Below are positions 1-64,000 of a stretch of DNA of 64,000 nucleotides, piece after piece. The notes beneath the pieces are model-generated. The model searched no databases and was not told where the DNA came from. It saw only the letters and a list, made by a program, of their open reading frames with translations. Origin of the DNA: an uncultured Treponema sp. GTDB lineage: Bacteria; Spirochaetota; Spirochaetia; Treponematales; Treponemataceae. A program made the position numbers and the translations under genes. The stretch lies in contig CASGBA010000001.1 of the NCBI GenBank assembly GCA_949299755.1, forward strand, positions 124,001 to 188,000, read 5' to 3'. Within the stretch, counting starts at the first letter, position 1; each line of letters starts with the position of its first letter.

Positions 1-1410
1 AAAGTCCTTCAGTCTTATATGCTTCACCGAAGGATAAAAACGGCCCAGAGCCCGCCTGAAAGCGATGTCCAGCGCATGGACGGGCCCGTCCCCCTCTCCG
101 GCGGTAACGGCGATTTCACCGTCAACTTCAATCTTTATCTGGGCGAAGGCTGTACAGTTATCGCCGGCGACAGCCTGTTCTCCTATAACTTTATAATAAT
201 GAAGCTTGAAAAACGGCCTGTACTTGCCGAGGTTTCTCCGCACAAGAAGTTCAAAACTGCCTCCGGCTCCTTCAAACTGATACCCGGCGCATTCCAATTC
301 CTTGATTTTATTGATGATTTGGGAGGTTATCGGACTGTCCTTTGTAACCCAGGGGTCGAATTTTTTGATTTTGTCGATAATCGCGGACCGGCCCGAAACC
401 TCACTTAAAAGGAAGGACCGCTCGTTGCCGACACTTTCCGGGGAAATCTGCTCATAAGCCAGGGGATTTTTGTGGACCGCGTCCACATGCATACCGGCTT
501 TGTGGGTAAAGGCATTCACCCCGACAAAGGGCATGGAGCTGTCCAGGGTGACATTGGCAATCTCCGCCACATATCTGGCTGTAGCTGTCAGCATTTTTAT
601 GTTGCCCTCGGGAAGACATTTTACACCGTATTTCAATTCAAGGGCGGGGATTATGCTGGACAAATTCGCATTGCCGCAGCGTTCCCCGAAGCCGAGCAAC
701 GTTCCCTGAACCTGGACGGCTCCCGCTTCCACCGCCATGACGGAAGCGGCCTCCGCCATATTCATGTCATTGTGACAGTGAATCCCAACGGGAACATCAA
801 AACGCCTGACCATCTCTTCCGTAACATCCCGGATTTTTCCCGGAAGGGTGCCGCCGTTTGTGTCGCACAATATGAGCGAAACAGCCCCGGCGCCGGCGGC
901 CGCCTTCAGTGTCTCCACGGCATATTCCGGATCGGAAAAGTACCCGTCGAAAAAATGCTCCGCATCATAAAAGACCTTCCGCCCGGAATCGGTTAAAAAG
1001 CGGACGGTGTCGGCTATCATTTTCAGGTTTTCTTCGAGAGACGTGCGGAGAACCTCCGTCACCTGAAAATCCCAGGTTTTACCGAATACACACACATATT
1101 CGGTTCCGGCGGCCAGCAGGCTTTTCAGATTCACATCTTCGTCCACAGGGATGTTTTTCCTGCGGGTGGCACCGAACGCGACCACCTTGATATTTTTAAG
1201 CGGAACCTTTTTTATTTCCGTGAAAAATTCAATATCCTTCGGATTCGACCCTGGATTTCCGGCTTCCGCGAAAGATATGCCGAGTTCATCCAATGCCCTG
1301 ACAATATAAATTTTATCCTGAACGGAAAAACTGATACCCTCACCCTGGGCACCGTCCCTCAACGTGGAGTCAAAAATCCGGACAGTTTCCGGCAAAAGGG
1401 TTTTATCCAT
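1..1410 (-). CDS. cimA: (R)-citramalate synthase, 3' end outside window
   Basis: The minus frame is open from an ATG at 1410 to the window edge (470 codons), so only the last few dozen residues should be missing. My translation starts MDKTLLPETVRIFDSTLRDG, the DRE-TIM metallolyase signature. It continues with a DTNGGTLP segment, the metal-binding HCHND motif and GFGERCGNANL, which is typical of the CimA/LeuA-like family (TIGR00977 type) rather than true LeuA. The enzyme condenses acetyl-CoA with pyruvate to (R)-citramalate, giving 2-oxobutyrate for isoleucine without threonine deaminase. The C-terminal part, ending ALGRFYPSVKHIRLKDF, is the start of the regulatory domain that normally binds isoleucine. 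The start codon overlaps the end of leuA by 8 bases and has a GGAG site inside leuA, so the two are probably translationally coupled. Homocitrate synthase is a less likely alternative. Confidence 0.9.
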   Translation of the reverse strand, partial: MDKTLLPETVRIFDSTLRDGAQGEGISFSVQDKIYIVRALDELGISFAEAGNPGSNPKDIEFFTEIKKVPLKNIKVVAFGATRRKNIPVDEDVNLKSLLAAGTEYVCVFGKTWDFQVTEVLRTSLEENLKMIADTVRFLTDSGRKVFYDAEHFFDGYFSDPEYAVETLKAAAGAGAVSLILCDTNGGTLPGKIRDVTEEMVRRFDVPVGIHCHNDMNMAEAASVMAVEAGAVQVQGTLLGFGERCGNANLSSIIPALELKYGVKCLPEGNIKMLTATARYVAEIANVTLDSSMPFVGVNAFTHKAGMHVDAVHKNPLAYEQISPESVGNERSFLLSEVSGRSAIIDKIKKFDPWVTKDSPITSQIINKIKELECAGYQFEGAGGSFELLVRRNLGKYRPFFKLHYYKVIGEQAVAGDNCTAFAQIKIEVDGEIAVTAGEGDGPVHALDIAFRRALGRFYPSVKHIRLKDF

Positions 1411-2989
1411 TTTTCTCCGCCTCCCGGATTTTTTCCGCCTCACGTTCACAAGCGAGCTCATAAACCATAGCGTTTATCGCGGATAAATAAGCTTTTATTC
1501 CTGATTCAACAATATCGGTTGAAACCCCGCTGCCATTCCAAGTTCTTCCTCCCCTGGTCACCCTCATAAGGCATTCACCTTGGGCATCTGTTCCCGTATC
1601 CACAGCATCCACCACCTGGAGGGAAAAATCTTCAAGCTTTATCTCTTCACCACCTATTATTTTATCAACAGCATTCAAGGATGCGTCGATAGGCCCGTCT
1701 CCAATCGCGACCTTTTCCACAAAAGAACCATCCGCAACTTTCAGTCTTACAACGGAGGTTGAGGTAATAGACGAACCGGAATTAATTACGAAGCGGTCAA
1801 GCACATAGGCCTGGGGGATTTCCCCGTTACGTCCGGCAACAAGGGCTTCGATATCCCTGTCTGATACTGTTTTCTTTTTATCCGCCAGTTTTTTAAATTC
1901 CTCAAACAAATGATCCAATATCTCAGGGGAGTCCTCATAATTAATTCCAAGATAGGAAAGCCTTTCTTCAAAAGCATGGCGCCCGGAATGTTTCCCCAAA
2001 ACCATTTTGTTGAGGGTGCTGTCAGGAATCCCAATGGACTGGGGTGTCATTATTTCGTAAGTACATGGATTTGACATGACCCCATGCTGATGGATTCCGG
2101 CTTCGTGGGCAAAGGCATTTTCCCCCACAACCGCCTTATTAGGCTGACACCTGACACCACTGGCTTTGGAAACAATTTTTGATGCCTGATAAATCTTGGA
2201 GATATCTATCCCTGTTTTCATTTTATAATAATCCCGGCGCACATGAAGATTCATTACGAATTCTTCCAGGGCAGTGTTCCCGGCCCGTTCCCCTATTCCG
2301 TTCACGGAACATTCAACTTGATCCGCCCCGGCGGCAGCGGCAGCCAGACTGTTAGCCACCGCCATTCCCAAATCATTATGGCAGTGGACTGAAAGGCAGG
2401 CCTTGTCTATATTAGGCACAGAATTTTTTATATTCCGCACAAGAGCCGCATACTCTTCCGGTACAGCATACCCGACGGTGTCAGGAATATTAACGGTGGA
2501 TGCACCTGCGTCAATCACAGATTCTATTACACGGTAAATAAAATCCAAATCAGACCGGGAAGCGTCTTCCAAGGAGAATTCTATATCCGGACAAAGGCTT
2601 CTGGCATAAGAAACCATTTCAACAGCCTGTGAAAGAACATCCTCAGGGGATTTCCGCAGTTTGTATTTCATGTGGATGGGACTGGTGGCAAGGAAAACAT
2701 GGACACGGGGAGCCCGGGCAGGCAATAAGGCTTCCACAGCGGCATCAATATCCCGCGTCGAAGCCCTGGCCAAAGCGGCGACGACCGGACCATTTACACA
2801 ATGGGCAATTGTTTGGACCGCACGGAAATCCCCGGCACTGCACACGGGGAAACCAGCTTCAATCACATCCACACCCAGTTCCTGAAGTATTTCTGCCACA
2901 GCCACCTTACTGTGAAGATTCATACTGCATCCAGGAGCCTGTTCTCCGTCTCTCAAAGAAGTGTCAAAAATTTTTATGCGCCGTTCCAA
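1403..2989 (-). CDS. leuA: 2-isopropylmalate synthase
   Basis: This 528-residue protein condenses acetyl-CoA with 2-ketoisovalerate, the first step of leucine synthesis. The N-terminus carries IFDTSLRDGEQAPG, the LeuA form of the DRE-TIM catalytic loop. A metal-binding HCHNDLGMAVANS segment and NGIGERAGN follow. The C-terminal third holds the LeuA dimer/regulatory domain (GNGEIPQAYVLDRF, then GSSITSTSVVRL), where leucine normally exerts feedback inhibition. Length matches bacterial LeuA. The start is TTG at 2989, the codon that places MERRIKIFDTSLRDG at the usual N-terminus; the Shine-Dalgarno match is only modest (GGCGGAT region). It is the first gene of a leuA-cimA pair, so leucine and isoleucine carbon skeletons would be made together. 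Confidence 0.95.
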   Translation of the reverse strand: MERRIKIFDTSLRDGEQAPGCSMNLHSKVAVAEILQELGVDVIEAGFPVCSAGDFRAVQTIAHCVNGPVVAALARASTRDIDAAVEALLPARAPRVHVFLATSPIHMKYKLRKSPEDVLSQAVEMVSYARSLCPDIEFSLEDASRSDLDFIYRVIESVIDAGASTVNIPDTVGYAVPEEYAALVRNIKNSVPNIDKACLSVHCHNDLGMAVANSLAAAAAGADQVECSVNGIGERAGNTALEEFVMNLHVRRDYYKMKTGIDISKIYQASKIVSKASGVRCQPNKAVVGENAFAHEAGIHQHGVMSNPCTYEIMTPQSIGIPDSTLNKMVLGKHSGRHAFEERLSYLGINYEDSPEILDHLFEEFKKLADKKKTVSDRDIEALVAGRNGEIPQAYVLDRFVINSGSSITSTSVVRLKVADGSFVEKVAIGDGPIDASLNAVDKIIGGEEIKLEDFSLQVVDAVDTGTDAQGECLMRVTRGGRTWNGSGVSTDIVESGIKAYLSAINAMVYELACEREAEKIREAEKNG

Positions 2990-3024
2990 CTATCCGCCAC
3001 CTCATAAAATTTATCAGCAGAGAT

Positions 3025-3030
3025 ATTATA
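3025..3030 (-). promoter_or_regulatory. Possible -10 element for leuA-cimA
   Basis: The minus strand reads TATAAT here, 35 bases upstream of the leuA TTG. A convincing -35 hexamer is not visible: the stretch at the right distance is a T-rich run. The position between the htrA terminator and leuA makes a promoter likely. Confidence 0.4.
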
Positions 3031-3115
3031 CCACTATACCGGAAAAAAAATAAGCGGGAAACAGTCTTTTATTTCTTTCTACTATCGGACAGAAGAAAAC
3101 ACAACCCGAAATACC

Positions 3116-3148
3116 AAAAAAAACCGGCCAAAGCAATGCTCCGGCCGG
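3116..3148 (-). terminator. Rho-independent terminator downstream of htrA
   Basis: On the minus strand CCGGCCGGAGC pairs with GCTTTGGCCGG across an ATT loop (11 pairs including two G-T), followed by eight T. It lies just past the htrA stop and separates that long transcript from leuA. Confidence 0.85.
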
Positions 3149-3164
3149 CAGATATTCAAGACAG

Positions 3165-4709
3165 TTAACGCCTATACCTTATTGTAGAAAGCTCATGGCC
3201 TTCACGGATTACAGTGAACCAAATGTCACCGGACTTAACCGCCGCCATTCCGGCATAGAATTCCGAAAGGGTTGACACCTTCGTATCATTCACTTTAACA
3301 ATAATGTCTCCGGACATGAGTCCCATGACAGCCGCAGGGCTTTTTGCCATCACATTGGTGACGAGAACACCTTTTTGGTTTTTATCAATATCAAACCGTT
3401 TCCGCAAATCATCATCGATTTCGTAGGGAAGGAATCCCGGCCAAAGATTGCTTGAATCGGACACATATTTTTCATCCCGTGTATCGATTTTTACAGAAAG
3501 CTTTACAGTCTTACCATTGCGGATAACGGTGAATTCAACTGTTTCACCGCTACGCAATTCACCCACATCCCGGACAAGCTGGTTAACAGATTTTACAGGC
3601 TCACCATTCAGGGCTGTCACATAATCTCCGGGGAGAATACCTCCCTTATCGGCAGGAGAACCTATAAATACTTGTGCCGCCAGCGCTCCAGTGATTTTTT
3701 CCACTCCCATGGTTTTCAGAATGGATTTGTCGGCATCCAAAAGCTGTACACCCAACCAGCCATAATTCAATTTACCGTCGGAAATAAATTCATCAACAGC
3801 ATTTTTAACATTGTTAATCGGTATGGAAAAACCAAGCCCCTGGGATCCACCGGAATAGGAAGCAATCCAGGAATTTATACCGATAACTTCACCGTAAATG
3901 TTCACCAGAGGACCGCCGGAATTTCCCTGGTTAATGGCCGCATCCGTTTGGATAAAATCGTTGATATTTCCGTTGGGACCGCCATTTCTTCCCACCGCAC
4001 TGACAACGCCTTGGGTAAGGGAAGAAACATAACCGAGAGGAGAACCCACAGCAAAAACAATGTCTCCAGACTGCACTAAATCGGAATCGCCCATTTTAGC
4101 GACCGGGATTGAATTATCATTGGACTCGAAAGAAACCAGCGCAATATCTTTGCGTTCATCACCACCGACAACATTCCCGGAAAATTCCTGTCCGCTGTAA
4201 AGTTTTACACGGATTTTATTCGCATTCTTTACAACGTGGTAATTCGTAAGCAAATAATAAGTGTTTCCTGAACGCCGGATTATAACACCGGATCCCATCC
4301 CTTCAGTCTCGTATTCCCGTTTATTCCTGGAGTCGTTTTCATCACCATTCTTGTTGTCCGGGCGACCGAAAAAGAACCATGGGAAACCATCCATGGGGGA
4401 AGATTCAATTGTGTGGGTTTCCACCACATCAAGTGTGGCCACTGTTGGCAAAACGGTGGAAGCTACGGCTCTGTTGGCTGTTTGCAGGGACTCCAGGAAA
4501 TTTCTGGATTCAACAGGAACAGCCGGGGCTGACACCTGAATGCGTTCGGCTGTGGTTGCCACAGGTTGACTGTCCCTTACACCTCCTGTCAAAACTTCCG
4601 GATCCTTTGCCACCGCACAGACTGCGAGCAGAAAACAAAATAAAATACAAGACACAATAAAAATTATTTTTCTTTTTTGTACAGAAGCACCCTTTGAAAT
4701 TTTCTTCAT
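3165..4709 (-). CDS. htrA: HtrA/DegP-type periplasmic serine protease with two PDZ domains
   Basis: This envelope protease/chaperone is anchored or secreted through an N-terminal hydrophobic stretch (about residues 14-33). The catalytic triad is readable: His158 in LLTNYHVV, Asp188 in ERKDIALV, Ser264 in NQGNSGGPLVN. Two PDZ domains follow, at roughly residues 310-395 and 420-510. The usual HtrA Gly-rich/acidic linker before the protease domain is present (NKNGDENDSRNKREYETEG). I chose the ATG at 4709 because AAGGAG lies ahead of it and a signal sequence directly follows; an upstream in-frame start at 4754 would add 15 residues with no ribosome-binding site. DegQ/DegS/MucD-type paralogue assignment is not possible. 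It ends the long minus-strand run, with a strong terminator behind it. The likely role is turnover of misfolded exported proteins. Confidence 0.93.
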   Translation of the reverse strand: MKKISKGASVQKRKIIFIVSCILFCFLLAVCAVAKDPEVLTGGVRDSQPVATTAERIQVSAPAVPVESRNFLESLQTANRAVASTVLPTVATLDVVETHTIESSPMDGFPWFFFGRPDNKNGDENDSRNKREYETEGMGSGVIIRRSGNTYYLLTNYHVVKNANKIRVKLYSGQEFSGNVVGGDERKDIALVSFESNDNSIPVAKMGDSDLVQSGDIVFAVGSPLGYVSSLTQGVVSAVGRNGGPNGNINDFIQTDAAINQGNSGGPLVNIYGEVIGINSWIASYSGGSQGLGFSIPINNVKNAVDEFISDGKLNYGWLGVQLLDADKSILKTMGVEKITGALAAQVFIGSPADKGGILPGDYVTALNGEPVKSVNQLVRDVGELRSGETVEFTVIRNGKTVKLSVKIDTRDEKYVSDSSNLWPGFLPYEIDDDLRKRFDIDKNQKGVLVTNVMAKSPAAVMGLMSGDIIVKVNDTKVSTLSEFYAGMAAVKSGDIWFTVIREGHELSTIRYRR

Positions 4710-4855
4710 AAAGTAAATCTCCTTAACTAATTTAAAAATAATAATTAAAGGCATCAGGTTACAAATACTTTTATTCGGAAAATGACGAAAAATTCAGAAA
4801 AAAAAATTTTATGGCTTTATTGAAGCATGGTTCCGGACAGATAAATTCCCTATGG

Positions 4856-5605
4856 TTACAGGGCAGTCAGTATTTCGGTGTGATCTTCAAAAACCGCCAC
4901 AGTATGTTCAATGTGACAAGCCTTGCTGTTATCTGCGGTAACAACAGTCCATCCGTCCTCCAAAAGTTCCACATCATCAGTACCCATGGTTATCATCGGT
5001 TCAATGGCAAGAACCATGCCTGGAACTATCCTCTGATTCGGCCCTCTGGTTGACGGAACATTCGGCACATTGGGATCCTCGTGGACATCAAGCCCCACAC
5101 CGTGGCCACAGTATTCGTAAACGACACCAAATCCGGCTGAACGGGCAACATCATACACAGCCCGGGAAATATCGCCTATCCGGTTCCCCTTTCTACAAGC
5201 TTCAATACCGGCATAAAGACTTTTCCTGGTTACCTCGATAAGCTCAGCTTCCCTGGAAGAAATCTTCCCCACCCCGATTGTTTTCGCTGAATCACTTATA
5301 TATCCGTCCAGATTAATTCCAATATCAAGAGAAACAATATCTCCGGATTTAATAATCCTGCGTTTAGACGGTATTCCGTGTATAACTTCTTCATTTATGG
5401 AAATACAGGCGGCGCCTGGAAAATTCTCCGAATACCAGGCAGGTGTTCCACCATGGGCTTTTATAAACTGTTTGCAATATTCATCGATATCTCCGGTGGA
5501 CACACCCTCTTTCACAATCGGAATAAGTTCCTCATATAAAGCGGCAAGAAGTTTGCAGGATTTTCTTATACCATTTATTTGCTTTTCATTTTTTATTCGT
5601 ATCAT
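4856..5605 (-). CDS. map: Methionine aminopeptidase, type I
   Basis: It removes the initiator methionine from nascent cytosolic proteins. The protein is 249 residues, the usual length of bacterial type I MetAP without an N-terminal extension. All five metal ligands can be seen: Asp94 (VSLDIGIN), Asp105 (ISDSAKT), His168 (CGHGVG), Glu202 (AIEPM) and Glu233 (HIEHTVAV). The substrate-positioning His of the HGIPS motif (residue 76) is present. The gene follows the J-domain gene by 14 bases, so it is probably cotranscribed. Pairing with a chaperone-like and a stress-protein gene suggests a protein-maturation context, but that is inference. Confidence 0.97.
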   Translation of the reverse strand: MIRIKNEKQINGIRKSCKLLAALYEELIPIVKEGVSTGDIDEYCKQFIKAHGGTPAWYSENFPGAACISINEEVIHGIPSKRRIIKSGDIVSLDIGINLDGYISDSAKTIGVGKISSREAELIEVTRKSLYAGIEACRKGNRIGDISRAVYDVARSAGFGVVYEYCGHGVGLDVHEDPNVPNVPSTRGPNQRIVPGMVLAIEPMITMGTDDVELLEDGWTVVTADNSKACHIEHTVAVFEDHTEILTAL

Positions 5606-5619
5606 TTTTCTCCGCCTTA

Positions 5620-6453
5620 TTATAAAATTCCAGAAAAAGCCCTGGATTTGGATTTTTTACGCCAGGAAGAATCAAACTTATTCGCTTCAGCTTCACACAA
5701 GGAAGCCGTATACCCATCCCCTATACGGTAATAACATTCAGCCATCCGCCTCAAAATGAAGGCATCGTCTTTTTCACCAAGACGCAGTTCCAAGGCATAT
5801 TCAAAACAATCAAGGGCGAGTTCATCGGACAAATTTTCCGGTATCAGTCTGCGGATTATAGAACGAAGGAAATCCAGGGCATCCGGAAAAAAATGGCGGA
5901 AATAAGGCTTTTTATATTCCTCCGAAATTACCCCGGCAAGAAGTGTAAAAGCCTCGTAAATTTTATTCCGCAAAACAAGTTCTTCCGCCAGAACAAAACC
6001 ACAGTCCATATAATCTTCCCTGCTAAAATAACTGGAAAGAAGAAAATTACCCGGCGAATACAAACGTTTTAAATATTCTTCAACAGCTTCATCTTCCAGA
6101 TCATGGAACAAGTCAAAGAAAATAAGTTTAGCCCGGCTTTCATTGTCTTCACGGGAAAGAAGCCATAGTCTGTAGTCAAAGGCATCATTTCCGGAAGTTT
6201 TTCCGGAGGAAGAACAATAACGCTTATAGGTAGAATCAAAGCAGGCTCTAAGCGCAGGATCCGACAATGTCCTGTAGGCTTCCAACAGTTCCCGCATTCC
6301 AGCCTCATTTTCCGCCGGAGTACCGCCGTTTTTACGGATATGTCCTGCCGTATCAGGATGAAGCCGTTTAGCTTTTTCCCTGAAAGCCCGTTTTATTTCC
6401 GCGGCGCCAGCAGTCTCGGAAACACCAAGGATGCGGTAACAATCTTTAATCAA
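5620..6453 (-). CDS. J-domain protein with helical-repeat C-terminus
   Basis: The first 75 or so residues form a J domain (DCYRILGVSETAGAAEIKRA, then RLHPDTAG with the HPD triad at 32-34), so the protein should recruit and stimulate an Hsp70. The Gly/Phe region and Cys-type zinc fingers of a true DnaJ are absent, which makes it a class C J-protein. The remaining 200 residues are mostly alpha-helical, with a TPR-like closing stretch (DDAFILRRMAECYYRIGDGYTASLCEAEANKF). The client is unknown. It sits 4 bases downstream of the flavodoxin-like gene and 14 bases upstream of map. Confidence 0.85.
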   Translation of the reverse strand: MIKDCYRILGVSETAGAAEIKRAFREKAKRLHPDTAGHIRKNGGTPAENEAGMRELLEAYRTLSDPALRACFDSTYKRYCSSSGKTSGNDAFDYRLWLLSREDNESRAKLIFFDLFHDLEDEAVEEYLKRLYSPGNFLLSSYFSREDYMDCGFVLAEELVLRNKIYEAFTLLAGVISEEYKKPYFRHFFPDALDFLRSIIRRLIPENLSDELALDCFEYALELRLGEKDDAFILRRMAECYYRIGDGYTASLCEAEANKFDSSWRKKSKSRAFSGIL

Positions 6454-6457
6454 AGCG

Positions 6458-6871
6458 TCAACCTATTTTATTTCCGGATTCACCGGCTTGTTCTTTGCTT
6501 TTCAAAATATCGGAATAATCAAGCAGTAAACCTTCTTTTTCCAAAACACCCATTAAATTGGAGCACGCCTTTGCATTCCCGAAAATACCGGAAGAAATGA
6601 TAAATGCGGCTCCTTTTTTACCGGCGACAGTTCCTGATTCCGCCAGAAATTCTTTTACACGGGGAGGAATGCTTCCTGAGAACAAACCTTTTTTCTTAAG
6701 GACAACGGTTATATAATCAAAAAATGAAAGCTTGGTTTGCCCCACATCATCATTACCGTTAAAAAGTTCAACAGTTCCACCTTTTTTCTCAGCAGCCTGT
6801 CTCAGTATATCAACGATTGAGAAAGAACGGCTGTCATCTTTATCACAAAAACTTACCAATGCAATTCTCAT
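6458..6871 (-). CDS. Flavodoxin-fold-like protein without the FMN phosphate loop
   Basis: This 137-residue soluble protein starts MRIALVSFCDKDDSRSF. The layout resembles a flavodoxin: an initial beta strand, then FDYITVVLKKKGLFSGSIPPRVKEFL, like the YDYIIVGSPIYAGSIPKPVKEFI strand/helix of that family, then a KKGAAFIISSGIFGNA segment like the glycine loop near the flavin. The T/S-rich FMN phosphate loop expected after strand 1 is not there, so flavin binding is doubtful. GGAGAGATT precedes the ATG. Gap to the J-domain gene is 4 bases. Function is not known; the flavodoxin comparison is my inference from pattern. Confidence 0.6.
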   Translation of the reverse strand: MRIALVSFCDKDDSRSFSIVDILRQAAEKKGGTVELFNGNDDVGQTKLSFFDYITVVLKKKGLFSGSIPPRVKEFLAESGTVAGKKGAAFIISSGIFGNAKACSNLMGVLEKEGLLLDYSDILKSKEQAGESGNKIG

Positions 6872-6892
6872 AATCTCTCCAAATAATAAGCC

Positions 6893-7381
6893 TTAACTTA
6901 TTTTGTAAAGCTGCTCTATCATTTTCTCTTTTACCATAAGGACAGAACAACGGGCGTTAAGTAAAATTGATTTTGAAGATGACGACAAAAGATCCTTTTG
7001 ATCTATTACACCCCGTTCATATCCCCCAAGTAAAATCGTATCAACAGAGAACTCTTCCGCGGCGGAAACAACTTCACTCCAAATCACGCCACGGCGGAAA
7101 AGAAGCTCAACCTTCACTCCTTTAGCTTTTGCGATTTCTTCCACATATTGAAGATACCGCCTTCCGTTTTCATCCAGGCTCTGTTCATACTCCCGGGCTT
7201 CCTCTTCGATAAAGAACTTGCTCAATGTAAGCTGCTTAATCGTGGCGGTGTCAACAACATAAATGGCGTATACCTTACACCGGTATAACTTCGCCATAAG
7301 AACCGCATACTTCAAGGCGTTTATCGATGAGTCAGATCCGTTTATAACAACCATTATATTTCTAAATAGCGGTTTAACCAT
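6893..7381 (-). CDS. Universal stress protein (UspA family)
   Basis: A single Usp domain of 162 residues: it opens NIMVVINGSDSSINALKYAV and closes VDTILLGGYERGVIDQKD...SILLNARCSVLMVK. The nucleotide motif of ATP-binding Usps (G-2x-G-9x-G-S/T) is only partly kept: GGYERG fits, but the following G(S/T) is SSSS, so nucleotide binding is uncertain. The ATG at 7381 has no clear Shine-Dalgarno sequence, and the gene starts 16 bases after atpD, which suggests readthrough and possibly coupled translation from the ATPase operon. A stress or energy-state role is plausible. Confidence 0.88.
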   Translation of the reverse strand: MVKPLFRNIMVVINGSDSSINALKYAVLMAKLYRCKVYAIYVVDTATIKQLTLSKFFIEEEAREYEQSLDENGRRYLQYVEEIAKAKGVKVELLFRRGVIWSEVVSAAEEFSVDTILLGGYERGVIDQKDLLSSSSKSILLNARCSVLMVKEKMIEQLYKIS

Positions 7382-7397
7382 AACAATACACGCCGGC

Positions 7398-8024
7398 TTA
7401 CAGCGCCCCTCCGTTTCTTGATTTTAAATTTTTCAAAACAAAAACATTTTCCCGTTCCCTTTCCTCAAGGACTCCTTCGATATACACCTTTGTTTCCTGA
7501 GTTTGGGGGATAACCTGCTTATCAAGCGCATTGACACGTCTTTGTGTTTTTTGAACCTCCCTGGCTAAACGCCAAACAATTGTCCTGATCGAAGCCATTT
7601 GAGTAAGAAGACGAAGCAGCTCAAAAAATTCCACAGTTACTTTATCACAGTCGGCAAAAGAATTTACGTATGACCAAGCCGGTTCTGGCTCAGGCATTTC
7701 CACTTCAATGGTTGAAAAACCCATGCCAGCCAAAACAACCCGGTTTTCTTTTGATTTAAAATCATATGAAAGGGAACGGGATAATCTGTCAACCTGTTCA
7801 GTGCCTACAGCCATATACATATGCTTAAGGGATGAATAAGCCTTTTCTATTTGTTTATCAATATCACTTTCCAAAAGCTTGACCTTCTCAACCATATGCA
7901 TCAATTCCATCACAAGTATTTCCCGTTTCTGTTCAAGCAAATCATACCCGTCTTTGGCAATTGAAAGCTGTTCCTTCACGGCAAGGAGGTTTGATTTTGT
8001 CGGAGCGAGAGGAAGCCGGGACAT
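7398..8024 (-). CDS. atpD: V-type ATPase subunit D (central rotor stalk)
   Basis: A 208-residue coiled-coil protein beginning [20 protein letters not shown], the conserved N-terminus of V/A-ATPase subunit D (LxPTKxxLxxLKxxL). The two long helices at both ends form the shaft inside the A3B3 head, and the middle portion joins subunits F and C. It overlaps atpB by one base and is the last ATPase gene in the cluster, as in other spirochaetes where D follows A-B. Not to be confused with F-type atpD (beta). Confidence 0.95.
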   Translation of the reverse strand: MSRLPLAPTKSNLLAVKEQLSIAKDGYDLLEQKREILVMELMHMVEKVKLLESDIDKQIEKAYSSLKHMYMAVGTEQVDRLSRSLSYDFKSKENRVVLAGMGFSTIEVEMPEPEPAWSYVNSFADCDKVTVEFFELLRLLTQMASIRTIVWRLAREVQKTQRRVNALDKQVIPQTQETKVYIEGVLEERERENVFVLKNLKSRNGGAL

Positions 8025-9439
8025 TATAATTCATCTCCGCCTGAAGAGGCTTTATCCCGGTTGGAACCGGCATCCATATATTTTTCAATCAAGGCAGGAT
8101 TTATGCGGAACAAATCTTCACGGGGAAGGATTTTCAATAATTCCCAACCGATATCCAAAGTCTGCTCTATTGTTCTGTTTTCAAATTCACCCTGGGATAA
8201 AAATTTCTGTTCGAATTTATCCCCGAAAGACAAATACTGTTTATCCACATCGCTTAACTCTTCTTCCCCGATAATGGCCGCCAAACTGCGGATACTTTTC
8301 ACTTTCGAGTAGGAAGCAAATAACTGGCTGGACAAATCCTTGTGATCTTCCCGGGTCATGCCTTCTCCGATACCATCTTTCATAAGCCTCGAAAGGCTGG
8401 GCAAACCGGAAACCGGCGGATAAATTCCTTTCTGGGAAAGTTCCCGGTCAAGGACAATTTGACCCTCGGTTATATATCCGGTCAAATCCGGAATGGGATG
8501 GGAAATATCATCATTGGGCATCGTCAATATGGGAATCTGTGTGATTGAACCTTCGGAGCCTTTTATCTTTCCTGCGCGCTCATAAAGCTCCGCCAGGTCT
8601 GAATAAAGGTAACCGGGATAACCTTTCCGTCCGGGAACCTCGCCCCGGGTTGTAGAAATTTCACGGAGGGCTTCGCAGTAATTCGTCATATCGGTAAGAA
8701 CCACAAGAACGTGCATTCCCTTTTCGTAAGCGAGATATTCCGCGGCAGTTAAAGCGCACCGGGGCGTGATAATACGTTCTATCGAAGGCGCATCGGCAAG
8801 GGACAGGAACATGGCAACTTTGGACAGAACACCGGATTTTTCAAAGGTATCGATAAAGAAGCGTGCTACGTCATATTTGATACCCATACCGGCGAACACC
8901 ATGACAAAGCCCTGATCCTCTGAAAGGATTTTAGCCTGCCGGATAATCTGCGCCGTAAGCTTATTGTGGGGCAAACCGTTTCCGGAAAAAACCGGAAGCT
9001 TCTGTCCCCGGATAAGGGTATTCATTCCGTCAATGGCAGAAATACCTGTCTGGATAAAATCCCTCGGATAAACCCGGGCATAGGGGTTTATGGGGCAACC
9101 GTTCACGTTCCTCATGGCTGAAGAATAAAGTTCCGGATACCCGTCTATGGGTTTACCCAACCCGTTGAAGATACGCCCCAGCAGTCCCTCAGAAACGCGG
9201 ATTTCCATGGGGCTTTCAAGGAATTCAACAGAGGACTCCTTCAAGCTCAAGCCGGAAGTTGAACCGAAAATCTGAACAACACAATATTGTTCGGAAACAT
9301 CTATTATTCTTCCTGTACGGACATTCCCCAAAGAATCCCTTACAGCGGCTATTTCGCCGTAAAACACATTTTCCCGGCGTTTTACAATAACAATGGGGCC
9401 GTCAACGGACGACAAACCCCGGTATTCAACTCCCCTCAT
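8024..9439 (-). CDS. atpB: V-type ATPase subunit B (non-catalytic)
   Basis: 471 residues. It begins with the beta-barrel segment ([20 protein letters not shown]), followed by [27 protein letters not shown], which replaces the Walker A loop as expected of the non-catalytic B subunit. It also has [34 protein letters not shown], a near-perfect family signature. It alternates with subunit A in the A3B3 hexamer and supplies an arginine finger. The ATG overlaps the end of atpA by 4 bases (ATGA), so A and B are translationally coupled in equal stoichiometry. Confidence 0.97.
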
Positions 9440-11220
9440 ATCGCACCTACCTTCCGGTAAAATCTGTCCAACTCGTCAAGCTGCTGATTCATATGGTTTT
9501 CAACAGAGGCGATCCCAGAGGTATCCTCATTGGAAAAGGTTGTCTTAATGCGGACAATTTCTTCCCTGCATGAAAGGTTCATGATTTTTGAAAGCGGGCA
9601 TCCGTTCCTGATAATTTCCAGAGCCCGTTTATAAAAAGACATCATTATTGAAAGAATGAGTATCTGTTTTTCCGGGACGGAGTACATATCAATTTCGTCA
9701 AATGCGCTCTGCTGAAGGAATCCGTTCTTTATCATTTCAGCGGCAATAAGCACTATGCGCTCTGTATCCGGGAGGGCGTCAGGCCCTATCAGCCGTACAA
9801 TCTGCTGCAGCCGCTGCTCCTTCTTCAAAAGTTCAAGGGCCTGCATACGGACAGAATTCCACCGGGGATCCAGCTTATCCCACCAGGGCTTTATTTCCTC
9901 CGCATATTCTGAATAAGATTCAATCCATCCTATAGCCGGATAATGCCGGGCATTGGCTAAATCCCTGTCCAGGGCCCAGAAGCAACGGATAAAGCGTTTT
10001 GTATGCTGGGTTACCGGTTCGGAGAAATCGCCTCCCGCCGGGGAAACAGCTCCTATCAAGCTGACGGAACCGGGTTTGTCCGACAGGGAAATTACACGCC
10101 CCGCCCTCTCGTAGAATTCCGCAAGGCGGGTGGGAAGATAGGCGGGATAGCCTTCCTCCGCAGGCATTTCTTCCATACGGCCGGAAAGTTCCCGGAGAGC
10201 CTCAGCCCAGCGGCTTGTGGAATCCGCCATGATAGCCACATCCAACCCCATGTCCCGGTAATACTCCGCCAGGGTTATACCCGAATACAGGGAAACTTCC
10301 CGGGCGGCCACCGGCATATTTGAGGTGTTGGCAATTAAAATCGTCCTCTCCATAAGGGAACGGCCGGTTCTGGGGTCTGTCAAACCAGGGAATTCCGTAA
10401 GGACATCCGTCATTTCGTTGCCCCTTTCCCCGCACCCGATATATACGATTATGTCCGCATCACACCACTTGGCAATGGCATGCTGGGTCATGGTTTTGCC
10501 CGTACCGAAACCGCCCGGTATTGCCGCGGTTCCTCCCTTTGACAGTGGGAAAAACACGTCAATGACCCGCTGGCCGGTTATCAGAGGTTCAGAAACCGAA
10601 AGTTTTTGAGTGAAGGGTCTGGGAGTACGCACTGGCCAATAATGGGCAAGAAAGATTTCTTCCCCCAGCTCGGTTTCCCCTATTTTTTGGTTTACAGTAT
10701 ATTCACCGGCACCGGAAAATTCCACAAGGGTTCTTCCTCTTATGGAAGGAGGGACCATAATTGAATGATTCACAGACTCCGTTTCCTGGACAGATCCCAG
10801 AACCATTCCCGGCTTAATTGGAATTCCAGCATTAATACCCTCAGCGGGAACAAAGATCCATTTTTTGGACACATCCAAAGGTTCGCTACGAACACCTGGT
10901 TTAAGGAAGGCACCGGAATCATTGAACATTGTCTCCAAAGGACGCTGGATGCCGTCATAAATAGTACCTATCAACCCAGGCCCCAGCCTGACAGAAAGAG
11001 GCCTGCGGTGGCAGACAACCTTTCCACCTACAGTCATCCCGGTCACGTCTTCATATATCTGAAGGGTGGCAAGTCCGTCTTTCATTCTTATAATTTCACC
11101 GGTCACAGCCTGATCCCCGACCTCCACCACATCGTAAAGACCGCAGGAATCAAGACCTTCCGCATAAACAATTGGACCGGAAATTCTTGTTACTTTACCT
11201 TCTATTTCGCTAATGCTCAC
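9436..11220 (-). CDS. atpA: V-type ATPase subunit A (catalytic)
   Basis: 594 residues, the usual length. The P-loop is GGFGTGKT at 236-243 (the family usually reads GAFGSGKT, so the Ala-to-Gly change is small). The catalytic-glutamate segment is [13 protein letters not shown]. The A-specific non-homologous region lies between the barrel and the P-loop ([19 protein letters not shown]). [17 protein letters not shown] and [17 protein letters not shown] are diagnostic. It hydrolyses or makes ATP in the soluble head. It follows the E gene by 12 bases and overlaps atpB. Confidence 0.98.
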
Positions 11221-11232
11221 AGTGACGCTCCA

Positions 11233-11877
11233 TTATTTAGAACTTCCCGCCGCAGAAAAAATATCCGCACCCAAAAGCTTTACCGCAAGTTCTTCCCGGT
11301 GTTCCTGCAAAAGCTCATCCCGCAGTTCCTTGCAGGTAACACGGCAAAAAACACAACCATCTTCAGTCTGTATGAAAAAACCGTCCTCAAGTCCAAGACC
11401 TTTTGCTTCGGAATTTGAAAGCTCTTTCATAGAAACCACCGGGACATTTTTTAACCGTTCAGAGACCAAGTTTGATATATCTTTTTCTCCATATCCCCGG
11501 TATAAAATATTAATCTTTTTACCTTCCACGGCAGCGGAATACTTAACCAGCAAACCGCCCAAAAGCCGCAACTTTTTTTCCTTTTCCGCCGAGGCAAACC
11601 AACTGTCCAATGCGCCCTGGACAGCCCTGTCAATATAGGAAATCAGGCGTCTCTGTTTTTCCAGAGGGACAGCCGCCTCAGAATCTTTCCGGTAGGAACT
11701 GAGCATCTGCTCATATTCCTCTTTTTTCCGGGCGCTCATTTTTTCAAAACGACCGGCGGCTTCCCGCTCGATTTCAACACAGTCGCTTTCAGCGGCTTTT
11801 AAAATCTTATCGGCTTTCCGCCGGGCGTCTTCTTGAATTTCCCTGTCGAGGATTTCTGTTGAACGAAGTTCTTCCAT
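11233..11877 (-). CDS. atpE: V-type ATPase subunit E (peripheral stalk)
   Basis: 214 residues. The first half is a charged helix typical of subunit E (EIQEDARRKADKILKAAESDCVEIEREAAGRFEKM), pairing with a G-type partner to form the peripheral stalk. The C-terminal globular half (LGLEDGFFIQTEDGCVFCRVTCKELRDELLQEHREELAVKLLGA) matches the family end, which binds the B subunit. It lies 12 bases ahead of atpA. The order E-A-B-D is the classic spirochaete arrangement. Confidence 0.9.
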   Translation of the reverse strand: MEELRSTEILDREIQEDARRKADKILKAAESDCVEIEREAAGRFEKMSARKKEEYEQMLSSYRKDSEAAVPLEKQRRLISYIDRAVQGALDSWFASAEKEKKLRLLGGLLVKYSAAVEGKKINILYRGYGEKDISNLVSERLKNVPVVSMKELSNSEAKGLGLEDGFFIQTEDGCVFCRVTCKELRDELLQEHREELAVKLLGADIFSAAGSSK

Positions 11878-11928
11878 AACTATTATCCCGATTTTATCAA
11901 TCCAAAGACATAAAACACTTTTACGGAT

Positions 11929-12270
11929 TTACACATGTATCCCGATAGCCTCGCGGATAGAGTCCGTAAGGGTTTTACGTCCTTCCAAATGGCCATGAAG
12001 CCCCGGAATTTCAACGATGAGAGGATAATCCGCTTTCATCTGCCAGTCCCGGACTTCTTCCTCAAGCATGGAGACAACCTCTTCGGTCAGTATCAGAACT
12101 TTCGGAAGCTCCTCTTCGGAAGAAACCGAGGCGGCAAGCCTGTTGCCACGGCCGGTGACACGGTAAAACGCATCTTTCGCTTCTTCCCGGCCGCTGACGA
12201 TTATACCTTCTACACCTACAAGCCTGAATCCCAGGACAACAGCCCGTCCACCGATAATACAGTATTTCAC
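11929..12270 (-). CDS. atpF: V-type ATPase subunit F
   Basis: 113 residues, with MKYCIIGGRAVVLGFRLVGVEGIIVSGREEA at the start, the signature of the small Rossmann-like F subunit of the central stalk (usually MKIAVIGDxDTVxGFRLAGI). The C-terminal PKVLILTEEVVSMLEEEV then YPLIVEIPG also fits. F sits beside D and can modulate ATP hydrolysis. It is followed by a 51-base gap before the E gene. This is distinct from F-type atpF (subunit b). Confidence 0.92.
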   Translation of the reverse strand: MKYCIIGGRAVVLGFRLVGVEGIIVSGREEAKDAFYRVTGRGNRLAASVSSEEELPKVLILTEEVVSMLEEEVRDWQMKADYPLIVEIPGLHGHLEGRKTLTDSIREAIGIHV

Positions 12271-12283
12271 GCCGGTACTTCGG

Positions 12284-12583
12284 TTAAAGCAGGATTATCA
12301 AAAGGGCCACAAGGAACCCCCAAAGACAGATACCCTCGGCGAGTCCTACAAAGGGCAGGGCTTTACCGGAAAGCTCGGCGTTTTCGCTCATGGCACCCAT
12401 AGCCGCAGCTCCAATGCGGCCCACAGCCATACCGCCAGCTATACAGGCAATACCTACCGCAACCGCGGCAGCAATGTATTTAAGCCCGGAGGATGACAGG
12501 GCAGCCCCGGAAGAGCCCTGCGCAAAAAGTCCGCAGACAGAAACCGCAAGACACACCAAAATTAAAACAGCCTTTTTACTCAT
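12284..12583 (-). CDS. atpK: V-type ATPase proteolipid subunit K (c ring), with N-terminal signal-like segment
   Basis: 99 residues. A single membrane hairpin (about 35-58 and 76-98) with Gly/Ala-rich helix 1 and the ion-carrying Glu83 in GLAEGICLWGF of helix 2. A separate hydrophobic stretch at 5-20, ending GLFAQG, looks like a cleavable signal peptide, leaving a mature hairpin near 78 residues. The GLAEG..LWGF motif sits where Enterococcus NtpK has PGTQGLYGF, so the ligand set resembles V-type rings; whether H+ or Na+ is carried cannot be read safely. It follows the I-subunit gene by 27 bases. High expression relative to its neighbours would be needed for a multi-copy ring. Confidence 0.93.
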   Translation of the reverse strand: MSKKAVLILVCLAVSVCGLFAQGSSGAALSSSGLKYIAAAVAVGIACIAGGMAVGRIGAAAMGAMSENAELSGKALPFVGLAEGICLWGFLVALLIILL

Positions 12584-12610
12584 ATTGAACTCCTTATCTC
12601 TATATATAGT

Positions 12611-14593
12611 TTAATTATCTTTATATTTAAAGCGGAACGGCGTAAATTCCCTGCCTGTTTCCGTGAAAAATTTTGAAAAGAACTCATAATACTGAAGCCT
12701 TATAACCTGAATGGCAACAATAAGTCCTTCCAAAACTATAATAATGAAATTCCCGAAAATAGTAACCGCCAATCCTCCGGCGGAAACAGAACCTCCCACA
12801 AGATTTGTCATGGTAAAAACAATATAACTCAAAACCGCATGGGAAAGGGCAAAGGCTCCCACCCTCAAAAAACTCACCGAATTGGAAATATAAGTGGAAA
12901 CCACTTCCAAAAGCTCCACCACACCTTCTATAAAGGCTGAAAAGATACCGTTCTCGAAAACATTTTCCTCATGCTCGATAATCCTGGTAAGCGGGGAAGA
13001 GAAAAACAATCCTAAAAGCGGAATCGCTATCATAACCACATCGGGGATGCCGAATTTACCGTTGAAAAAGGCGATTCGGATCACCATGAACACCACATAC
13101 CAGAAAAACCATGCCCCGCAAATACCCGTTTTACTGAAAATCGCCCGGGCGGGCCGTCCCAGCGAAAACTGATTCACAATATTTATGACAAGACCGATGG
13201 AGTTTATCACAAAACCCACGCACAGTGTAAAGGCAAAAAAGAACATCAGTTTGTCAATGGAATCCGCCGAAGGCATAAGATGAAGTATTTTATCCCGGGG
13301 TTCCCCGAACAAACCGGTCACCCACCGGCTGAAAGGCACAAGCACCTGGCCGTTGGTAAAAAACTCACCTGTTAAAAGCCCCATCACCATGGAGGAACAG
13401 CCTATCGCTACAAAAATCGGGCCGAATTTTTTCCATTTACCGAGAGCCCGGATTTTTCCGCTGACCAACACAAGCCCCAGAAGGAAAAACACAAGCCCCT
13501 GTCCAAAATCACCGAACATAATCCCGAAAAGAAGGGTGAAGAAAAAAGCCACCATGGGAGTCGGATCAATGGTGCCATACAAGGGTGCCCCGTAACTGAA
13601 AATCATCCGCTCAAAACTTTTTGTCAGTGCATTATGCTTGTACTTGACGGGAACCTTTTCCCGCCCGTTTTTTATCGAAGGAACTTCATCGGGGGAATAA
13701 AGCCTGATGGCGATTCTTCCCTCGGTCAGATTGTCCAAGTCCCTCATTATTTTGGATGCATCCTCCGCAGGGATCCATCCGGAAATACGGTATACAAGCT
13801 GAGTGGCCTCCAGTTTGTCCCGGACGGTGGAAATCTGGGTTTCCAGGGAAAATGTCTGCAAAAGGGAAATAAGCTCCCCTCCCCGTAATTTGGAAAAATT
13901 ACGTTTTTCTTCAAGGATAAGGGCGTTGTTTTTTTCCGCATCCTTTACCTGCTTTTCAAGGCCTTCCAGGACACCGTCCGGAACGCCCTTAAAATCCTTG
14001 GAAATTTCCAGGTTGACGAAACCGAAGCGCTTTAATTCGCTGTCCAGGGCAAAGCGCCCCTTTTTGGAAGACGCCGCCAGGATACGGCTCCTATCCTCTC
14101 CCAGGGCAACAACCACAGCCCTTTCGCCCAAGGTGAATTTCAAATCATCAAAAACCGCCGGATCTATCTTGCCAATCCGGAATGTCAGGAAGGTCAAATG
14201 CTCCAATTCCGAATACGAAACCTTTAAATTCGCAAAGGCTTTTGCTTCCGTATAAGCGGAAGAAACCCGTTTGTACAATTCCGCGTTTTCTGTTTCCCGC
14301 TTCCGCATATCATCCACAGCGGAAATTATTTTCAGGGCGGCTTCTTCGTTTTCTTTGGTGGGAAGAGTGGTGGCTGCGGCGTATTCATCCGCATCAGGAA
14401 TACCGAGATACACACGGCATTCCTTTAATCTTTCCAAAATGCGGTTCTGGATATCATCGGTGGAAGCATAATTTCCGGAAACATCCTGTTGAAGCTGGAA
14501 TTCAGCTTTTTTGCCTATATATTCCAAAACGCGGTCAATATCCTGCCGGAGAATCATCAATTCCGCCATTTTCATAGGAGCCGTTCTAAGCAT
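12611..14593 (-). CDS. atpI: V-type ATPase subunit I (membrane stator, a-type)
   Basis: 660 residues in two halves. The N-terminal half is cytoplasmic (MLRTAPMKMAELMILRQDIDRVLEYIGKKAEF), binding the peripheral stalk. The C-terminal half, from about residue 340, has seven or so membrane helices and the key Arg in SVSFLRVGAFALSHAVLSY, next to the proteolipid ring. Sequence PTPMVAFFFTLLFGIMFGDFGQG is a strong family signature. The start lies inside the end of the C-subunit gene (8-base overlap). Together with K it forms the ion path. Confidence 0.96.
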   Translation of the reverse strand: MLRTAPMKMAELMILRQDIDRVLEYIGKKAEFQLQQDVSGNYASTDDIQNRILERLKECRVYLGIPDADEYAAATTLPTKENEEAALKIISAVDDMRKRETENAELYKRVSSAYTEAKAFANLKVSYSELEHLTFLTFRIGKIDPAVFDDLKFTLGERAVVVALGEDRSRILAASSKKGRFALDSELKRFGFVNLEISKDFKGVPDGVLEGLEKQVKDAEKNNALILEEKRNFSKLRGGELISLLQTFSLETQISTVRDKLEATQLVYRISGWIPAEDASKIMRDLDNLTEGRIAIRLYSPDEVPSIKNGREKVPVKYKHNALTKSFERMIFSYGAPLYGTIDPTPMVAFFFTLLFGIMFGDFGQGLVFFLLGLVLVSGKIRALGKWKKFGPIFVAIGCSSMVMGLLTGEFFTNGQVLVPFSRWVTGLFGEPRDKILHLMPSADSIDKLMFFFAFTLCVGFVINSIGLVINIVNQFSLGRPARAIFSKTGICGAWFFWYVVFMVIRIAFFNGKFGIPDVVMIAIPLLGLFFSSPLTRIIEHEENVFENGIFSAFIEGVVELLEVVSTYISNSVSFLRVGAFALSHAVLSYIVFTMTNLVGGSVSAGGLAVTIFGNFIIIVLEGLIVAIQVIRLQYYEFFSKFFTETGREFTPFRFKYKDN

Positions 14594-15599
14594 CTAAATC
14601 CCCCACAAATTCATTCATTTGGATTTCGGACGCGCCCATTCTTATACCTTCGGCTGCAACCCGGATCATATATTCCTGCAATCTTTGTATTTTGAAAAAA
14701 GAAACCAAAACTCCGGCAGTGAACTGACTTTGATGGAAGCGGTTTTCTGCGGTTTTGTATATTTTCCGCTGTATTTGAAGTCCAAGCCAGCGGGGATCCA
14801 ACTGCCAAAAACCGTTTTCATCCTCCGGGTTCAACAGTGAAAAATATTTCCATTTTTTCCATTCTTCAATTGAATCCAGAGGTTTCCGAAGAACAGCCAA
14901 AGCCGGCTCGGTTAATTCCGCTTTCACTTCGGGATTTTCCCCGGAACCAGCCAACATGGGGAGAATATCTTCTTCCGTCATTTTATAATACACCCGGAGT
15001 CTTAACGCCCAGACAATATTCTGCAATACGATTTCTTCGCGTACAATGTCTTCCACCGCCATGCGGTCTTTACCGGGAAGCTGATTCATGGCCGTCCAGA
15101 GTCCCATAAAATATTGATTATCCAGCCGGTTTTCCCATTTTACCCGCAAATCCATTTCCGGAATACGGTCAAACCATTTATAGGGCGAGGATGCGGTCAT
15201 CGCTCCGATATCAGGCCAGGCATCGGTTTTCAGCATGGAAAAAGGTGAAATATCCACCAAATAAGGTTTTTCCGCCCCGGACAAAACCGCCTGATATGCT
15301 GTCTTTATATTGTTGCAATCATAAAAAGATAAAAAAGCCAGGGACAGGGGATCCGGCTTGTCATACATTTTTACAAGGGAAACAAAATCCGCCGCACTCT
15401 GTTCAGCGACCCGCCGCTCCAAAAGCTGGGCAAGCCGGCCTTCCGGCACAAGGGGGACCTCATCCTTAAACAGCAGTGTCCACAAATCAGAAACATGGTT
15501 TTGTTCAAAGAGTTTTTTTGCCCTTTCCCCCACAAAAGCTTTGGAATACATTCCGCTTGCCTTTGCATAAACGAAAGCGTCAGCGGCAACCTTATCCAT
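14586..15599 (-). CDS. atpC: V-type ATPase subunit C (d-type central stalk socket)
   Basis: 337 residues, helical, with the tandem repeats of the A/V-ATPase C subunit, which joins the rotor stalk to the proteolipid ring. Readable family-like patches include AYVKASGMYSK-type opening (AFVYAKASGMYSKAFVGERAKK) and VEDIVREEIVLQNIVWALRLRVYYKM. The assignment rests on those patches, length and position between the G-like and I genes. It overlaps atpI by 8 bases and follows the G-like gene by 3. Many spirochaete annotations leave this gene hypothetical because the family diverges fast. Confidence 0.82.
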   Translation of the reverse strand: MDKVAADAFVYAKASGMYSKAFVGERAKKLFEQNHVSDLWTLLFKDEVPLVPEGRLAQLLERRVAEQSAADFVSLVKMYDKPDPLSLAFLSFYDCNNIKTAYQAVLSGAEKPYLVDISPFSMLKTDAWPDIGAMTASSPYKWFDRIPEMDLRVKWENRLDNQYFMGLWTAMNQLPGKDRMAVEDIVREEIVLQNIVWALRLRVYYKMTEEDILPMLAGSGENPEVKAELTEPALAVLRKPLDSIEEWKKWKYFSLLNPEDENGFWQLDPRWLGLQIQRKIYKTAENRFHQSQFTAGVLVSFFKIQRLQEYMIRVAAEGIRMGASEIQMNEFVGDLDA

Positions 15600-15602
15600 A
15601 GG

Positions 15603-15920
15603 CTACTTCCCGGAAAAAACAGAATCCACAAAAGAGTTGAACGAAGCAACATCCTTGGGCATGGAATCAAGACGGGAGGCATAAGTTGAATATTCAACTT
15701 CCCTGGCGGCATCACATTCTTCTTTACCGGCCTGCAGATTAGATTCCAAGCCGGCGATAAGCTGCTCATATTTAGCCCGATACTCGCCTTCAACTTTTTG
15801 CTTTACTTCTCCCCGCCTTTTGTCGGCCTCTTCCTGGGCTTCAAGGGCAAGCTCAGATGCGGCATGCTCCACATCCATTAAATGACCGAGAACATCCTGA
15901 TCAGTAAAAAGATCACTCAC
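15603..15920 (-). CDS. Probable V-type ATPase subunit G/H-like coiled-coil protein
   Basis: 105 residues, almost wholly one amphipathic helix (HAASELALEAQEEADKRRGEVKQKV...), the profile of the peripheral-stalk partner of subunit E. It occupies the first slot of the ATPase cluster, where a G/H subunit is expected. The GTG at 15920 is preceded by AAGGAGG at good spacing; the ATG three bases before it runs straight into a stop. The sequence is too low in information for family assignment, so function rests on context and helix pattern. Confidence 0.65.
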   Translation of the reverse strand: MSDLFTDQDVLGHLMDVEHAASELALEAQEEADKRRGEVKQKVEGEYRAKYEQLIAGLESNLQAGKEECDAAREVEYSTYASRLDSMPKDVASFNSFVDSVFSGK

Positions 15921-15930
15921 ACCATCCTCC

Positions 15931-16404
15931 TTATAGAGAATCCGTCAGTTCATCTTCAAACCGGCAGATAACCGAATGTATCCCCTCAGCTGTTTTCTCT
16001 TTGAGAATTGAAGGATAAAATTCCGGGTTCTCCATCAGGAGAGCCAGCCTCCTGAGAACCCTTAAATAACCGAAACAATCACCGCCCGGAGAAAGGATTA
16101 AAAAAACAAGATGAACAGGTTGACCGTCCAAAGAATCATAATCCAAACCAACCCTGGAAACCCCGATAACACCACATATTTCCTCAATGGAATCAATTCT
16201 GGCATGGGGAACAGCGATTCCGGTTTTTATTCCGGTGGAAAGCTTTGTTTCCCTTTCGTTTATAGCCTCCAGGATTTCTCTCCGTAATGGCAGACCGGAC
16301 TTGGAAACAAAAACATCCACAAGTTCTTCAAAAACTTCTTCTTTTTCTTCGCTTTCCAGGTCAACTTTTATCATTGCCGGAGAAAAAACCTTGCCGAGTA
16401 TCAT
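15931..16404 (-). CDS. ptsN: PTS EIIA domain protein of the nitrogen/fructose type
   Basis: 157 residues forming a single EIIA(Fru/Ntr) domain. The phospho-accepting His67 lies in GIAVPHARIDSIEE, and VHLVFLILSP follows, which is typical. No EIIB or EIIC is nearby, so a regulatory EIIA(Ntr) role is likelier than sugar transport. Established work on spirochaetes describes incomplete, regulatory-type PTS sets. It is 10 bases ahead of the ATPase cluster and 14 after secG; a link to ATPase expression is only inference. Confidence 0.85.
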   Translation of the reverse strand: MILGKVFSPAMIKVDLESEEKEEVFEELVDVFVSKSGLPLRREILEAINERETKLSTGIKTGIAVPHARIDSIEEICGVIGVSRVGLDYDSLDGQPVHLVFLILSPGGDCFGYLRVLRRLALLMENPEFYPSILKEKTAEGIHSVICRFEDELTDSL

Positions 16405-16418
16405 AAAACACCCCGGTT

Positions 16419-16838
16419 TTATTCTGCCTGGACGGAATCTCCTGCGTCAGAGGCGGCGGCAGGAGCTTCCGCAGATGGAACGGAAGCATCGGCATCTTCG
16501 ACACTTTCAGCATCTTCGGCGGGTAAAGTCTCCTGTCCTTCATCCCACCACTCTGTATCAACGGCACGCTGCATCTGGGCTTCCTGCTCAAGCCCCTTGT
16601 CTGAAGGTGATTTATTTGCCAGGGCTAAAAAGAATGCCGTAACAAAAAACAGGAACACAGCCCCATAAGTTATTTTAGTTAAAACTGTGGCTGACCGGGA
16701 ACCGAAAGCTGTGTTGCTTCCTCCGGCAAAAAGCCCACCCAAGCCATCCCCTTCTTCATTCTGAAGGAGAACGAGAGCGATGATAATCAAACAAACTATA
16801 ACAAAAATTACCAAAAGGATTACACCAATAAAACCCAT
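16419..16838 (-). CDS. secG: Protein-export membrane protein SecG
   Basis: 139 residues. Two membrane helices flank the hallmark LLQNEEGDGLGGLFAGGSNTAFGSRSA loop with FGSRSA-type end, which defines SecG of the SecYEG translocon. The C-terminal 60 residues are an acidic, Ala/Glu-rich tail (AESVEDADASVPSAEAPAAA) that most SecG proteins lack. I chose ATG 16838 because TTGGAG lies 7 bases upstream; the longer TTG start at 16850 is that ribosome-binding site itself. It is upstream of the EIIA gene by 14 bases and may head the ATPase transcript. Confidence 0.92.
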   Translation of the reverse strand: MGFIGVILLVIFVIVCLIIIALVLLQNEEGDGLGGLFAGGSNTAFGSRSATVLTKITYGAVFLFFVTAFFLALANKSPSDKGLEQEAQMQRAVDTEWWDEGQETLPAEDAESVEDADASVPSAEAPAAASDAGDSVQAE

Positions 16839-16914
16839 ATTAAACTCCAAGAGATGTTGGATTAACTATAACTGAAACAAAAAGCTTATTCAAGTGATTG
16901 TTTTGCAAAAGAAA

Positions 16915-17313
16915 TCACAAAAGAATAAAACGTCCGCACTGAACTTTTTGGACTCCGAAAAGCCTGTAAATATCCTCAGGCGTATAAGAAGAACGGCTGT
17001 CCCCGCAAACCCGGTTATAAAAATCAATCACATCCCGGATGTCATCCGGGGAACCGGAATTAACAGCGGCGGAGGCGGCGGCCCGGAACAAACCGGCCTC
17101 CAGAAGGGAGTGAACCGAATCCTTTTCGTGGGAAGAAAAGCCGCCTTTATCAACTATGGCTGAAAGACCATCATAACCGATTGTCCATGCTGAATACGCA
17201 AGAGGATATTTTTTTTCTTTTGCGGGTTTGGATTTACTCCCGGAAACTCCCTTAGCGGCAGGAGTTTCCGGGGATTCGTTTTCGGAAAGTTTTTCAACCA
17301 TATTTGAATTCAT
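16915..17313 (-). CDS. Hypothetical protein coupled to rubredoxin
   Basis: 132 residues; not recognised. A charged, Lys/Pro-rich N-terminus ([14 protein letters not shown]) precedes a helical body ([20 protein letters not shown]...DIYRLFGVQ). No signal peptide or membrane helix. The ATG overlaps the rubredoxin stop by 4 bases (ATGA), which argues for translational coupling and a real gene. One Cys near residue 103 and one near 126 are too few for a metal site. Function unknown. Confidence 0.65.
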
Positions 17314-17468
17314 GCTTTTGAAAAGCTATCCTTTCCAACTCCGCAGACAGGACAAACCCAACTGTCAGGCAAATCTTCAAAAGCTGTTCCAGGAGCGATT
17401 CCGTTATCGGGATCCCCGACGGCGGGATCATATTCATATCCGCAGGCATCGCAAATGTATTTTTCCAT
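17310..17468 (-). CDS. Rubredoxin
   Basis: A 52-residue one-iron electron carrier. The two Cys-x2-Cys knuckles that bind iron are at 6/9 (CDAC) and 39/42 (CPVC), with the conserved [18 protein letters not shown] core. Its length is exactly that of classical rubredoxins. GGAGG sits 6 bases before the ATG at 17468, which fixes this start over an open frame reaching 17588. In anaerobes rubredoxin feeds oxygen- or superoxide-reducing enzymes; no such partner is in the window. It overlaps the next gene by 4 bases. Confidence 0.97.
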
Positions 17469-17556
17469 CTCAGTCCTCCGTAAACCAGAAGTATTTCTTT
17501 GAATATAATGCTGAAACAGGCTTTTTGGCAAGGGATAATCCGAAGGATTTGTTTCC

Positions 17557-19413
17557 TTACTGTCCCAGCAGGGAATCCAATTCAGCAAGAAGCCGGGAAT
17601 ATTCCCGGTTCAGGGGATTTATAGCCGCCACCTGCTTCAAATAATACTGGGCCCGCCGGTATTCTCCCGTACGGTAATACCAGGCGTACATGGCGAACAA
17701 AGCCTTACTGTTCCTGGGATCCGTCAGCAAACTTGAACGCAGGGAAGAAAGCTCCATCTCGGGGTCAGTTTGCAACCGGCTCAAATGGTAATAAAGTTTA
17801 CTCTGCAGGGACGGGGAAGCTGAGGTCATAAGGGAATCTATCACACGGCGTGCCTGGGGAGTATCCCCAGAATCCACCAGGGATTCAATATAAAGGTCGG
17901 CGACCTCTTCGTTTGACGGATCATTTGAATACAGGTTCCGAGCTATTGTCAGGGCTTTCCCGGTTTGCCCCGAACCGGAATAAGCCTTTGCCAAAAGAAG
18001 GGAAGACTCCACTCCGGGTGAAACCCGGGAAAATCTTTCCGCGGAAGCAACCGCATTCTGCCAGTCAAAAGCGTTTATATAATCATTCACCAAAAGGGAC
18101 AGGGCCTGAATTTGATCCGGATTTTTTTCCAAAACCTGAAGAACAAAATCCCTTCCGTTCTTTCCGTTTATGGTCATGCCGCTTTCATAACAAATTTCGG
18201 CGGAAGCAAGCATCACGTCCGCATTGTCAGGATACATCCGCTGGGCTTCCTGCATAAAAGAAATGGCGGAAGCGGGGCTTTTATTCCATTCCCTGCTAAT
18301 TCTGGCTTTAAGGAGAAGATAGTCTTTATCCGTCCTGTTAACGGTGCTGAAAGCGTCCAAAAGAGAATTAGCCTTGAGGTAATCCTTTTGTTCCACTAAA
18401 ATTCGGGCCCGCAGTAAAAGGAAGCGGGTGTTTCCCGGCTCCAACTGAAGGGCGGAAAGCACATAGGGTTCCGCCGCCTGCCAGTTTCCAAGAGCAGCAT
18501 TGGCATCGGCACATAAACCCATTGCTTCCGCTGATGAGGGATATCGGCGCAAAAGGGTTTGGGCTGTCCTTAGGGCTGTTTCACCGTCTCCCTGCCCGAT
18601 AAGGGCGGCGGCATAACCGAATCCGGCGGGATAACATCCGCTGTCAAGTTCCCAAGCCTGTTTATAAAATTCCAGAGCATCAGTTTGCCGCCCTTCCCTT
18701 CCGGCAATAACAGCCCGGAACCAGGGTGGAAGCACGGACTGGGAATTCAACATGGAAGCCCTTAACAGGGCATTATCTATTTCTTCCAGGGGCAGGGAAG
18801 CTTCCGGAGCATAAAACAGGGACAGGGCAGGAAGAGTCAGGGCGAAAAAGTCTTCGCCGCCGGAATAATCCGGGACTCCCATTTTTGCCGAGCGTATTAT
18901 ACGGGCATACACATCCTGTTCAGGTACCGAGGGAATGTTCCAGGTCACAGTCTCCAATGGATAAAGAACTTTCATGAGTTCCCCGGCCATGGCCAAGGCG
19001 GAACGGTTCAAATCGGACATTCCACGGGAATCGGCGCTTATTTTATCCACCGCAAGCCGGATACTGTCCGGAGAACCTATTTCCAAGGAAAAAAGCACCC
19101 CTTCATTCAACTGTCCGCGTCGGAGCTGCTCGCTGGAGGGAACGGAAAGAACTGTTCCTCCCTGGCTCCCGGAAGAAGTTCCTGCGCCGGAAGAAGGCTC
19201 AGAGACAGCCTCTTTGGAACCGGAATAGTCAGAAAGCCCGCCGCTTTTTTCCGCCGGAGAGGAAGCGCAGCTTTGCAGGAAAAAACATATAAAAAAACAG
19301 GCGAAAACTCCGGCGCACAGGGCCGCACACCGGGAAATCCCGGAACCCCGGCATAAACGGAAAAATCCGTCCGTGTGTTTTGTATTTTCAGGCCAGCGGT
19401 GTCCGTTTCTCAT
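17557..19413 (-). CDS. Outer-envelope lipoprotein with TPR repeats
   Basis: 618 residues. The N-terminus has a membrane stretch ending [10 protein letters not shown], a spirochaete-style lipobox with Cys near 49 (in this start's numbering). After a Ser/Gly-rich linker ([12 protein letters not shown]) the rest is a long string of TPR helices, e.g. [32 protein letters not shown] and [25 protein letters not shown] lipoproteins usually scaffold envelope complexes. I chose ATG 19413 just after the previous gene's stop, with GGGAGGA about 12 bases upstream; an earlier in-frame start at 19473 lies inside the neighbour. Partner unknown. Confidence 0.85.
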
Positions 19414-19414
19414 T

Positions 19415-20056
19415 CTAAAACCATTCCTCCCGGGGTTCTTCCAGGGCGGATTTTTCTTCCGAAACCTCTCCATGACAGATGACCCCTTCGCTCCGTTCCC
19501 GGCGGGAATTTACAATAGCCGAAACCACCGCCATAAAAATCAAAATGGAGGGAGGGAAAAAGTATACAAACATGGAAGAAAAAGGGAAAGGGATTATTTC
19601 AGAAGAAAACAACAGGAAAACTCCTCCTAAAATTAAAAAAGCACCGGCAATCACTGTATAAAAATTCAGGAGCCGCTTTTTTTTCATAATTCCGGCATAA
19701 AAAAAAGAAATGCCGCAAAAAAGAACCAAAACCGGCCAGAAAACACCTGAACTCATTTTTCCTGGAGAAGCCGCGGAAAAGAAAAAAAGACAGGAGGTTA
19801 AAAGACAAAAAAGGGATGAAAACAAAAACAAAAAACCCTTGCGTATTTTGCGTACAGAAAACCAGGAGATAAACCCGGCTGCAAAAGCTACCAGGGCAGA
19901 CAACAACAGGTGAATATGGGCGACCCCGGCGAATATCAGGGTGGAGTTCACGACAATGAACACAAGGGAAATGGCAATAAAAATCATCGCGAGGAAATAA
20001 AGAACTTTCCTGCCTTCCTTTTTTTTTGCGTTAAAACCGGCTCCGTTTTTTCCCAT
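19415..20056 (-). CDS. Multi-pass membrane protein of unknown function
   Basis: 213 residues with about six hydrophobic helices (LYFLAMIFIAISLVFIVV, HLLLSALVAFAAGFISWF, FLFLFSSLFCLLTSCLFFF, WPVLVLFCGISFFYAGIM, NFYTVIAGAFLILGGVFLLF, SMFVYFFPPSILIFMAVVSAI) and an acidic C-terminal tail. No family recognised. It stops one base before the start of the TPR lipoprotein gene, so the two are likely coupled. It is transcribed away from the lipoprotein gene at 20107, with only 50 bases between. Confidence 0.65.
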   Translation of the reverse strand: MGKNGAGFNAKKKEGRKVLYFLAMIFIAISLVFIVVNSTLIFAGVAHIHLLLSALVAFAAGFISWFSVRKIRKGFLFLFSSLFCLLTSCLFFFSAASPGKMSSGVFWPVLVLFCGISFFYAGIMKKKRLLNFYTVIAGAFLILGGVFLLFSSEIIPFPFSSMFVYFFPPSILIFMAVVSAIVNSRRERSEGVICHGEVSEEKSALEEPREEWF

Positions 20057-20106
20057 CTGACCTTTCCCGCTTGCGGCGGAGACCTCCGTTGTGATACTAT
20101 AACCCC

Positions 20107-21177
20107 GTGTTAAAAAAATGTCTGCCCATAGCCTTTATATGTATAGCCATTTCAGCGGCATCAAGTCTATGTGTTTCATGCACAAAGCCCGACTATTTGA
20201 CGGACTGCATTCCCCCGGGGGAAATGCGAAGGGAACAACAGGAACTTGTCAAGCTGCTGAACAGCGAATCCCACGCTCAGGAAACTATGTTTACAGTGAA
20301 AAACCGTATAGCCAGGAATTTATCCGCGACAGACAATATTCCGGCCCTGATTGTTTTTCTTACATCGGATGCAGCAAAAAACAACTCCGACCTGTATTCA
20401 GCATACTGGCTTTTAATGGCCGCCGATGTTTACATGAAGCAGGGATCACCTCAAATCGCCGCATATTATTTTGAACGTATTCTCGATAATTGTAAAGACT
20501 TAAGAATCCACGGCAATTCAATTCACCAGATGTGCCTTCAGAATCTGATAAACATAACCGATTCCCCTACGCAGCTCATAAGATATTATACCGATTATAT
20601 AACCCGGTTTCCACAGGATGAAAAAATACCCCAGTTTTATTTTATGCTGGGCCGCTCCTATGAGAACGCGGGGGAATGGGAAATGGCCATACAATCCTAT
20701 ACAAGATTTCTACAATTGGGGCAATATGATGTACTTGTACCGGGAATCCCTGATTCTTATGCCCATGCGAAAAGAATTATAGACTACAATAACTCCTCAA
20801 AAGACTGGACATTCGAAAGCTTGGATGCCCTTGTAAGCAGCATAAAAAGCGCCTTGGACAGATATGACTACAAAGCTCTGGAAAAATACAGGGCAAAAGT
20901 CAACTTTTTTGCCATATCGTGGAAACAGGATTATACCGATACAGAAAGGGAGCAGGTTGAATTTCAAATGCATGATTTTATGCAGGGAAACCGTATTTTT
21001 TATGCAAAGGATTTGGATCCTTCGTCAACCCCCTATGAAGCTTACCTGCGGACATCCGGCTGGAACCAATATGTCACCGTATGGTATTTATACTTCCGCA
21101 AAGTCAATTTTCCTGCGGATCCTGATATCCATGGCAGGTGGGAATGGGCCGGAATTTATTATGGAGAGAAAATTTGA
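20107..21177 (+). CDS. Lipoprotein with TPR-like helices
   Basis: 356 residues, GTG start. The signal segment ends SSLCVSCTKPD, with a lipobox Cys at residue 25 or so. The body is helical: LYSAYWLLMAADVYMKQGSPQIAAYYFERIL and IPQFYFMLGRSYENAGEWEMAIQSYTRFLQLG are TPR motifs. The C-terminal end (PDIHGRWEWAGIYYGEKI) is not a TPR. No family name is recognised, though spirochaetes encode many such proteins. It overlaps the transglycosylase gene by 4 bases (TTGA), so they are coupled and probably work together at the cell wall. Confidence 0.75.
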   Translation: MLKKCLPIAFICIAISAASSLCVSCTKPDYLTDCIPPGEMRREQQELVKLLNSESHAQETMFTVKNRIARNLSATDNIPALIVFLTSDAAKNNSDLYSAYWLLMAADVYMKQGSPQIAAYYFERILDNCKDLRIHGNSIHQMCLQNLINITDSPTQLIRYYTDYITRFPQDEKIPQFYFMLGRSYENAGEWEMAIQSYTRFLQLGQYDVLVPGIPDSYAHAKRIIDYNNSSKDWTFESLDALVSSIKSALDRYDYKALEKYRAKVNFFAISWKQDYTDTEREQVEFQMHDFMQGNRIFYAKDLDPSSTPYEAYLRTSGWNQYVTVWYLYFRKVNFPADPDIHGRWEWAGIYYGEKI

Positions 21178-22541
21178 TAATATTCCCCCACAGAAAAAAT
21201 TCACGGAAAAAAACCCTGCTGACCGGCAGAGCCACGGCTGTTTTTTGTCTTTTAATCTGCCTGAACATAACAGCCTGCGCTTCAGTTGAAAATCCGGAAA
21301 AAACCACGGCGGAAGTGGAACAGATTGAAGAAATGGGACTTGCCGCTGAAATCTTTGAAGAAGGGGAATCGGCGGAAAACCCTGAAAAAAACACAGGCAT
21401 CCCCCAGCTTGATATTCCCGTTCCAGACAACAAGCTTGTAGCACGTTACCGTAACCAGTATTCAACAGCTGAGGGCTTAAAGTACCTGTCCTCTGTCATG
21501 CGGCGTTCAGTGCCCTACAGAAATTTCATTCTGGAAGAAATAGAAAGGCTGGGCGCCCCGGGATTTCTCCTTTATGTACCCGTTATAGAATCAGGATTTT
21601 CCGAAAGGGCTGTTTCCAGGTCGGGGGCTGTGGGAATATGGCAATTCATGAAAAACAGCATAGGCGGGTACGGAATCAGAATTAACGAATGGATGGACGA
21701 ACGCCGGGATCCGTGGCTGAGCAGCACGGCGGCGATACGGAAACTCATGCAGAACTACGAATATCTTCAGGATTGGAATCTTGCCCTTGCCGCCTACAAC
21801 TGCGGATTGGGGGCGGTGTCCCGGGCGGTGAAGAAATCGGGCACAAGTGACTATTGGAAACTATGCGATAAAGGATATTTTAAAAGTGAAACCGTCAATT
21901 ATGTGCCTAAATTCCTTGCCATAGCGGAAATCCTGTCAAAAAGCGAAGAGCTTGGAATAGACTGGGGTGAGGCAGACCAGGTTTCGGATTATGAAACAAT
22001 CAGTGTTTCCAAGGCGGTGGACATAAATTTGCTGGCAAAAGAAACCGGGGAGAATCCCGAGGTTTTACGAATGCTCAACCCTTCCCTTCACTATTCCATT
22101 ACACCGCCCGGGATAAAATACGCCTTGAGGATTCCCGCTTCCAAAAAAGAGGAAACCCAGGCGCTTCTTGATTCCGGAAAAATGCTCATAGAGTATTATG
22201 TGTACAAAATCCGCTCAGGGGACACGCTATACGCCCTTTCCCGGCATTATGGTGTAAGTGTAGACATGATAGAGGAATATAATCCTGGAATAAAACCCAA
22301 CACTCTAAAAATAGGCTCCAACGTCCTGATACCAGCCCTCAAAGAGGTACAGGCTTATAAAGGCAGCAGAAATGATTCCTCCCTCGATTTCACCGGCACA
22401 TATATTGTAAAACAGGGAGACACCCTGTGGTCCATAGCCCTTGCTTACAATACGCAGGTCGAAACCCTTGCGGAGAAAAACAATATTGAAGTCAATTCCG
22501 TCCTCAAATTAGGGAAACTTCTGAAAGTTCCGGCACTTTAA
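21174..22541 (+). CDS. mltD: MltD-like membrane-bound lytic murein transglycosylase with LysM domains
   Basis: 455 residues from the TTG at 21174, which has GGAGA upstream and overlaps the previous stop. An N-terminal lipobox (ICLNITACASVE) suggests a lipoprotein. The SLT domain (about residues 95-250) has the catalytic Glu in YVPVIESGFSERAVSRSGAVGIWQF and LALAAYNCGLG, both diagnostic of MltD/family 1 transglycosylases. Two LysM modules lie near 340-390 (YYVYKIRSGDTLYALSRHYGVS) and 405-450 (TYIVKQGDTLWSIALAYN). It cleaves peptidoglycan glycan strands, giving anhydro ends, for wall remodelling around growth or flagella. Confidence 0.92.
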   Translation: MIIFPHRKNSRKKTLLTGRATAVFCLLICLNITACASVENPEKTTAEVEQIEEMGLAAEIFEEGESAENPEKNTGIPQLDIPVPDNKLVARYRNQYSTAEGLKYLSSVMRRSVPYRNFILEEIERLGAPGFLLYVPVIESGFSERAVSRSGAVGIWQFMKNSIGGYGIRINEWMDERRDPWLSSTAAIRKLMQNYEYLQDWNLALAAYNCGLGAVSRAVKKSGTSDYWKLCDKGYFKSETVNYVPKFLAIAEILSKSEELGIDWGEADQVSDYETISVSKAVDINLLAKETGENPEVLRMLNPSLHYSITPPGIKYALRIPASKKEETQALLDSGKMLIEYYVYKIRSGDTLYALSRHYGVSVDMIEEYNPGIKPNTLKIGSNVLIPALKEVQAYKGSRNDSSLDFTGTYIVKQGDTLWSIALAYNTQVETLAEKNNIEVNSVLKLGKLLKVPAL

Positions 22542-22604
22542 GCCGATATTTAAACGGTATAATTTCAGGAAACAATAAGATTCCGATAAAAACGGGAGAT
22601 TGTT

Positions 22605-23939
22605 TTGATAAAAATAACAAAAAAAACGGTTGCGGTCATCCTGTATATTGCCACCGCCTTTCTTGCCATAAATGCCCGGGATAACAATATTCCGCTTGTT
22701 TCTGCGGTTAATGTTGTAAACTGGGAAGCGGAAGAAATAGAATCAACAATAACCCTGGATGTGGAATCCGCAGGAATAATCCTTCCTGACGGCAGAAAGT
22801 CAGTTTATCAAATTATGAGAAGAAAGCTGCCGGAAATGATATCGCCTGTTATTTTTTCAATTCCGGTGGACTCTTCCACAATCCTTGGAGAAGCTGTAAA
22901 TAGCGGGGAAATTTCTCTGTCGGAAATCCATAAAATAATTGACGCGGGGAAAAGGACATCGCCATGGTTTTCCCAGGATTTGAAAACCTCCACGATGGCG
23001 AACACTATTTCACTTTCAAAATTACGGGAAATTTTCGTAAAACATCAGACTGCCTATACTGCGAAAAAGCCGCTGGATTCAATTCCCACAAGGACATACA
23101 GCGGAATAATAATCGATGCCAGGGGGAAACTCCCTGTCCACGGGGAATTCACGGAGGAAAAACTCACACCGTCAATGTTTCCCAAAGTACGCACAACCCA
23201 AATGAAAACCGTATACGAAAGGAACATGGTTTATCCGGAAACAGCGTCAAACACTGGCATTGTGTCTTATGCAGTGTCACCGAAACATGAAAACTGCATT
23301 AACGGGGCGGGAAATGACCCCCTTTACATAAAGGCGGTGGGAATTTACGGTATTTCCAGGACAGACCCTGTTATTTCCGAGCGGGATTATCTCAGGATTT
23401 TCTGTGACAACGGGAATCTGGATTTGTTGAAAAGAGGTCGTGTGGTTATTTTGTGTGACGAAGATGTAATAAAAACCTCCGGCGTTCCTCAAGTTAAAAA
23501 TGAAAACTATTACTTTGTCAGAAGGGAAATAGAACGGTTCCTTGAAGAAAAAGGAGTCGAAGGAGTTGAGGTTGCGGGAAATAAAAACGGCGTCACACTA
23601 ACAATTTACGGAATACGCTTTGTGGCCGATTCCGCGGAAATACTGCCCGAAGAACAGGACAGGATATATGAAATTGCCCGTGCCCTGGCATCAACAGATG
23701 AGGGAACACGCTTTATTATTGAAGGACACACCGCATCTGTAGGCCGTCCCGCAGGGGAACTCCAGCTTTCAATTGAAAGAGCCGATGCGATTGCCAGCAG
23801 ACTTATAACGGCTGGAATTGACAGTTCCAGAATCGAAACCGCGGGGTACGGAGGAACAAGACCTATTGCCCCAAATAACAACGAGGAAAACATGGCCCGC
23901 AACAGAAGGGTTGAAATAACAGCAATATTTGATGAATAA
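22605..23939 (+). CDS. OmpA-family protein
   Basis: 444 residues, TTG start with GGGAGA upstream. A hydrophobic N-terminus (TVAVILYIATAFLAINA) looks like a signal peptide. The C-terminal 120 residues are an OmpA-like peptidoglycan-binding domain: IRFVADSAEILPEEQDRIYEIARALAS, FIIEGHTASVG, RADAIASRLITAGIDSSRIETAGYGGTRPIAPN. The N-terminal 300 residues are not recognised. It would tie the outer layer to the wall, in keeping with the neighbouring transglycosylase gene. Confidence 0.88.
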   Translation: MIKITKKTVAVILYIATAFLAINARDNNIPLVSAVNVVNWEAEEIESTITLDVESAGIILPDGRKSVYQIMRRKLPEMISPVIFSIPVDSSTILGEAVNSGEISLSEIHKIIDAGKRTSPWFSQDLKTSTMANTISLSKLREIFVKHQTAYTAKKPLDSIPTRTYSGIIIDARGKLPVHGEFTEEKLTPSMFPKVRTTQMKTVYERNMVYPETASNTGIVSYAVSPKHENCINGAGNDPLYIKAVGIYGISRTDPVISERDYLRIFCDNGNLDLLKRGRVVILCDEDVIKTSGVPQVKNENYYFVRREIERFLEEKGVEGVEVAGNKNGVTLTIYGIRFVADSAEILPEEQDRIYEIARALASTDEGTRFIIEGHTASVGRPAGELQLSIERADAIASRLITAGIDSSRIETAGYGGTRPIAPNNNEENMARNRRVEITAIFDE

Positions 23940-23952
23940 ATTTCAAAATTTA

Positions 23953-23991
23953 TTTACATTTTCTTTAAAAAAAAAAAAAAAACGTTATAAT
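23953..23991 (+). promoter_or_regulatory. Promoter-like region containing a 16-nt poly(A) tract
   Basis: TTTACA at 23953 and TATAAT at 23986 are separated by 27 bases, including an uninterrupted run of 16 A (23967-23982). The spacing is ten bases too long for sigma-70, so strength may depend on tract length. It lies upstream of the gene at 24022. Confidence 0.45.
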
Positions 23992-24021
23992 TGTAATTGT
24001 AAAAAAATAAGGGGGCTCGTT

Positions 24022-24357
24022 ATGCAAAAACATACGGCTGTATTAGAAAAAAGAGAAACAGAAAAAAGTATGCAGGATTTCCTTGACTCCGGAAAAATTT
24101 ATTGTGCAAATTGCATTCATTGCAAACTTGTACCTACTCCGGCGGAAAGTTCTCCCGGACAGTTTTACCTGAGGGTACGCTGTGATGCGGGAAAATGGAA
24201 AAAGAAACTTGGCGGTGAAAAAATATATAAATATTTCACTGTTACCAGACGCAGTATTGATTGTTGTGATTCATATGAATCAATGGGAGATGATGATAAT
24301 TTTATATCAGATTTGAGGAATAATCTCCCGATTCGTGATGAATTATATGATAAATAA
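24022..24357 (+). CDS. Small Cys-rich protein of unknown function
   Basis: 111 residues from the ATG at 24022, preceded by GGGGGC; the open frame further upstream runs through the poly(A) tract and is not coding. The core holds CANCIHCKLVP (Cys at spacing 2 and 2), then LRVRCDAGKWKKK and DCCDSYESMGDD: at least six Cys in all, an arrangement that could bind zinc or iron-sulphur. No signal peptide or membrane helix. No known family is recognised. It sits alone between an OmpA-type and a lipoprotein gene. Confidence 0.7.
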   Translation: MQKHTAVLEKRETEKSMQDFLDSGKIYCANCIHCKLVPTPAESSPGQFYLRVRCDAGKWKKKLGGEKIYKYFTVTRRSIDCCDSYESMGDDDNFISDLRNNLPIRDELYDK

Positions 24358-24370
24358 CTGCTTCTATTTG

Positions 24371-24398
24371 TTGTCATAATCATATAATTGTATATAAT
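24371..24398 (+). promoter_or_regulatory. Sigma-70-type promoter for lipoprotein gene
   Basis: TTGTCA and TATAAT are separated by 16 bases, 42 bases ahead of the ATG at 24440. It is one of the best consensus matches in the window. Confidence 0.75.
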
Positions 24399-24439
24399 AC
24401 ATCTATAATCATTACTCTGAATAAATCTGGAGAGCTTTT

Positions 24440-24901
24440 ATGAATAAAGTGATTGTTTCTCTTTTTAAACCAAGAAAAAAGAGTATTATGGGTCATACAG
24501 CGACCACTCTGACTTTTCTTCTGGTTTTATTTACGGCTGTGTCATGTAAAACAGTACCGTTAAAAGAGGAAATACCTGAAGGTTTAACTACCGCCGAATT
24601 AAGCTTAATGGGTCAAAAAGCTCTCGACAAAAACAATTACAAGGCTGCGGAAATATATTACCAGACAATCATCGACCGGTATTCCAATGATATGGGTGCG
24701 GTAACAGCCGCGGAATATGAAATCGCCCATATCAGGGTTAAACAAAAACACTGGAGCAGCGCCCGTCCACTGCTAGAGCAAATAATTGCGAGATATGAAA
24801 TGGCAGGCGGTGCGGGACTTCCCCCTGAATATCTTGTCCTGGCAAGAAATGACCTGGAGAAGGTTTCCGAGGGGGAATCAGCCGCCACAAAAAAAGAATG
24901 A
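24440..24901 (+). CDS. Small TPR lipoprotein
   Basis: 153 residues. The signal sequence ends LFTAVSCKTVP, giving a lipobox Cys near 36. One TPR-like pair follows: ELSLMGQKALDKNNYKAAEIYYQTIIDRYSNDMGAVTAAEYEIAHIRVKQKHWSSARPLLEQII. GGAG precedes the ATG by 7 bases. It resembles the spirochaete small TPR lipoproteins of unknown task; a complex-scaffold role is inferred. The vWA gene starts 25 bases downstream. Confidence 0.75.
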   Translation: MNKVIVSLFKPRKKSIMGHTATTLTFLLVLFTAVSCKTVPLKEEIPEGLTTAELSLMGQKALDKNNYKAAEIYYQTIIDRYSNDMGAVTAAEYEIAHIRVKQKHWSSARPLLEQIIARYEMAGGAGLPPEYLVLARNDLEKVSEGESAATKKE

Positions 24902-24925
24902 ACATCTGTTCCGTTACATTTTAAT

Positions 24926-26149
24926 ATGGTAAAAGTTCTTTCCATCACTACCGATAATGTAATTATGAAAGGACTTTTGTCAAAACTCCATACCGAAAAA
25001 AAAACAGGAAAAATCAGTAAATGGCTGCTGGCACTGTTGATTTTTTTGCCGTTGAGTGTTTCAGCGCAGGATTTGACGATTTCTCCCTCCGACATACGTA
25101 TTACCCAAAGCCCTGAAGGGGGATACAACCTTTACATCAGGAAAAAACCGGGGATTGAATCCGTTCTGTTGACAGAAACAACAAAAGATCCCGCCTTACA
25201 GGCAGATAATTACGCTTACAGAACGACTGAATATAATACCATTAACGGTAACGAAAGAAGAATCCTTGACGGACAATTTATCGACGAGAAGGAAAATTCA
25301 GAACAGCTTTATTTTTTAGTTGATTCCACTCCTTCCGAAGATTCTGTTTTCGGTGAAGCCTTCCATATCTGGATTCCATATATATTAGTGTACGGTTACA
25401 ACTGGACCCGTCACGGGGAAGTGCAGGTTTTAGACGGCACTTTCTTCAATATACGTACTTTTGAAAAACCCTATGCGGATTATTCCGGCGCATTTAAAGA
25501 CAATCCATATAAATTGAAGGTGACTCAAAAACCTGTGAAAAAAGAACCGGAAAGAGATGTTTCAATTTACATGACTGAAACAGTGGAATCATTTTCAAAT
25601 ATTGCATCATCTTCCGGAGGAAACATAAATTATGCATCATCACCAGAAGAAATACTTCCGCTTATTAAAAGCATTCTAAATGGAAGTGTGTCCGATGACA
25701 TTAATCTTGTTTTTGTAATTGATGCGACCGAAAGCATGAAAAACGACATAAAAGAAATAAGAAAAAACATTCCAGGGATGTTGGAAGAAATACTTCCAAA
25801 GTACACATCCTGGAGCATCGGGCTTGTTTTATACAAGGACTACTTTGAAGATTTCACGGTAAAAACCGCATGCGGATTAACAAAAGACATCAACGTATTC
25901 CTGCGTGCGTTAAAAAACTTCTCCGTACAAGGCGGCCGGGATATACCGGAAGCTGTTTACGAAGGAATTGACGGTGCGCTTGATTTAAACTGGGACGAGG
26001 CAGCGGAAAAAAGAATCATCCTGATAGGTGACGCACCTCCCCATCCGAAACCACGCGGGAAAATAACAAAAGAAAGCGTACTCGCAAAAGCCGAAGAAAA
26101 GAATGTGAAAGTTGACGCCATCATCCTTCCCCACGGAGAAACCTATTAA
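24926..26149 (+). CDS. Secreted von Willebrand factor A domain protein
   Basis: 407 residues with an N-terminal export signal (WLLALLIFLPLSVSAQD). The first 250 residues are beta-rich and unrecognised. The vWA domain starts near 262: DINLVFVIDATESMKNDIKEIRKNI (MIDAS written DATES, a slight change from DxSxS), VLYKDYFEDF and IILIGDAPPHPKPRGK. Such domains bind metal and protein partners. No Shine-Dalgarno is visible before ATG 24926, so an in-frame ATG at 24965 remains possible. It is the last gene of the plus-strand envelope block and converges on the radical SAM gene. Confidence 0.82.
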   Translation: MVKVLSITTDNVIMKGLLSKLHTEKKTGKISKWLLALLIFLPLSVSAQDLTISPSDIRITQSPEGGYNLYIRKKPGIESVLLTETTKDPALQADNYAYRTTEYNTINGNERRILDGQFIDEKENSEQLYFLVDSTPSEDSVFGEAFHIWIPYILVYGYNWTRHGEVQVLDGTFFNIRTFEKPYADYSGAFKDNPYKLKVTQKPVKKEPERDVSIYMTETVESFSNIASSSGGNINYASSPEEILPLIKSILNGSVSDDINLVFVIDATESMKNDIKEIRKNIPGMLEEILPKYTSWSIGLVLYKDYFEDFTVKTACGLTKDINVFLRALKNFSVQGGRDIPEAVYEGIDGALDLNWDEAAEKRIILIGDAPPHPKPRGKITKESVLAKAEEKNVKVDAIILPHGETY

Positions 26150-26207
26150 ACCGCGGGGACGAGCATAAAAGCAAATCAAAGGCATAACGAAACGGGAAAA
26201 GGCGGTT

Positions 26208-27068
26208 TCAGCAGTTCCCCAGAAAAACATCAGGTAAATAAATGCGGGCCGCATCCGCAAGTTCATGCATTACTCCGATGGGAGTGGGGTTTGTATCCGT
26301 CATTTTCCATCGGGGAAAAAACCTTGTAATATGCAACGCAATGGAACCGTCAAAACTTTTCAGGGTGGAAAGCCAGGAAGCCATTTCCTTTATTTCCCGG
26401 ACAGAGTCATTGAATCCGGGGACAATGAGGGTTGTTATTTCCACATGGCATCTTTCCGCGCATTTTTCTATCGACTTTACAACGGAGTCAAAATCACCGC
26501 CTAAAAACGAATAATGCTCTTTTGTAAAACATTTGCAGTCAATATTCATCGCATCTATGAATGGAAGTATTTCATCCAAAACCTGAGACGAAACACAACC
26601 GTTTGTCACGATGACATTTTTCATTCCGTATTCACGGACCAGTTTTGAAACATCCCGGACATATTCCCATCCTACTAATGGTTCATTGTATGTGTAAGCC
26701 ACGCCGATGTTATCCCGGGACCGGAGGGAATAAGCATATTCCGCGATGTTTTCAGGCGGGAAATATCTCACATATTCGCGTTGAAAATCCTGTCCGCCGT
26801 CCGCGCAAAAATCATTCTGGGATATTTCGTGATTCTGGCAGAAAGCGCAGCGCATATTGCATCCGAAACTCCCCACGGAAAAAACAAACTTATCAGGGTA
26901 AAAAAGAGCCAAAGGTTTCTTTCTTACGGGATCAAGACTTAAAGAAGTCAGCATCCCATAGTTTTTTGCGGTAATCCTGCCGTCCTTATTCATCCTTGCA
27001 CGACAGAAACCTGTGGAACCTTCCTCAAGTCTGCAATTATGAAAACAACATCCGCATTCAACAACCAT
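26208..27068 (-). CDS. amrS: AmmeMemoRadiSam system radical SAM enzyme
   Basis: The radical SAM Cys triad is readable in GCNMRCAFCQNH (CxxxCxxC). The N-terminal extra Cys cluster, CGCCFHNCRLEEGSTGFCRAR, and the stretch VAYTYNEPLVGWEYV identify the AmmeMemoRadiSam/PflA-like group (TIGR04337-type). The protein is an S-adenosylmethionine-dependent radical enzyme whose substrate is unknown. I chose ATG 27068 over a TTG at 27086 that has no ribosome-binding site. It follows the MEMO-AMMECR1 gene by about 20 bases on the same strand, which is the defining context. Pyruvate-formate-lyase activase is a look-alike, but no glycyl radical enzyme is near. Confidence 0.88.
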   Translation of the reverse strand: MVVECGCCFHNCRLEEGSTGFCRARMNKDGRITAKNYGMLTSLSLDPVRKKPLALFYPDKFVFSVGSFGCNMRCAFCQNHEISQNDFCADGGQDFQREYVRYFPPENIAEYAYSLRSRDNIGVAYTYNEPLVGWEYVRDVSKLVREYGMKNVIVTNGCVSSQVLDEILPFIDAMNIDCKCFTKEHYSFLGGDFDSVVKSIEKCAERCHVEITTLIVPGFNDSVREIKEMASWLSTLKSFDGSIALHITRFFPRWKMTDTNPTPIGVMHELADAARIYLPDVFLGNC

Positions 27069-27089
27069 AACAACTACCCGCCGCAAAGG

Positions 27090-28520
27090 CTATCTGTGCC
27101 GCACAACCTCAAAGCGCATCAGTCCAGGGTTTTCGGCAGGATTTATTCCGCCTTTACGGCAGGCGATTTCTATCTGCTGCTCAACACTTGTCACGGAATC
27201 CAAATCAGGAAGAAGGAGACCCCGCCGGTTTCCTTTAAAACAAATGACACCGTATTTTTTCACATCAAGACATGAAGGGGAATCAATTAATTCAGGTTCA
27301 GACAAAACATCCACATTGTATACGATTTTATCCAATTCGATGCTTTCCACAGGATCAAATCTTGGATCGTTTGCAGAAGCGCTCACAGCGTTATTCATTA
27401 TTTCTTCCGCAATGGAATCCGTACACGGGGCCGTTGTTCCTATACACCCTCGCAAATCATCCTCTTTATGCAAGGACACAAAAACACCGGCCCTCCGTTC
27501 CATCATTTCCGGAGGAAGGCTTAGGACATCCCCGCCGGGCGAAACCGCGCGAATTTCTTTTCCCTTTTTTTCCAAGGAAGGTTTTTTGCCGTAAACGGCG
27601 TATGCTTCCACCGTCATCCGTGCAAGTTTTACATATGCATCTTCTTTTTTCCTGACTTTGTCCAATTCCATGCGTTTTTCTTTTTCGTGGCAATCAAGAA
27701 AATTACGGGAAGCGTCATCTCCAACAGGATAAAAAGAACATATACCGTATCCGACACCGAAGGTGCCCTCGTGGGAAAGTGCGGAAGACTTGACCGCTGT
27801 GCAATCAAAAACACCTGCCATCATGACAAAAGAACGGTGTCCGCATTCAGCCGCATTGTCACAAAAAGAAGGTGAAAAAGAAAAAAGCTTTCCGAAATCA
27901 CCTGTACCCATAACCTGCATTATTTTTTCATCATATTCGGGTCCGTCAGGATTAAAACCATAGGGTCCGTCCGGTTTTAATTTGTGGGATAAATCCCCGC
28001 TGGCTATATACACAGCGTTAATATCTTCTTCTTCAACAGCTTTTTTAATACACATGCCCAAACGGTAATGGTCGCTTAAAGGCAGACCGGAAAGCCCTAT
28101 CCTGACAAGTTTGTATTTTGTGTATTTTTTATTCACAAAATAAAGGGGAACCATAACACCGTGATCCAAACTTTTGTCTTTTTCGCCAAGAACACCGGCG
28201 GAGATTCCGGCTGCTTCCGCATACATACAAATCAAACGCACAAGGTCCGTATCATAATCCTGGCGGAATGAAACCTGGGGAGCGCCGAATCTTCCTAAAT
28301 CACCTTTACCTTCCAACCCCGGAGAAACATGGAAATAATCCGCATACATTACGGAATGAGGTGAAGAAATAATTATCGTATCAGGTTTTATTTTCGCAAT
28401 TTGGTCTGCAACTTCATTATAAGCAGAAAGAGTTTTTTTGATTTTATTTTCTTCACCCCTACCCACTTCATGTACGGCTAAAGGAGGATGAGGAACCATA
28501 AAAGCAGCTCGTATTCCCAT
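27090..28520 (-). CDS. MEMO1-like / AMMECR1 fusion protein (AmmeMemoRadiSam A+B)
   Basis: 476 residues in two domains. Residues 1-275 are a MEMO/extradiol-dioxygenase-class III-like domain, seen in MVPHPPLAVHEVGRG, IISSPHSVMYADYFHVS, DHGVMVPLYFV and IASGDLSHKLKPDGPYGF; the His residues could bind a metal. Residues 295-476 are an AMMECR1 domain with the hallmark DDLRGCIGTTAPC and ANDPRFDPV. Function of both domains is unknown in bacteria; human AMMECR1 and MEMO1 are separate proteins. GAGGCGG is upstream of the ATG at 28520. It is transcribed with amrS. No exported signal is present, so the system is cytosolic. Confidence 0.9.
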   Translation of the reverse strand: MGIRAAFMVPHPPLAVHEVGRGEENKIKKTLSAYNEVADQIAKIKPDTIIISSPHSVMYADYFHVSPGLEGKGDLGRFGAPQVSFRQDYDTDLVRLICMYAEAAGISAGVLGEKDKSLDHGVMVPLYFVNKKYTKYKLVRIGLSGLPLSDHYRLGMCIKKAVEEEDINAVYIASGDLSHKLKPDGPYGFNPDGPEYDEKIMQVMGTGDFGKLFSFSPSFCDNAAECGHRSFVMMAGVFDCTAVKSSALSHEGTFGVGYGICSFYPVGDDASRNFLDCHEKEKRMELDKVRKKEDAYVKLARMTVEAYAVYGKKPSLEKKGKEIRAVSPGGDVLSLPPEMMERRAGVFVSLHKEDDLRGCIGTTAPCTDSIAEEIMNNAVSASANDPRFDPVESIELDKIVYNVDVLSEPELIDSPSCLDVKKYGVICFKGNRRGLLLPDLDSVTSVEQQIEIACRKGGINPAENPGLMRFEVVRHR

Positions 28521-28596
28521 TTTTTCCGCCTCATTTTTTTATTTACCGTATTTTAATTCCTATTTGCGGTATTCTCAAGTAAAAAACGTGAAAAAA

Positions 28597-28621
28597 AACG
28601 TGCGGGAAAGAACCGCACGTT
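28597..28621 (-). terminator. Rho-independent terminator downstream of the DAACS transporter
   Basis: AACGTGCGG pairs perfectly with CCGCACGTT across a 7-base loop; on the minus strand the stem is followed by a T8-rich run. It isolates the transporter from the MEMO-AMMECR1 gene. Confidence 0.85.
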
Positions 28622-28671
28622 CAAGCATTTTTTTTGTTTCATAATTTTATGGATTGCCGAATAAAACCATA

Positions 28672-29907
28672 TCAAGCGCCTGCGCCTAAATCAATTTCCG
28701 GCGGTTGCTCGCTGATGCCATGTTTCTCAGCATATCCTGTAAGAATAAGGGTAAGGGCGCCGTCGCCGGTAACGTTACAGGCTGTTCCGAAAGAATCCTG
28801 GAGGGCAAAAATAGTAAGCATTAAAGCCGTACCTGCCTCATCAAAACCAAGAACGCTTATTATAAGACCGAGTGACGCAACGACTGTACCGCCGGGAACA
28901 CCGGGCGCACCGATTGCAAATACCGCAAGCAGGATGCAGAAAAGAATCATCGTGGACAATTCGGGGAAAGAACCGTAAAGGATTTTGGAAACAGCCATAA
29001 CAAAGAATGTTTCCGTTAAAACAGATCCGCAAAGATGAATATTAGCGAAAAGCGGAATACCGAAATTCGTCAGGTCGCGGCGCAGCGGCGGTTCTGATTT
29101 TTTGGCGCATTCAAGGGCAACGGAAAGAGTCGCGGCGGAAGACATTGTTCCGATGGCGGTGAGATATGCAGGCCCGTAATTTTTCAGGACGGCAAAAGGA
29201 TTTTTCTTTGAATAAGCGCCCGCTACTCCGTACAAAAGGGCAAGCCAAATATAATGTCCGATAATTACAATCACAATTATTGAAATAAACACAGGCAGCT
29301 GCTTTGCGATGGTTCCCTCATACGACAGGAGAGAAAAAGACGCAAAGATGTAAACAGGCAGCAACGGAATAACGAAATGCTCAACAATAGCGAGGACAAG
29401 TTTCTGGAATTCTTCCAGAATGTTGATAATCGCTTTTGTCTTTACCCATGCCGCGGTGAGACCAACAACAATCGAAAGAACCAAAGCCGACATAACAGAC
29501 ATGACGGCAGGTATATCCAGACGGAACAAAAGGGCGGGAAGTTCTTTCATTCCTTCAGTGCTGGAGCTGATATTCAGGAACGGAAGAATAACATATCCGG
29601 CAACCATCGAAGCAAATGCCGCCAGAACAGAAGAGACATAGGCAAGAATAAGCGCTACACCGAGCATCCTTGACGCACTGCCGCCAAGCCGGGTGATGGA
29701 AGGCGCGATAAAACCAATGATAATCAACGGCACACAGAAGTTAATGAATTGGGAAGCAATATACCTGAAAGTAACAAGAACATTCAAAATACCCCGTGAA
29801 ATCGAAGATACATCTGTAGAACTCAGAATCATTCCGATTACGATACCAAGAGCAACGCCGACAATAAGCCTGAACGGCAAGCTTTTGAAGATTTTTCCTG
29901 AACCCAT
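28672..29907 (-). CDS. Dicarboxylate/amino acid:cation symporter (DAACS family)
   Basis: 411 residues with eight or so membrane helices and two re-entrant loops, as in GltP/SstT. Family patches: FINFCVPLIIIGFIAPSITRLG, TAIGTMSSAATLSVALECAKK, GTACNVTGDGALTLILTGYAEKHG. AAGGAGG lies 6 bases ahead of ATG 29907. It uses Na+ or H+ to bring in an amino acid or dicarboxylate. The neighbour upstream is a cysteine-desulfidase-type enzyme, so serine or cysteine uptake is likely but not proven. A strong terminator follows. Confidence 0.9.
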   Translation of the reverse strand: MGSGKIFKSLPFRLIVGVALGIVIGMILSSTDVSSISRGILNVLVTFRYIASQFINFCVPLIIIGFIAPSITRLGGSASRMLGVALILAYVSSVLAAFASMVAGYVILPFLNISSSTEGMKELPALLFRLDIPAVMSVMSALVLSIVVGLTAAWVKTKAIINILEEFQKLVLAIVEHFVIPLLPVYIFASFSLLSYEGTIAKQLPVFISIIVIVIIGHYIWLALLYGVAGAYSKKNPFAVLKNYGPAYLTAIGTMSSAATLSVALECAKKSEPPLRRDLTNFGIPLFANIHLCGSVLTETFFVMAVSKILYGSFPELSTMILFCILLAVFAIGAPGVPGGTVVASLGLIISVLGFDEAGTALMLTIFALQDSFGTACNVTGDGALTLILTGYAEKHGISEQPPEIDLGAGA

Positions 29908-30035
29908 AATTCCTCCTTGGATTTTCAGGTTTAAACAAAAACGTAAACAGAGTATAAACCCGGTTTCGCATTACTATGCCGGACAGCTCCGGATTAAAAT
30001 AACATTCGGAACTGCAACATACAAACTGAAATTAT

Positions 30036-31340
30036 TCAACAACCCATATTGACATCAGCCTTTCCTGTCATAACATTAAGAATTTCCTTGTCGGTTGTTT
30101 TCATTCCAACCCTGCCGATATATCCCATGTTTTTTATGGTCTCTTCAACAGAATCTTCGATAAAACCTTCGCCGTCTTTGAACTGTTTGTTTTCAATCCC
30201 CATGTAGTGGGCCAAAAGAGCCGCATGAACGGAAGAAGCTATCTTTGCGGCGCAACTGGGTTTTGCACCGTCACAAACAATGCCTCCCACATTACCCAAA
30301 GTATTTATTATTGTTCTGGAAATATGTGGATACTGTCCGCCATACATATAAGTAATGGCAGCCCCGGCCCCGCAAGCCGCACTCACAGCCCCGCAAAAAG
30401 CGGAAAGGCTTCCGATAAAATATTTCAGATGAAGGGAAATCAAGTTACTTAAAACAAGGGCGCGGTATCTTTTTTCAGGAGAGACATCCCATTTTTCAGC
30501 AAATTCCAAAACAGGAAGGGAAACAGTTATACCCTGGTTACCGCTTCCGGAATTTATTACCACCGGCAGAATGCAGCCTCCCATCCTGGCATCGGAACCT
30601 GCCGCAGCCCTGGCACAAGCCCTTGTTTTCGGATCATTACCCCAAACGGAAAGCAAGGTCTTTCCGACTTGTGCACCCCATGGATTATCAATACCTTCCC
30701 TGGAAATCGATGAATTCATTTCAATTTGTCTGTCCAAGAGTTCCTTCACGTCTTCAATTTTAACTGTATCCGCGAATTCGATTATTCCTTTAACATTAAG
30801 CTTCGATTTATCGTAAAGGGGATCATCAGCGCCAGAACCGGGGGAAGCGGGCTTACACAAAAGAACTTCACCGTTTTTTTCGATGGAAGAAATATTAGTG
30901 TGGTTTTCCGTTATTGTGACGGAAGCATAATCATTGCCCTTTGAAACAAAAGCTTTAATATACAAATTGGGCACATCCTCCGCAAAAGAGTAAGAGCAGA
31001 ATCCAGACTTGACCAGCTCCTGGGTTTTTTCCCTGTCGCTGTCTGTCACTGTTTCAAGAACCTCAAGCTCCTTATCAGGATTTCCGCCCACAATTCCCAA
31101 GACGGCGGCAACTTCAATCCCCTTTTGTCCACCGGAAGCGGGAACAATAACACCTTTCACATTCTTTATAATATTTCCGCTGCATTCAATTTTAACCTTA
31201 TCCGGAAAAACACCGAGAACACCGGTCGCCTTTGAAGCTGCGTAGGCAATTGCTATAGGTTCCGTGCATCCGAGGGCCGGAACCAACTCATGATTCAAAA
31301 TAGTTATATAAGTATCATAAAGTTCCTTTGAAAAGGGCAT
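30036..31340 (-). CDS. cyuA: L-cysteine desulfidase / serine dehydratase-like (CyuA, UPF0597)
   Basis: 434 residues from the ATG at 31340 (GGAGG 5 bases upstream; the frame extends to 31373 without a better site). The N-terminus SKELYDTYITILNHELVPALGCTEPIAIAYAASKA is the UPF0597 hallmark, and CDGAKPSCAAKIAS and NSGSGNQGITVSLPVL near the C-terminus are the conserved Cys and Gly-rich segments that bind an iron-sulphur cluster in this family. CyuA converts cysteine to pyruvate, ammonia and sulphide in E. coli. Serine as substrate cannot be excluded. It lies 128 bases upstream of the DAACS transporter on the same strand, so a shared transcript is possible. Confidence 0.87.
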   Translation of the reverse strand: MPFSKELYDTYITILNHELVPALGCTEPIAIAYAASKATGVLGVFPDKVKIECSGNIIKNVKGVIVPASGGQKGIEVAAVLGIVGGNPDKELEVLETVTDSDREKTQELVKSGFCSYSFAEDVPNLYIKAFVSKGNDYASVTITENHTNISSIEKNGEVLLCKPASPGSGADDPLYDKSKLNVKGIIEFADTVKIEDVKELLDRQIEMNSSISREGIDNPWGAQVGKTLLSVWGNDPKTRACARAAAGSDARMGGCILPVVINSGSGNQGITVSLPVLEFAEKWDVSPEKRYRALVLSNLISLHLKYFIGSLSAFCGAVSAACGAGAAITYMYGGQYPHISRTIINTLGNVGGIVCDGAKPSCAAKIASSVHAALLAHYMGIENKQFKDGEGFIEDSVEETIKNMGYIGRVGMKTTDKEILNVMTGKADVNMGC

Positions 31341-31391
31341 ACAAACCTCCATCGGAAGGAATTCATCCGGCATAAATAAACAGACATATTA

Positions 31392-31422
31392 AAATAAAAC
31401 AGGAGATGGGACACATCTCCTG
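31392..31422 (-). terminator. Rho-independent terminator downstream of the pseudo-receiver gene
   Basis: CAGGAGATG pairs with CATCTCCTG over a 5-base loop (31400-31422), followed on the minus strand by TTTTATTTT. It lies between the gene ending at 31517 and the cyuA-type gene. Confidence 0.75.
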
Positions 31423-31516
31423 CAAAAACAGTTTTATACGGATTCACGGGAAAGTCAAGGAAAAGTTTCTATATATTATATACAATGAATATAAGCGAAT
31501 ACCAATGCGTAAAATA

Positions 31517-32239
31517 TCAGAAAATATTTTTCAGGGCTATCATGTAGCCCTGTGACGTTCCGTTTTTTTTCCTGCAAAACACAGCTGTTACAAAATCCGG
31601 CCGTTTTCCTTCTTTGAAGGGTATAATACATACATCCACTAAAAAGGAAAAAACCCCGTCTCCCAATCCGGAAATACACTCCGTTATTTTTTCCTTCAAA
31701 GGTTCAACGGAAGGAATTTCAGGAATTGAATCGCAAAAACTGAATCCGGAAAAATCAAGCTTCCATCTGAAAGCGTATTTTTTATTTTGAAATTCATCCC
31801 AAATATCCGCAGCCCCGGTAAGCCGTCGGACTTTTTCTTCCGCCAAAATAATTGATTTTTCCAGTTCATGCTTATAAATCAGCATATCTATGACAGCGGC
31901 CAGGGCTTCCGCATTGACAGGTTTAAACACAACTTCGCAGGAAGCCAGATTTTTCACGGCCGCAAGGGTTTCACGTTCATACGGGGAAAGGCAAAAAATA
32001 ACCGGACAACCAAATTCCTTTATGATTCTTTCAGCCGTCTTCCAGGACTTTCCGCCGGAAATTTCCCCGCCCATTAAAACCACGTCCGGTTTAAATCTTC
32101 CGGCAGCGGCAACAGCGGCATCAGCTTCTGACACAGAGGCCACCACATCATGACCAATATTAAGCATTATCCCCTGTAAATCCAAGGCAACAATGGGATC
32201 TCTTTCAACAATGAGAACGGCAAAACTTCTTTTTTCCAT
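31517..32239 (-). CDS. Receiver-like regulator without phospho-acceptor Asp
   Basis: 240 residues. Residues 5-120 fold like a CheY-type receiver (FAVLIVERDPIVALDLQGIML, KPDVVLMGGEI, VIFCLSPYE, VVFKPVNAEALAAVIDML). The site that should read D after LM is Gly57, so it cannot be phosphorylated the normal way; the acidic pair (Glu12/Asp14), Ser85 and Lys106 remain. A helical linker is followed by a C-terminal part (FRWKLDFSGFSFCDSIPEI...FSFLVDVCIIPFKEGKRPDF) that may be PAS-like, since KEGKRPDFVTAVFCRK resembles a PAS core strand. No DNA-binding or enzymatic domain is visible. The ATG has no strong Shine-Dalgarno sequence. Confidence 0.75.
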   Translation of the reverse strand: MEKRSFAVLIVERDPIVALDLQGIMLNIGHDVVASVSEADAAVAAAGRFKPDVVLMGGEISGGKSWKTAERIIKEFGCPVIFCLSPYERETLAAVKNLASCEVVFKPVNAEALAAVIDMLIYKHELEKSIILAEEKVRRLTGAADIWDEFQNKKYAFRWKLDFSGFSFCDSIPEIPSVEPLKEKITECISGLGDGVFSFLVDVCIIPFKEGKRPDFVTAVFCRKKNGTSQGYMIALKNIF

Positions 32240-32380
32240 AAAATATTCCGGCAGCCTCTTTTATAAAAACACAAGCGGAAACAAAACTACCTCCGAGCCA
32301 TTAAAAATGGACGTATGGAAAATCCTGAATATGAAACATAAAGCGGTTAAGCAAATGAAAACACAGAAAAATTATTTTAG

Positions 32381-32454
32381 TCGGGCAACCCGGATTTGAA
32401 CCGGGGACCCCAAGTCCCCCAGACTTGTACGCTAACCACCTGCGCTATTGCCCG
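32381..32454 (-). tRNA. tRNA-Pro (anticodon GGG)
   Basis: The acceptor stem CGGGCAA/TTGCCCG pairs perfectly. The D arm, an anticodon stem CAAGT/ACTTG with loop CTGGGGG, and the T arm CCCGG-TTCAAAT-CCGGG are all canonical. The anticodon GGG reads CCC and CCU proline codons. CCA is not encoded: after the discriminator A the sequence is CT. It lies between the lipoprotein gene and the pseudo-receiver gene. Confidence 0.96.
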
Positions 32455-32508
32455 GCTAAAATAACTCATCTAACAATGTATGAATGATACCAAAAAGCGC
32501 AGGTAAAG

Positions 32509-34242
32509 TCAACGTATGTCGAAATAAAACCTGCGGATATACCTTATACGTCTGTCCGCAGCCTGCCACCACCTGCTGTAAGGATACATACTTGTCAACG
32601 TTTCGTAGGCAGTAAGCGCCCGGCGTATATTCCGCCGGGGACCTTCCATTTCATAAGCTTGCCCCTGCAAATACAAAGCTTCATCCGCATCAACAGACGA
32701 AGAGGCGAAGAATTTATCCAGGGCATCCAGGGCACCGGCCGCATCACCGGCATCCAGCATATCCTTTATGTCTGCCAGACCGGGCGCCGGGAAATTTTCA
32801 GTGCCGGCAAGTCCCGCAATTTCTTCCCCTGGATTCCCATTACTTCCAGCACCATCAACATTCTCTGTAATCGAGGTTTCAGTGGAATCGGCACTGTTTT
32901 CCCGGTTCCTATCTTCTTCACCCGGGGAAACCAGGGTTATGACAGAAGGCTCCTGGAACACGGTGGAAGAACCTGTTTCTTCCGGAGTTTCTGCCGGCAC
33001 AGCTGTTTCAGGGACGGAAACATCTCCTCTTTCCGGTGTAATAAAATCTTCCCCAGGCTTATCCAGAGTCTCGGAGGATTCAGCTGGCAGGCTTTCTTTC
33101 ATATCGCCGGGAGAAATTATTTCACCGGCGGATTCCTTCCCGGAAGAATCTTCAGCGGATGGAAGGGATTCTTCCTCCTCAGGCGTGTTCTCTTCATCCC
33201 GGTCACCGGGGAAAACCGCTTCCATAGGCAAACCGGAATAATCGGGAGCATGGACAACATTATTTACATCTTTTCCCCCAGTTTCGGGAAGCACTGTAAC
33301 GGCAAGGGCATCCTCCACATATCCCCCGGTTAAAACATCAAAACGGGAAAAGTCCAGGATGTAAGAGCCCTCGTTGAAAGTCCTGAATAAAAACACAGTG
33401 TCCCTGTCGTCCATCCGCCGGGAATCAAAGGAGATGCCATTGGGATTTTCCCTTGCCCCCAGGAAAACCCATCCACGCCCCGGATACCATACCTCAAGGG
33501 TTTGCCCCCGGTTAAGCGAAACGGAGCGGGAAGGCTCCGGAGGAAGCTTTTCTTCAACGGCGGCCTCCTCCTCCCCGTCAGCCGGGGTTTCTTCCTGTTC
33601 CCCGTCCGGAAGGCTGTCTTCGGACTGTTCCCCGGTACCGGCTGCATCCTTTTGCGGCTGGGTGGCGGTGTTTTCCTCGGTTTCATCCTGAAGACCGGGA
33701 GACACCGGTTCTACGGTTTCCGGCTCAGCAGCCTCCGGCTCCACGGCCGCTGTCGTTGTTGCGGTTTCAGGATCTGATTCTGTTTCCGTTTCCGTTTCCG
33801 TTTCCATCTCCGGTTCGGAGCCTTCCCCGGAAGGGATAACAATCATTTCAGGCTCGTCCCTCACATCCGGGGACTCCACCACGGGAAGAGAATCCAGGGG
33901 GCCGGAAACTTCCCCGGCAGGCTCTTCCGTGCCGGAGGAAGGAAGCACTCCCTCTTCTTCCACAGGGCTTTCTTCCACAGGGTTTTCTACCGCCGGAATT
34001 TCTTCCGGGAGAGCGGCTCCAGCTTCCTGAATGGAATCCTCCGGGTTTTCTCCGGCTTCGGGAACACCGCCGGAAACCGGCTCCTGCCCTTCCCCTGCAA
34101 TGCCGGCATCTTCCTCCAGGGGAACAACCTCATCAGGCACTGTCTCCTTGGAGGAAGCGCAGGAAGTAAAACAGATAAAACATGGAATCAAAAGAATGAA
34201 AATTACATAATAAAAAACTTCACGCAAAAGTTTTGTTTTCAC
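32509..34242 (-). CDS. Acidic repeat-rich lipoprotein with TPR-like end
   Basis: 577 residues. Signal sequence ends CFICFTSCASSKE (lipobox Cys near residue 28). About half of the protein is low-complexity and rich in Glu, Pro, Ser and Thr, including a (Glu-Thr)n run. In the middle is a compact segment (SRSVSLNRGQTLEVWYPGRG...YILDFSRFDVLTGGYVEDALAVTVLPE) that may be a beta-sandwich. The final 90 residues are TPR-like (SSVDADEALYLQGQAYEMEGPRRNIRRALTAYETLTSMYPYSRWWQ). GTG start overlaps the upstream gene by 4 bases with GGAGA before it. Probably an envelope protein; function unknown. Confidence 0.8.
   Translation of the reverse strand: MKTKLLREVFYYVIFILLIPCFICFTSCASSKETVPDEVVPLEEDAGIAGEGQEPVSGGVPEAGENPEDSIQEAGAALPEEIPAVENPVEESPVEEEGVLPSSGTEEPAGEVSGPLDSLPVVESPDVRDEPEMIVIPSGEGSEPEMETETETETESDPETATTTAAVEPEAAEPETVEPVSPGLQDETEENTATQPQKDAAGTGEQSEDSLPDGEQEETPADGEEEAAVEEKLPPEPSRSVSLNRGQTLEVWYPGRGWVFLGARENPNGISFDSRRMDDRDTVFLFRTFNEGSYILDFSRFDVLTGGYVEDALAVTVLPETGGKDVNNVVHAPDYSGLPMEAVFPGDRDEENTPEEEESLPSAEDSSGKESAGEIISPGDMKESLPAESSETLDKPGEDFITPERGDVSVPETAVPAETPEETGSSTVFQEPSVITLVSPGEEDRNRENSADSTETSITENVDGAGSNGNPGEEIAGLAGTENFPAPGLADIKDMLDAGDAAGALDALDKFFASSSVDADEALYLQGQAYEMEGPRRNIRRALTAYETLTSMYPYSRWWQAADRRIRYIRRFYFDIR
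33782..33805. repeat. Hexanucleotide tandem repeat, four copies of GTTTCC
   Basis: Perfect 6-base units inside the acidic lipoprotein gene. Copy-number change stays in frame and adds or removes Glu-Thr pairs, so it would vary surface charge, not switch the gene off. Confidence 0.8.
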
Positions 34243-34607
34243 GGAACAGTCTCCAAAAGATTTTCAACAGCATTATCCCCCATGGAACGGAGTCCGTCCA
34301 AATCATCCTCAGACGGAAGAATGTACCACCCGGTCACTTCTTCTTCCGTCCACTTCAAACCGGATTCCCTTGAAAGCTGCACCCCGGGAATTTGCAGTGG
34401 TTCCGGAGGCAGGAAAAATTCCTCCGGGGGAATAACCATGGATTTCAGCCGGGCGGCTTCTTCCTGCCGGCGCTTTTCAGCATTTCTGGCGGAGGTTATG
34501 GAAATAATCAGGACAAATATAAGAAGGATCAAAACACCGGAAACAGCCAGAACCAGTGTTTTTAAATGAGATTGAATAAAAGCGGAAACCTGCTCCTTGT
34601 CAATCAC
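34239..34607 (-). CDS. Single-span membrane protein downstream of smc
   Basis: 122 residues from a GTG at 34607. GGAGG lies exactly 9 bases upstream and the codon overlaps the smc stop by 8 bases, which is why I prefer this start to longer ones that would run 137 bases or more back inside smc. One membrane helix (TLVLAVSGVLILLIFVLIISI) is followed by a charged coil and a C-terminal domain with a possible proline-rich stretch (EFFLPPEPLQIPGVQL). No family recognised. It is translationally coupled to smc upstream and to the lipoprotein downstream, so all three are probably coexpressed. Confidence 0.7.
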   Translation of the reverse strand: MIDKEQVSAFIQSHLKTLVLAVSGVLILLIFVLIISITSARNAEKRRQEEAARLKSMVIPPEEFFLPPEPLQIPGVQLSRESGLKWTEEEVTGWYILPSEDDLDGLRSMGDNAVENLLETVP

Positions 34608-37572
34608 TTCCGGTATCCTCCGGTACACCCTGTTCCGGCTGCTGTTCAGTCTGTTCCTGGCCAACCGGCTTATCCGGCTGCCGGCTGTGCCTTTCAGGCC
34701 GCGGAGGAATGACAATCCCTTCTTCCGGCGGGACATCTTCCTCTTCAAAATTCTCTATATCCGGGAGTTTTTCATCCGGGGAATAATCAATGTCATTTTC
34801 CAGCTTGATGGCTATCAGTTTTGTCACGCCTGACTCTTCCATTGTAGCACCCAGCATAGTACCCGCACCCATAACGGTTTTTTTGTTGTGGGTTATGATT
34901 ATGTACTGGCTCACATTGGCGAATTCCCGCAGGGTGTGTATGAAGCGGGTCACATTCTGCTCGTCCAGGGCGGCGTCAATTTCGTCAAGGAGGCAGAAGG
35001 GGGACGGCTTCACCATGTAAGTGGCAAAAAGAAGGGCCACGGCGGTCATGGATTTTTCGCCGCCGGACAGAAGGCTGATATTCTCCAGCTTTTTTCCCGG
35101 CGGCTGGGCGAAAATATCAATGCCCGATTCCAGAACATTGGCGGGATCCACAAGCCTCAATTCTCCCCTGCCGCCGCCGAAAAGCCTCCGGAACATATTG
35201 TGGAAATTCTTCTTTATTTTGTTGTAGGTGGACAGGAAAAGCTCGGTGGATTCCGCCCGGATTTCTTCCGTCACGATGCGCAAATCCTCCCTCGCCTTCC
35301 GCAAATCCTCCAGCTGTCCGGAAAGGAAGGCGTACCTTTCCTTTGCGTCCTCGAACTGTTCCGGAGCCTGAAGATTCACGCTGCCCAGGGCTTTCAGCTG
35401 CTGGCGTATTTCCGCCAGTTTTTCCCGCAAATCAGCCGCCGGGCAGGTTATGGTGAACATACGCTCCTCGAATTCCATAAGATCCCTAGAATACCTTTCC
35501 CGGAAATTTTCCAAAACGTTCCGTATTTCTGTTTCGGAAAGCATAACATCCATATGCATTTTTTCCAGTTTGGACTGTTCCTTCATGAGCGACTCATTCA
35601 GTTCCTTCAGTTTTCCCTGCCTGCCGGAAACATCACTGGTGCCGGAATGGATTTTATTGTTCAGCTCCTCCATTTCGCCGGCAAGCTTGGAGCCCTTATG
35701 CTCTATTTCAGAAAGCTCGCCGTCCACATCTTCAATCTGGGAATCCACTTCCTCCAGGTTCTTTTCCTCCGAAAACATCTCGTTCTCAAGGTATTTCAGT
35801 TGGGATTCCTGGGAAGCGATTTCCCGCCTGATGAGCTTTGCCTGTTCTTCCGCAGCGGCGCTCTGGGTTTTCATCTGAACCTGGTTAAGCCTCAAATCCT
35901 CCAGGGTTTTACGGTATTCGTCTATTTTTTGTGAAAGCCCGATGTTTTCAGTCTTTAACTCCCCAATCAAAGCCCTTTTTTCGGCGCACAGGCTGCGGTT
36001 TTGCTGGATTTGGGCATCCACAGACCTTTTTTTTGTGATGATACCCTCGGGAGCCAGGAATTCGTCTATAAACCCGGGGGAAGCCTTTTTCAAGCTTTTA
36101 AAACCTTCCTCAAGTTTTTCGAGGAGGGCTTCCAATTCGGTAAAGGAATCAACCGCATTCCCTGCGAACCTGGCGATATCCTGTTCAGAGGCGGAAATGT
36201 TCCTGGTAAAATCCGAAAAAATATTCCGCCGTCCGGAAACCAGGGTTTTCATCTTTGCTATAACCGAGGCAACCGTCTCCTCTGCCCGGGAATGGGCGGA
36301 AGAGGAATATCCCGCCTCCCGGAGTCTCTTGTCCAATTCAGTAACGATATCTTCCGTCAAAGCCTGAAGAGAGGATTCAAAATGGGATCTCTGCTCTTCG
36401 AGGGAAGAAATTTCACCTTCCAGACGGACAGTTTCGTTGTCGTTTCCTGTAATCCTTGCGGCGGCGGCATCCACAGCCTGTTCAAATGAAGTGATGTTTT
36501 TTTCAGTTTCCGCCAGCCTGCCCGCCAAATCCCGGGAAATCATATCTTGGTTTCCGGCATCTTCCTGCAAAACAGAAATACGTTCCGTTATACTCTGACG
36601 GCGGATTTCAAGCTGGCCTATTTTTGACTTTATTTCGTTTTTCCTGTCCGCAAGATGACGGGACAAGGTTGTCTTTTCATTTTTTGAAACCTGAAGCTTT
36701 GTCAATTCCAGCATGAAAGCATTCATCTGCTCCTGCATTTCGTTGACGCGGCTCATGTTCCGTTCAAGGAAGGCGCTTATCTCATCTATCTCAGCCTTTA
36801 TGCCGTCCCTCTTTTTCTGCATTTCCTCAAGGGAAGCCGAACGCCGATCCCTGTCCTGGGTGAACCCCTTCAGCCGCAGCAGGTTTATGTCCAGCTCCTT
36901 CTCGAATTCCTCATTTTTAAGCTTTCTGAAACGGACAGTTTCATCCGACTGTTTTTTGAGCGAATCATATTCCCGCTTTACCTCCGCAAGAATAATTTCG
37001 CTCTGTTTCATGTAGCTTTCAGTGCGTTCCAAATCCCTTTCAGCATTAATGCGGCGGGCTTTGAAGCGGGTGATCCCGGCGGCTTCCTCAAACAGGTAAC
37101 GTCTGTCCTCCGGTTTGCTGGAAAGGATCTGGTCAATTTTCCCCTGTTCCATAACGGAGTAGGCAACCTTTCCCACTCCGGTGTCCCAAAAAAGCTCCCG
37201 GATTTCCTTTAATTTCACGGGTTTCCCGTTTATGAAATATTCGCTTTCCCCGGAACGGTACAAACGTCTTTTTATGGCTACTTCCGTCAAGTCAAGATTC
37301 AAGAGACCGTTTTCATTGGCAATGGTCAGCGTTACTTCCGCCACATTAAGTGGTTTGCGGTTTTCTGTTCCGGTAAATATGACGTCTTCCATCTTTTCGG
37401 CACGCAGAGCCTTAGCCCCCTGCTCGCCTATAACCCATTTTACCGCATCAACAACATTACTTTTACCGCATCCGTTCGGTCCCAAAAGCGCAGTGATTCC
37501 GTCTGAAAATTCAATGCGGGTTCTGTCTGCAAAGGATTTAAAACCGAATATTTCTAGACTTTTTAGAAACAC
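34600..37572 (-). CDS. smc: SMC-family chromosome segregation ATPase
   Basis: 990 residues, shorter than the usual 1150-1200. Walker A is GPNGCGKS at 31-38, the ABC signature LSGGEKS starts at 835, and Walker B CLLDEIDAALDE lies near 860; long coiled coils (about 170-430 and 540-760) fill the interior. A normal Gly-rich SMC hinge is not visible where it should be, near the middle; instead there is SPGFIDEFLAPEGIITKKRSVDAQIQQNR. The C-terminus adds an acidic, Pro/Gln-rich tail after the ATPase domain. It organises and compacts the chromosome with ScpA/B, which are not in the window. Own promoter at 37591-37619. Confidence 0.93.
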   Translation of the reverse strand: MFLKSLEIFGFKSFADRTRIEFSDGITALLGPNGCGKSNVVDAVKWVIGEQGAKALRAEKMEDVIFTGTENRKPLNVAEVTLTIANENGLLNLDLTEVAIKRRLYRSGESEYFINGKPVKLKEIRELFWDTGVGKVAYSVMEQGKIDQILSSKPEDRRYLFEEAAGITRFKARRINAERDLERTESYMKQSEIILAEVKREYDSLKKQSDETVRFRKLKNEEFEKELDINLLRLKGFTQDRDRRSASLEEMQKKRDGIKAEIDEISAFLERNMSRVNEMQEQMNAFMLELTKLQVSKNEKTTLSRHLADRKNEIKSKIGQLEIRRQSITERISVLQEDAGNQDMISRDLAGRLAETEKNITSFEQAVDAAAARITGNDNETVRLEGEISSLEEQRSHFESSLQALTEDIVTELDKRLREAGYSSSAHSRAEETVASVIAKMKTLVSGRRNIFSDFTRNISASEQDIARFAGNAVDSFTELEALLEKLEEGFKSLKKASPGFIDEFLAPEGIITKKRSVDAQIQQNRSLCAEKRALIGELKTENIGLSQKIDEYRKTLEDLRLNQVQMKTQSAAAEEQAKLIRREIASQESQLKYLENEMFSEEKNLEEVDSQIEDVDGELSEIEHKGSKLAGEMEELNNKIHSGTSDVSGRQGKLKELNESLMKEQSKLEKMHMDVMLSETEIRNVLENFRERYSRDLMEFEERMFTITCPAADLREKLAEIRQQLKALGSVNLQAPEQFEDAKERYAFLSGQLEDLRKAREDLRIVTEEIRAESTELFLSTYNKIKKNFHNMFRRLFGGGRGELRLVDPANVLESGIDIFAQPPGKKLENISLLSGGEKSMTAVALLFATYMVKPSPFCLLDEIDAALDEQNVTRFIHTLREFANVSQYIIITHNKKTVMGAGTMLGATMEESGVTKLIAIKLENDIDYSPDEKLPDIENFEEEDVPPEEGIVIPPRPERHSRQPDKPVGQEQTEQQPEQGVPEDTGSD

Positions 37573-37590
37573 AAAAAACCTCTGGGAAAT

Positions 37591-37619
37591 ACTTTACTGT
37601 ACAGAAAAAAAACGGTCAA
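37591..37619 (-). promoter_or_regulatory. Sigma-70-type promoter for smc
   Basis: TTGACC and TAAAGT are spaced by 17 bases on the minus strand, 19 bases ahead of the smc ATG. The spacer carries a T8 run. Confidence 0.65.
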
Positions 37620-37662
37620 CTATAATACTGTCGGGAGCGAACCAGGACTTCCGGGGGATTTT

Positions 37663-39291
37663 TCAGCTGTTGAAATTGCCCCTGCCTGAAGCATCGGAAT
37701 ATTCCACCGCCGACCTGATGAATTCCCTGAACAAGGGATGCGGCCTGTTAGGTCTGGACTTAAATTCCGGATGGAACTGCACCCCCAGCATCCAGGGATG
37801 TGACTGCAACTCCACTATCTCCACCAAATCCCTTTCCCGGTTAATGCCTGTAAGTTTTAGCCCGGCGGCATCGAAATTTTCCCTATATGCATTGTTGAAT
37901 TCATACCTGTGCCGGTGACGCTCCCAAACAGTTCCTTCCCCGTAGGATTTTTCCGCCAAACTGCCGGAAGAAAGGGTGCATTCATATTTTCCGAGTCTCA
38001 GGGTTCCGCCAAGGATAACCCCGTTTTGGTCCGGCATTAAATCTATAACCGGAAAGGGGGTATCCTTATTGATTTCCGTTGAGTCGGCGTCCGCCATTTT
38101 AAGTACATTTCTGGCAAATTCAATAACCTGAATCTGCATACCCAGACAAATCCCGAAATAAGGGACCCTTCTTGTCCTGGCAAATTCCGCCGCAAACACC
38201 ATACCTTCAACACCCCTGTTACCGAATCCACCGGGTACAATAATACCATCGGCGGATTCAAGTCTTCCGGCGGTTTTTTCCCGGTTTGTCAGGGCCTCGG
38301 CATCCACCCAGTCAATGGAAACCTCTGCGCTATTGTAAATCCCGCCGTGAAGCAGTGATTCCACCACGGAAAGATAGGCATCATGAAGTTTCACATATTT
38401 TCCCACAAGGGCAATTTTCACCTTTTTTGCGGGATGGTAAAGCTTATCCACCATCAAAGCCCAGTCCTCAAGATGGGACGGCCTGTCCTCTATCTGGAGA
38501 GCCTTGCATACAGCCTTCCCCAATCCCTCCCTTTCCATTATTAGAGGAATTTCATATATGGATTTCGCGTTAACATTCTGTATTATCGAAGAAGGATCCA
38601 CATCACAAAAAAGGGAAAGCTTTGCCCTGGTACCGGCATCCACAGGAACTTCACTTCTTACCATTATAATATCAGGCTGTATTCCAAGCCCCTGAAGCTC
38701 TTTGACGGAATGCTGGGTAGGTTTTGATTTTAATTCCTGGGCTGTTTTCAAATAGGGAAGGAGGGTTAAATGTATATAAGCGCAGTTCTGGCTTCCCACT
38801 TCCCTCCTTATCTGTCTTATGGCCTCTATAAAAGGAAGGGATTCGATATCCCCAACGGTTCCGCCTATTTCGGTTATAATGACATCCGCCCCAGTTTCCT
38901 CCGCCGGAAGAAGTATGCGCCGGCGGATTTCATCCGTAACATTCGGGATAACCTGAACGGTACCACCGTGGTACCCGCCTTCCCTTTCACGGTTAAGAAT
39001 TGAAAGATAAACCCTTCCGGCAGTGGTGTTGCTGCTCCGGGAAAGATTTTCATCGGTGAAACGCTCGTAGTGACCCAAATCCAAATCCGTTTCCGCACCG
39101 TCGTCCGTCACAAAAACCTCCCCATGCTGATAGGGATTCATGGTTCCCGGATCTATGTTCAGGTAAGGGTCGAATTTCTGGTTGACAACCTTCAAACCAC
39201 GGCTTTTTAGAATCAAGCCCAATGAAGCCGCTGCGATTCCTTTCCCCAAAGAAGAAACAACACCGCCAGTGATGAAAACGTATTTTGTCAT
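37663..39291 (-). CDS. pyrG: CTP synthase
   Basis: 542 residues. The N-terminal synthetase domain starts [25 protein letters not shown], the P-loop-like ATP site, followed by [23 protein letters not shown]. The C-terminal class I glutamine amidotransferase domain has its catalytic Cys in [11 protein letters not shown] and His/Glu in [13 protein letters not shown]. It amidates UTP to CTP using glutamine. GGAG precedes the ATG. It is the first gene before smc, but smc has its own promoter, so cotranscription is uncertain. Confidence 0.98.
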
Positions 39292-39408
39292 GGGATACTC
39301 CAGATTTATAAGGCTCGTTCACTTTACCACAAACGGGGACACAGAAGCAAGTAAAGAAAACCGGAGAATATTAAGTGTTTCAGTTTTACTGTAAGAGCCT
39401 TCTCCCGC

Positions 39409-39437
39409 TTGTCATTATGCAAAATTTTCGCTATACT
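39409..39437 (+). promoter_or_regulatory. Sigma-70-type promoter for fusA
   Basis: TTGTCA and TATACT are separated by 17 bases. The ATG of fusA lies 48 bases downstream. This matches the need for strong expression of an elongation factor. Confidence 0.8.
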
Positions 39438-39484
39438 GCGCTGGATTCCAATATTTGCAAAATATTTAAGAGAGGTAAAGGAAT

Positions 39485-41569
39485 ATGGCTATTGATATTT
39501 CCAAAATGCGGAATATCGGTATCAGCGCCCATATCGACTCAGGAAAGACAACCCTTTCCGAACGCATCCTTTTTTACTGCAACAAAATTCATGCCATTCA
39601 TGAAGTCCGCGGTAAAGACGGCGTAGGCGCTGTAATGGATAACATGGAACTCGAAAGGGAACGCGGAATCACAATCGCATCCGCATCAACCCAGGTTCAG
39701 TGGAAAGATTACACGATAAACGTTATCGATACTCCCGGACACGTTGACTTCACCATCGAAGTTGAAAGATCACTGCGTGTTCTTGACGGAGCGATTCTGG
39801 TTCTCTGTTCTGTCGGTGGTGTGCAGTCCCAGTCAATCACTGTAGACCGGCAACTGAAACGGTATCATGTTCCGCGCATTGCCTTTGTGAACAAGTGCGA
39901 CAGAACCGGCGCCAACCCCCTCAAAGTACGTATGCAGCTGAGGGAAAAACTTGGCCTCAACGCTTACATGATGCAACTCCCCATCGGTTTGGAAGACAAA
40001 CTGGAAGGTGTCGTGGATCTTGTTTCAATGAAAGCCGTTTACTTCGAAGGCGACAACGGAACTGAAATCCGCATCGCGGAAATCCCGGAACACCTGAAGG
40101 CCGATGCCCAGAAATACCGGGAAGAGATGCTCGACGCGGCCTCCATGTTCTCCGATGAACTTGCGGAAGCCTTCCTGGAAGGGACAGAAACCGAGGAAAT
40201 GATTCACGCAGCCATCCGCAAGGGAACCATAGCGGAACAGTTTGTGCCCGTATTCCTGGGTTCAGCCTATAAAAACAAGGGTATCCAGTGCCTTTTGGAC
40301 GGCGTGGCCAGATATCTGCCTGATCCCACGGAAGTAAAGAACGTTGCCCTCAACCTGGACAAAAACGAGGAGCCGGTCGAGCTTTCATGCGATGAAAACT
40401 CACCCACCGTCGCCCTGGGCTTCAAGCTGGAGGACGGAAAATACGGACAGCTCACCTATGTGCGCGTCTACCAGGGATGCCTCAAAAAAGGCGATGAGCT
40501 TTACAACACCCGCGCCAGAAAGAAATTCAAGGTCGGGCGCCTTGTCCGCATGAATTCCGCCTCCATGGAAGATATAAACGAAGGTGTGCCGGGCGATATC
40601 GTTGCCCTTTTCGGAATTGACTGCGCCTCCGGTGACACATTCTGCGGCGGCGGCCTCAATTACGCCATGAGCTCCATGTTCGTGCCGAACCCGGTTATTG
40701 ACCTGTCAATAACACCGAAGGACAAAAAATCCGCGGACCAGATGGCGAAGGCGATTAACCGGTTCACCAAAGAAGACCCCACCTTCCACTGCTACGTGGA
40801 TCCCGAGTCAAACCAGACAATCATCCAGGGAATGGGGGAACTCCATCTGGAAGTTTACATTGAACGCATGAAGCGGGAATACAACTGCGAGGTGGAGACA
40901 GGACAGCCCCAGGTTGCCTACAGGGAAACAATCACCCAGAAGGCGGATTTCAACTATACGCACAAGAAACAAACCGGTGGTTCCGGACAATACGGCCGTG
41001 TGGCTGGATTCATGGAACCGGTGGAGCAGGATTACGAATTCGTGGACGCCATCAAGGGCGGGGCAATCCCCAACGAATTCATCCCTTCCTGCGACAAGGG
41101 TTTCCAGCAGGCCATGAAAAAAGGCGACCTTATCGGATTCCCCATTGTGGGCGTGCGCATGACTATAAACGACGGCCAGTCCCATCCTGTGGACTCATCG
41201 GATATAGCTTTCCAGACAGCGGCCATCGGCGGTTTCCGGGAAGCCTACGCAAAAGCCAAGCCCTGTATTTTGGAACCCATAATGAAGGTTTCAATTGAAG
41301 GCCCCCAGGAATTCCAGGGAAATATTTTCGGGCTAATTAACCAAAGACGGGGTATAATACTATCGTCCACGGAAGACGACAACTTCGCCAGAGTGGACGC
41401 CGAAGTGCCGCTCAGCGAAATGTTCGGCTTTTCCACAATTCTGCGTTCGTCCACCCAGGGCAAGGCGGAATATTCCATGGAATTTGCCAAATACGGCAAG
41501 GTTCCCCAAAGCATTGCGGATACCCTCATAAAAGAGTATGAGGCGAAACGCAAGGCAGAACAGAAATAA
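39485..41569 (+). CDS. fusA: Translation elongation factor G, spirochaete/mitochondrial EFG1-like
   Basis: 694 residues, all five EF-G domains. G1 is AHIDSGKT (15-22). The G2 region [17 protein letters not shown] is the mitochondrial EFG1-like version rather than the common bacterial one, [17 protein letters not shown] is G3 and FVNKCDR is G4. [11 protein letters not shown] is the domain IV tip. It drives translocation during protein synthesis. Known work describes this subfamily as translocation-only, with a second EF-G handling ribosome recycling; I infer that split here. AGGTAAAGG precedes the ATG. Confidence 0.96.
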
Positions 41570-41579
41570 GGAGTTCGCG

Positions 41580-42263
41580 ATGGTAAAACAGGATCTTATT
41601 GAACGCAGCCCCGTAAGGAATTTTGAGAAACTGCTCGAAGGCGGAGTCAAGAAAGGGGAAATCGGCCTCATTGCTTCCAAAAAAGGCTTGGGCAAAACCT
41701 CCATTCTTGTGCAGCTGGCAATTGACACGCTCCTCCAGGAAAAGGCGGTTGTCCATGTATCTTTCAACCAGCAGGCAAACCACGTGATGACCTGGTATGA
41801 AAACATCTTCTCAGAACAGGCCAAACGCAAGAACCTTGACAAAGCCGCCGAGGTGAAAGCCGACCTTGTGAGCAAACGTATTGTACTCAACTTTAACCAG
41901 GAAACAGTACGCACCGGCCAGGTAATTAAAACCATCAAAGCCCTTGCGGAATCAGGGATTAAGGCTGAATCAATAATCATTGACGGCTTTGATTTCTCAA
42001 AGGCCCTTCCTGACGAAATGGAGCAAATGAAATCCTTTGCGAAGGAAACCGGCGCCACAGTGTGGTACAGTGCCAATGCGGAGCTGGAAAACAACGAATT
42101 GCCCCAGTCCATTTCCAGGTATGACAGCCAGCTGGATGTCATCCTCTTTTTGGAACCCGGACAGGACGGAATCCAAATCAAGGTCATCAAGGAACACGGC
42201 AAAGAGAATGTTTCCACAGACCTCAAACTGGATGTAAAAACCCTGCTTCTTGCAGAAAAATAA
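41580..42263 (+). CDS. RecA/DnaB-like ATPase domain protein
   Basis: 227 residues, a single P-loop domain: Walker A SKKGLGKT at 33-40, a likely Walker B SIIIDGFDF with Asp135. The KGEIGLIASKKGLGKTSILVQLAID style is that of KaiC/DnaB/RadA-type RecA folds, but no helicase partner domain follows. The ATG at 41580 has AAGGAG in front, 10 bases past the fusA stop, so the two are cotranscribed. A translation or DNA maintenance role cannot be told apart. The frame further upstream (41538) is inside fusA and not the start. Confidence 0.72.
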   Translation: MVKQDLIERSPVRNFEKLLEGGVKKGEIGLIASKKGLGKTSILVQLAIDTLLQEKAVVHVSFNQQANHVMTWYENIFSEQAKRKNLDKAAEVKADLVSKRIVLNFNQETVRTGQVIKTIKALAESGIKAESIIIDGFDFSKALPDEMEQMKSFAKETGATVWYSANAELENNELPQSISRYDSQLDVILFLEPGQDGIQIKVIKEHGKENVSTDLKLDVKTLLLAEK

Positions 42264-42314
42264 CAGTATTGAAAGAAACGGGCTGTACAATCCGGCTCTT
42301 AAAGTACTAAAATA

Positions 42315-42352
42315 ACGGGTGGCACAGGTGTAAACCCTGCCACCCGTTTTTT
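42315..42352 (+). terminator. Rho-independent terminator of the fusA operon
   Basis: ACGGGTGGCA pairs perfectly with TGCCACCCGT across a 13-base loop, followed by six T. It separates fusA and its neighbour from malQ. Confidence 0.92.
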
Positions 42353-42425
42353 ATTGCCCGGGAAACACGTCTATGAAGGGCTAAACCGGCGAATGAAAAA
42401 CAAGGACTATATTCGGAGGAATAAC

Positions 42426-43979
42426 ATGAATACAGACAGACGGAGCGGAATCCTTCTCCACATAACTTCCCTGCCGGGAACGCCGGGTATCGGTACAATG
42501 GGGAAACCGGCCTATGATTTTGTGGATTGGCTTGAAAAAGGCGGTCAAACCCTGTGGCAGGTGCTTCCTCTGGGACCCACCGGATACGGGGATTCCCCCT
42601 ATGCGTCTTTTTCAACCTTTGCGGGCAACCCCCTCCTCATAGACATTGAAAAACTCCGGGAAAACGGCTGGCTTTCCGCCGGGGACTGCAATCCGCCCGA
42701 TTCAATTAAAACCGAAGGATACGTTGACTTCGGGGCTGTAATCCAATGGAAGAACCCTCTCCTGAGGAAAGCCGCCTCCAAATTCCTGGAAAGTGCCTCC
42801 GCCTCCGAAAAAAAAGGATTTGAAGACTTTAAGAAAAAGCAGGCTTACTGGCTGGACAATTACACGGCTTTTATGAGCATAAAAGATTTTTACGACAAAA
42901 AGGCTGCGGAAGAGCATCCGGAAAATTCCGTCTGGTTCGCTTACTGGCCCAAGGATTTGGCTTCCAAGGAACCTGCCGGGGTAAAAAAATGGGTTGAAAC
43001 CCACAAGCAGGAAATTGAAATATACAGCGTGCTTCAATACTTTTTCTTCAGCCAGTGGAAAGCCCTGAAGGACTATGCGAACGGCAAAGGCATTTTCATC
43101 ATAGGGGACATCCCCATTTTTGTGGCGGCAGATTCAGCGGATGTCTGGGGCAACCAGGAATTCTTCCAGCTGGGCAAGGACGGTAAACCCTCCGCCCAAG
43201 CCGGGGTTCCGCCTGATTACTTCTGCAAGGACGGACAGTTGTGGGGCAATCCCCTTTACGACTGGAAAAAAATGAAGAAAAACGGCTATGCCTGGTGGAT
43301 TACCCGCATCAAGTCCATGCTGGAAAAAGTCGATTTCATCCGCATAGACCATTTCAGGGGCTTTGAATCCTATTGGGCGGTTCCCAGCGGAGAAAAAACT
43401 GCTGTAAACGGCAAATGGGAGAAAGGCCCCGGTTTTGACTTCTTCAACGAAGTGAAACGCCAACTGGGGGAGTTGCCTTTCCTGGCGGAAGACCTGGGCT
43501 TTGTGACAAAGGAAGTGCAGGAATTGCGTGACGGCTGCGGTTTCCCGGGGATGAAGGTTCTCCAGTTCGCTTTCAACAAAAACGAAGCCGGCAAGGAAGG
43601 ATTCACGAACGCCTTCCTTCCCCATATGTATCCCCAGAACTGCCTGGTATGCACGGGAACCCACGACAACGACACAATGCAGGGCTGGCTTGACTCCGCC
43701 TCAAAAGAAGACATCCAGATGATTCTAGAATATTTTGACGTGGACACCTCCACCCCCCTGACACCCCTCATAGTCCGGGCAGGTTTTATGTCCGTTGCCC
43801 GTTACGCTGTGTTCCCCCTCCAGGATATTTACGCCCTGGGGAAAGAAGCCCGCATAAACGAGCCCTCAACCGTAGGCAAAAACTGGGCTTGGAGGATGGG
43901 GAAGGAACACATGGATCCTGCCCAGGCGGAACGGCTGAGAAAGCTTTCAGTTTACTCCGGCCGCAACGGACAAAAATAA
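42426..43979 (+). CDS. malQ: 4-alpha-glucanotransferase (amylomaltase, GH77)
   Basis: 517 residues. The start is the ATG at 42426, with GGAGG 7 bases before it. Motif I SLPGTPGIGTMG and catalytic residues: Asp308 (FIRIDHFRGF), Glu355 (FLAEDLGFV) and Asp414 (GTHDNDTMQGW). It rearranges maltodextrins or glycogen fragments, releasing glucose. The gene is followed by a CYTH protein 19 bases on and lies 1.5 kb from no other malto-utilisation genes, so a glycogen or starch partner must be elsewhere. Confidence 0.96.
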   Translation: MNTDRRSGILLHITSLPGTPGIGTMGKPAYDFVDWLEKGGQTLWQVLPLGPTGYGDSPYASFSTFAGNPLLIDIEKLRENGWLSAGDCNPPDSIKTEGYVDFGAVIQWKNPLLRKAASKFLESASASEKKGFEDFKKKQAYWLDNYTAFMSIKDFYDKKAAEEHPENSVWFAYWPKDLASKEPAGVKKWVETHKQEIEIYSVLQYFFFSQWKALKDYANGKGIFIIGDIPIFVAADSADVWGNQEFFQLGKDGKPSAQAGVPPDYFCKDGQLWGNPLYDWKKMKKNGYAWWITRIKSMLEKVDFIRIDHFRGFESYWAVPSGEKTAVNGKWEKGPGFDFFNEVKRQLGELPFLAEDLGFVTKEVQELRDGCGFPGMKVLQFAFNKNEAGKEGFTNAFLPHMYPQNCLVCTGTHDNDTMQGWLDSASKEDIQMILEYFDVDTSTPLTPLIVRAGFMSVARYAVFPLQDIYALGKEARINEPSTVGKNWAWRMGKEHMDPAQAERLRKLSVYSGRNGQK

Positions 43980-43998
43980 GCCCAGGCGGCTTCCGGCG

Positions 43999-44586
43999 AT
44001 GACTGAAATCGAGCTTAAAGCCCATGTGAGGGATCCCTCCGGAACAGAGGAAAGGCTCCGTTCCTTCTGCACATTCCGAGGGGAAACAGTCAAAAAGGAT
44101 GAATACTGGAAAAACCCGGCAGGGAAAACCGTCCGTATCCGGGAGGAGACAGGGAAACCGCCTGTCCTAACCTGGAAGGTGAAAACACTCAACGGCGGTG
44201 TGGAGGTAAATGACGAAAAGGAATTCTCCGTTTCCTCCGGCAGCCTTTGCTCCGAATTCCTCAAAGAAGCGGGTTTTTCCCCTTCCCTGCGGAAAGAAAA
44301 GCGCACGAAAACCTATACCTGCGGAGCCTTCCCGGAAGCCGCCGGCGCCGGGAAGGGTTTCCCGGCTTCCCTGGAATTATCGGAGATTGCCGGGCTTGGC
44401 TTTTTCCTGGAAATTGAGATAATGCTGGACAAGCCTGACGGGGAAACGGAAAAGGAAGCCCGGCAAACCCTGGGGGTTTTGCTCGCCCGGGCTGGAATCC
44501 CCGAGAGCGAAATCGAGGAACGCTACTATTCCGAGCTTTTGGCGTTGAAGGATGCCAGTCCCCGGAAATCCAGTGTGGCGAAATAG
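43999..44586 (+). CDS. CYTH-domain protein (class IV adenylate cyclase/thiamine triphosphatase family)
   Basis: 195 residues. The signature EIELKAHV (ExExK type) opens the tunnel fold of the CYTH superfamily, and DEYWKNPAGKTVRIREETG, LTWKVKTL, DEKEF and FFLEIEIML are matching strands with Arg/Lys/Glu pairs that hold a triphosphate and metal. Members include CyaB adenylate cyclase and thiamine triphosphatase; the substrate cannot be told. It overlaps the convergent lysA by 61 bases. Close spacing to malQ suggests cotranscription. Confidence 0.85.
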   Translation: MTEIELKAHVRDPSGTEERLRSFCTFRGETVKKDEYWKNPAGKTVRIREETGKPPVLTWKVKTLNGGVEVNDEKEFSVSSGSLCSEFLKEAGFSPSLRKEKRTKTYTCGAFPEAAGAGKGFPASLELSEIAGLGFFLEIEIMLDKPDGETEKEARQTLGVLLARAGIPESEIEERYYSELLALKDASPRKSSVAK

Positions 44587-45857
44587 TCGTCCACGGTTTC
44601 CCGGCGGCGTATTTCCATGACCTCCCCGCTTTCCCGCAGGAGAAGCTCGCCGCATCTTAGTTTCCCGTTGTAATTGAATCCCATGGCCCTGCCGTGGGCG
44701 CCCGCATCGTGGATGATAATCAGGTCGCCTGTGTCAATGGGCGGCAGGGGACGCTGGACGGCGAATTTATCGCAGTTCTCGCACAGGGAACCCACGACAT
44801 CGTAAATACGATAGTCACGCCCCTCCTGCAAACCGCTTTTTACGGTACCATCGGAAAAATCAACCGGGTCGGGCTTTCCATTCACTGTGACATGGTGGTA
44901 GGCTCCGTACATTCCGGGGCGCATCAAATCCGCCATGCTGGCGTCAACCCCGATGTATTCCCGGTAAATGTGCTTTTCGTGGATAGCCCTTGTGACCAGC
45001 CATCCGTAGGGGCCCGTCACAGGCCGGCCGCACTCCCAGCATATCTTCACCGGATCCAATCCGGCGGGCACAAGGATTCTGTCATAGGAATCCCGGATGC
45101 GTTTCGCGATGCCGGTGTAATCCACCGCCTTCTGGCCTGGTTTATAGGGAATACCCAATCCGCCGCCCAGGTCTATCAGCTCGATTTTAACGCCGGTTTT
45201 TTCCTTCAGCTCAGCGGCCAAGGTAAAAATGATGCCGGCGGTTTCCACAAAACAATCCGGATTCAGCTCGTTGGAAGCAACCATGGTGTGGAGGGCAAAG
45301 TTGGACACTCCCTTGTCCCGGCAGATTTTGTAGGCCTCAAAAATCTGTTCCCGGGTAAGGCCGTACTTGGCTTCCTCCGGTTTGCCGATAATTGAATTTA
45401 CCCCGCTGTTCTTGAGGGAACCGGGATTGTACCTGAACGAAATCATGTCAGGAAGGGCACCCAGGGCTTTTTCCACAAAGGGGATATGGGTAATATCATC
45501 CAGATTGAGGATGTTGCCCTTCAGATTTGCGTAAATATATTCCTTTTCCGGCGTCTCGTTACTGGAAAACATCACATCCCGTCCCAGTATGCCGGATTTT
45601 TCCGCAAGAATCAGCTCCGGCATACTGGAGCAATCCGCTCCGCATCCTTCATCCGCCAGTATTTTCAGGATATAGGGGTTTGGGCAAGCTTTCACAGCGA
45701 AAAATTCCTTGAAAGCCGGGAAGATTGAAAAAGCCCGGGTGAATTCCCTGATGTTTTTCCTTATGCCCCTTTCATCATAAAGATAAAAGGGGGTGCCGTA
45801 CTTTTCCGCCAATCCGGAAAGCTCTCCGGGGGAAAGGGGAAAATACTTTTCACTCAT
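44526..45857 (-). CDS. lysA: Diaminopimelate decarboxylase
   Basis: 443 residues, PLP enzyme of the fold III group. PLP Lys56 lies in FFAVKACPN and the glycine-rich phosphate loop is ELIDLGGGLGIPY. The C-terminal part includes CWECGRPVTGPYGWL and SLCENCDKF. It decarboxylates meso-diaminopimelate to lysine. I chose the ATG at 45857 since GGAGG precedes it by 8 bases; an in-frame start 16 codons upstream has none. It follows asd in a dapA-asd-lysA run. Its last 61 bases overlap the convergent CYTH gene. Confidence 0.94.
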   Translation of the reverse strand: MSEKYFPLSPGELSGLAEKYGTPFYLYDERGIRKNIREFTRAFSIFPAFKEFFAVKACPNPYILKILADEGCGADCSSMPELILAEKSGILGRDVMFSSNETPEKEYIYANLKGNILNLDDITHIPFVEKALGALPDMISFRYNPGSLKNSGVNSIIGKPEEAKYGLTREQIFEAYKICRDKGVSNFALHTMVASNELNPDCFVETAGIIFTLAAELKEKTGVKIELIDLGGGLGIPYKPGQKAVDYTGIAKRIRDSYDRILVPAGLDPVKICWECGRPVTGPYGWLVTRAIHEKHIYREYIGVDASMADLMRPGMYGAYHHVTVNGKPDPVDFSDGTVKSGLQEGRDYRIYDVVGSLCENCDKFAVQRPLPPIDTGDLIIIHDAGAHGRAMGFNYNGKLRCGELLLRESGEVMEIRRRETVDDYFATLDFRGLASFNAKSSE

Positions 45858-45904
45858 AGTCAGTCCTCCGCAACGGGAAGGAACCGGAAACCGGCCCCGG
45901 CCCA

Positions 45905-47008
45905 TTACAAATTTTCAAAAAAACCCTTTGCTTTAAGAAGCTCCGCATTGAGGATGCCGCCCAAGGCAGCCCCCCTCTTTGTATTATGGCTCAAAGCCAC
46001 AAAGCGCACGTCGAAAACCCGGCAGGGGCGCAGGCGGCCTATGGTCACCGCCATCCCCTTGTCCGCTTCCCTGTCCCGGCGGGGCTGGGGACGGTTTGTC
46101 TCGTGGCGCACAATAATCGGATGCAGGGGCGCAGAAGGAAGATTCTGCTCCTGGGGATAGGAACGGAAATTCACCCATACCCTTTCAATTTCCTCCAGGG
46201 AAGGCTTCTTGTCCTCCGGCAAGTCAAACTCAAGGCTCACACAGGCGGTGTGCCCGTCTATGACGGGAACCCGGTTGCAATGGGCAGACACCAGAGGATA
46301 CCGGGCGTTTTTGATTTTGTCCCCTTCAATGGAGCCCAGAATCTTGAGGCATTCCTGCTCGGTTTTTTCTTCCTCCCCTCCGATATAAGGGACGATATTG
46401 TCAATCATATCGAAGGAGGAAACCCCGGGATAGCCGGCACCGGAAACAGCCTGCATTGTGGTGACAACCATCCGCTTCACCGGATACCCGGCTTTAATCA
46501 GGGCATAAACCGGAGCCATATAGGACTGGAGGGAACAGTTCGGCTTCACGGCAATAAAGCCCTTGTCCCAGCCGTGGTGTTTCTTCTGGACAGCGATAAT
46601 GTCGGTGTGATCCGGGTTGATTTCCGGAATGAGCATGGGCACATCCTCTGTCCAGCGGTTTGCGCTGGCATTTGAGACAACGGGAATCCCGATTGAGGCA
46701 TAGGATTCCTCCAAAGCCTTTATTTCATCCTTTCCCATTTCCAGGGCGCTGAATACAAACTTGCATTTTCCGAGGGCAGATTTAAAATCGTTGGCATCAT
46801 ACACCATCAAATCCGCTACTCCGGCGGGGATTTCCGCACCGATAAGCCAGCGGTTTTCCACGGCATCTTTGTATAATTTTCCCGCCGACCTGGGGGAAGC
46901 CGCCACATAAGAAACTTCAAACCAGGGATGGTCAGCCAGATTGGCGATATAACGCTGCCCGACCATTCCGGTGGCACCAAGAACACCGACCTTAATTTTT
47001 CCGCTCAT
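45905..47008 (-). CDS. asd: Aspartate-semialdehyde dehydrogenase, archaeal/fungal-type
   Basis: 367 residues with an NADP loop VGVLGATGMVGQRYI at 7-21 and the catalytic Cys158 in AVKPNCSLQSY; the active-site His sits in SAHCNRVPVIDGH. The length and C-terminal sequence match the variant found in archaea, fungi and some bacteria rather than the E. coli type. It reduces aspartyl phosphate to the semialdehyde, the branch point for lysine (dapA next door), threonine (thrC at 52480) and methionine. AAGGAG precedes the ATG. Confidence 0.95.
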   Translation of the reverse strand: MSGKIKVGVLGATGMVGQRYIANLADHPWFEVSYVAASPRSAGKLYKDAVENRWLIGAEIPAGVADLMVYDANDFKSALGKCKFVFSALEMGKDEIKALEESYASIGIPVVSNASANRWTEDVPMLIPEINPDHTDIIAVQKKHHGWDKGFIAVKPNCSLQSYMAPVYALIKAGYPVKRMVVTTMQAVSGAGYPGVSSFDMIDNIVPYIGGEEEKTEQECLKILGSIEGDKIKNARYPLVSAHCNRVPVIDGHTACVSLEFDLPEDKKPSLEEIERVWVNFRSYPQEQNLPSAPLHPIIVRHETNRPQPRRDREADKGMAVTIGRLRPCRVFDVRFVALSHNTKRGAALGGILNAELLKAKGFFENL

Positions 47009-47139
47009 ATTTTTCTCCTTAAAAGGTTGACTGCAAAATACAAAATATCCGGAATAAACACCGGCGGATTAAATTCCCCTCCTGCGCCATTTGTCAAAAC
47101 GACCAGAGGGATAAAAGAGATTTAAGCCCGGTGTGAACC

Positions 47140-48048
47140 TTACAACCCGAATTCTTTTAACGCCGACTCAATGACAACTTTGGCCTTGTCATTCACTTCC
47201 ACCAAAGGAAGCCTGAGTCTGCCGGAAACAAGTCCTTTCAGCTTCATGGCGTACTTTATGGAAGCGGGATTCCCGTCCACAAAGGCTGCCCGGAACACAG
47301 GGGCAAGCTTGTAATGGATATCCCGGGCTTTTTCCATATCGTTCCGCAAAAGGGAATCCACAAGGGAAGAAACCGCTTCCGGAAGCAGGTTGGACACAAC
47401 GGAAATAACACCGTCTCCGCCGGCTGCCATGGCAGGAAGCGTGAGCATATCGTCCCCGCTGAGGACGGAAAACCCCGGTTTTTTCCTGGCTATCTTTTCT
47501 ATGACTTCCATGATTTGGGAAACACTGCCGGAAGCCTCCTTTACTCCTGCAATATTGGGCAGTTCCGCAATACGCATCATAAGCTCCGTACCTATGTTTT
47601 TCCCTGTCCTGCCGGCTATATTATACACAATTATGGGAATACCGCATTTGGAGACAGCCTCAAAATGACGGAAAACCCCCTCATCCGAGGGTTTGTTATA
47701 ATAAGGCGTTACCACGAGGGCATAATCAGCCCCGGCTTCCTTTGCCCTTGACACGTATACAACAGCATCCTTCGTATTATTGCTGCCGGCACCGAGAATA
47801 ACCGGAATATTCCGGTTTTGTTTTTTCTCATACTCTTTGACTTCTTCCATGAGGATTTGAATCATCCTCACTTCTTCTTCATTTTCATCCAGAGTCGGTG
47901 TTTCCCCGGTTGTCCCAAGAGGAACCAATCCGGTTATACCGCCGTCAAGCTGATAACGGATTAAATTGCGCCAACAGTCATAATCAACGGAACCGTCATC
48001 TTTCATCGGAGTAACGAGGGCGGTAAAAGAACCGCGAAGTTTTTCCAT
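47140..48048 (-). CDS. dapA: 4-hydroxy-tetrahydrodipicolinate synthase
   Basis: 302 residues, TIM barrel. The Schiff-base Lys170 is in IAGVKEASG, the catalytic Tyr is in VVTPYYNKPS (Tyr117 region), and GTTGETPTL lines the site. It condenses pyruvate with aspartate semialdehyde, the first lysine-specific step. AGGAGC precedes the ATG, and a strong promoter is 22-50 bases upstream (48070-48098). It heads the dapA-asd-lysA operon; 131 bases separate it from asd. dapB and later steps are not in the window. Confidence 0.97.
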   Translation of the reverse strand: MEKLRGSFTALVTPMKDDGSVDYDCWRNLIRYQLDGGITGLVPLGTTGETPTLDENEEEVRMIQILMEEVKEYEKKQNRNIPVILGAGSNNTKDAVVYVSRAKEAGADYALVVTPYYNKPSDEGVFRHFEAVSKCGIPIIVYNIAGRTGKNIGTELMMRIAELPNIAGVKEASGSVSQIMEVIEKIARKKPGFSVLSGDDMLTLPAMAAGGDGVISVVSNLLPEAVSSLVDSLLRNDMEKARDIHYKLAPVFRAAFVDGNPASIKYAMKLKGLVSGRLRLPLVEVNDKAKVVIESALKEFGL

Positions 48049-48069
48049 AATAAGCTCCTAATCAGGATA

Positions 48070-48098
48070 AGTATATCATCAGATTAAGGTCTCATCAA
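48070..48098 (-). promoter_or_regulatory. Sigma-70-type promoter for dapA-asd-lysA
   Basis: TTGATG and TATACT are separated by 17 bases on the minus strand, with the predicted start about 15 bases ahead of the dapA ATG. No attenuator or lysine riboswitch is visible in such a short leader. Confidence 0.75.
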
Positions 48099-48177
48099 GA
48101 TGAAGTCCGGGAACACAGACACAACAGAGGGACTCTTTTTTACTGCCAGCCGCCAAGGCGGGGTTCGGCAATAGCCC

Positions 48178-48477
48178 TTAAGGTTCGCGATAAACATCAT
48201 CGGGTATGTTACTTGTGATATTGTTATCAACAACTAGATTGGCGGTGCCACCATTCCTCACGTATACGTCGCCGCCGGAGTTTTTCGCTTCGTTCCCTTT
48301 TATGGCCGCAGTGCCGCTCATTTTGAAGGTGCCACTACTTACATACATGCCGCCACCGAACATGGCAGTGTTGGCGCTAGTGGCGACATCTCCGCCGATG
48401 GTTCCACCTTCCATGGTGAAGGTTCCGCCACCAACACGCACGCCGCAACCGCCGCCACAGTGCGGAAGAACCGGGAT
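48178..48477 (-). pseudogene. Remnant of a Gly-rich beta-helix repeat protein
   Basis: The minus frame, bounded upstream by a TAA at 48478-48480, reads GGGTFTMEGGTIGGDVATSA, then GGGMYVSSGTFKMSGTAAIKGN, the repeat unit of large surface beta-helix proteins in gut treponemes. Only about three units remain, there is no signal peptide or clear start (a GTG is the only candidate), and the piece ends DDVYREP. I read it as the leftover of a longer gene or a recombination scar, not an intact gene. Confidence 0.6.
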
Positions 48478-48753
48478 TTAAGGGGTTTACGGGCGGGGCG
48501 CCGCATGGGTCATCCCCCCCCGTGGTACCTGGAAGCCGGTCGGAGAAACTGGTTTACAGGTTTCCTGTTTAGTTTCTGTTATTTCCTGTGTCAATAGACG
48601 GTATCTTATATACATTCCCCCTATATTTCCACAATATTTTTCTGAAAATTCAACGGATTTTAACACAAAACCTCAAAATTGGCGGCAATAAATGCTCCCA
48701 AATCTGTTTGACCCGGCATCCGGCTGTAAACTGAATGGCTGTGAAAATGAAAA
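48478..48753. other. Non-coding spacer after the beta-helix remnant
   Basis: No credible gene, tRNA or terminator is visible. The part next to the remnant is unusually G/C-rich (runs of C and GGGCGGGGCGCC) and shifts abruptly to AT-rich sequence near 48590. A short TTTCCTGT motif occurs twice. Confidence 0.5.
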
Positions 48754-48782
48754 TTGCTAAAACCCCGCCCATAAGTTATAAT
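48754..48782 (+). promoter_or_regulatory. Promoter immediately upstream of the YihY-CNB start
   Basis: TTGCTA and TATAAT are separated by 17 bases. Only 9 bases lie between TATAAT and the ATG, so transcription would start at or next to the start codon. Confidence 0.65.
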
Positions 48783-48791
48783 AATTGAAGC

Positions 48792-50087
48792 ATGAAATTA
48801 TCCGATACAGCCCAGAGGTTTTATATAACCACAAAATATTTCTTTTCGAATGATTTGTCAAGTTATGCCTGTGCGGGAGCCTTTAACTTCCTGCTTTCAA
48901 GCATCCCTCTGGCTCTTGTGGTCATATCAATTTGTCTCAGGATATGGCATACATCGGGAACAGAAATCCTTCAATTTTTAAGCGATTATGAGCTGCTTTC
49001 CGATTCCTTCGACTGGACCAGCTCCATAATCAACAGCAGCATACTGACAAAACCTTCCGGATTGCTGGAAATTTTTGCGGTTTTTTCCGTCTTGTGGCTT
49101 TCCAGAAGGTTTTTTATTTCTATCCAGGGAGCGATAAAGCGCATATACAGGAAAAAGACCCAGCGCAAGCCCATAAAACAAAATCTTTTTTTAACCGCCA
49201 GCGAGATAATTCTTGTCCTTTCCATAATATTCATCATATTGATTATCACAAGTGCCAGGGCTTTTTTAAGTATGGAACTATCCTTAAAGATTGTATCACC
49301 GGTTGTCTTGGAAATCCTTCATAATGTATTCAGGTTTGCACCTTTCGGGCTGTTAATAGTTTTCCTGTTTTTTGTTTACAAATTTACACCACTCCCTCAT
49401 CCAAAAAACACATTGAGTTTTGCCTGCGCACTGATGTGTTCCGTGACATTTACGGTTTTCAGTTTTGTGTTTTCCCTCATAATTGACAGTAATAGATACA
49501 ACCTGATTTACGGCTTGCTGGGAAATTTAATTCTGTTGCTTATTGAAGTATATTTCTTTTTCATTTTATTCTTGTTTTTCGCCCAATTCCAATATATATC
49601 CCAATTTTACGATGATTTTATTTTTGCCCAGATTTACCTGCTTTCAAAAAATGACAAAACAACTTCTTCAGGGAAATTCGAGGCGAAGCTTTTCAAGTAC
49701 CCTGTAAGGCTGGCCAGGTACGAAATCCGGGTTCCCGCCGGACAGACGATTTTCTCCGGGGGAGACAAATCCTATGATGTTTACTACATATGTTCAGGGG
49801 AAATACTGATTAAAAACAGCAGAACAAAAAAGATTCTTACTTCAGGGGAAATATTCGGCGACTTTGCTTTCCTCACAGGCACTTACCGGATTTACTCCGC
49901 CATGACTGAAACAGATTGCATTCTCCTCAAAATTCCTCCGGAATTGTTCCAGGAAGCAATCGATGTAACCAGTTCTGTTGCCCGCCGGACTCTTCAGGTA
50001 ATAGCAGAACATATAAACGAAATTGCCGAAGGCGAACCCGATATGAAAACGCCACACGCTGAAATTGAAATAGAGAACAATTTGTGA
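48792..50087 (+). CDS. YihY/BrkB-type membrane protein fused to a cyclic-nucleotide-binding-like domain
   Basis: 431 residues. Residues 1-285 hold about six membrane helices of the YihY/BrkB (UPF0761) family: SYACAGAFNFLLSSIPLALVVI, a KRIYRKK loop, and closing IYGLLGNLILLLIEVYFFF. Residues 300-415 resemble a CAP-type nucleotide-binding fold: IRVPAGQTIFSGGDKSYDVYYICSGEILI, then SGEIFGDFAFLTGTYRIYSAMTETDCILLKIP, with Gly-Glu and Arg in the pocket positions. The family function is unsettled (once mis-named ribonuclease BN). No Shine-Dalgarno precedes the ATG. glmS starts 25 bases downstream. Confidence 0.82.
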   Translation: MKLSDTAQRFYITTKYFFSNDLSSYACAGAFNFLLSSIPLALVVISICLRIWHTSGTEILQFLSDYELLSDSFDWTSSIINSSILTKPSGLLEIFAVFSVLWLSRRFFISIQGAIKRIYRKKTQRKPIKQNLFLTASEIILVLSIIFIILIITSARAFLSMELSLKIVSPVVLEILHNVFRFAPFGLLIVFLFFVYKFTPLPHPKNTLSFACALMCSVTFTVFSFVFSLIIDSNRYNLIYGLLGNLILLLIEVYFFFILFLFFAQFQYISQFYDDFIFAQIYLLSKNDKTTSSGKFEAKLFKYPVRLARYEIRVPAGQTIFSGGDKSYDVYYICSGEILIKNSRTKKILTSGEIFGDFAFLTGTYRIYSAMTETDCILLKIPPELFQEAIDVTSSVARRTLQVIAEHINEIAEGEPDMKTPHAEIEIENNL

Positions 50088-50112
50088 TATAAGTTCCTGT
50101 CGGAGGCTTTCA

Positions 50113-51942
50113 ATGTGCGGAATTGTCGGCTACATAGGCCAGGAACAGGCTACTCCTGTGCTTATAAATGCCCTTAAAAAACTGGAGTACAGGGGATACG
50201 ATTCGGCAGGGATTGCGGTTCTGGACAGTGGATACATCACCGTCCGTAAAGCCAAAGGACGCCTCCGGGTTTTGGAAGAAAAAATCGCCACAGAAGTTAT
50301 ACGCGGCAACCTGGGAATCGGCCATACCCGCTGGGCTACCCACGGGGAACCATCAGACATCAATTCCCACCCACAAACGGATGTTTCAGGTAAAATAGCC
50401 GTTGTCCACAATGGTATAATCGAAAATTATTCAAAACTGAAAACCTGGCTGGAAAACAACGGAATCCTTTTCCGGAGCGAAACTGATACAGAGGTTATCG
50501 CCCATCTTATTAATTTCAACTATAACGGCGATTTACTGGCAGCCGTCATAGAAACCATAAAAAAACTGGAAGGTTCTTACGCAATAGGCGTAATTTGTGA
50601 AAATGAACCGGACAGGATTATCGCGGTACGTAAGGATAATCCCCTTATTGTGGGGAAAGGTGACGGTGAAAATCTTATCGCCTCAGATGTACCGGCTCTG
50701 TTGGAATATACCCGCAATGTGTATTATCTGGATGACATGGAAATTGCAGTTTTGTACAAAGACCGGGTGGACTTTTTCGATGAATACGGAACAAAACACG
50801 GAAAAGATTTTTCCCGCGTCGACTGGGACATTTCCTCCGCAGAAAAAGGCGGTTATGAACATTTCATGCTTAAAGAAATACATGAACAGCCAAAAGCTCT
50901 GGCGAATACATTAAGGGCTCGCATAAAAACCTACGCTTCAAAAGCCATAAACCTGGATGAAATCGGATTCAATTCCGGCTGGGCAAAGGCGGAACGTGTT
51001 GTGATAACCGCTTGCGGAACAGCCTGGCATGCGGGGGTTGTGGGTAAATACATTTTTGAATATTTTGCCGGAATCCCTACGGATGTGGACATAGCCTCCG
51101 AATACCGTTACAGAAACCCCATTTTAAATCCGGATAACATCTTCATTATCATAAGCCAATCCGGAGAAACCGCAGATACCCTGGCGGCCATGCGTATGGC
51201 AAAAAAAGCCGGAGCGAAAATAATAGCGGTTACAAACGTAGTAGGCTCAACCTTAGCCCGGGAAGCTGATCTGGTCATGTATACCTGGGCGGGACCGGAA
51301 ATAGCTGTGGCTTCCACAAAAGCATTTACAACCCAGCTTATGTGCCTTTACCTTATTGCCTTCCAGTTCGGCTTGCTCCGGGGTGAAATCACCGGCGACA
51401 GACTGGAAAAACTCATCCTGGCCTTGGAGAATCTTTCCGGCCAGGCTGAGAAAATACTCAGTGACGAAGCTTCTGTCCAGCGTTTTGCAGCCCGGCAATT
51501 CAACAAGACAAAGGTTTTCTTCATGGGCAGATTGTTTGATTATGCCATAAGCTTGGAGAGCGCTTTAAAGCTGAAGGAAATAAGTTACACCCACTCCGAA
51601 GCTTTTGCCGCAGGCGAACTGAAACATGGTCCCATTGCCCTTGTGGACAATGATACCCTGGCTGTGGCCTTTTGCACCCAGTCTGAGCTTTTTGACAAAA
51701 TGGATTCCAGCATCAAGCAGGTAAAGGCCCGGGGTGCCACAGTCCTGGTTATAACCTATGAAGATGAAGACCGATTTAACAGTATCGCTGACGAAATTTT
51801 CCGGATACCCCGCACCTATGATGAGCTTACACCGGTATTGTCTGTTATCCCCTGCCAACTTTTTGCTTATTATTGTGCTGTACAAAGAGGCCACGATCCT
51901 GACAAACCAAGAAATCTGGCAAAAAGCGTAACCGTAGAGTAA
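50113..51942 (+). CDS. glmS: Glutamine-fructose-6-phosphate aminotransferase (isomerizing)
   Basis: 609 residues. The N-terminal glutaminase domain begins with catalytic Cys2 in MCGIVGYIG. Two SIS domains follow (ACGTAWHAGVVGKY, ISQSGETADTLAAM and SYTHSEAFAAGELKHGPIALVD). The C-terminal tail ends NLAKSVTVE, the GlmS hallmark. It makes glucosamine-6-phosphate for peptidoglycan precursors. GGAGG precedes the ATG. No ribozyme-like (glmS) leader is visible between it and the preceding gene, whose stop is 25 bases away. Confidence 0.98.
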   Translation: MCGIVGYIGQEQATPVLINALKKLEYRGYDSAGIAVLDSGYITVRKAKGRLRVLEEKIATEVIRGNLGIGHTRWATHGEPSDINSHPQTDVSGKIAVVHNGIIENYSKLKTWLENNGILFRSETDTEVIAHLINFNYNGDLLAAVIETIKKLEGSYAIGVICENEPDRIIAVRKDNPLIVGKGDGENLIASDVPALLEYTRNVYYLDDMEIAVLYKDRVDFFDEYGTKHGKDFSRVDWDISSAEKGGYEHFMLKEIHEQPKALANTLRARIKTYASKAINLDEIGFNSGWAKAERVVITACGTAWHAGVVGKYIFEYFAGIPTDVDIASEYRYRNPILNPDNIFIIISQSGETADTLAAMRMAKKAGAKIIAVTNVVGSTLAREADLVMYTWAGPEIAVASTKAFTTQLMCLYLIAFQFGLLRGEITGDRLEKLILALENLSGQAEKILSDEASVQRFAARQFNKTKVFFMGRLFDYAISLESALKLKEISYTHSEAFAAGELKHGPIALVDNDTLAVAFCTQSELFDKMDSSIKQVKARGATVLVITYEDEDRFNSIADEIFRIPRTYDELTPVLSVIPCQLFAYYCAVQRGHDPDKPRNLAKSVTVE

Positions 51943-51969
51943 ACTGAAATAAAACAGGAGGAAAATAAA

Positions 51970-52464
51970 ATGGAAAACGAAGGAAAATACGTGCGTCCTA
52001 CCTGGGACGAATATTTTATGGAAGTCTGCCGTTCAATAGCAAAACGAGCCACCTGTGACAGAGGCCGTTCCGGTTGTGTCATAGCCCGGGACAATCAAAT
52101 TCTGGTGACAGGATATGTGGGAGCGCCAACCGGTCTCCCTCACTGCGATGAGGTAGGTCATCATCTGAAAAAAATGCAACACGAGGACGGCAGCATAACA
52201 CAGCATTGTGTCAGAACCGTCCACGCAGAGCAAAACGCCATATGTCAGGCTGCCAGAAGGGGAATCGCCATCGAAGGCAGTACCCTCTACTGTAAAATGA
52301 CACCCTGTCGAACCTGCGCCATGCTGATAATAAATTGCGGCATTGTACGGGTTGTGGCGGAACGCAAATATCACGATTCCGAGGACACAATACAAATGTT
52401 CAGGCAAGCCGGCATTAAGCTGGAGCATCTTGACGAAAGCGTTGAAACCTATACAAACCAGTAA
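51970..52464 (+). CDS. dCMP deaminase-family protein
   Basis: 164 residues of the cytidine/deoxycytidylate deaminase fold. The zinc site is complete: His85 and Glu87 in VHAEQNAI, Cys113 and Cys116 in TPCRTCAM. The length and DEYFMEVCRSIAKRATCDRGRSGCVI opening match dCMP deaminases (ComEB-like), which make dUMP for dTMP synthesis. GGAGG precedes the ATG and it sits 27 bases after glmS. CMP/tRNA deaminase alternatives are less likely given the opening. Confidence 0.9.
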   Translation: MENEGKYVRPTWDEYFMEVCRSIAKRATCDRGRSGCVIARDNQILVTGYVGAPTGLPHCDEVGHHLKKMQHEDGSITQHCVRTVHAEQNAICQAARRGIAIEGSTLYCKMTPCRTCAMLIINCGIVRVVAERKYHDSEDTIQMFRQAGIKLEHLDESVETYTNQ

Positions 52465-52479
52465 GGCTCCGAAAGACTG

Positions 52480-53901
52480 TCAAAGATTAGCTTCCAACCA
52501 GCTGCGGAATTCCGAATAATCAGGGCTCATTGGCACCGATTTATCCGGCAGGAGGAGAACCCGTTCAAGTCTTGCCGGCATCACAGGCTCACGACCCACC
52601 GCCTGCCTGACGGTTTCACCGAATTTCGCGGGATGGGCTGTCTCAAGTATCATACCAAGACAATTGCCCTTAACACAATCCTGTCCCCATTCCGGAGCAG
52701 TTGCCGCTGTACAACGCAAGCCGGTTTTTCCGGCGGCGGGGGATTCTCCCTCCAAAACATCAGCCATTGCCCCATTGCGTATATCCTGCCAAGCCTTCCA
52801 TCCTACGGCCCCATGGGGATCTATAATGTAACCGGTATTATCATTGCAGGAACGTATTGCCATCAAAGTTTCCCGGTCATCCACCCAGAACCCGGCCATA
52901 ATCGAACGGATTTCTTCAATAGAATACATGGCGCACATACGTTCATAATTACTTGGAGCTCCCACATCCATCGCATTGGAAAGGGTTTGCACAGATGGCC
53001 TGGGGGTATATTCTCCGGTCTCAAGCCAGTCGGGAACAGTGTGGTTTGAATTGGTCGCCGCAACAAAACCGGCAATGGGTGCCCCCATCTCTTTCGCAAT
53101 TAAACCGGACGTCAAATTGCCAAAATTACCGGAAGGAACCACGGCTATAAGTTTGGGATTATCTATGCGGTTGTCATGGCGGCTCCGTTCCAAAATTGAA
53201 AGGGATCCGTAAATATAATAAAAAGCCTGGGGAAGCAACCGGGAAATATTGATAGAATTGGCGGAGGAAAGCCTCAACTTCTTCCTTAATTCAACATCAG
53301 TAAAAGCTGTTTTCACCAGCTTCTGGCAGTCATCGAAGGTTCCCTCCACCGCCAGTGATCTCACGTTACCGTCAAAGGTTGACAGCTGCTTTTCCTGCAA
53401 TGGTGAAATTTTCCCCGCCGGATACAAAATAGTGACGTCTATTCCTTCAACACCATAAAAGGCGCTGCCCACCGCACTGCCAGTATCACCTGAGGTTGCC
53501 ACAAGTATGTGAAGCAAATCCTTTTCATTTTTGTTGAAAAAACTCATCACCCTGGCCATGAATCTGGCGCCGAAATCCTTAAAAGCACAGGTCGGTCCAT
53601 GAAACAATTCCAGAATATATGTAACCGGATTTACAGGAACAACCGGTGCGCTGAATGGGTATGCGTCGGCAATAATGGATGTTAAATCCTTATCTGATAT
53701 ATCATCTTCCACAAAAGGTTTGGCAGCCATAAAGGCTATATCCCTGAAAGAAGGAGGCGGATTTTTAAACAAAAAAGACTCCGGAAGCTTCGGGATTAAC
53801 CGGGGAACATAAAGCCCTCCAGTTGAAGAATTCATTCCGCTGAGGACAGCTTCCTTAAAAGAAACCTTTACAGAAGGATCTCTCGTATCACAATAAAACA
53901 T
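52480..53901 (-). CDS. thrC: Threonine synthase
   Basis: 473 residues. The PLP lysine is Lys108 in HGPTCAFKDFGARF, the class-defining motif. TSGDTGSAVGSAF and VPSGNFGNLTSG bind the phosphate. Length matches the long (E. coli-like) ThrC. It converts O-phosphohomoserine to threonine. No Shine-Dalgarno is visible at the ATG, whereas the promoter at 53908-53936 ends 6 bases upstream. No thrA or thrB in the window. It converges on the dCMP deaminase gene with 15 bases between the stops. Confidence 0.96.
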   Translation of the reverse strand: MFYCDTRDPSVKVSFKEAVLSGMNSSTGGLYVPRLIPKLPESFLFKNPPPSFRDIAFMAAKPFVEDDISDKDLTSIIADAYPFSAPVVPVNPVTYILELFHGPTCAFKDFGARFMARVMSFFNKNEKDLLHILVATSGDTGSAVGSAFYGVEGIDVTILYPAGKISPLQEKQLSTFDGNVRSLAVEGTFDDCQKLVKTAFTDVELRKKLRLSSANSINISRLLPQAFYYIYGSLSILERSRHDNRIDNPKLIAVVPSGNFGNLTSGLIAKEMGAPIAGFVAATNSNHTVPDWLETGEYTPRPSVQTLSNAMDVGAPSNYERMCAMYSIEEIRSIMAGFWVDDRETLMAIRSCNDNTGYIIDPHGAVGWKAWQDIRNGAMADVLEGESPAAGKTGLRCTAATAPEWGQDCVKGNCLGMILETAHPAKFGETVRQAVGREPVMPARLERVLLLPDKSVPMSPDYSEFRSWLEANL

Positions 53902-53907
53902 AGGTTG

Positions 53908-53936
53908 ACTTTATCATAAAAAAAGCTGTAATGCAA
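53908..53936 (-). promoter_or_regulatory. Promoter directly upstream of thrC
   Basis: TTGCAT and TAAAGT are separated by 17 bases on the minus strand. Only six bases lie between TAAAGT and the ATG. Confidence 0.6.
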
Positions 53937-53940
53937 TTAT

Positions 53941-53988
53941 AAAAAAAAGCATCCTGCGGTGTACGCTGCCCAAATACCGCAGGATGCT
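53941..53988 (-). terminator. Rho-independent terminator of the GH43/ABC operon
   Basis: AGCATCCTGCGGT pairs perfectly with ACCGCAGGATGCT (13 pairs, 15-base loop). On the minus strand eight T follow, 97 bases past the GH43 stop. A weaker second hairpin (CACGGG/CCCGTG) lies at 54034-54057. Confidence 0.92.
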
Positions 53989-54084
53989 GTGAAGGGAACA
54001 GACTCAGGTTTCACATATAATGTCCTCTACCGCCACGGGAAATTAAGCTTACCCGTGAGAGGAGGTCGCAGGAAAGGAACATAT

Positions 54085-55725
54085 CTATGAATTATCCTCA
54101 GCCTTGTAATCAAAATAACTAAAATCGGCATAAGCCGAATAGCGCGAAGTATCACAGCAAAAAAGACCTACAAAAGCGCCTGTAAAACCCATATGGGGGT
54201 ATTCATCGGAAAGAAGGGTTGCATCCAGCACAGGCCGCAGTTGCCTCCAGTTTTTTCCGTCAAACGAAAACTTAAAAAAGCCCTTCTCTTTCTTCACCAC
54301 CAACCCCAAGTACAAGGGAGTATTTTCTTTTATAATTTCCGGCGGACTTAACCGAAACATACTGTTATTTATAGAAATAACCCTGAGCGTCTTACCCAGT
54401 CCCTCTTCATACGAAAGTGAAAGCAAATATTGGTTGGCTTCATCATACCGCCAAACCATTCCCGCCGTTTCCTGGAAATATCCGGGATCAAAACTGATTT
54501 TTGTTTCCGCCGTAAAACAAAAATCAGTCTGCCGCCTGGCAATCATGGACTGGTTATAAAAAGAAACCGGAGACTCCCCGCCCCTGATACGTATACCCTC
54601 TGCATCCACAGGAAAGGAATATGTTCCCGGCAGCGCTTCGGTTCTGAGAGTCATAAAATCACCGGGAACCTCTTTTAAATTCTTAAAATCATAAAATTTG
54701 GAATTATCACGGACATATATTCCGTCCCGCCGGGGAACTTTTTCCGCGACCACAGGAGGCTCAAAAGTCCCAGCCGGATAATTCAAAGAAAATCCTTCTA
54801 CCAGGCATGACTTGTCATTATGTTTCACATAGGGCCATCCATCCTTCCATTCCAATTCCACAATCGAAGTTTCCCGCCCGAGCACACACCGGTCTGAACC
54901 TGGAACGGGCCGCCCGCACAAAAAAGCCAGGTATGTCCTGCCGTCTGGGGTATCGCACCAGCTGGCGTGCCCCGCTTTCTTTATCACAACATCCTTCCCG
55001 TAAGATGAAATGAGCGGATTTCCGGGATGGATTTCGTAGGGACCGTCTATATTTTTTGAACGGGCCACTGTGGCGGCGTGTTCATAACTTGTGCCGCCCT
55101 CAGCGGCTAGAATATAATACATCCCGTCCCTTTTGTACAAATGAGGTCCTTCCACACAACCGATTTGGGAACCGGTGAATATTTTGCGGGGTTTCCCCAC
55201 AAGTTTTTTTTCAGAAGGGCTGTATTCCTGCAAAAGAATACCGGAAAAACATTCCCATTCTGTTTTTCTGTAATCCCATTCCATGTTTACCAGCCATTTG
55301 CGGCCGTCATCGTCATGGAAAAGGGACGGGTCAAACCCGGATGCATTCAAAAAAACAGGGTCAGACCAGGGACCTTCTATTGAAGGCGCAGTGGTTAAAA
55401 AATTAGGGGTATCTTTCCAAGGACCGAAGGTTCCCCAGGAACGTACATTTGTGTAAATCAACCAGAACAGACCGTCTGAATACGAAAGACATGGAGCCCA
55501 TATACCACAGGAAGGTATACAGCCTGCCATATCCAGGAGTCTCTTGGATGAAAGCGGGGAAGGAACCCTCTCCCATGTCACCATGTCTTTTGACCGGTGG
55601 ATTTCAACACCCGGATACCATTCAAAAGTGGAATTCGCGATAAAATATTCATCACCGACACGTACAATCGACGGATCAGGATGAAAACCTGGTAAAACCG
55701 GATTTTTACACAAACCAGCATCCAT
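54085..55725 (-). CDS. Glycoside hydrolase family 43 beta-xylosidase/arabinofuranosidase-like
   Basis: 546 residues, no signal peptide, so intracellular. The five-bladed propeller triad is readable: Asp17 (GFHPDPS), Asp132 (SGFDPSLF) and Glu192 (VEGPHLYK). A C-terminal beta-sandwich (from about residue 335, KFYDFKNLKEVPGDFMTLRT) matches the GH43 subfamily of beta-xylosidases. It would split xylo- or arabinoxylo-oligosaccharides brought in by the importer encoded upstream in the same operon. The substrate cannot be fixed by eye. Confidence 0.9.
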   Translation of the reverse strand: MDAGLCKNPVLPGFHPDPSIVRVGDEYFIANSTFEWYPGVEIHRSKDMVTWERVPSPLSSKRLLDMAGCIPSCGIWAPCLSYSDGLFWLIYTNVRSWGTFGPWKDTPNFLTTAPSIEGPWSDPVFLNASGFDPSLFHDDDGRKWLVNMEWDYRKTEWECFSGILLQEYSPSEKKLVGKPRKIFTGSQIGCVEGPHLYKRDGMYYILAAEGGTSYEHAATVARSKNIDGPYEIHPGNPLISSYGKDVVIKKAGHASWCDTPDGRTYLAFLCGRPVPGSDRCVLGRETSIVELEWKDGWPYVKHNDKSCLVEGFSLNYPAGTFEPPVVAEKVPRRDGIYVRDNSKFYDFKNLKEVPGDFMTLRTEALPGTYSFPVDAEGIRIRGGESPVSFYNQSMIARRQTDFCFTAETKISFDPGYFQETAGMVWRYDEANQYLLSLSYEEGLGKTLRVISINNSMFRLSPPEIIKENTPLYLGLVVKKEKGFFKFSFDGKNWRQLRPVLDATLLSDEYPHMGFTGAFVGLFCCDTSRYSAYADFSYFDYKAEDNS

Positions 55726-55811
55726 ATTTCAAATACCCCTTTTAATAAATTTTATATCACTTCAGATTACTGTCATTCAAACCAAACTGCCCTGGCAAGA
55801 GCAGAAAGCTA

Positions 55812-56675
55812 TCATTCTTTCACACCGCCCATTGTAATACCGGAAATGATAAACCGCGACATAAAAGCATAAAAAATAAGGATAGGCACAATTGAAACCG
55901 CAATACCCAGATAAATGCCGCCATATTCAGTCCTGTAAATATCCCCGCGGAGCATCTGCACCAGCATGGGCAAAGTATACTTCCTTGTGTCAGATATAAG
56001 GACAAAGGGCGTAAAGAAGTTGTTCCAGGAACCCACAAACGAGAATATGCACTGGGCTGCCAGAGCCGGGGTCATTACCGGAAGAACTATCCTGTTGAAT
56101 GTCTTGTACTCCCCGGAACCGTCGATTCTGGCGGCGTCTATCAGCTCCATGGACAACACTGATGACAGGTACTGCCGGAGAAATAGTACAGTACCGGCGG
56201 AGGCCACTGTGGGCACAACCAGCGGTATGTAGCTGTTCAAAAGCCTTAGCTTCGCCATGAACTGGTAAAAGCCTATAAATGACAAAGTTGCAGGCAGCAT
56301 CATCACAAGCAGTATCACCGCCCACAGAATCTTTCTACCCTTGAAATTATATACCTGCATACCGTATGCTGTCATCGCTGAAAAATACACCCCGAAACCG
56401 GTCATAAGTACAGCCAGGATGAAACTATTGAGGAAACCCTGCCATATCTGAAAACCACGGCTTGTCAATGCATTCCAGTTATACCCTATGTTTGTTCCGG
56501 GTATCAGGGATATTCCCGCGTTTATCTGCTCTGTAGAACGGGTCGCATTCACAAGCAATATATATACCGGCACCACCGCAAGCAACGCCAGGAATATCAT
56601 AACCACATAGCAGCATCCCCTCTTCAGGTAAAGGCTGCTGCTGGCTTTTCGCCGTACCGCCACGGATACACTCAT
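55812..56675 (-). CDS. Carbohydrate ABC permease, MalG-type
   Basis: 287 residues, six membrane helices. The EAA-type loop reads ELIDAARIDGSGEYKTFNRIVLPVMTPAL. It starts at ATG 56675, 10 bases after the MalF-type stop, with GGGGG upstream. It ends SGITMGGVKE, typical of the CUT1 sugar class. The GH43 gene lies 86 bases beyond its stop. Confidence 0.92.
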   Translation of the reverse strand: MSVSVAVRRKASSSLYLKRGCCYVVMIFLALLAVVPVYILLVNATRSTEQINAGISLIPGTNIGYNWNALTSRGFQIWQGFLNSFILAVLMTGFGVYFSAMTAYGMQVYNFKGRKILWAVILLVMMLPATLSFIGFYQFMAKLRLLNSYIPLVVPTVASAGTVLFLRQYLSSVLSMELIDAARIDGSGEYKTFNRIVLPVMTPALAAQCIFSFVGSWNNFFTPFVLISDTRKYTLPMLVQMLRGDIYRTEYGGIYLGIAVSIVPILIFYAFMSRFIISGITMGGVKE

Positions 56676-56685
56676 CACAACCCCC

Positions 56686-57645
56686 TTATTTCTTCCTGGC
56701 CGGCTCGCTCCTGTCCTGAATGAACAGGTACACCACAAGTGCCAGCACAGCGGTTATTATGAACATTCCCACAGATATTGCAGCCGCATAAGCGTAATCA
56801 TTCCTTCCCTGGAAAGCCACATTGTATATGTACACCGCCGTTGTCCTTATCTTGAAGTCAGGCGCACCCCTCATATCTGTCAACAGGAACGGGATATCAA
56901 GCATCTGCATTCCACCTATCAGGGATGTCACCAAAATATAAAGCATCATCGGTCTGAGAAGCGGAAGCGTAATATACAGTGTAGTCTGCCTACTGCTGGC
57001 ACCATCCACCACCGCGGATTCGTACAAGCTCGCCGGGATCCCTGTTATTCCGGCCATCAGCATTATTACCGTGTGCCCGTACCACATCCACCACTGGATG
57101 AACGCCACAACACCCCTGGTCACCGTCACATTCCTGAAAAAGTTGAAGGCTTCCTGCACCACTGTTCCGTCTGCCCTCACCGTCTCGTGGAAGAATCCAA
57201 GGGACTGGAGGAACTGATTCACCGGGCCAACCGGATAACCGAAAAGACTCCTGAACAGCATAGCCACACTTGCCGCAGTCAAAAGGTTCGGCATATATAT
57301 AAGCGCACGGAACACCCCTCTCCCCTTCAGTTTCAGCCTTACGTCCGACAACCATACTGAAAGCAGCAGCGCAATACCAAGCTGCGGCACGAAGTTCCAA
57401 CCCCACATAATGAAGGTATTGCCTACAGCCTCCCAAAAGTACGGATCACCTGCGAGTTTCACATAATTTTCCGCCCCGATAATACTGAATCCGCTTTTCA
57501 GTCCCCTCAAATCTGAGAAGGACAACAGGAACGTATACACTGTAGGGTATAGGTTGAACAGACAGAAAACCAACACAAAAGGCGCCACGAAAAAATAACC
57601 CCATCTGTCCAGCTTCTGTCCCCGCATCCTTGCCCTTTTTTCCAT
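56686..57645 (-). CDS. Carbohydrate ABC permease, MalF/LacF-type
   Basis: 319 residues with six membrane helices; the EAA loop is ASLYESAVVDGASSRQTTLYITLPLLRPMM. The N-terminus DRWGYFFVAPFVLVFCLFNLYPTVYTF is typical. AAGGAG precedes the ATG. It pairs with the MalG-type permease downstream and the binding protein upstream. No ATPase gene is in the operon, so an MsmK-like shared ATPase is inferred. Confidence 0.92.
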   Translation of the reverse strand: MEKRARMRGQKLDRWGYFFVAPFVLVFCLFNLYPTVYTFLLSFSDLRGLKSGFSIIGAENYVKLAGDPYFWEAVGNTFIMWGWNFVPQLGIALLLSVWLSDVRLKLKGRGVFRALIYMPNLLTAASVAMLFRSLFGYPVGPVNQFLQSLGFFHETVRADGTVVQEAFNFFRNVTVTRGVVAFIQWWMWYGHTVIMLMAGITGIPASLYESAVVDGASSRQTTLYITLPLLRPMMLYILVTSLIGGMQMLDIPFLLTDMRGAPDFKIRTTAVYIYNVAFQGRNDYAYAAAISVGMFIITAVLALVVYLFIQDRSEPARKK

Positions 57646-57700
57646 TGTTTATCTCCTTGTCTGTACGTCCCGGCTATCCGCCGGGACGTATCCGGATCTT

Positions 57701-58981
57701 TTATTCCAGACCCAGCTGGGCCGCTGCCTGCGCCCGGAAGTCCTCAAGAGCCTTGTCCAAACTCTTTTCGCCGTTCACGTACGCGGTAACTGCCTCATTG
57801 AAAAGACCTTCGACAGCCTGATCGGTTCCCTGTGTCAGCTTACCATCCACGGACTTAGCCATCTCTGCAAATTCCGCATAATGGTTTTGTCCGCCCAAAA
57901 ACGGTTCGCTGTATTCGCCTTTTATTTTATCCACGACAACCATATTGCACACCAAATCCCCGGTGTCCTTCGCCCATGCTTCCAGGAATGCGTCGTCCGT
58001 GGCCAGGTACCGGATAAATTCCCTGGCAATCTCAGGATTCTTTGTCCCTTTATAAGCCCCCAGCCATGTGCCTCCCCATCTGTAGGGAGCGGGACCGGCA
58101 ATCATTCCCCAGTCGCCGCTTGTTTCAGGCGCGTTGGTTTTCAGGACATAGTGCAATCCCCATGTCGGCAGCATATAAGAGAACACTTCCACATCGGCTC
58201 CGCTTTCATCCTTCAATACACCTTTCATGCCTGCGAACCATCCTTCGGACCACTGCGTCACCCGTCCTTCATATCCATTGTCCCTCAATGTTTTCGCTGT
58301 CCTCATATATTCTTCTGCAGCCGGATCTATCACGAGTTTTCCGTCCACAACCCACGGATCCTTCCTTGCACCCATTATGGGCATGAAAAGGTCTCCGCTC
58401 GTGGCAAGTACCACACATTTGCCCCCTGACTTCTCTTTAAGAAGGGCGGCGCTTTCCATGAATTTTTCCATATTGATGAAATATTTCTGCACTTCAGCGG
58501 GATCATCGGTACCAAGGTATTTTTTTGCAAGGCTTCTGCGGTAGAACATTGCGCCCGGAGCGGCCTGCCATGACATGGCATAGACCTTGCCATCATATGT
58601 TCCGACTTCCACCGGGTATTCCAGCAGCTTATCCTTATTTGCCTCGTATATGTCTGTCAAATCGAGCAGAAGTCCGGATTCCACGTACTTTCTCACGAAA
58701 GCCGCTTCCAAACCGAAAACGTCAGGAGCTCCCTGTCCGGATGTCAGCACCGGATCCAATTTGTTGGGAAACTGGTCTGTGGGAGTCATTGAATACTCCA
58801 CAGTCACGTCAGGATGGCTTGCCTTGTAGTAGTTGTTTGTCATGTTCCCTATTTCGTCCGTAAAAGACCAAACCACGAGCTTGCCGCTCCCGTCCGCCTC
58901 TTTTTTTCCGCATCCGGCCAGTACGGCCACAAGCAGTGCGGCAAGCACCAATATTGCCGCCACATTTTTCATTCTTTTCAT
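57701..58981 (-). CDS. Sugar ABC transporter substrate-binding lipoprotein
   Basis: 426 residues of the family 1 extracellular binding proteins. A lipobox ends the signal segment (LLVAVLAGCGKKE, Cys24). KLVVWSFTDEIGNMTNNYYKASHPDVTVEY is the family opening. It captures oligosaccharides, probably xylan-derived given the GH43 gene. GGAG sits 6 bases before the ATG at 58981. It is the first gene of a four-gene operon (binding protein, two permeases, GH43). Confidence 0.93.
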   Translation of the reverse strand: MKRMKNVAAILVLAALLVAVLAGCGKKEADGSGKLVVWSFTDEIGNMTNNYYKASHPDVTVEYSMTPTDQFPNKLDPVLTSGQGAPDVFGLEAAFVRKYVESGLLLDLTDIYEANKDKLLEYPVEVGTYDGKVYAMSWQAAPGAMFYRRSLAKKYLGTDDPAEVQKYFINMEKFMESAALLKEKSGGKCVVLATSGDLFMPIMGARKDPWVVDGKLVIDPAAEEYMRTAKTLRDNGYEGRVTQWSEGWFAGMKGVLKDESGADVEVFSYMLPTWGLHYVLKTNAPETSGDWGMIAGPAPYRWGGTWLGAYKGTKNPEIAREFIRYLATDDAFLEAWAKDTGDLVCNMVVVDKIKGEYSEPFLGGQNHYAEFAEMAKSVDGKLTQGTDQAVEGLFNEAVTAYVNGEKSLDKALEDFRAQAAAQLGLE

Positions 58982-59017
58982 CCTTCTCTCCTTTTACTCA
59001 AAATAAAATTAAGTTCC

Positions 59018-59050
59018 TGTAAATTAAAATTGATGAAATTCTAATTTACA
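59018..59050. promoter_or_regulatory. Inverted repeat, probable operator of the GH43/ABC operon
   Basis: TGTAAATTA and TAATTTACA are perfect 9-base arms with a 15-base spacer. They lie just past the promoter's expected start site, where a bound repressor could block transcription. The regulator is not in the window. Confidence 0.5.
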
Positions 59051-59069
59051 AAACTCTTATAATAAAGTA

Positions 59070-59097
59070 ATTATAAAGTATATTTAGGAGAATGCAA
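59070..59097 (-). promoter_or_regulatory. Sigma-70-type promoter of the GH43/ABC operon
   Basis: TTGCAT and TATAAT are separated by 16 bases on the minus strand, about 90 bases before the binding-protein ATG. Confidence 0.75.
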
Positions 59098-59181
59098 GCT
59101 TTTTTTTAAGTTTTCCAATGATTTTTTTATCAAAAGGGGATAAACAGAAAGAAAAAACCTTGATTTTATGTTTTACGGAAT

Positions 59182-59210
59182 AAAAAAAAGACGGATCAAA
59201 AGATCCGTCT
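59182..59210 (-). terminator. Rho-independent terminator after the second binding-protein gene
   Basis: GACGGATC and GATCCGTC pair perfectly around a 4-base loop; eight T follow on the minus strand. Confidence 0.9.
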
Positions 59211-59233
59211 CTAAATGAACCTAAAATCAAGAG

Positions 59234-60564
59234 TTATTGGCCAAGTTCATTTTTCAAATCAGCCTGCGCTTGATCCAAGGCTGTTTTTACATCTGTCCCG
59301 CTTTCAAAAATACTGTTTAATGTTACCGTTGTAAACATATTATTGATAGACGGATAGGAAGCGGAGGCATGGGATTCAAGTCCCACAATGTTGTTTTTTA
59401 TTTCTTTCAATACATCAAAAGGATTGTTCTGGAAATACTGTATAAACTGATTTTCAGGATTGTTTGTCACCTGTACATCATCCCAGATACGCATATTGCA
59501 TGGATCAAAACCAAGCATATTCCAAACTTCCACCCCGCCTTCATCAGAAAGCTTTGCATAAGCGAGGAATTCCGCAGACAGAGAGGCATTTTCTTTTCCG
59601 GCGACCACCGCAGTACCGGTTCCACCACCGCCTACAGAAACTTTCCGGCCTTTTTCCATCTGGGGGCAACGGCAATCGCAATTTTACCTTTAAGATCAGG
59701 CATATAGCTTGTATACCTGGACATATGCCACAGCGGCATTATCGCGCATACAAATTCCCCGCTGTTAAAGGCTCCGAACGCTTCTTCTCTATCCGGATTA
59801 CCACCGGGAACAGTCCCGATTGCCTTGGCATCAAACAGATCTTTCAGAATGGTCATCGCTTCCAACATTTCAGGACTGTTTACAGTGACATTTCCATTCT
59901 CATCAGTGTATTCTCCTCCAAGCTCCGCCATCAAAAGGTTTTCTGTCCACAATGCGCTTGTATCCGCGGTACCCAAGTATTTCCCTGTTTTTCCGTTATA
60001 TTCCCTTCCGGCTTCCTTAAAATCATCCCAGGTTACAATGGCTTTATAATCAATACCGGCGGCAGAAAGCAGTTCTGTATTATAAAAGGCGACAGTCGCC
60101 CCCACGTGGGTGGGAAGCCCGTACAATGCACCGTTTTTGCTGTACAAATCCAACCGGGATTTTACAATGTTACCGGATTCAGTATAAGGGCGGGCGACAT
60201 CGGACAAATCCATAAGGGCTGGTGTTCCCTGTGTAAAGTTGGCAAATTTTCCCTGTTCTATATCCACAAAATCAGGGGTTCCTTTCCCTGAGTTAAGGGC
60301 TATTTGGAGTTTATTATGCATATCATCATAGGGCATAACATTCACGTTTACTTGGATTTGCTTATCCGGATTCGCGGCATTCCATTTTTCCGCCATTTTC
60401 AGATAAAAATCCCCGTGTATGCCTGTGAATGTCCAGAATTCCAACACTGTTTTTCCATCCGCTGTTTTTCCGGAATTTTCATTTGCTTTTCCGCATCCTG
60501 TCAGAACTCCGGCCAACATTGCAAAACTAAGTGCCAGCAGCAATAATACATTTCTTTTACGCAT
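59234..60564 (-). pseudogene. Sugar ABC substrate-binding lipoprotein, one-base frameshift
   Basis: A family 1 binding protein split between two frames. The N-terminal frame (lipobox GVLTGCGKANE; KTVLEFWTFTGIHGDF) runs to about 59632 and then ends VAPRWKKAGKFL. The other frame continues as MEKGRKVSVGGGGTGTAVV to the natural C-terminus. A missing base at about 59651-59658 (a T5/C2 tract) would restore PRWEKGRKVSVGGGGTG, the form expected of the family, and a protein of about 443 residues. I set the start at ATG 60564, since GGAG is 6 bases upstream; the ATG at 60570 touches that site. It may be a sequencing error or a real inactivation. The two permeases lie upstream in the same operon. Confidence 0.8.
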
Positions 60565-60582
60565 CTGCATCTCCTTTATTTT

Positions 60583-60596
60583 GTTAAACGTTTAAC
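60583..60596. promoter_or_regulatory. LacI-type operator before the second binding protein
   Basis: A perfect 14-base palindrome GTTAAACGTTTAAC with the central CG typical of LacI-family sites. It lies 13 bases upstream of the first possible ATG. Confidence 0.75.
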
Positions 60597-60679
60597 CTAA
60601 TATAACAGTAATATAACACGCCGGTTTCAATTTGTAAATACTTTTTATTTTCAATAAAATCCTGCTTAAATATTGCAAA

Positions 60680-61525
60680 TCAGCCTTTGACAGCTCCTGC
60701 TGTCATTCCTGCAATAAAATACCGTTGAAAACATAAAAACAAAATGAGTATCGGTAAAACCGAAAAAAAAGAACCGACAATCAGAAGATCATAATTATTT
60801 CCATAAGGGGTGATTAAAGTATTCAAACCTATAGGAAGGGTATATTTATCACTGGAGCGAAGAACAAGCAGAGGCCATAAAAAGTTATTCCAACTATTCA
60901 TTCCGTTTAATATGGCCATTGCGGCAAAAGAAGGTTTCATCACAGGGATTATCAGCTTGAAAAAAATCCCGTATTCCGTTGCTCCGTCGATTCGTCCGGC
61001 TTCAATAATGTCCCTGGGAATTCCAAGAAGATATTGACGGAAGAAAAAAATTGTCATGGCATGGGCAAGGAACGGAAGGACAATGGCGGTATACGTATCT
61101 GCCAGTCCCATATCATTTACCTGAATGTACAGAGGAAGCATTAACATTTCAAATGGAACAGACATAATCAGGAGGACACATATAAAAAGAAAATTTTTAA
61201 ACCGGAATTCATATGCGGCAAAGCCATAAGCCACAAAGGAACTGACAAACAAAGTCCCTATAACTTGGATTACTGTAAGCAGAAGACTGTTAAAAAACCA
61301 TTTGAAATAATTGCCGGAATTTGTAAACAACATAATATAATTGTCAAAATCCGCTTCCGCAAAATCCAGTTTTAAATTCAACCCATAGCGTATCAGCATA
61401 CTTCCATCCTGGAAGGTACCAACAAACACAGCCCAAAAAGGAAGAAGAATCAAAAAAGCGAATAAAACCAAGAATACAGCCGTAAATGACTTTTTGACAA
61501 TTTTTTTTGCCTGATTTGCATTCAT
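60680..61525 (-). CDS. Carbohydrate ABC permease, MalG-type
   Basis: 281 residues, six membrane helices, with the EAA loop DIIEAGRIDGATEYGIFFKLIIPVMKPSF. It ends FIAGMTAGAVKG, typical of CUT1. The ATG overlaps the stop of the upstream permease by one base (TAATG). It serves the second, LacI-controlled sugar importer and is 80 bases from the palindrome before the binding-protein gene. Confidence 0.92.
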   Translation of the reverse strand: MNANQAKKIVKKSFTAVFLVLFAFLILLPFWAVFVGTFQDGSMLIRYGLNLKLDFAEADFDNYIMLFTNSGNYFKWFFNSLLLTVIQVIGTLFVSSFVAYGFAAYEFRFKNFLFICVLLIMSVPFEMLMLPLYIQVNDMGLADTYTAIVLPFLAHAMTIFFFRQYLLGIPRDIIEAGRIDGATEYGIFFKLIIPVMKPSFAAMAILNGMNSWNNFLWPLLVLRSSDKYTLPIGLNTLITPYGNNYDLLIVGSFFSVLPILILFLCFQRYFIAGMTAGAVKG

Positions 61526-62424
61526 TATTTATCTTCTTCCTTTTTGAATGTTCCTGCAGCAATAAGCTGTAAAATATTGATTGTTAAAACTAAAACGAGC
61601 AAAACGACACCTACAGCACTGGCATATCCCATGTCATTTTTTTCAATGCCCTGCCGGTATAAATATCCTACTATTGTTAATCCGATGTTGTTTGGCGAAT
61701 TATTGCCTGAATACAACATATAACTTTCATTGAACATTGCCAGACCGCCATAAATACTTATTGTAAGTACATACACGATAGTCGGTTTAAGTTGAGGTAT
61801 CGTAATTTTTATGAATTTCTGCCAGGAAGAAGCCCCGTCAATTGAGGCGGCTTCATAATAATCTTCAGGAATACTTTGCAAACCTGAAAGGAAATACATC
61901 ATGTTAACACCACACCAACGCCACAGGGCAAGGGACAACAAAGCTGCGAATCCGGTTCCCGCACCTTTCAACCATTTTACCGGTTCAATGCCAAATAGCC
62001 CAATAAACCGATTCATCAACGCGGTATCCATCTCACCAAAAATCAAACGGAAAATTGTACCCGCTACAACCACGGAAGTAAGGGCGGGAATAAACAATGA
62101 TGATTTGAAAAATCCTGTTACAGTTCCTTTCGCAACCTTTGAGTTAACAAGGCAAGCCAACAGCAACGGAACCGGGATGAGAAGCAGCAAAGTAAACAAC
62201 ATATATTTGAAGCTATTACCAACTGCAACCATAAACACCCGGTCACCCAGAAGCCGTCCAAAATTATAAAGGCCGGTAAACTGGATTTGACCGGGAAGAA
62301 TTTTTTCTGTGCTCATAATCCCGGATTTAAAAAGAGGGACAATCCAAAAACCCGCGAATGTCAGTACAAACGGAAGGATAAATACGTATGGCGCGACTTT
62401 TTTTGAATAGAGAAATCCTTTCAT
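61525..62424 (-). CDS. Carbohydrate ABC permease, MalF-type
   Basis: 299 residues from the ATG at 62424, with GGAGG 6 bases before it; the frame further upstream (62442) lacks a site. EAA loop DYYEAASIDGASSWQKFIKITIPQLKPTI. Six membrane helices. It is the first gene of the second importer (permease, permease, binding protein). The gene order is unusual, the binding protein being last, and the operator lies 87 bases upstream. Confidence 0.92.
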   Translation of the reverse strand: MKGFLYSKKVAPYVFILPFVLTFAGFWIVPLFKSGIMSTEKILPGQIQFTGLYNFGRLLGDRVFMVAVGNSFKYMLFTLLLLIPVPLLLACLVNSKVAKGTVTGFFKSSLFIPALTSVVVAGTIFRLIFGEMDTALMNRFIGLFGIEPVKWLKGAGTGFAALLSLALWRWCGVNMMYFLSGLQSIPEDYYEAASIDGASSWQKFIKITIPQLKPTIVYVLTISIYGGLAMFNESYMLYSGNNSPNNIGLTIVGYLYRQGIEKNDMGYASAVGVVLLVLVLTINILQLIAAGTFKKEEDK

Positions 62425-62510
62425 TTTTTCCTCCTGTCCCATGAACCGGTAAAAGACAACCCTATCCTATTTAGAACCAAAGTTGAAAAACAGAGGATAA
62501 AGCATACCAT

Positions 62511-62530
62511 TTAGTTAAACGTTTAACTAA
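62511..62530. promoter_or_regulatory. LacI-type operator upstream of the second importer
   Basis: A perfect 20-base palindrome, TTAGTTAAACGTTTAACTAA, extending the 14-base site at 60583. It lies just upstream of a TATGCT hexamer on the minus strand, so it should overlap the promoter of the permease genes. Confidence 0.85.
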
Positions 62531-62647
62531 AACCGGAAATTCATTCCTTTATTCTTTAATTATTTATAACACAGACATTGTATTTGTGCAAATAAAATAC
62601 ATCCTCAATATTATCCGGTATCTTCCGGCAAGCGAAAAACACCGCCT

Positions 62648-64000
62648 CTATAAAAGTTTTTCCGAAATTTTTTCCCAATTTGAGGTTAATTCCCCGAGAA
62701 GGTTGCGGCTTTTCTCAATTTCCAACTGAATTTCTCTGGATTTTTCCCGGTCCGAATAAACGGATGGCTGATTCAACTGTTCCTCAAGAAAAGAGATTCT
62801 CTTTTCCTGCTCTTCAATGAGGGAAAGAAGCCTCTGCTCCTCCCTTTCAAGCTTCCGCTGGGCGGCCTTCTGCTTTTTTTCCTCGAAATAGGAAGAAGAT
62901 GCCGGGGAAGCAGGCGGGTTTTCCTTGGGGGACGTCTGGGAGGAATCCTCCGTCCGGGACGCGGGTCTGCCGGGACAGGAGCCGTCATTCCGGGGGCTTG
63001 AATTCAAGCGGTAAAGGTAATCACCGTAACTGCCGGGGAAATTCCGCACCACCGAAGGCTGGCCGTTTTCGCCGGCGGTCAACTCCAGCACCCGGGTAGC
63101 CAGGCCTTCGATAAAACCACGGTCATGGGAAACGAAAATCACTGAACCGTCAAAGCGCCGGAGGGTATCAAGAAGGACATCCTTGGCATGGATATCAAGA
63201 TGGTTGGTAGGTTCATCCAGAATGAGCAGGTTGAGGGGTTTGAATAGGAGTCTGAGCAGGGCAAGCCTGTTTCTTTCACCGCCGGATAAAACGGATACAG
63301 CCTTAAAAACATCATCTCCCCGGAAAAGAAATGCGCCCAGCATATCACGGAGGCGGGGAATAACAGAAGAAGGAGCCTCATCTTCCAGCATATCGATTAT
63401 GCTTTTATCCGTACTGATACCGTCGGAAAGAGCCTCCGCACTGTCCTGGGAAAAATATCCGGCACAAACACCGGCGCCGTTGGTTACCGTACCGGAGAAA
63501 TCCTCATCAGCTCCGGAGAGAATGCGCAGAAGGGTACTTTTCCCTGCCCCGTTCCGTCCGACCACAACAACCTTCTCGCCTTTTTCCAGAACAAAGTCCA
63601 CATCTTTAAGCACACATTTCCCGCCGGAAGACCCGGCGTAAACCTTGGTGATTTTTTCAGCGGTTAAAACAATACGGCCGCAGTGGGGGGCGGGAGGAAA
63701 ACTGAAATGAACTTTTTTAAGCGATTCCGGGATTTCAATACGCTCCATTTTTTCCAGCTGCTTTATACGGCTCTGCACTGCGGCGGCTTTTGTACCCTTA
63801 TACCGGAACCGGCGTATGAAAATTTCCTGTTTGGCTATTTCATCCTGCTGTTCTTTATAACGCTTGATTAAAAGCTTCAGTTCTTCTTCCCGGCGCTTCT
63901 CGTACCCGGAATAGGTGCAGGACGGATAGCGGTTCAGTTTTCCGTCAAAAAGCTCGTAAATTTCATTTACAGTATTGTCCAAGAAAAACCTGTCATGACT
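62648..64000 (-). CDS. ABC-F ATPase, N-terminus outside window
   Basis: The minus frame is open to the window edge; at the edge it reads SHDRFFLDNTVNEIYE, the Walker B/H-loop end of the first ABC domain. The second ABC domain has Walker A GRNGAGKS, signature SGGERNRLALL and Walker B LLILDEPTNHLD. The linker (EELKLLIKRYKEQQDEIAKQEIFIRRFRYKGTKAAAVQSR) and a C-terminal coiled coil are those of ABC-F proteins (Uup/YheS/EttA group), which act on ribosomes and lack membrane helices. At least the first 200 residues are off the right side. Role (translation factor or resistance) is not decidable. Confidence 0.9.
   Translation of the reverse strand, partial: SHDRFFLDNTVNEIYELFDGKLNRYPSCTYSGYEKRREEELKLLIKRYKEQQDEIAKQEIFIRRFRYKGTKAAAVQSRIKQLEKMERIEIPESLKKVHFSFPPAPHCGRIVLTAEKITKVYAGSSGGKCVLKDVDFVLEKGEKVVVVGRNGAGKSTLLRILSGADEDFSGTVTNGAGVCAGYFSQDSAEALSDGISTDKSIIDMLEDEAPSSVIPRLRDMLGAFLFRGDDVFKAVSVLSGGERNRLALLRLLFKPLNLLILDEPTNHLDIHAKDVLLDTLRRFDGSVIFVSHDRGFIEGLATRVLELTAGENGQPSVVRNFPGSYGDYLYRLNSSPRNDGSCPGRPASRTEDSSQTSPKENPPASPASSSYFEEKKQKAAQRKLEREEQRLLSLIEEQEKRISFLEEQLNQPSVYSDREKSREIQLEIEKSRNLLGELTSNWEKISEKLL

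Follow-up and report, generated by a model that had tools for sequence, protein, structure and literature searches.

An AmmeMemoRadiSam-type gene pair with a LigB-type domain in the place of MEMO in an uncultured Treponema sp.

The window, a stretch of 64,000 nucleotides from a contig of an uncultured Treponema sp. (CASGBA010000001.1, positions 124,001 to 188,000), contains on its reverse strand a gene encoding a LigB-AMMECR1 fusion protein, followed downstream by a gene encoding a radical SAM protein (Table 1). The distance from the stop codon of the fusion gene to the start codon of the radical SAM gene was 3 nt when the latter was read from the TTG and 21 nt when it was read from the ATG at position 27068, this ATG being the likelier start because the protein of the congener, the closest relative, begins there. 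This spacing is in line with the tight operon described in the initial annotation. Upstream of the fusion gene we found a strong terminator-like hairpin that ends the preceding transporter gene and then a promoter-like site, and the pair therefore looks, as far as its sequence tells, like a separate bicistronic transcription unit, promoter matches overall being no more frequent here than in shuffled sequence. The gene downstream of the radical SAM gene lies on the opposite strand. The upstream neighbours (28672-31373, reverse strand) encode a sodium:dicarboxylate symporter (PF00375) and a protein of the serine-dehydratase-alpha type (PF03313), perhaps pairing the uptake of cysteine with a desulfidase; they were kept in the congener only and were rejected as part of the unit, given the terminator in between and their lack of conservation. 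A repeat search of the region returned only short, chance-like repeats, and the AlphaFold models of the fusion and radical SAM proteins were confident (mean pLDDT of 91.8 and 91.0, respectively).

Table 1. Location of the genes, domains, motifs and signals of the LigB-AMMECR1/radical SAM pair in the window, and of membrane protein genes at three exported-type loci.
Feature	Location	Strand	Description or basis
LigB-AMMECR1 fusion gene	27090..28520	-	476 aa; ORF list, profile matches, alignment of 44 homologues
LigB-type domain, residues about 1-265	27726..28520	-	N-terminal; PF02900, class III extradiol dioxygenase-like, 158.7 bits
E225-C226, 'ECG' motif	27843..27848	-	Glu aligns with LigB/APD ligand, Cys with MEMO C244
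AMMECR1 domain, residues 297-472	27105..27632	-	C-terminal; PF01871 135 bits; TIGR04335 113.9 bits, cut-off 99
LRGCIGT signature of AMMECR1 domain, residues 356-362	27435..27455	-	Sequence; no variation in alignments of 9 and 44 homologues
Radical SAM gene	26208..27086	-	292 aa from TTG; ATG at 27068 likelier; TIGR04337 207.1 bits
CxxxCxxC (C76, C80, C83)	26838..26861	-	SAM-binding [4Fe-4S] motif; sequence; invariant
CxxCxxxCx9C (C11, C14, C18, C28)	27003..27056	-	N-terminal; candidate auxiliary Fe-S or Zn site; invariant
Promoter-like TTGAGA-17-TAAAAT, 5' of fusion gene	28550..28578	-	Consensus match; no excess over shuffles
Intrinsic terminator-like hairpin, end of upstream transporter gene	28596..28622	-	10-pair stem and T tail
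PF01564 membrane protein gene	L205:4906-7101	+	
PF01564 membrane protein gene	L207:5060-7276	-	
PF01564 membrane protein gene	L210:4602-6830	-	

The initial annotation had described the first gene as a fusion of MEMO to AMMECR1. The fusion and its AMMECR1 half, including the LRGCIGT signature, were confirmed, but the identity of the N-terminal half as MEMO was not: this half scored far above the curated cut-off of PF02900 (158.7 versus 26.3 bits) and remained below those of both MEMO models, PF01875 (19.0 versus 27 bits) and TIGR04336 (18.5 versus 26 bits). In the sequence alignment, its residues H11, H55 and E225 corresponded to H13, H62 and E251 of 3vsg_B, the beta subunit of 2-amino-5-chlorophenol 1,6-dioxygenase. 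The latter three residues are the iron ligands of 3vsg_B, and human MEMO1 binds iron via H49, H81 and C244 (PMC11081632). When profiles were compared, the 'CG' of MEMO aligned with C226-G227, directly after E225, and the LigB-type domain was matched to spirochaete MEMO proteins with 97% probability over 244 columns, in agreement with the reported superfamily relationship between LigB and MEMO (PMC7694686, PMC11081632). From these alignments we infer the putative roles of E225 and C226 with respect to the metal.

E225, C226 and G227 did not vary among nine diverse fusions, nor in another alignment, of 44 homologues, whose residue numbers are lower by one as it omits the initial Met; H120, H179 and C226 were also invariant in the aligned homologues, and across the 44 the same held for the LRGCIGT signature and for the key residues of the LigB-type and AMMECR1 halves. 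By sequence comparison, then, the N-terminal domain is a LigB-type relative of MEMO that sits in MEMO's slot. The initial annotation had considered that the gene might turn out to belong to an unrelated dioxygenase family; LigB is indeed a dioxygenase family, but not an unrelated one.

In the radical SAM protein we recognised both the CxxxCxxC motif and the additional N-terminal cysteine cluster that had been noticed before, all seven cysteines being invariant across 39 homologues. The protein matched TIGR04337 over residues 9-280 with 207.1 bits, 13 bits under the curated cut-off of 220 and 152 bits above the next family, which means that, of the three models by which the initial annotation had proposed to identify the system, TIGR04335 was matched above its cut-off, TIGR04337 slightly below and TIGR04336 below. 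The shortfall fits the missing C-terminal tail, the protein of the window being a short form that ends in GNC without the zinc-ribbon-like extension. Every LigB-type radical SAM protein examined ended at or just past the GN motif (GNI, GNV, GNC and, once, GNL), and the CxxC...CxxC tail, absent in the LigB-type, was present in 13 of the 18 MEMO-type sequences (counted by reading the printed C-termini) and in all nine exported ones. A rule by which short radical SAM proteins would occur only with LigB was nevertheless rejected, as the other five MEMO-type proteins and that of genome G011 were short too. The LigB-type sequences did not form one group in the radical SAM tree, suggesting that the partners have not always moved together. 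An antiphage defence role of the viperin type gained little support: the only match was a weak and generic one (28 bits to pVip), far below that to TIGR04337 and of the kind that any member of the radical SAM superfamily would give.

LigB-AMMECR1 fusions are common: related stretches in the genome collection numbered at least 587, and the best 80 of them came mostly from Lachnospiraceae and other Clostridia and in a few cases from Treponema. The radical SAM gene was adjacent in 69 of these best 80 loci (66 downstream and 3 upstream), and six of nine loci without it at that place had an over-cut-off radical SAM protein elsewhere in the genome. Within flanks of up to 10 kb, no other neighbour family was found in more than eight of the 80 loci, and a conserved substrate gene was seen neither there nor, beyond within-genus synteny, in the spirochaete relatives; the initial annotation had likewise reported no obvious substrate gene nearby. 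Extra genes lay between the fusion and radical SAM genes in two Treponema loci (L094:11438-12406 + and L175:7174-8139 -), one of them, in L094, resembling an adenine-type DNA methyltransferase.

In the window's family, AMMECR1 and TIGR04337 occurred together in 16 of 36 genomes and were both absent from the other 20 (Fisher p 1.4e-10, uncorrected for kinship), the two genes being unlinked in three of the 16 (G016, G032 and G033). The association was also nearly complete in the 198 Spirochaetota genomes, 106 of which had both, nine AMMECR1 only, four the radical SAM protein only and 79 neither (Fisher p 2e-39, again uncorrected for kinship). AMMECR1 may act without the radical SAM protein, since these nine genomes of the phylum, and G043 and G049 within the order, have AMMECR1 with no radical SAM protein detected. 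Spirochaete and Clostridia sequences were interleaved in the AMMECR1 tree, which suggests that the gene has been transferred between gut anaerobes.

No MEMO was found anywhere in the host's own genome when it was searched with TIGR04336 and PF01875, and most of the LigB-type relatives also lacked a full MEMO. In the family to which one Butyrivibrio relative belongs, 60 genomes gave only five Memo matches (26.8-44.5 bits), all of them in frames of 456-476 aa, as long as the fusion itself; a stand-alone MEMO was therefore not observed in these 60 genomes. The operon of G011, on the other hand, had the arrangement AMMECR1-radical SAM-MEMO, with a MEMO protein of 240.9 bits against TIGR04336, whose ICG aligned with the ICG of human MEMO1, and with no LigB at the locus. 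The AMMECR1 tree separated the LigB-partnered from the MEMO-partnered clades at 100/100, and the AMMECR1 of G011 fell on the LigB-partnered side, outside the LigB group (group support 88/86). LigB and AMMECR1 were separate adjacent genes in the relatives G012, G019 and G039, and MEMO-AMMECR1 fusions adjoined the radical SAM gene in other spirochaete families. The simplest reading of these sequences, in which the evidence for the exchange of partners comes from the single genome G011, is that a LigB-type domain replaced MEMO and was then fused to AMMECR1; alternatively, G011 might have gone back to MEMO later. Such a natural swap implies that the LigB-type and MEMO domains probably do the same job.

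Other MEMO-related proteins were seen in the same order. Treponemataceae relatives had lipoprotein-like ones located apart from the AMMECR1 locus (L085-L090), and the MEMO proteins of other families (L065, L068, L070, L071 and L082) were without the SSDxxH-type motif, replaced for example by STNFAGH, TTNVSAH or SCNLSC, which suggests degenerate active sites.

Apparently exported AmmeMemoRadiSam systems were found in several Spirochaetota families (L204-L223, e.g. L205:2229-4915 + and L208:6510-9437 -). At these loci, true MEMO-AMMECR1 fusions started with a signal sequence of the lipoprotein-like or Sec-like kind, and the adjoining TIGR04337 proteins had an N-terminal R[RK]x[FLI][LIVT] motif and a hydrophobic stretch in 16 of 20 cases, these 20 loci having been picked for their long reading frames and the signals being called by this simple rule instead of a dedicated signal-peptide predictor. 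The same Tat-like rule was satisfied by none of 24 LigB-type and none of 19 other MEMO-type radical SAM proteins. Many of the genomes with the exported form also held a signal-free copy. A third gene, usually directly downstream, encoded in 16 of the 20 loci a multi-spanning membrane protein that carries a spermidine/spermine-synthase domain (PF01564), the domain having been tested on three of the 16 proteins (Table 1). In the titles and abstracts that we found, a Tat-exported radical SAM enzyme was not described; if true, the location of such an enzyme beyond the cytoplasm would be highly unusual, and the exported form looks more surprising than the pair in the window. At L224, L225, L230, L231 and L232 we observed a divergent family consisting of AMMECR1 only, in which the N-termini are signal-like and VRGC[YF]G replaces LRGCIG.

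The pair in the window is almost certainly a self-contained cytoplasmic system of the AmmeMemoRadiSam type, of a LigB subtype. The best explanation overall, which we put forward tentatively and with somewhat less than even confidence, combines this classification with two-step chemistry on one shared substrate, and it is favoured because of the constant association of the genes, the interchangeable iron domain and the lack of a third gene. The LigB-type, AMMECR1 and radical SAM domains would form one enzyme, in which AMMECR1, as a holding or catalytic hub, would keep the substrate in place and the radical SAM subunit would begin a radical reaction on it. A second step on this substrate, independent of oxygen, would then fall to the LigB/MEMO-type domain with its Fe(II) site (H11, H55 and E225, with C226 alongside). 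The proposed division of labour between the radical SAM protein and the LigB/MEMO-type domain is itself a tentative suggestion, well short of an even chance. As the pair has no further gene for a regular companion, its substrate is probably a general metabolite or macromolecule. Neither cytochrome bd nor haem-copper oxidases were found in the host's own genome; this argues for oxygen-independent chemistry, although a use of O2 is not thereby disproved. The host is seemingly an anaerobe. It is possible, although doubtful, that the MEMO slot holds an interchangeable catalytic iron site working independently of O2 with the radical SAM protein, and that the E225-C226 LigB form is the enzymatically intact version of a site which in human MEMO1 has become vestigial or changed.

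The main rival to this two-step chemistry is that the radical SAM enzyme modifies AMMECR1 itself, for example at the Cys or a Gly of LRGCIGT, the LigB-type domain then using or reading the product. In favour of such a reaction are the glycyl-radical activases, to which the radical SAM protein is most closely related among characterised enzymes (PFL activase in the PDB) and which modify a glycine of a partner protein, the tight pairing of AMMECR1 with the radical SAM gene, the invariance of LRGCIGT and the lack of a further conserved neighbour. However, LRGCIG was kept where no radical SAM protein was detected (G043, G049, G158, G264, G284 and G301, some of these assemblies being incomplete), so its presence is independent of this enzyme and its conservation gives no support to a need for targeting by it. 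Haloferax volcanii, used as a control, also has AMMECR1 without a TIGR04337 radical SAM protein, and in Methanosarcina acetivorans, another control, AMMECR1, MEMO and the radical SAM family were all found. We regard self-modification of AMMECR1 as unlikely. The relationship to the activases also raises the question of whether the protein simply activates a glycyl-radical enzyme, a doubt already expressed in the initial annotation. The activase models gave weak matches, the best of 54.7 bits against a cut-off of 174, far from the score with TIGR04337, and no PFL-type glycyl-radical enzyme (PF02901) was found in the host's own genome, which is 99% complete (the anaerobic ribonucleotide reductase was outside this search). 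On these scores and this absence we rejected the activase identity, and an activating role is largely refuted and hardly credible.

The remaining readings start from the iron site. Human MEMO1 has been proposed to handle iron or copper or to guard against oxidants, and the pair could do the same, with the radical SAM protein in a supporting role, as the LigB-type domain has a site matching the one by which MEMO1 binds iron (PMC11081632); a SAM-cleaving enzyme would nevertheless be out of place in a metal chaperone and no metal transport or stress gene was conserved in the neighbouring loci, which makes this function quite improbable. That the LigB-type domain is an ordinary O2-dependent ring-cleaving dioxygenase of aromatic catabolism is very improbable: despite the PF02900 match and the full His-His-Glu triad, no catabolic gene was conserved nearby, the fusion to AMMECR1 and the pairing with a radical SAM gene are non-catabolic features, and the lack of cytochrome bd and haem-copper oxidases makes O2-dependent ring cleavage unlikely as the normal reaction.

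Both AMMECR1 and MEMO1 have been linked to disease in humans, and the two-gene form found here, with a MEMO-equivalent that has a complete dioxygenase-type iron site and is fused to AMMECR1, and with its own radical SAM protein, is a small, expressible object on which the activity of the whole family could be tested. The initial annotation saw in the pair its best candidate for undescribed biology in the window, which was right as regards the unsolved chemistry but too strong otherwise: the AmmeMemoRadiSam system is a named NCBIfam set, databases already annotate parts of the pair, and the fusion is common. The association of AMMECR1, MEMO and the radical SAM protein is cited in a passage of PMC7159879 that refers to Burroughs 2019, and in the full-text literature the name of the system appeared in five papers, once in each, while AMMECR1 and radical SAM occurred together in one paper.

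Compared with the AmmeMemoRadiSam system (TIGR04335/TIGR04336/TIGR04337), the pair in the window is alike in its AMMECR1 domain over the cut-off, in a radical SAM protein matched over most of its length and in genes that are adjacent and co-occur; it differs in that protein B (MEMO) is missing and a LigB-type domain fused to AMMECR1 takes its place, and in that the radical SAM protein falls below the cut-off of its model and lacks the zinc-ribbon-like tail. With the class III extradiol dioxygenases (LigB, PF02900; PDB 3vsg) the N-terminal domain shares the domain family and the aligned H-H-E ligands, but unlike them it is fused to AMMECR1, is paired with a radical SAM protein, has an invariant Cys after the Glu and belongs to a host that is seemingly an anaerobe. 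MEMO1 and MEMO (PF01875; PDB 3bcz, 7kq8) have in common with it the superfamily, the 'CG' corresponding to C226-G227 and the partners, whereas the window domain fails both curated models and has a Glu beside the position of the Cys ligand of MEMO. The spirochaete MEMO-AMMECR1 fusions (L191-L223) also have a domain of the dioxygenase superfamily ahead of AMMECR1 and an adjoining TIGR04337 protein; theirs, in contrast, is a true MEMO, and they have signal peptides, a long radical SAM protein and a third, membrane protein gene. The pair represents a form of a known system, by no means rare, in which one defining component, MEMO, is replaced.
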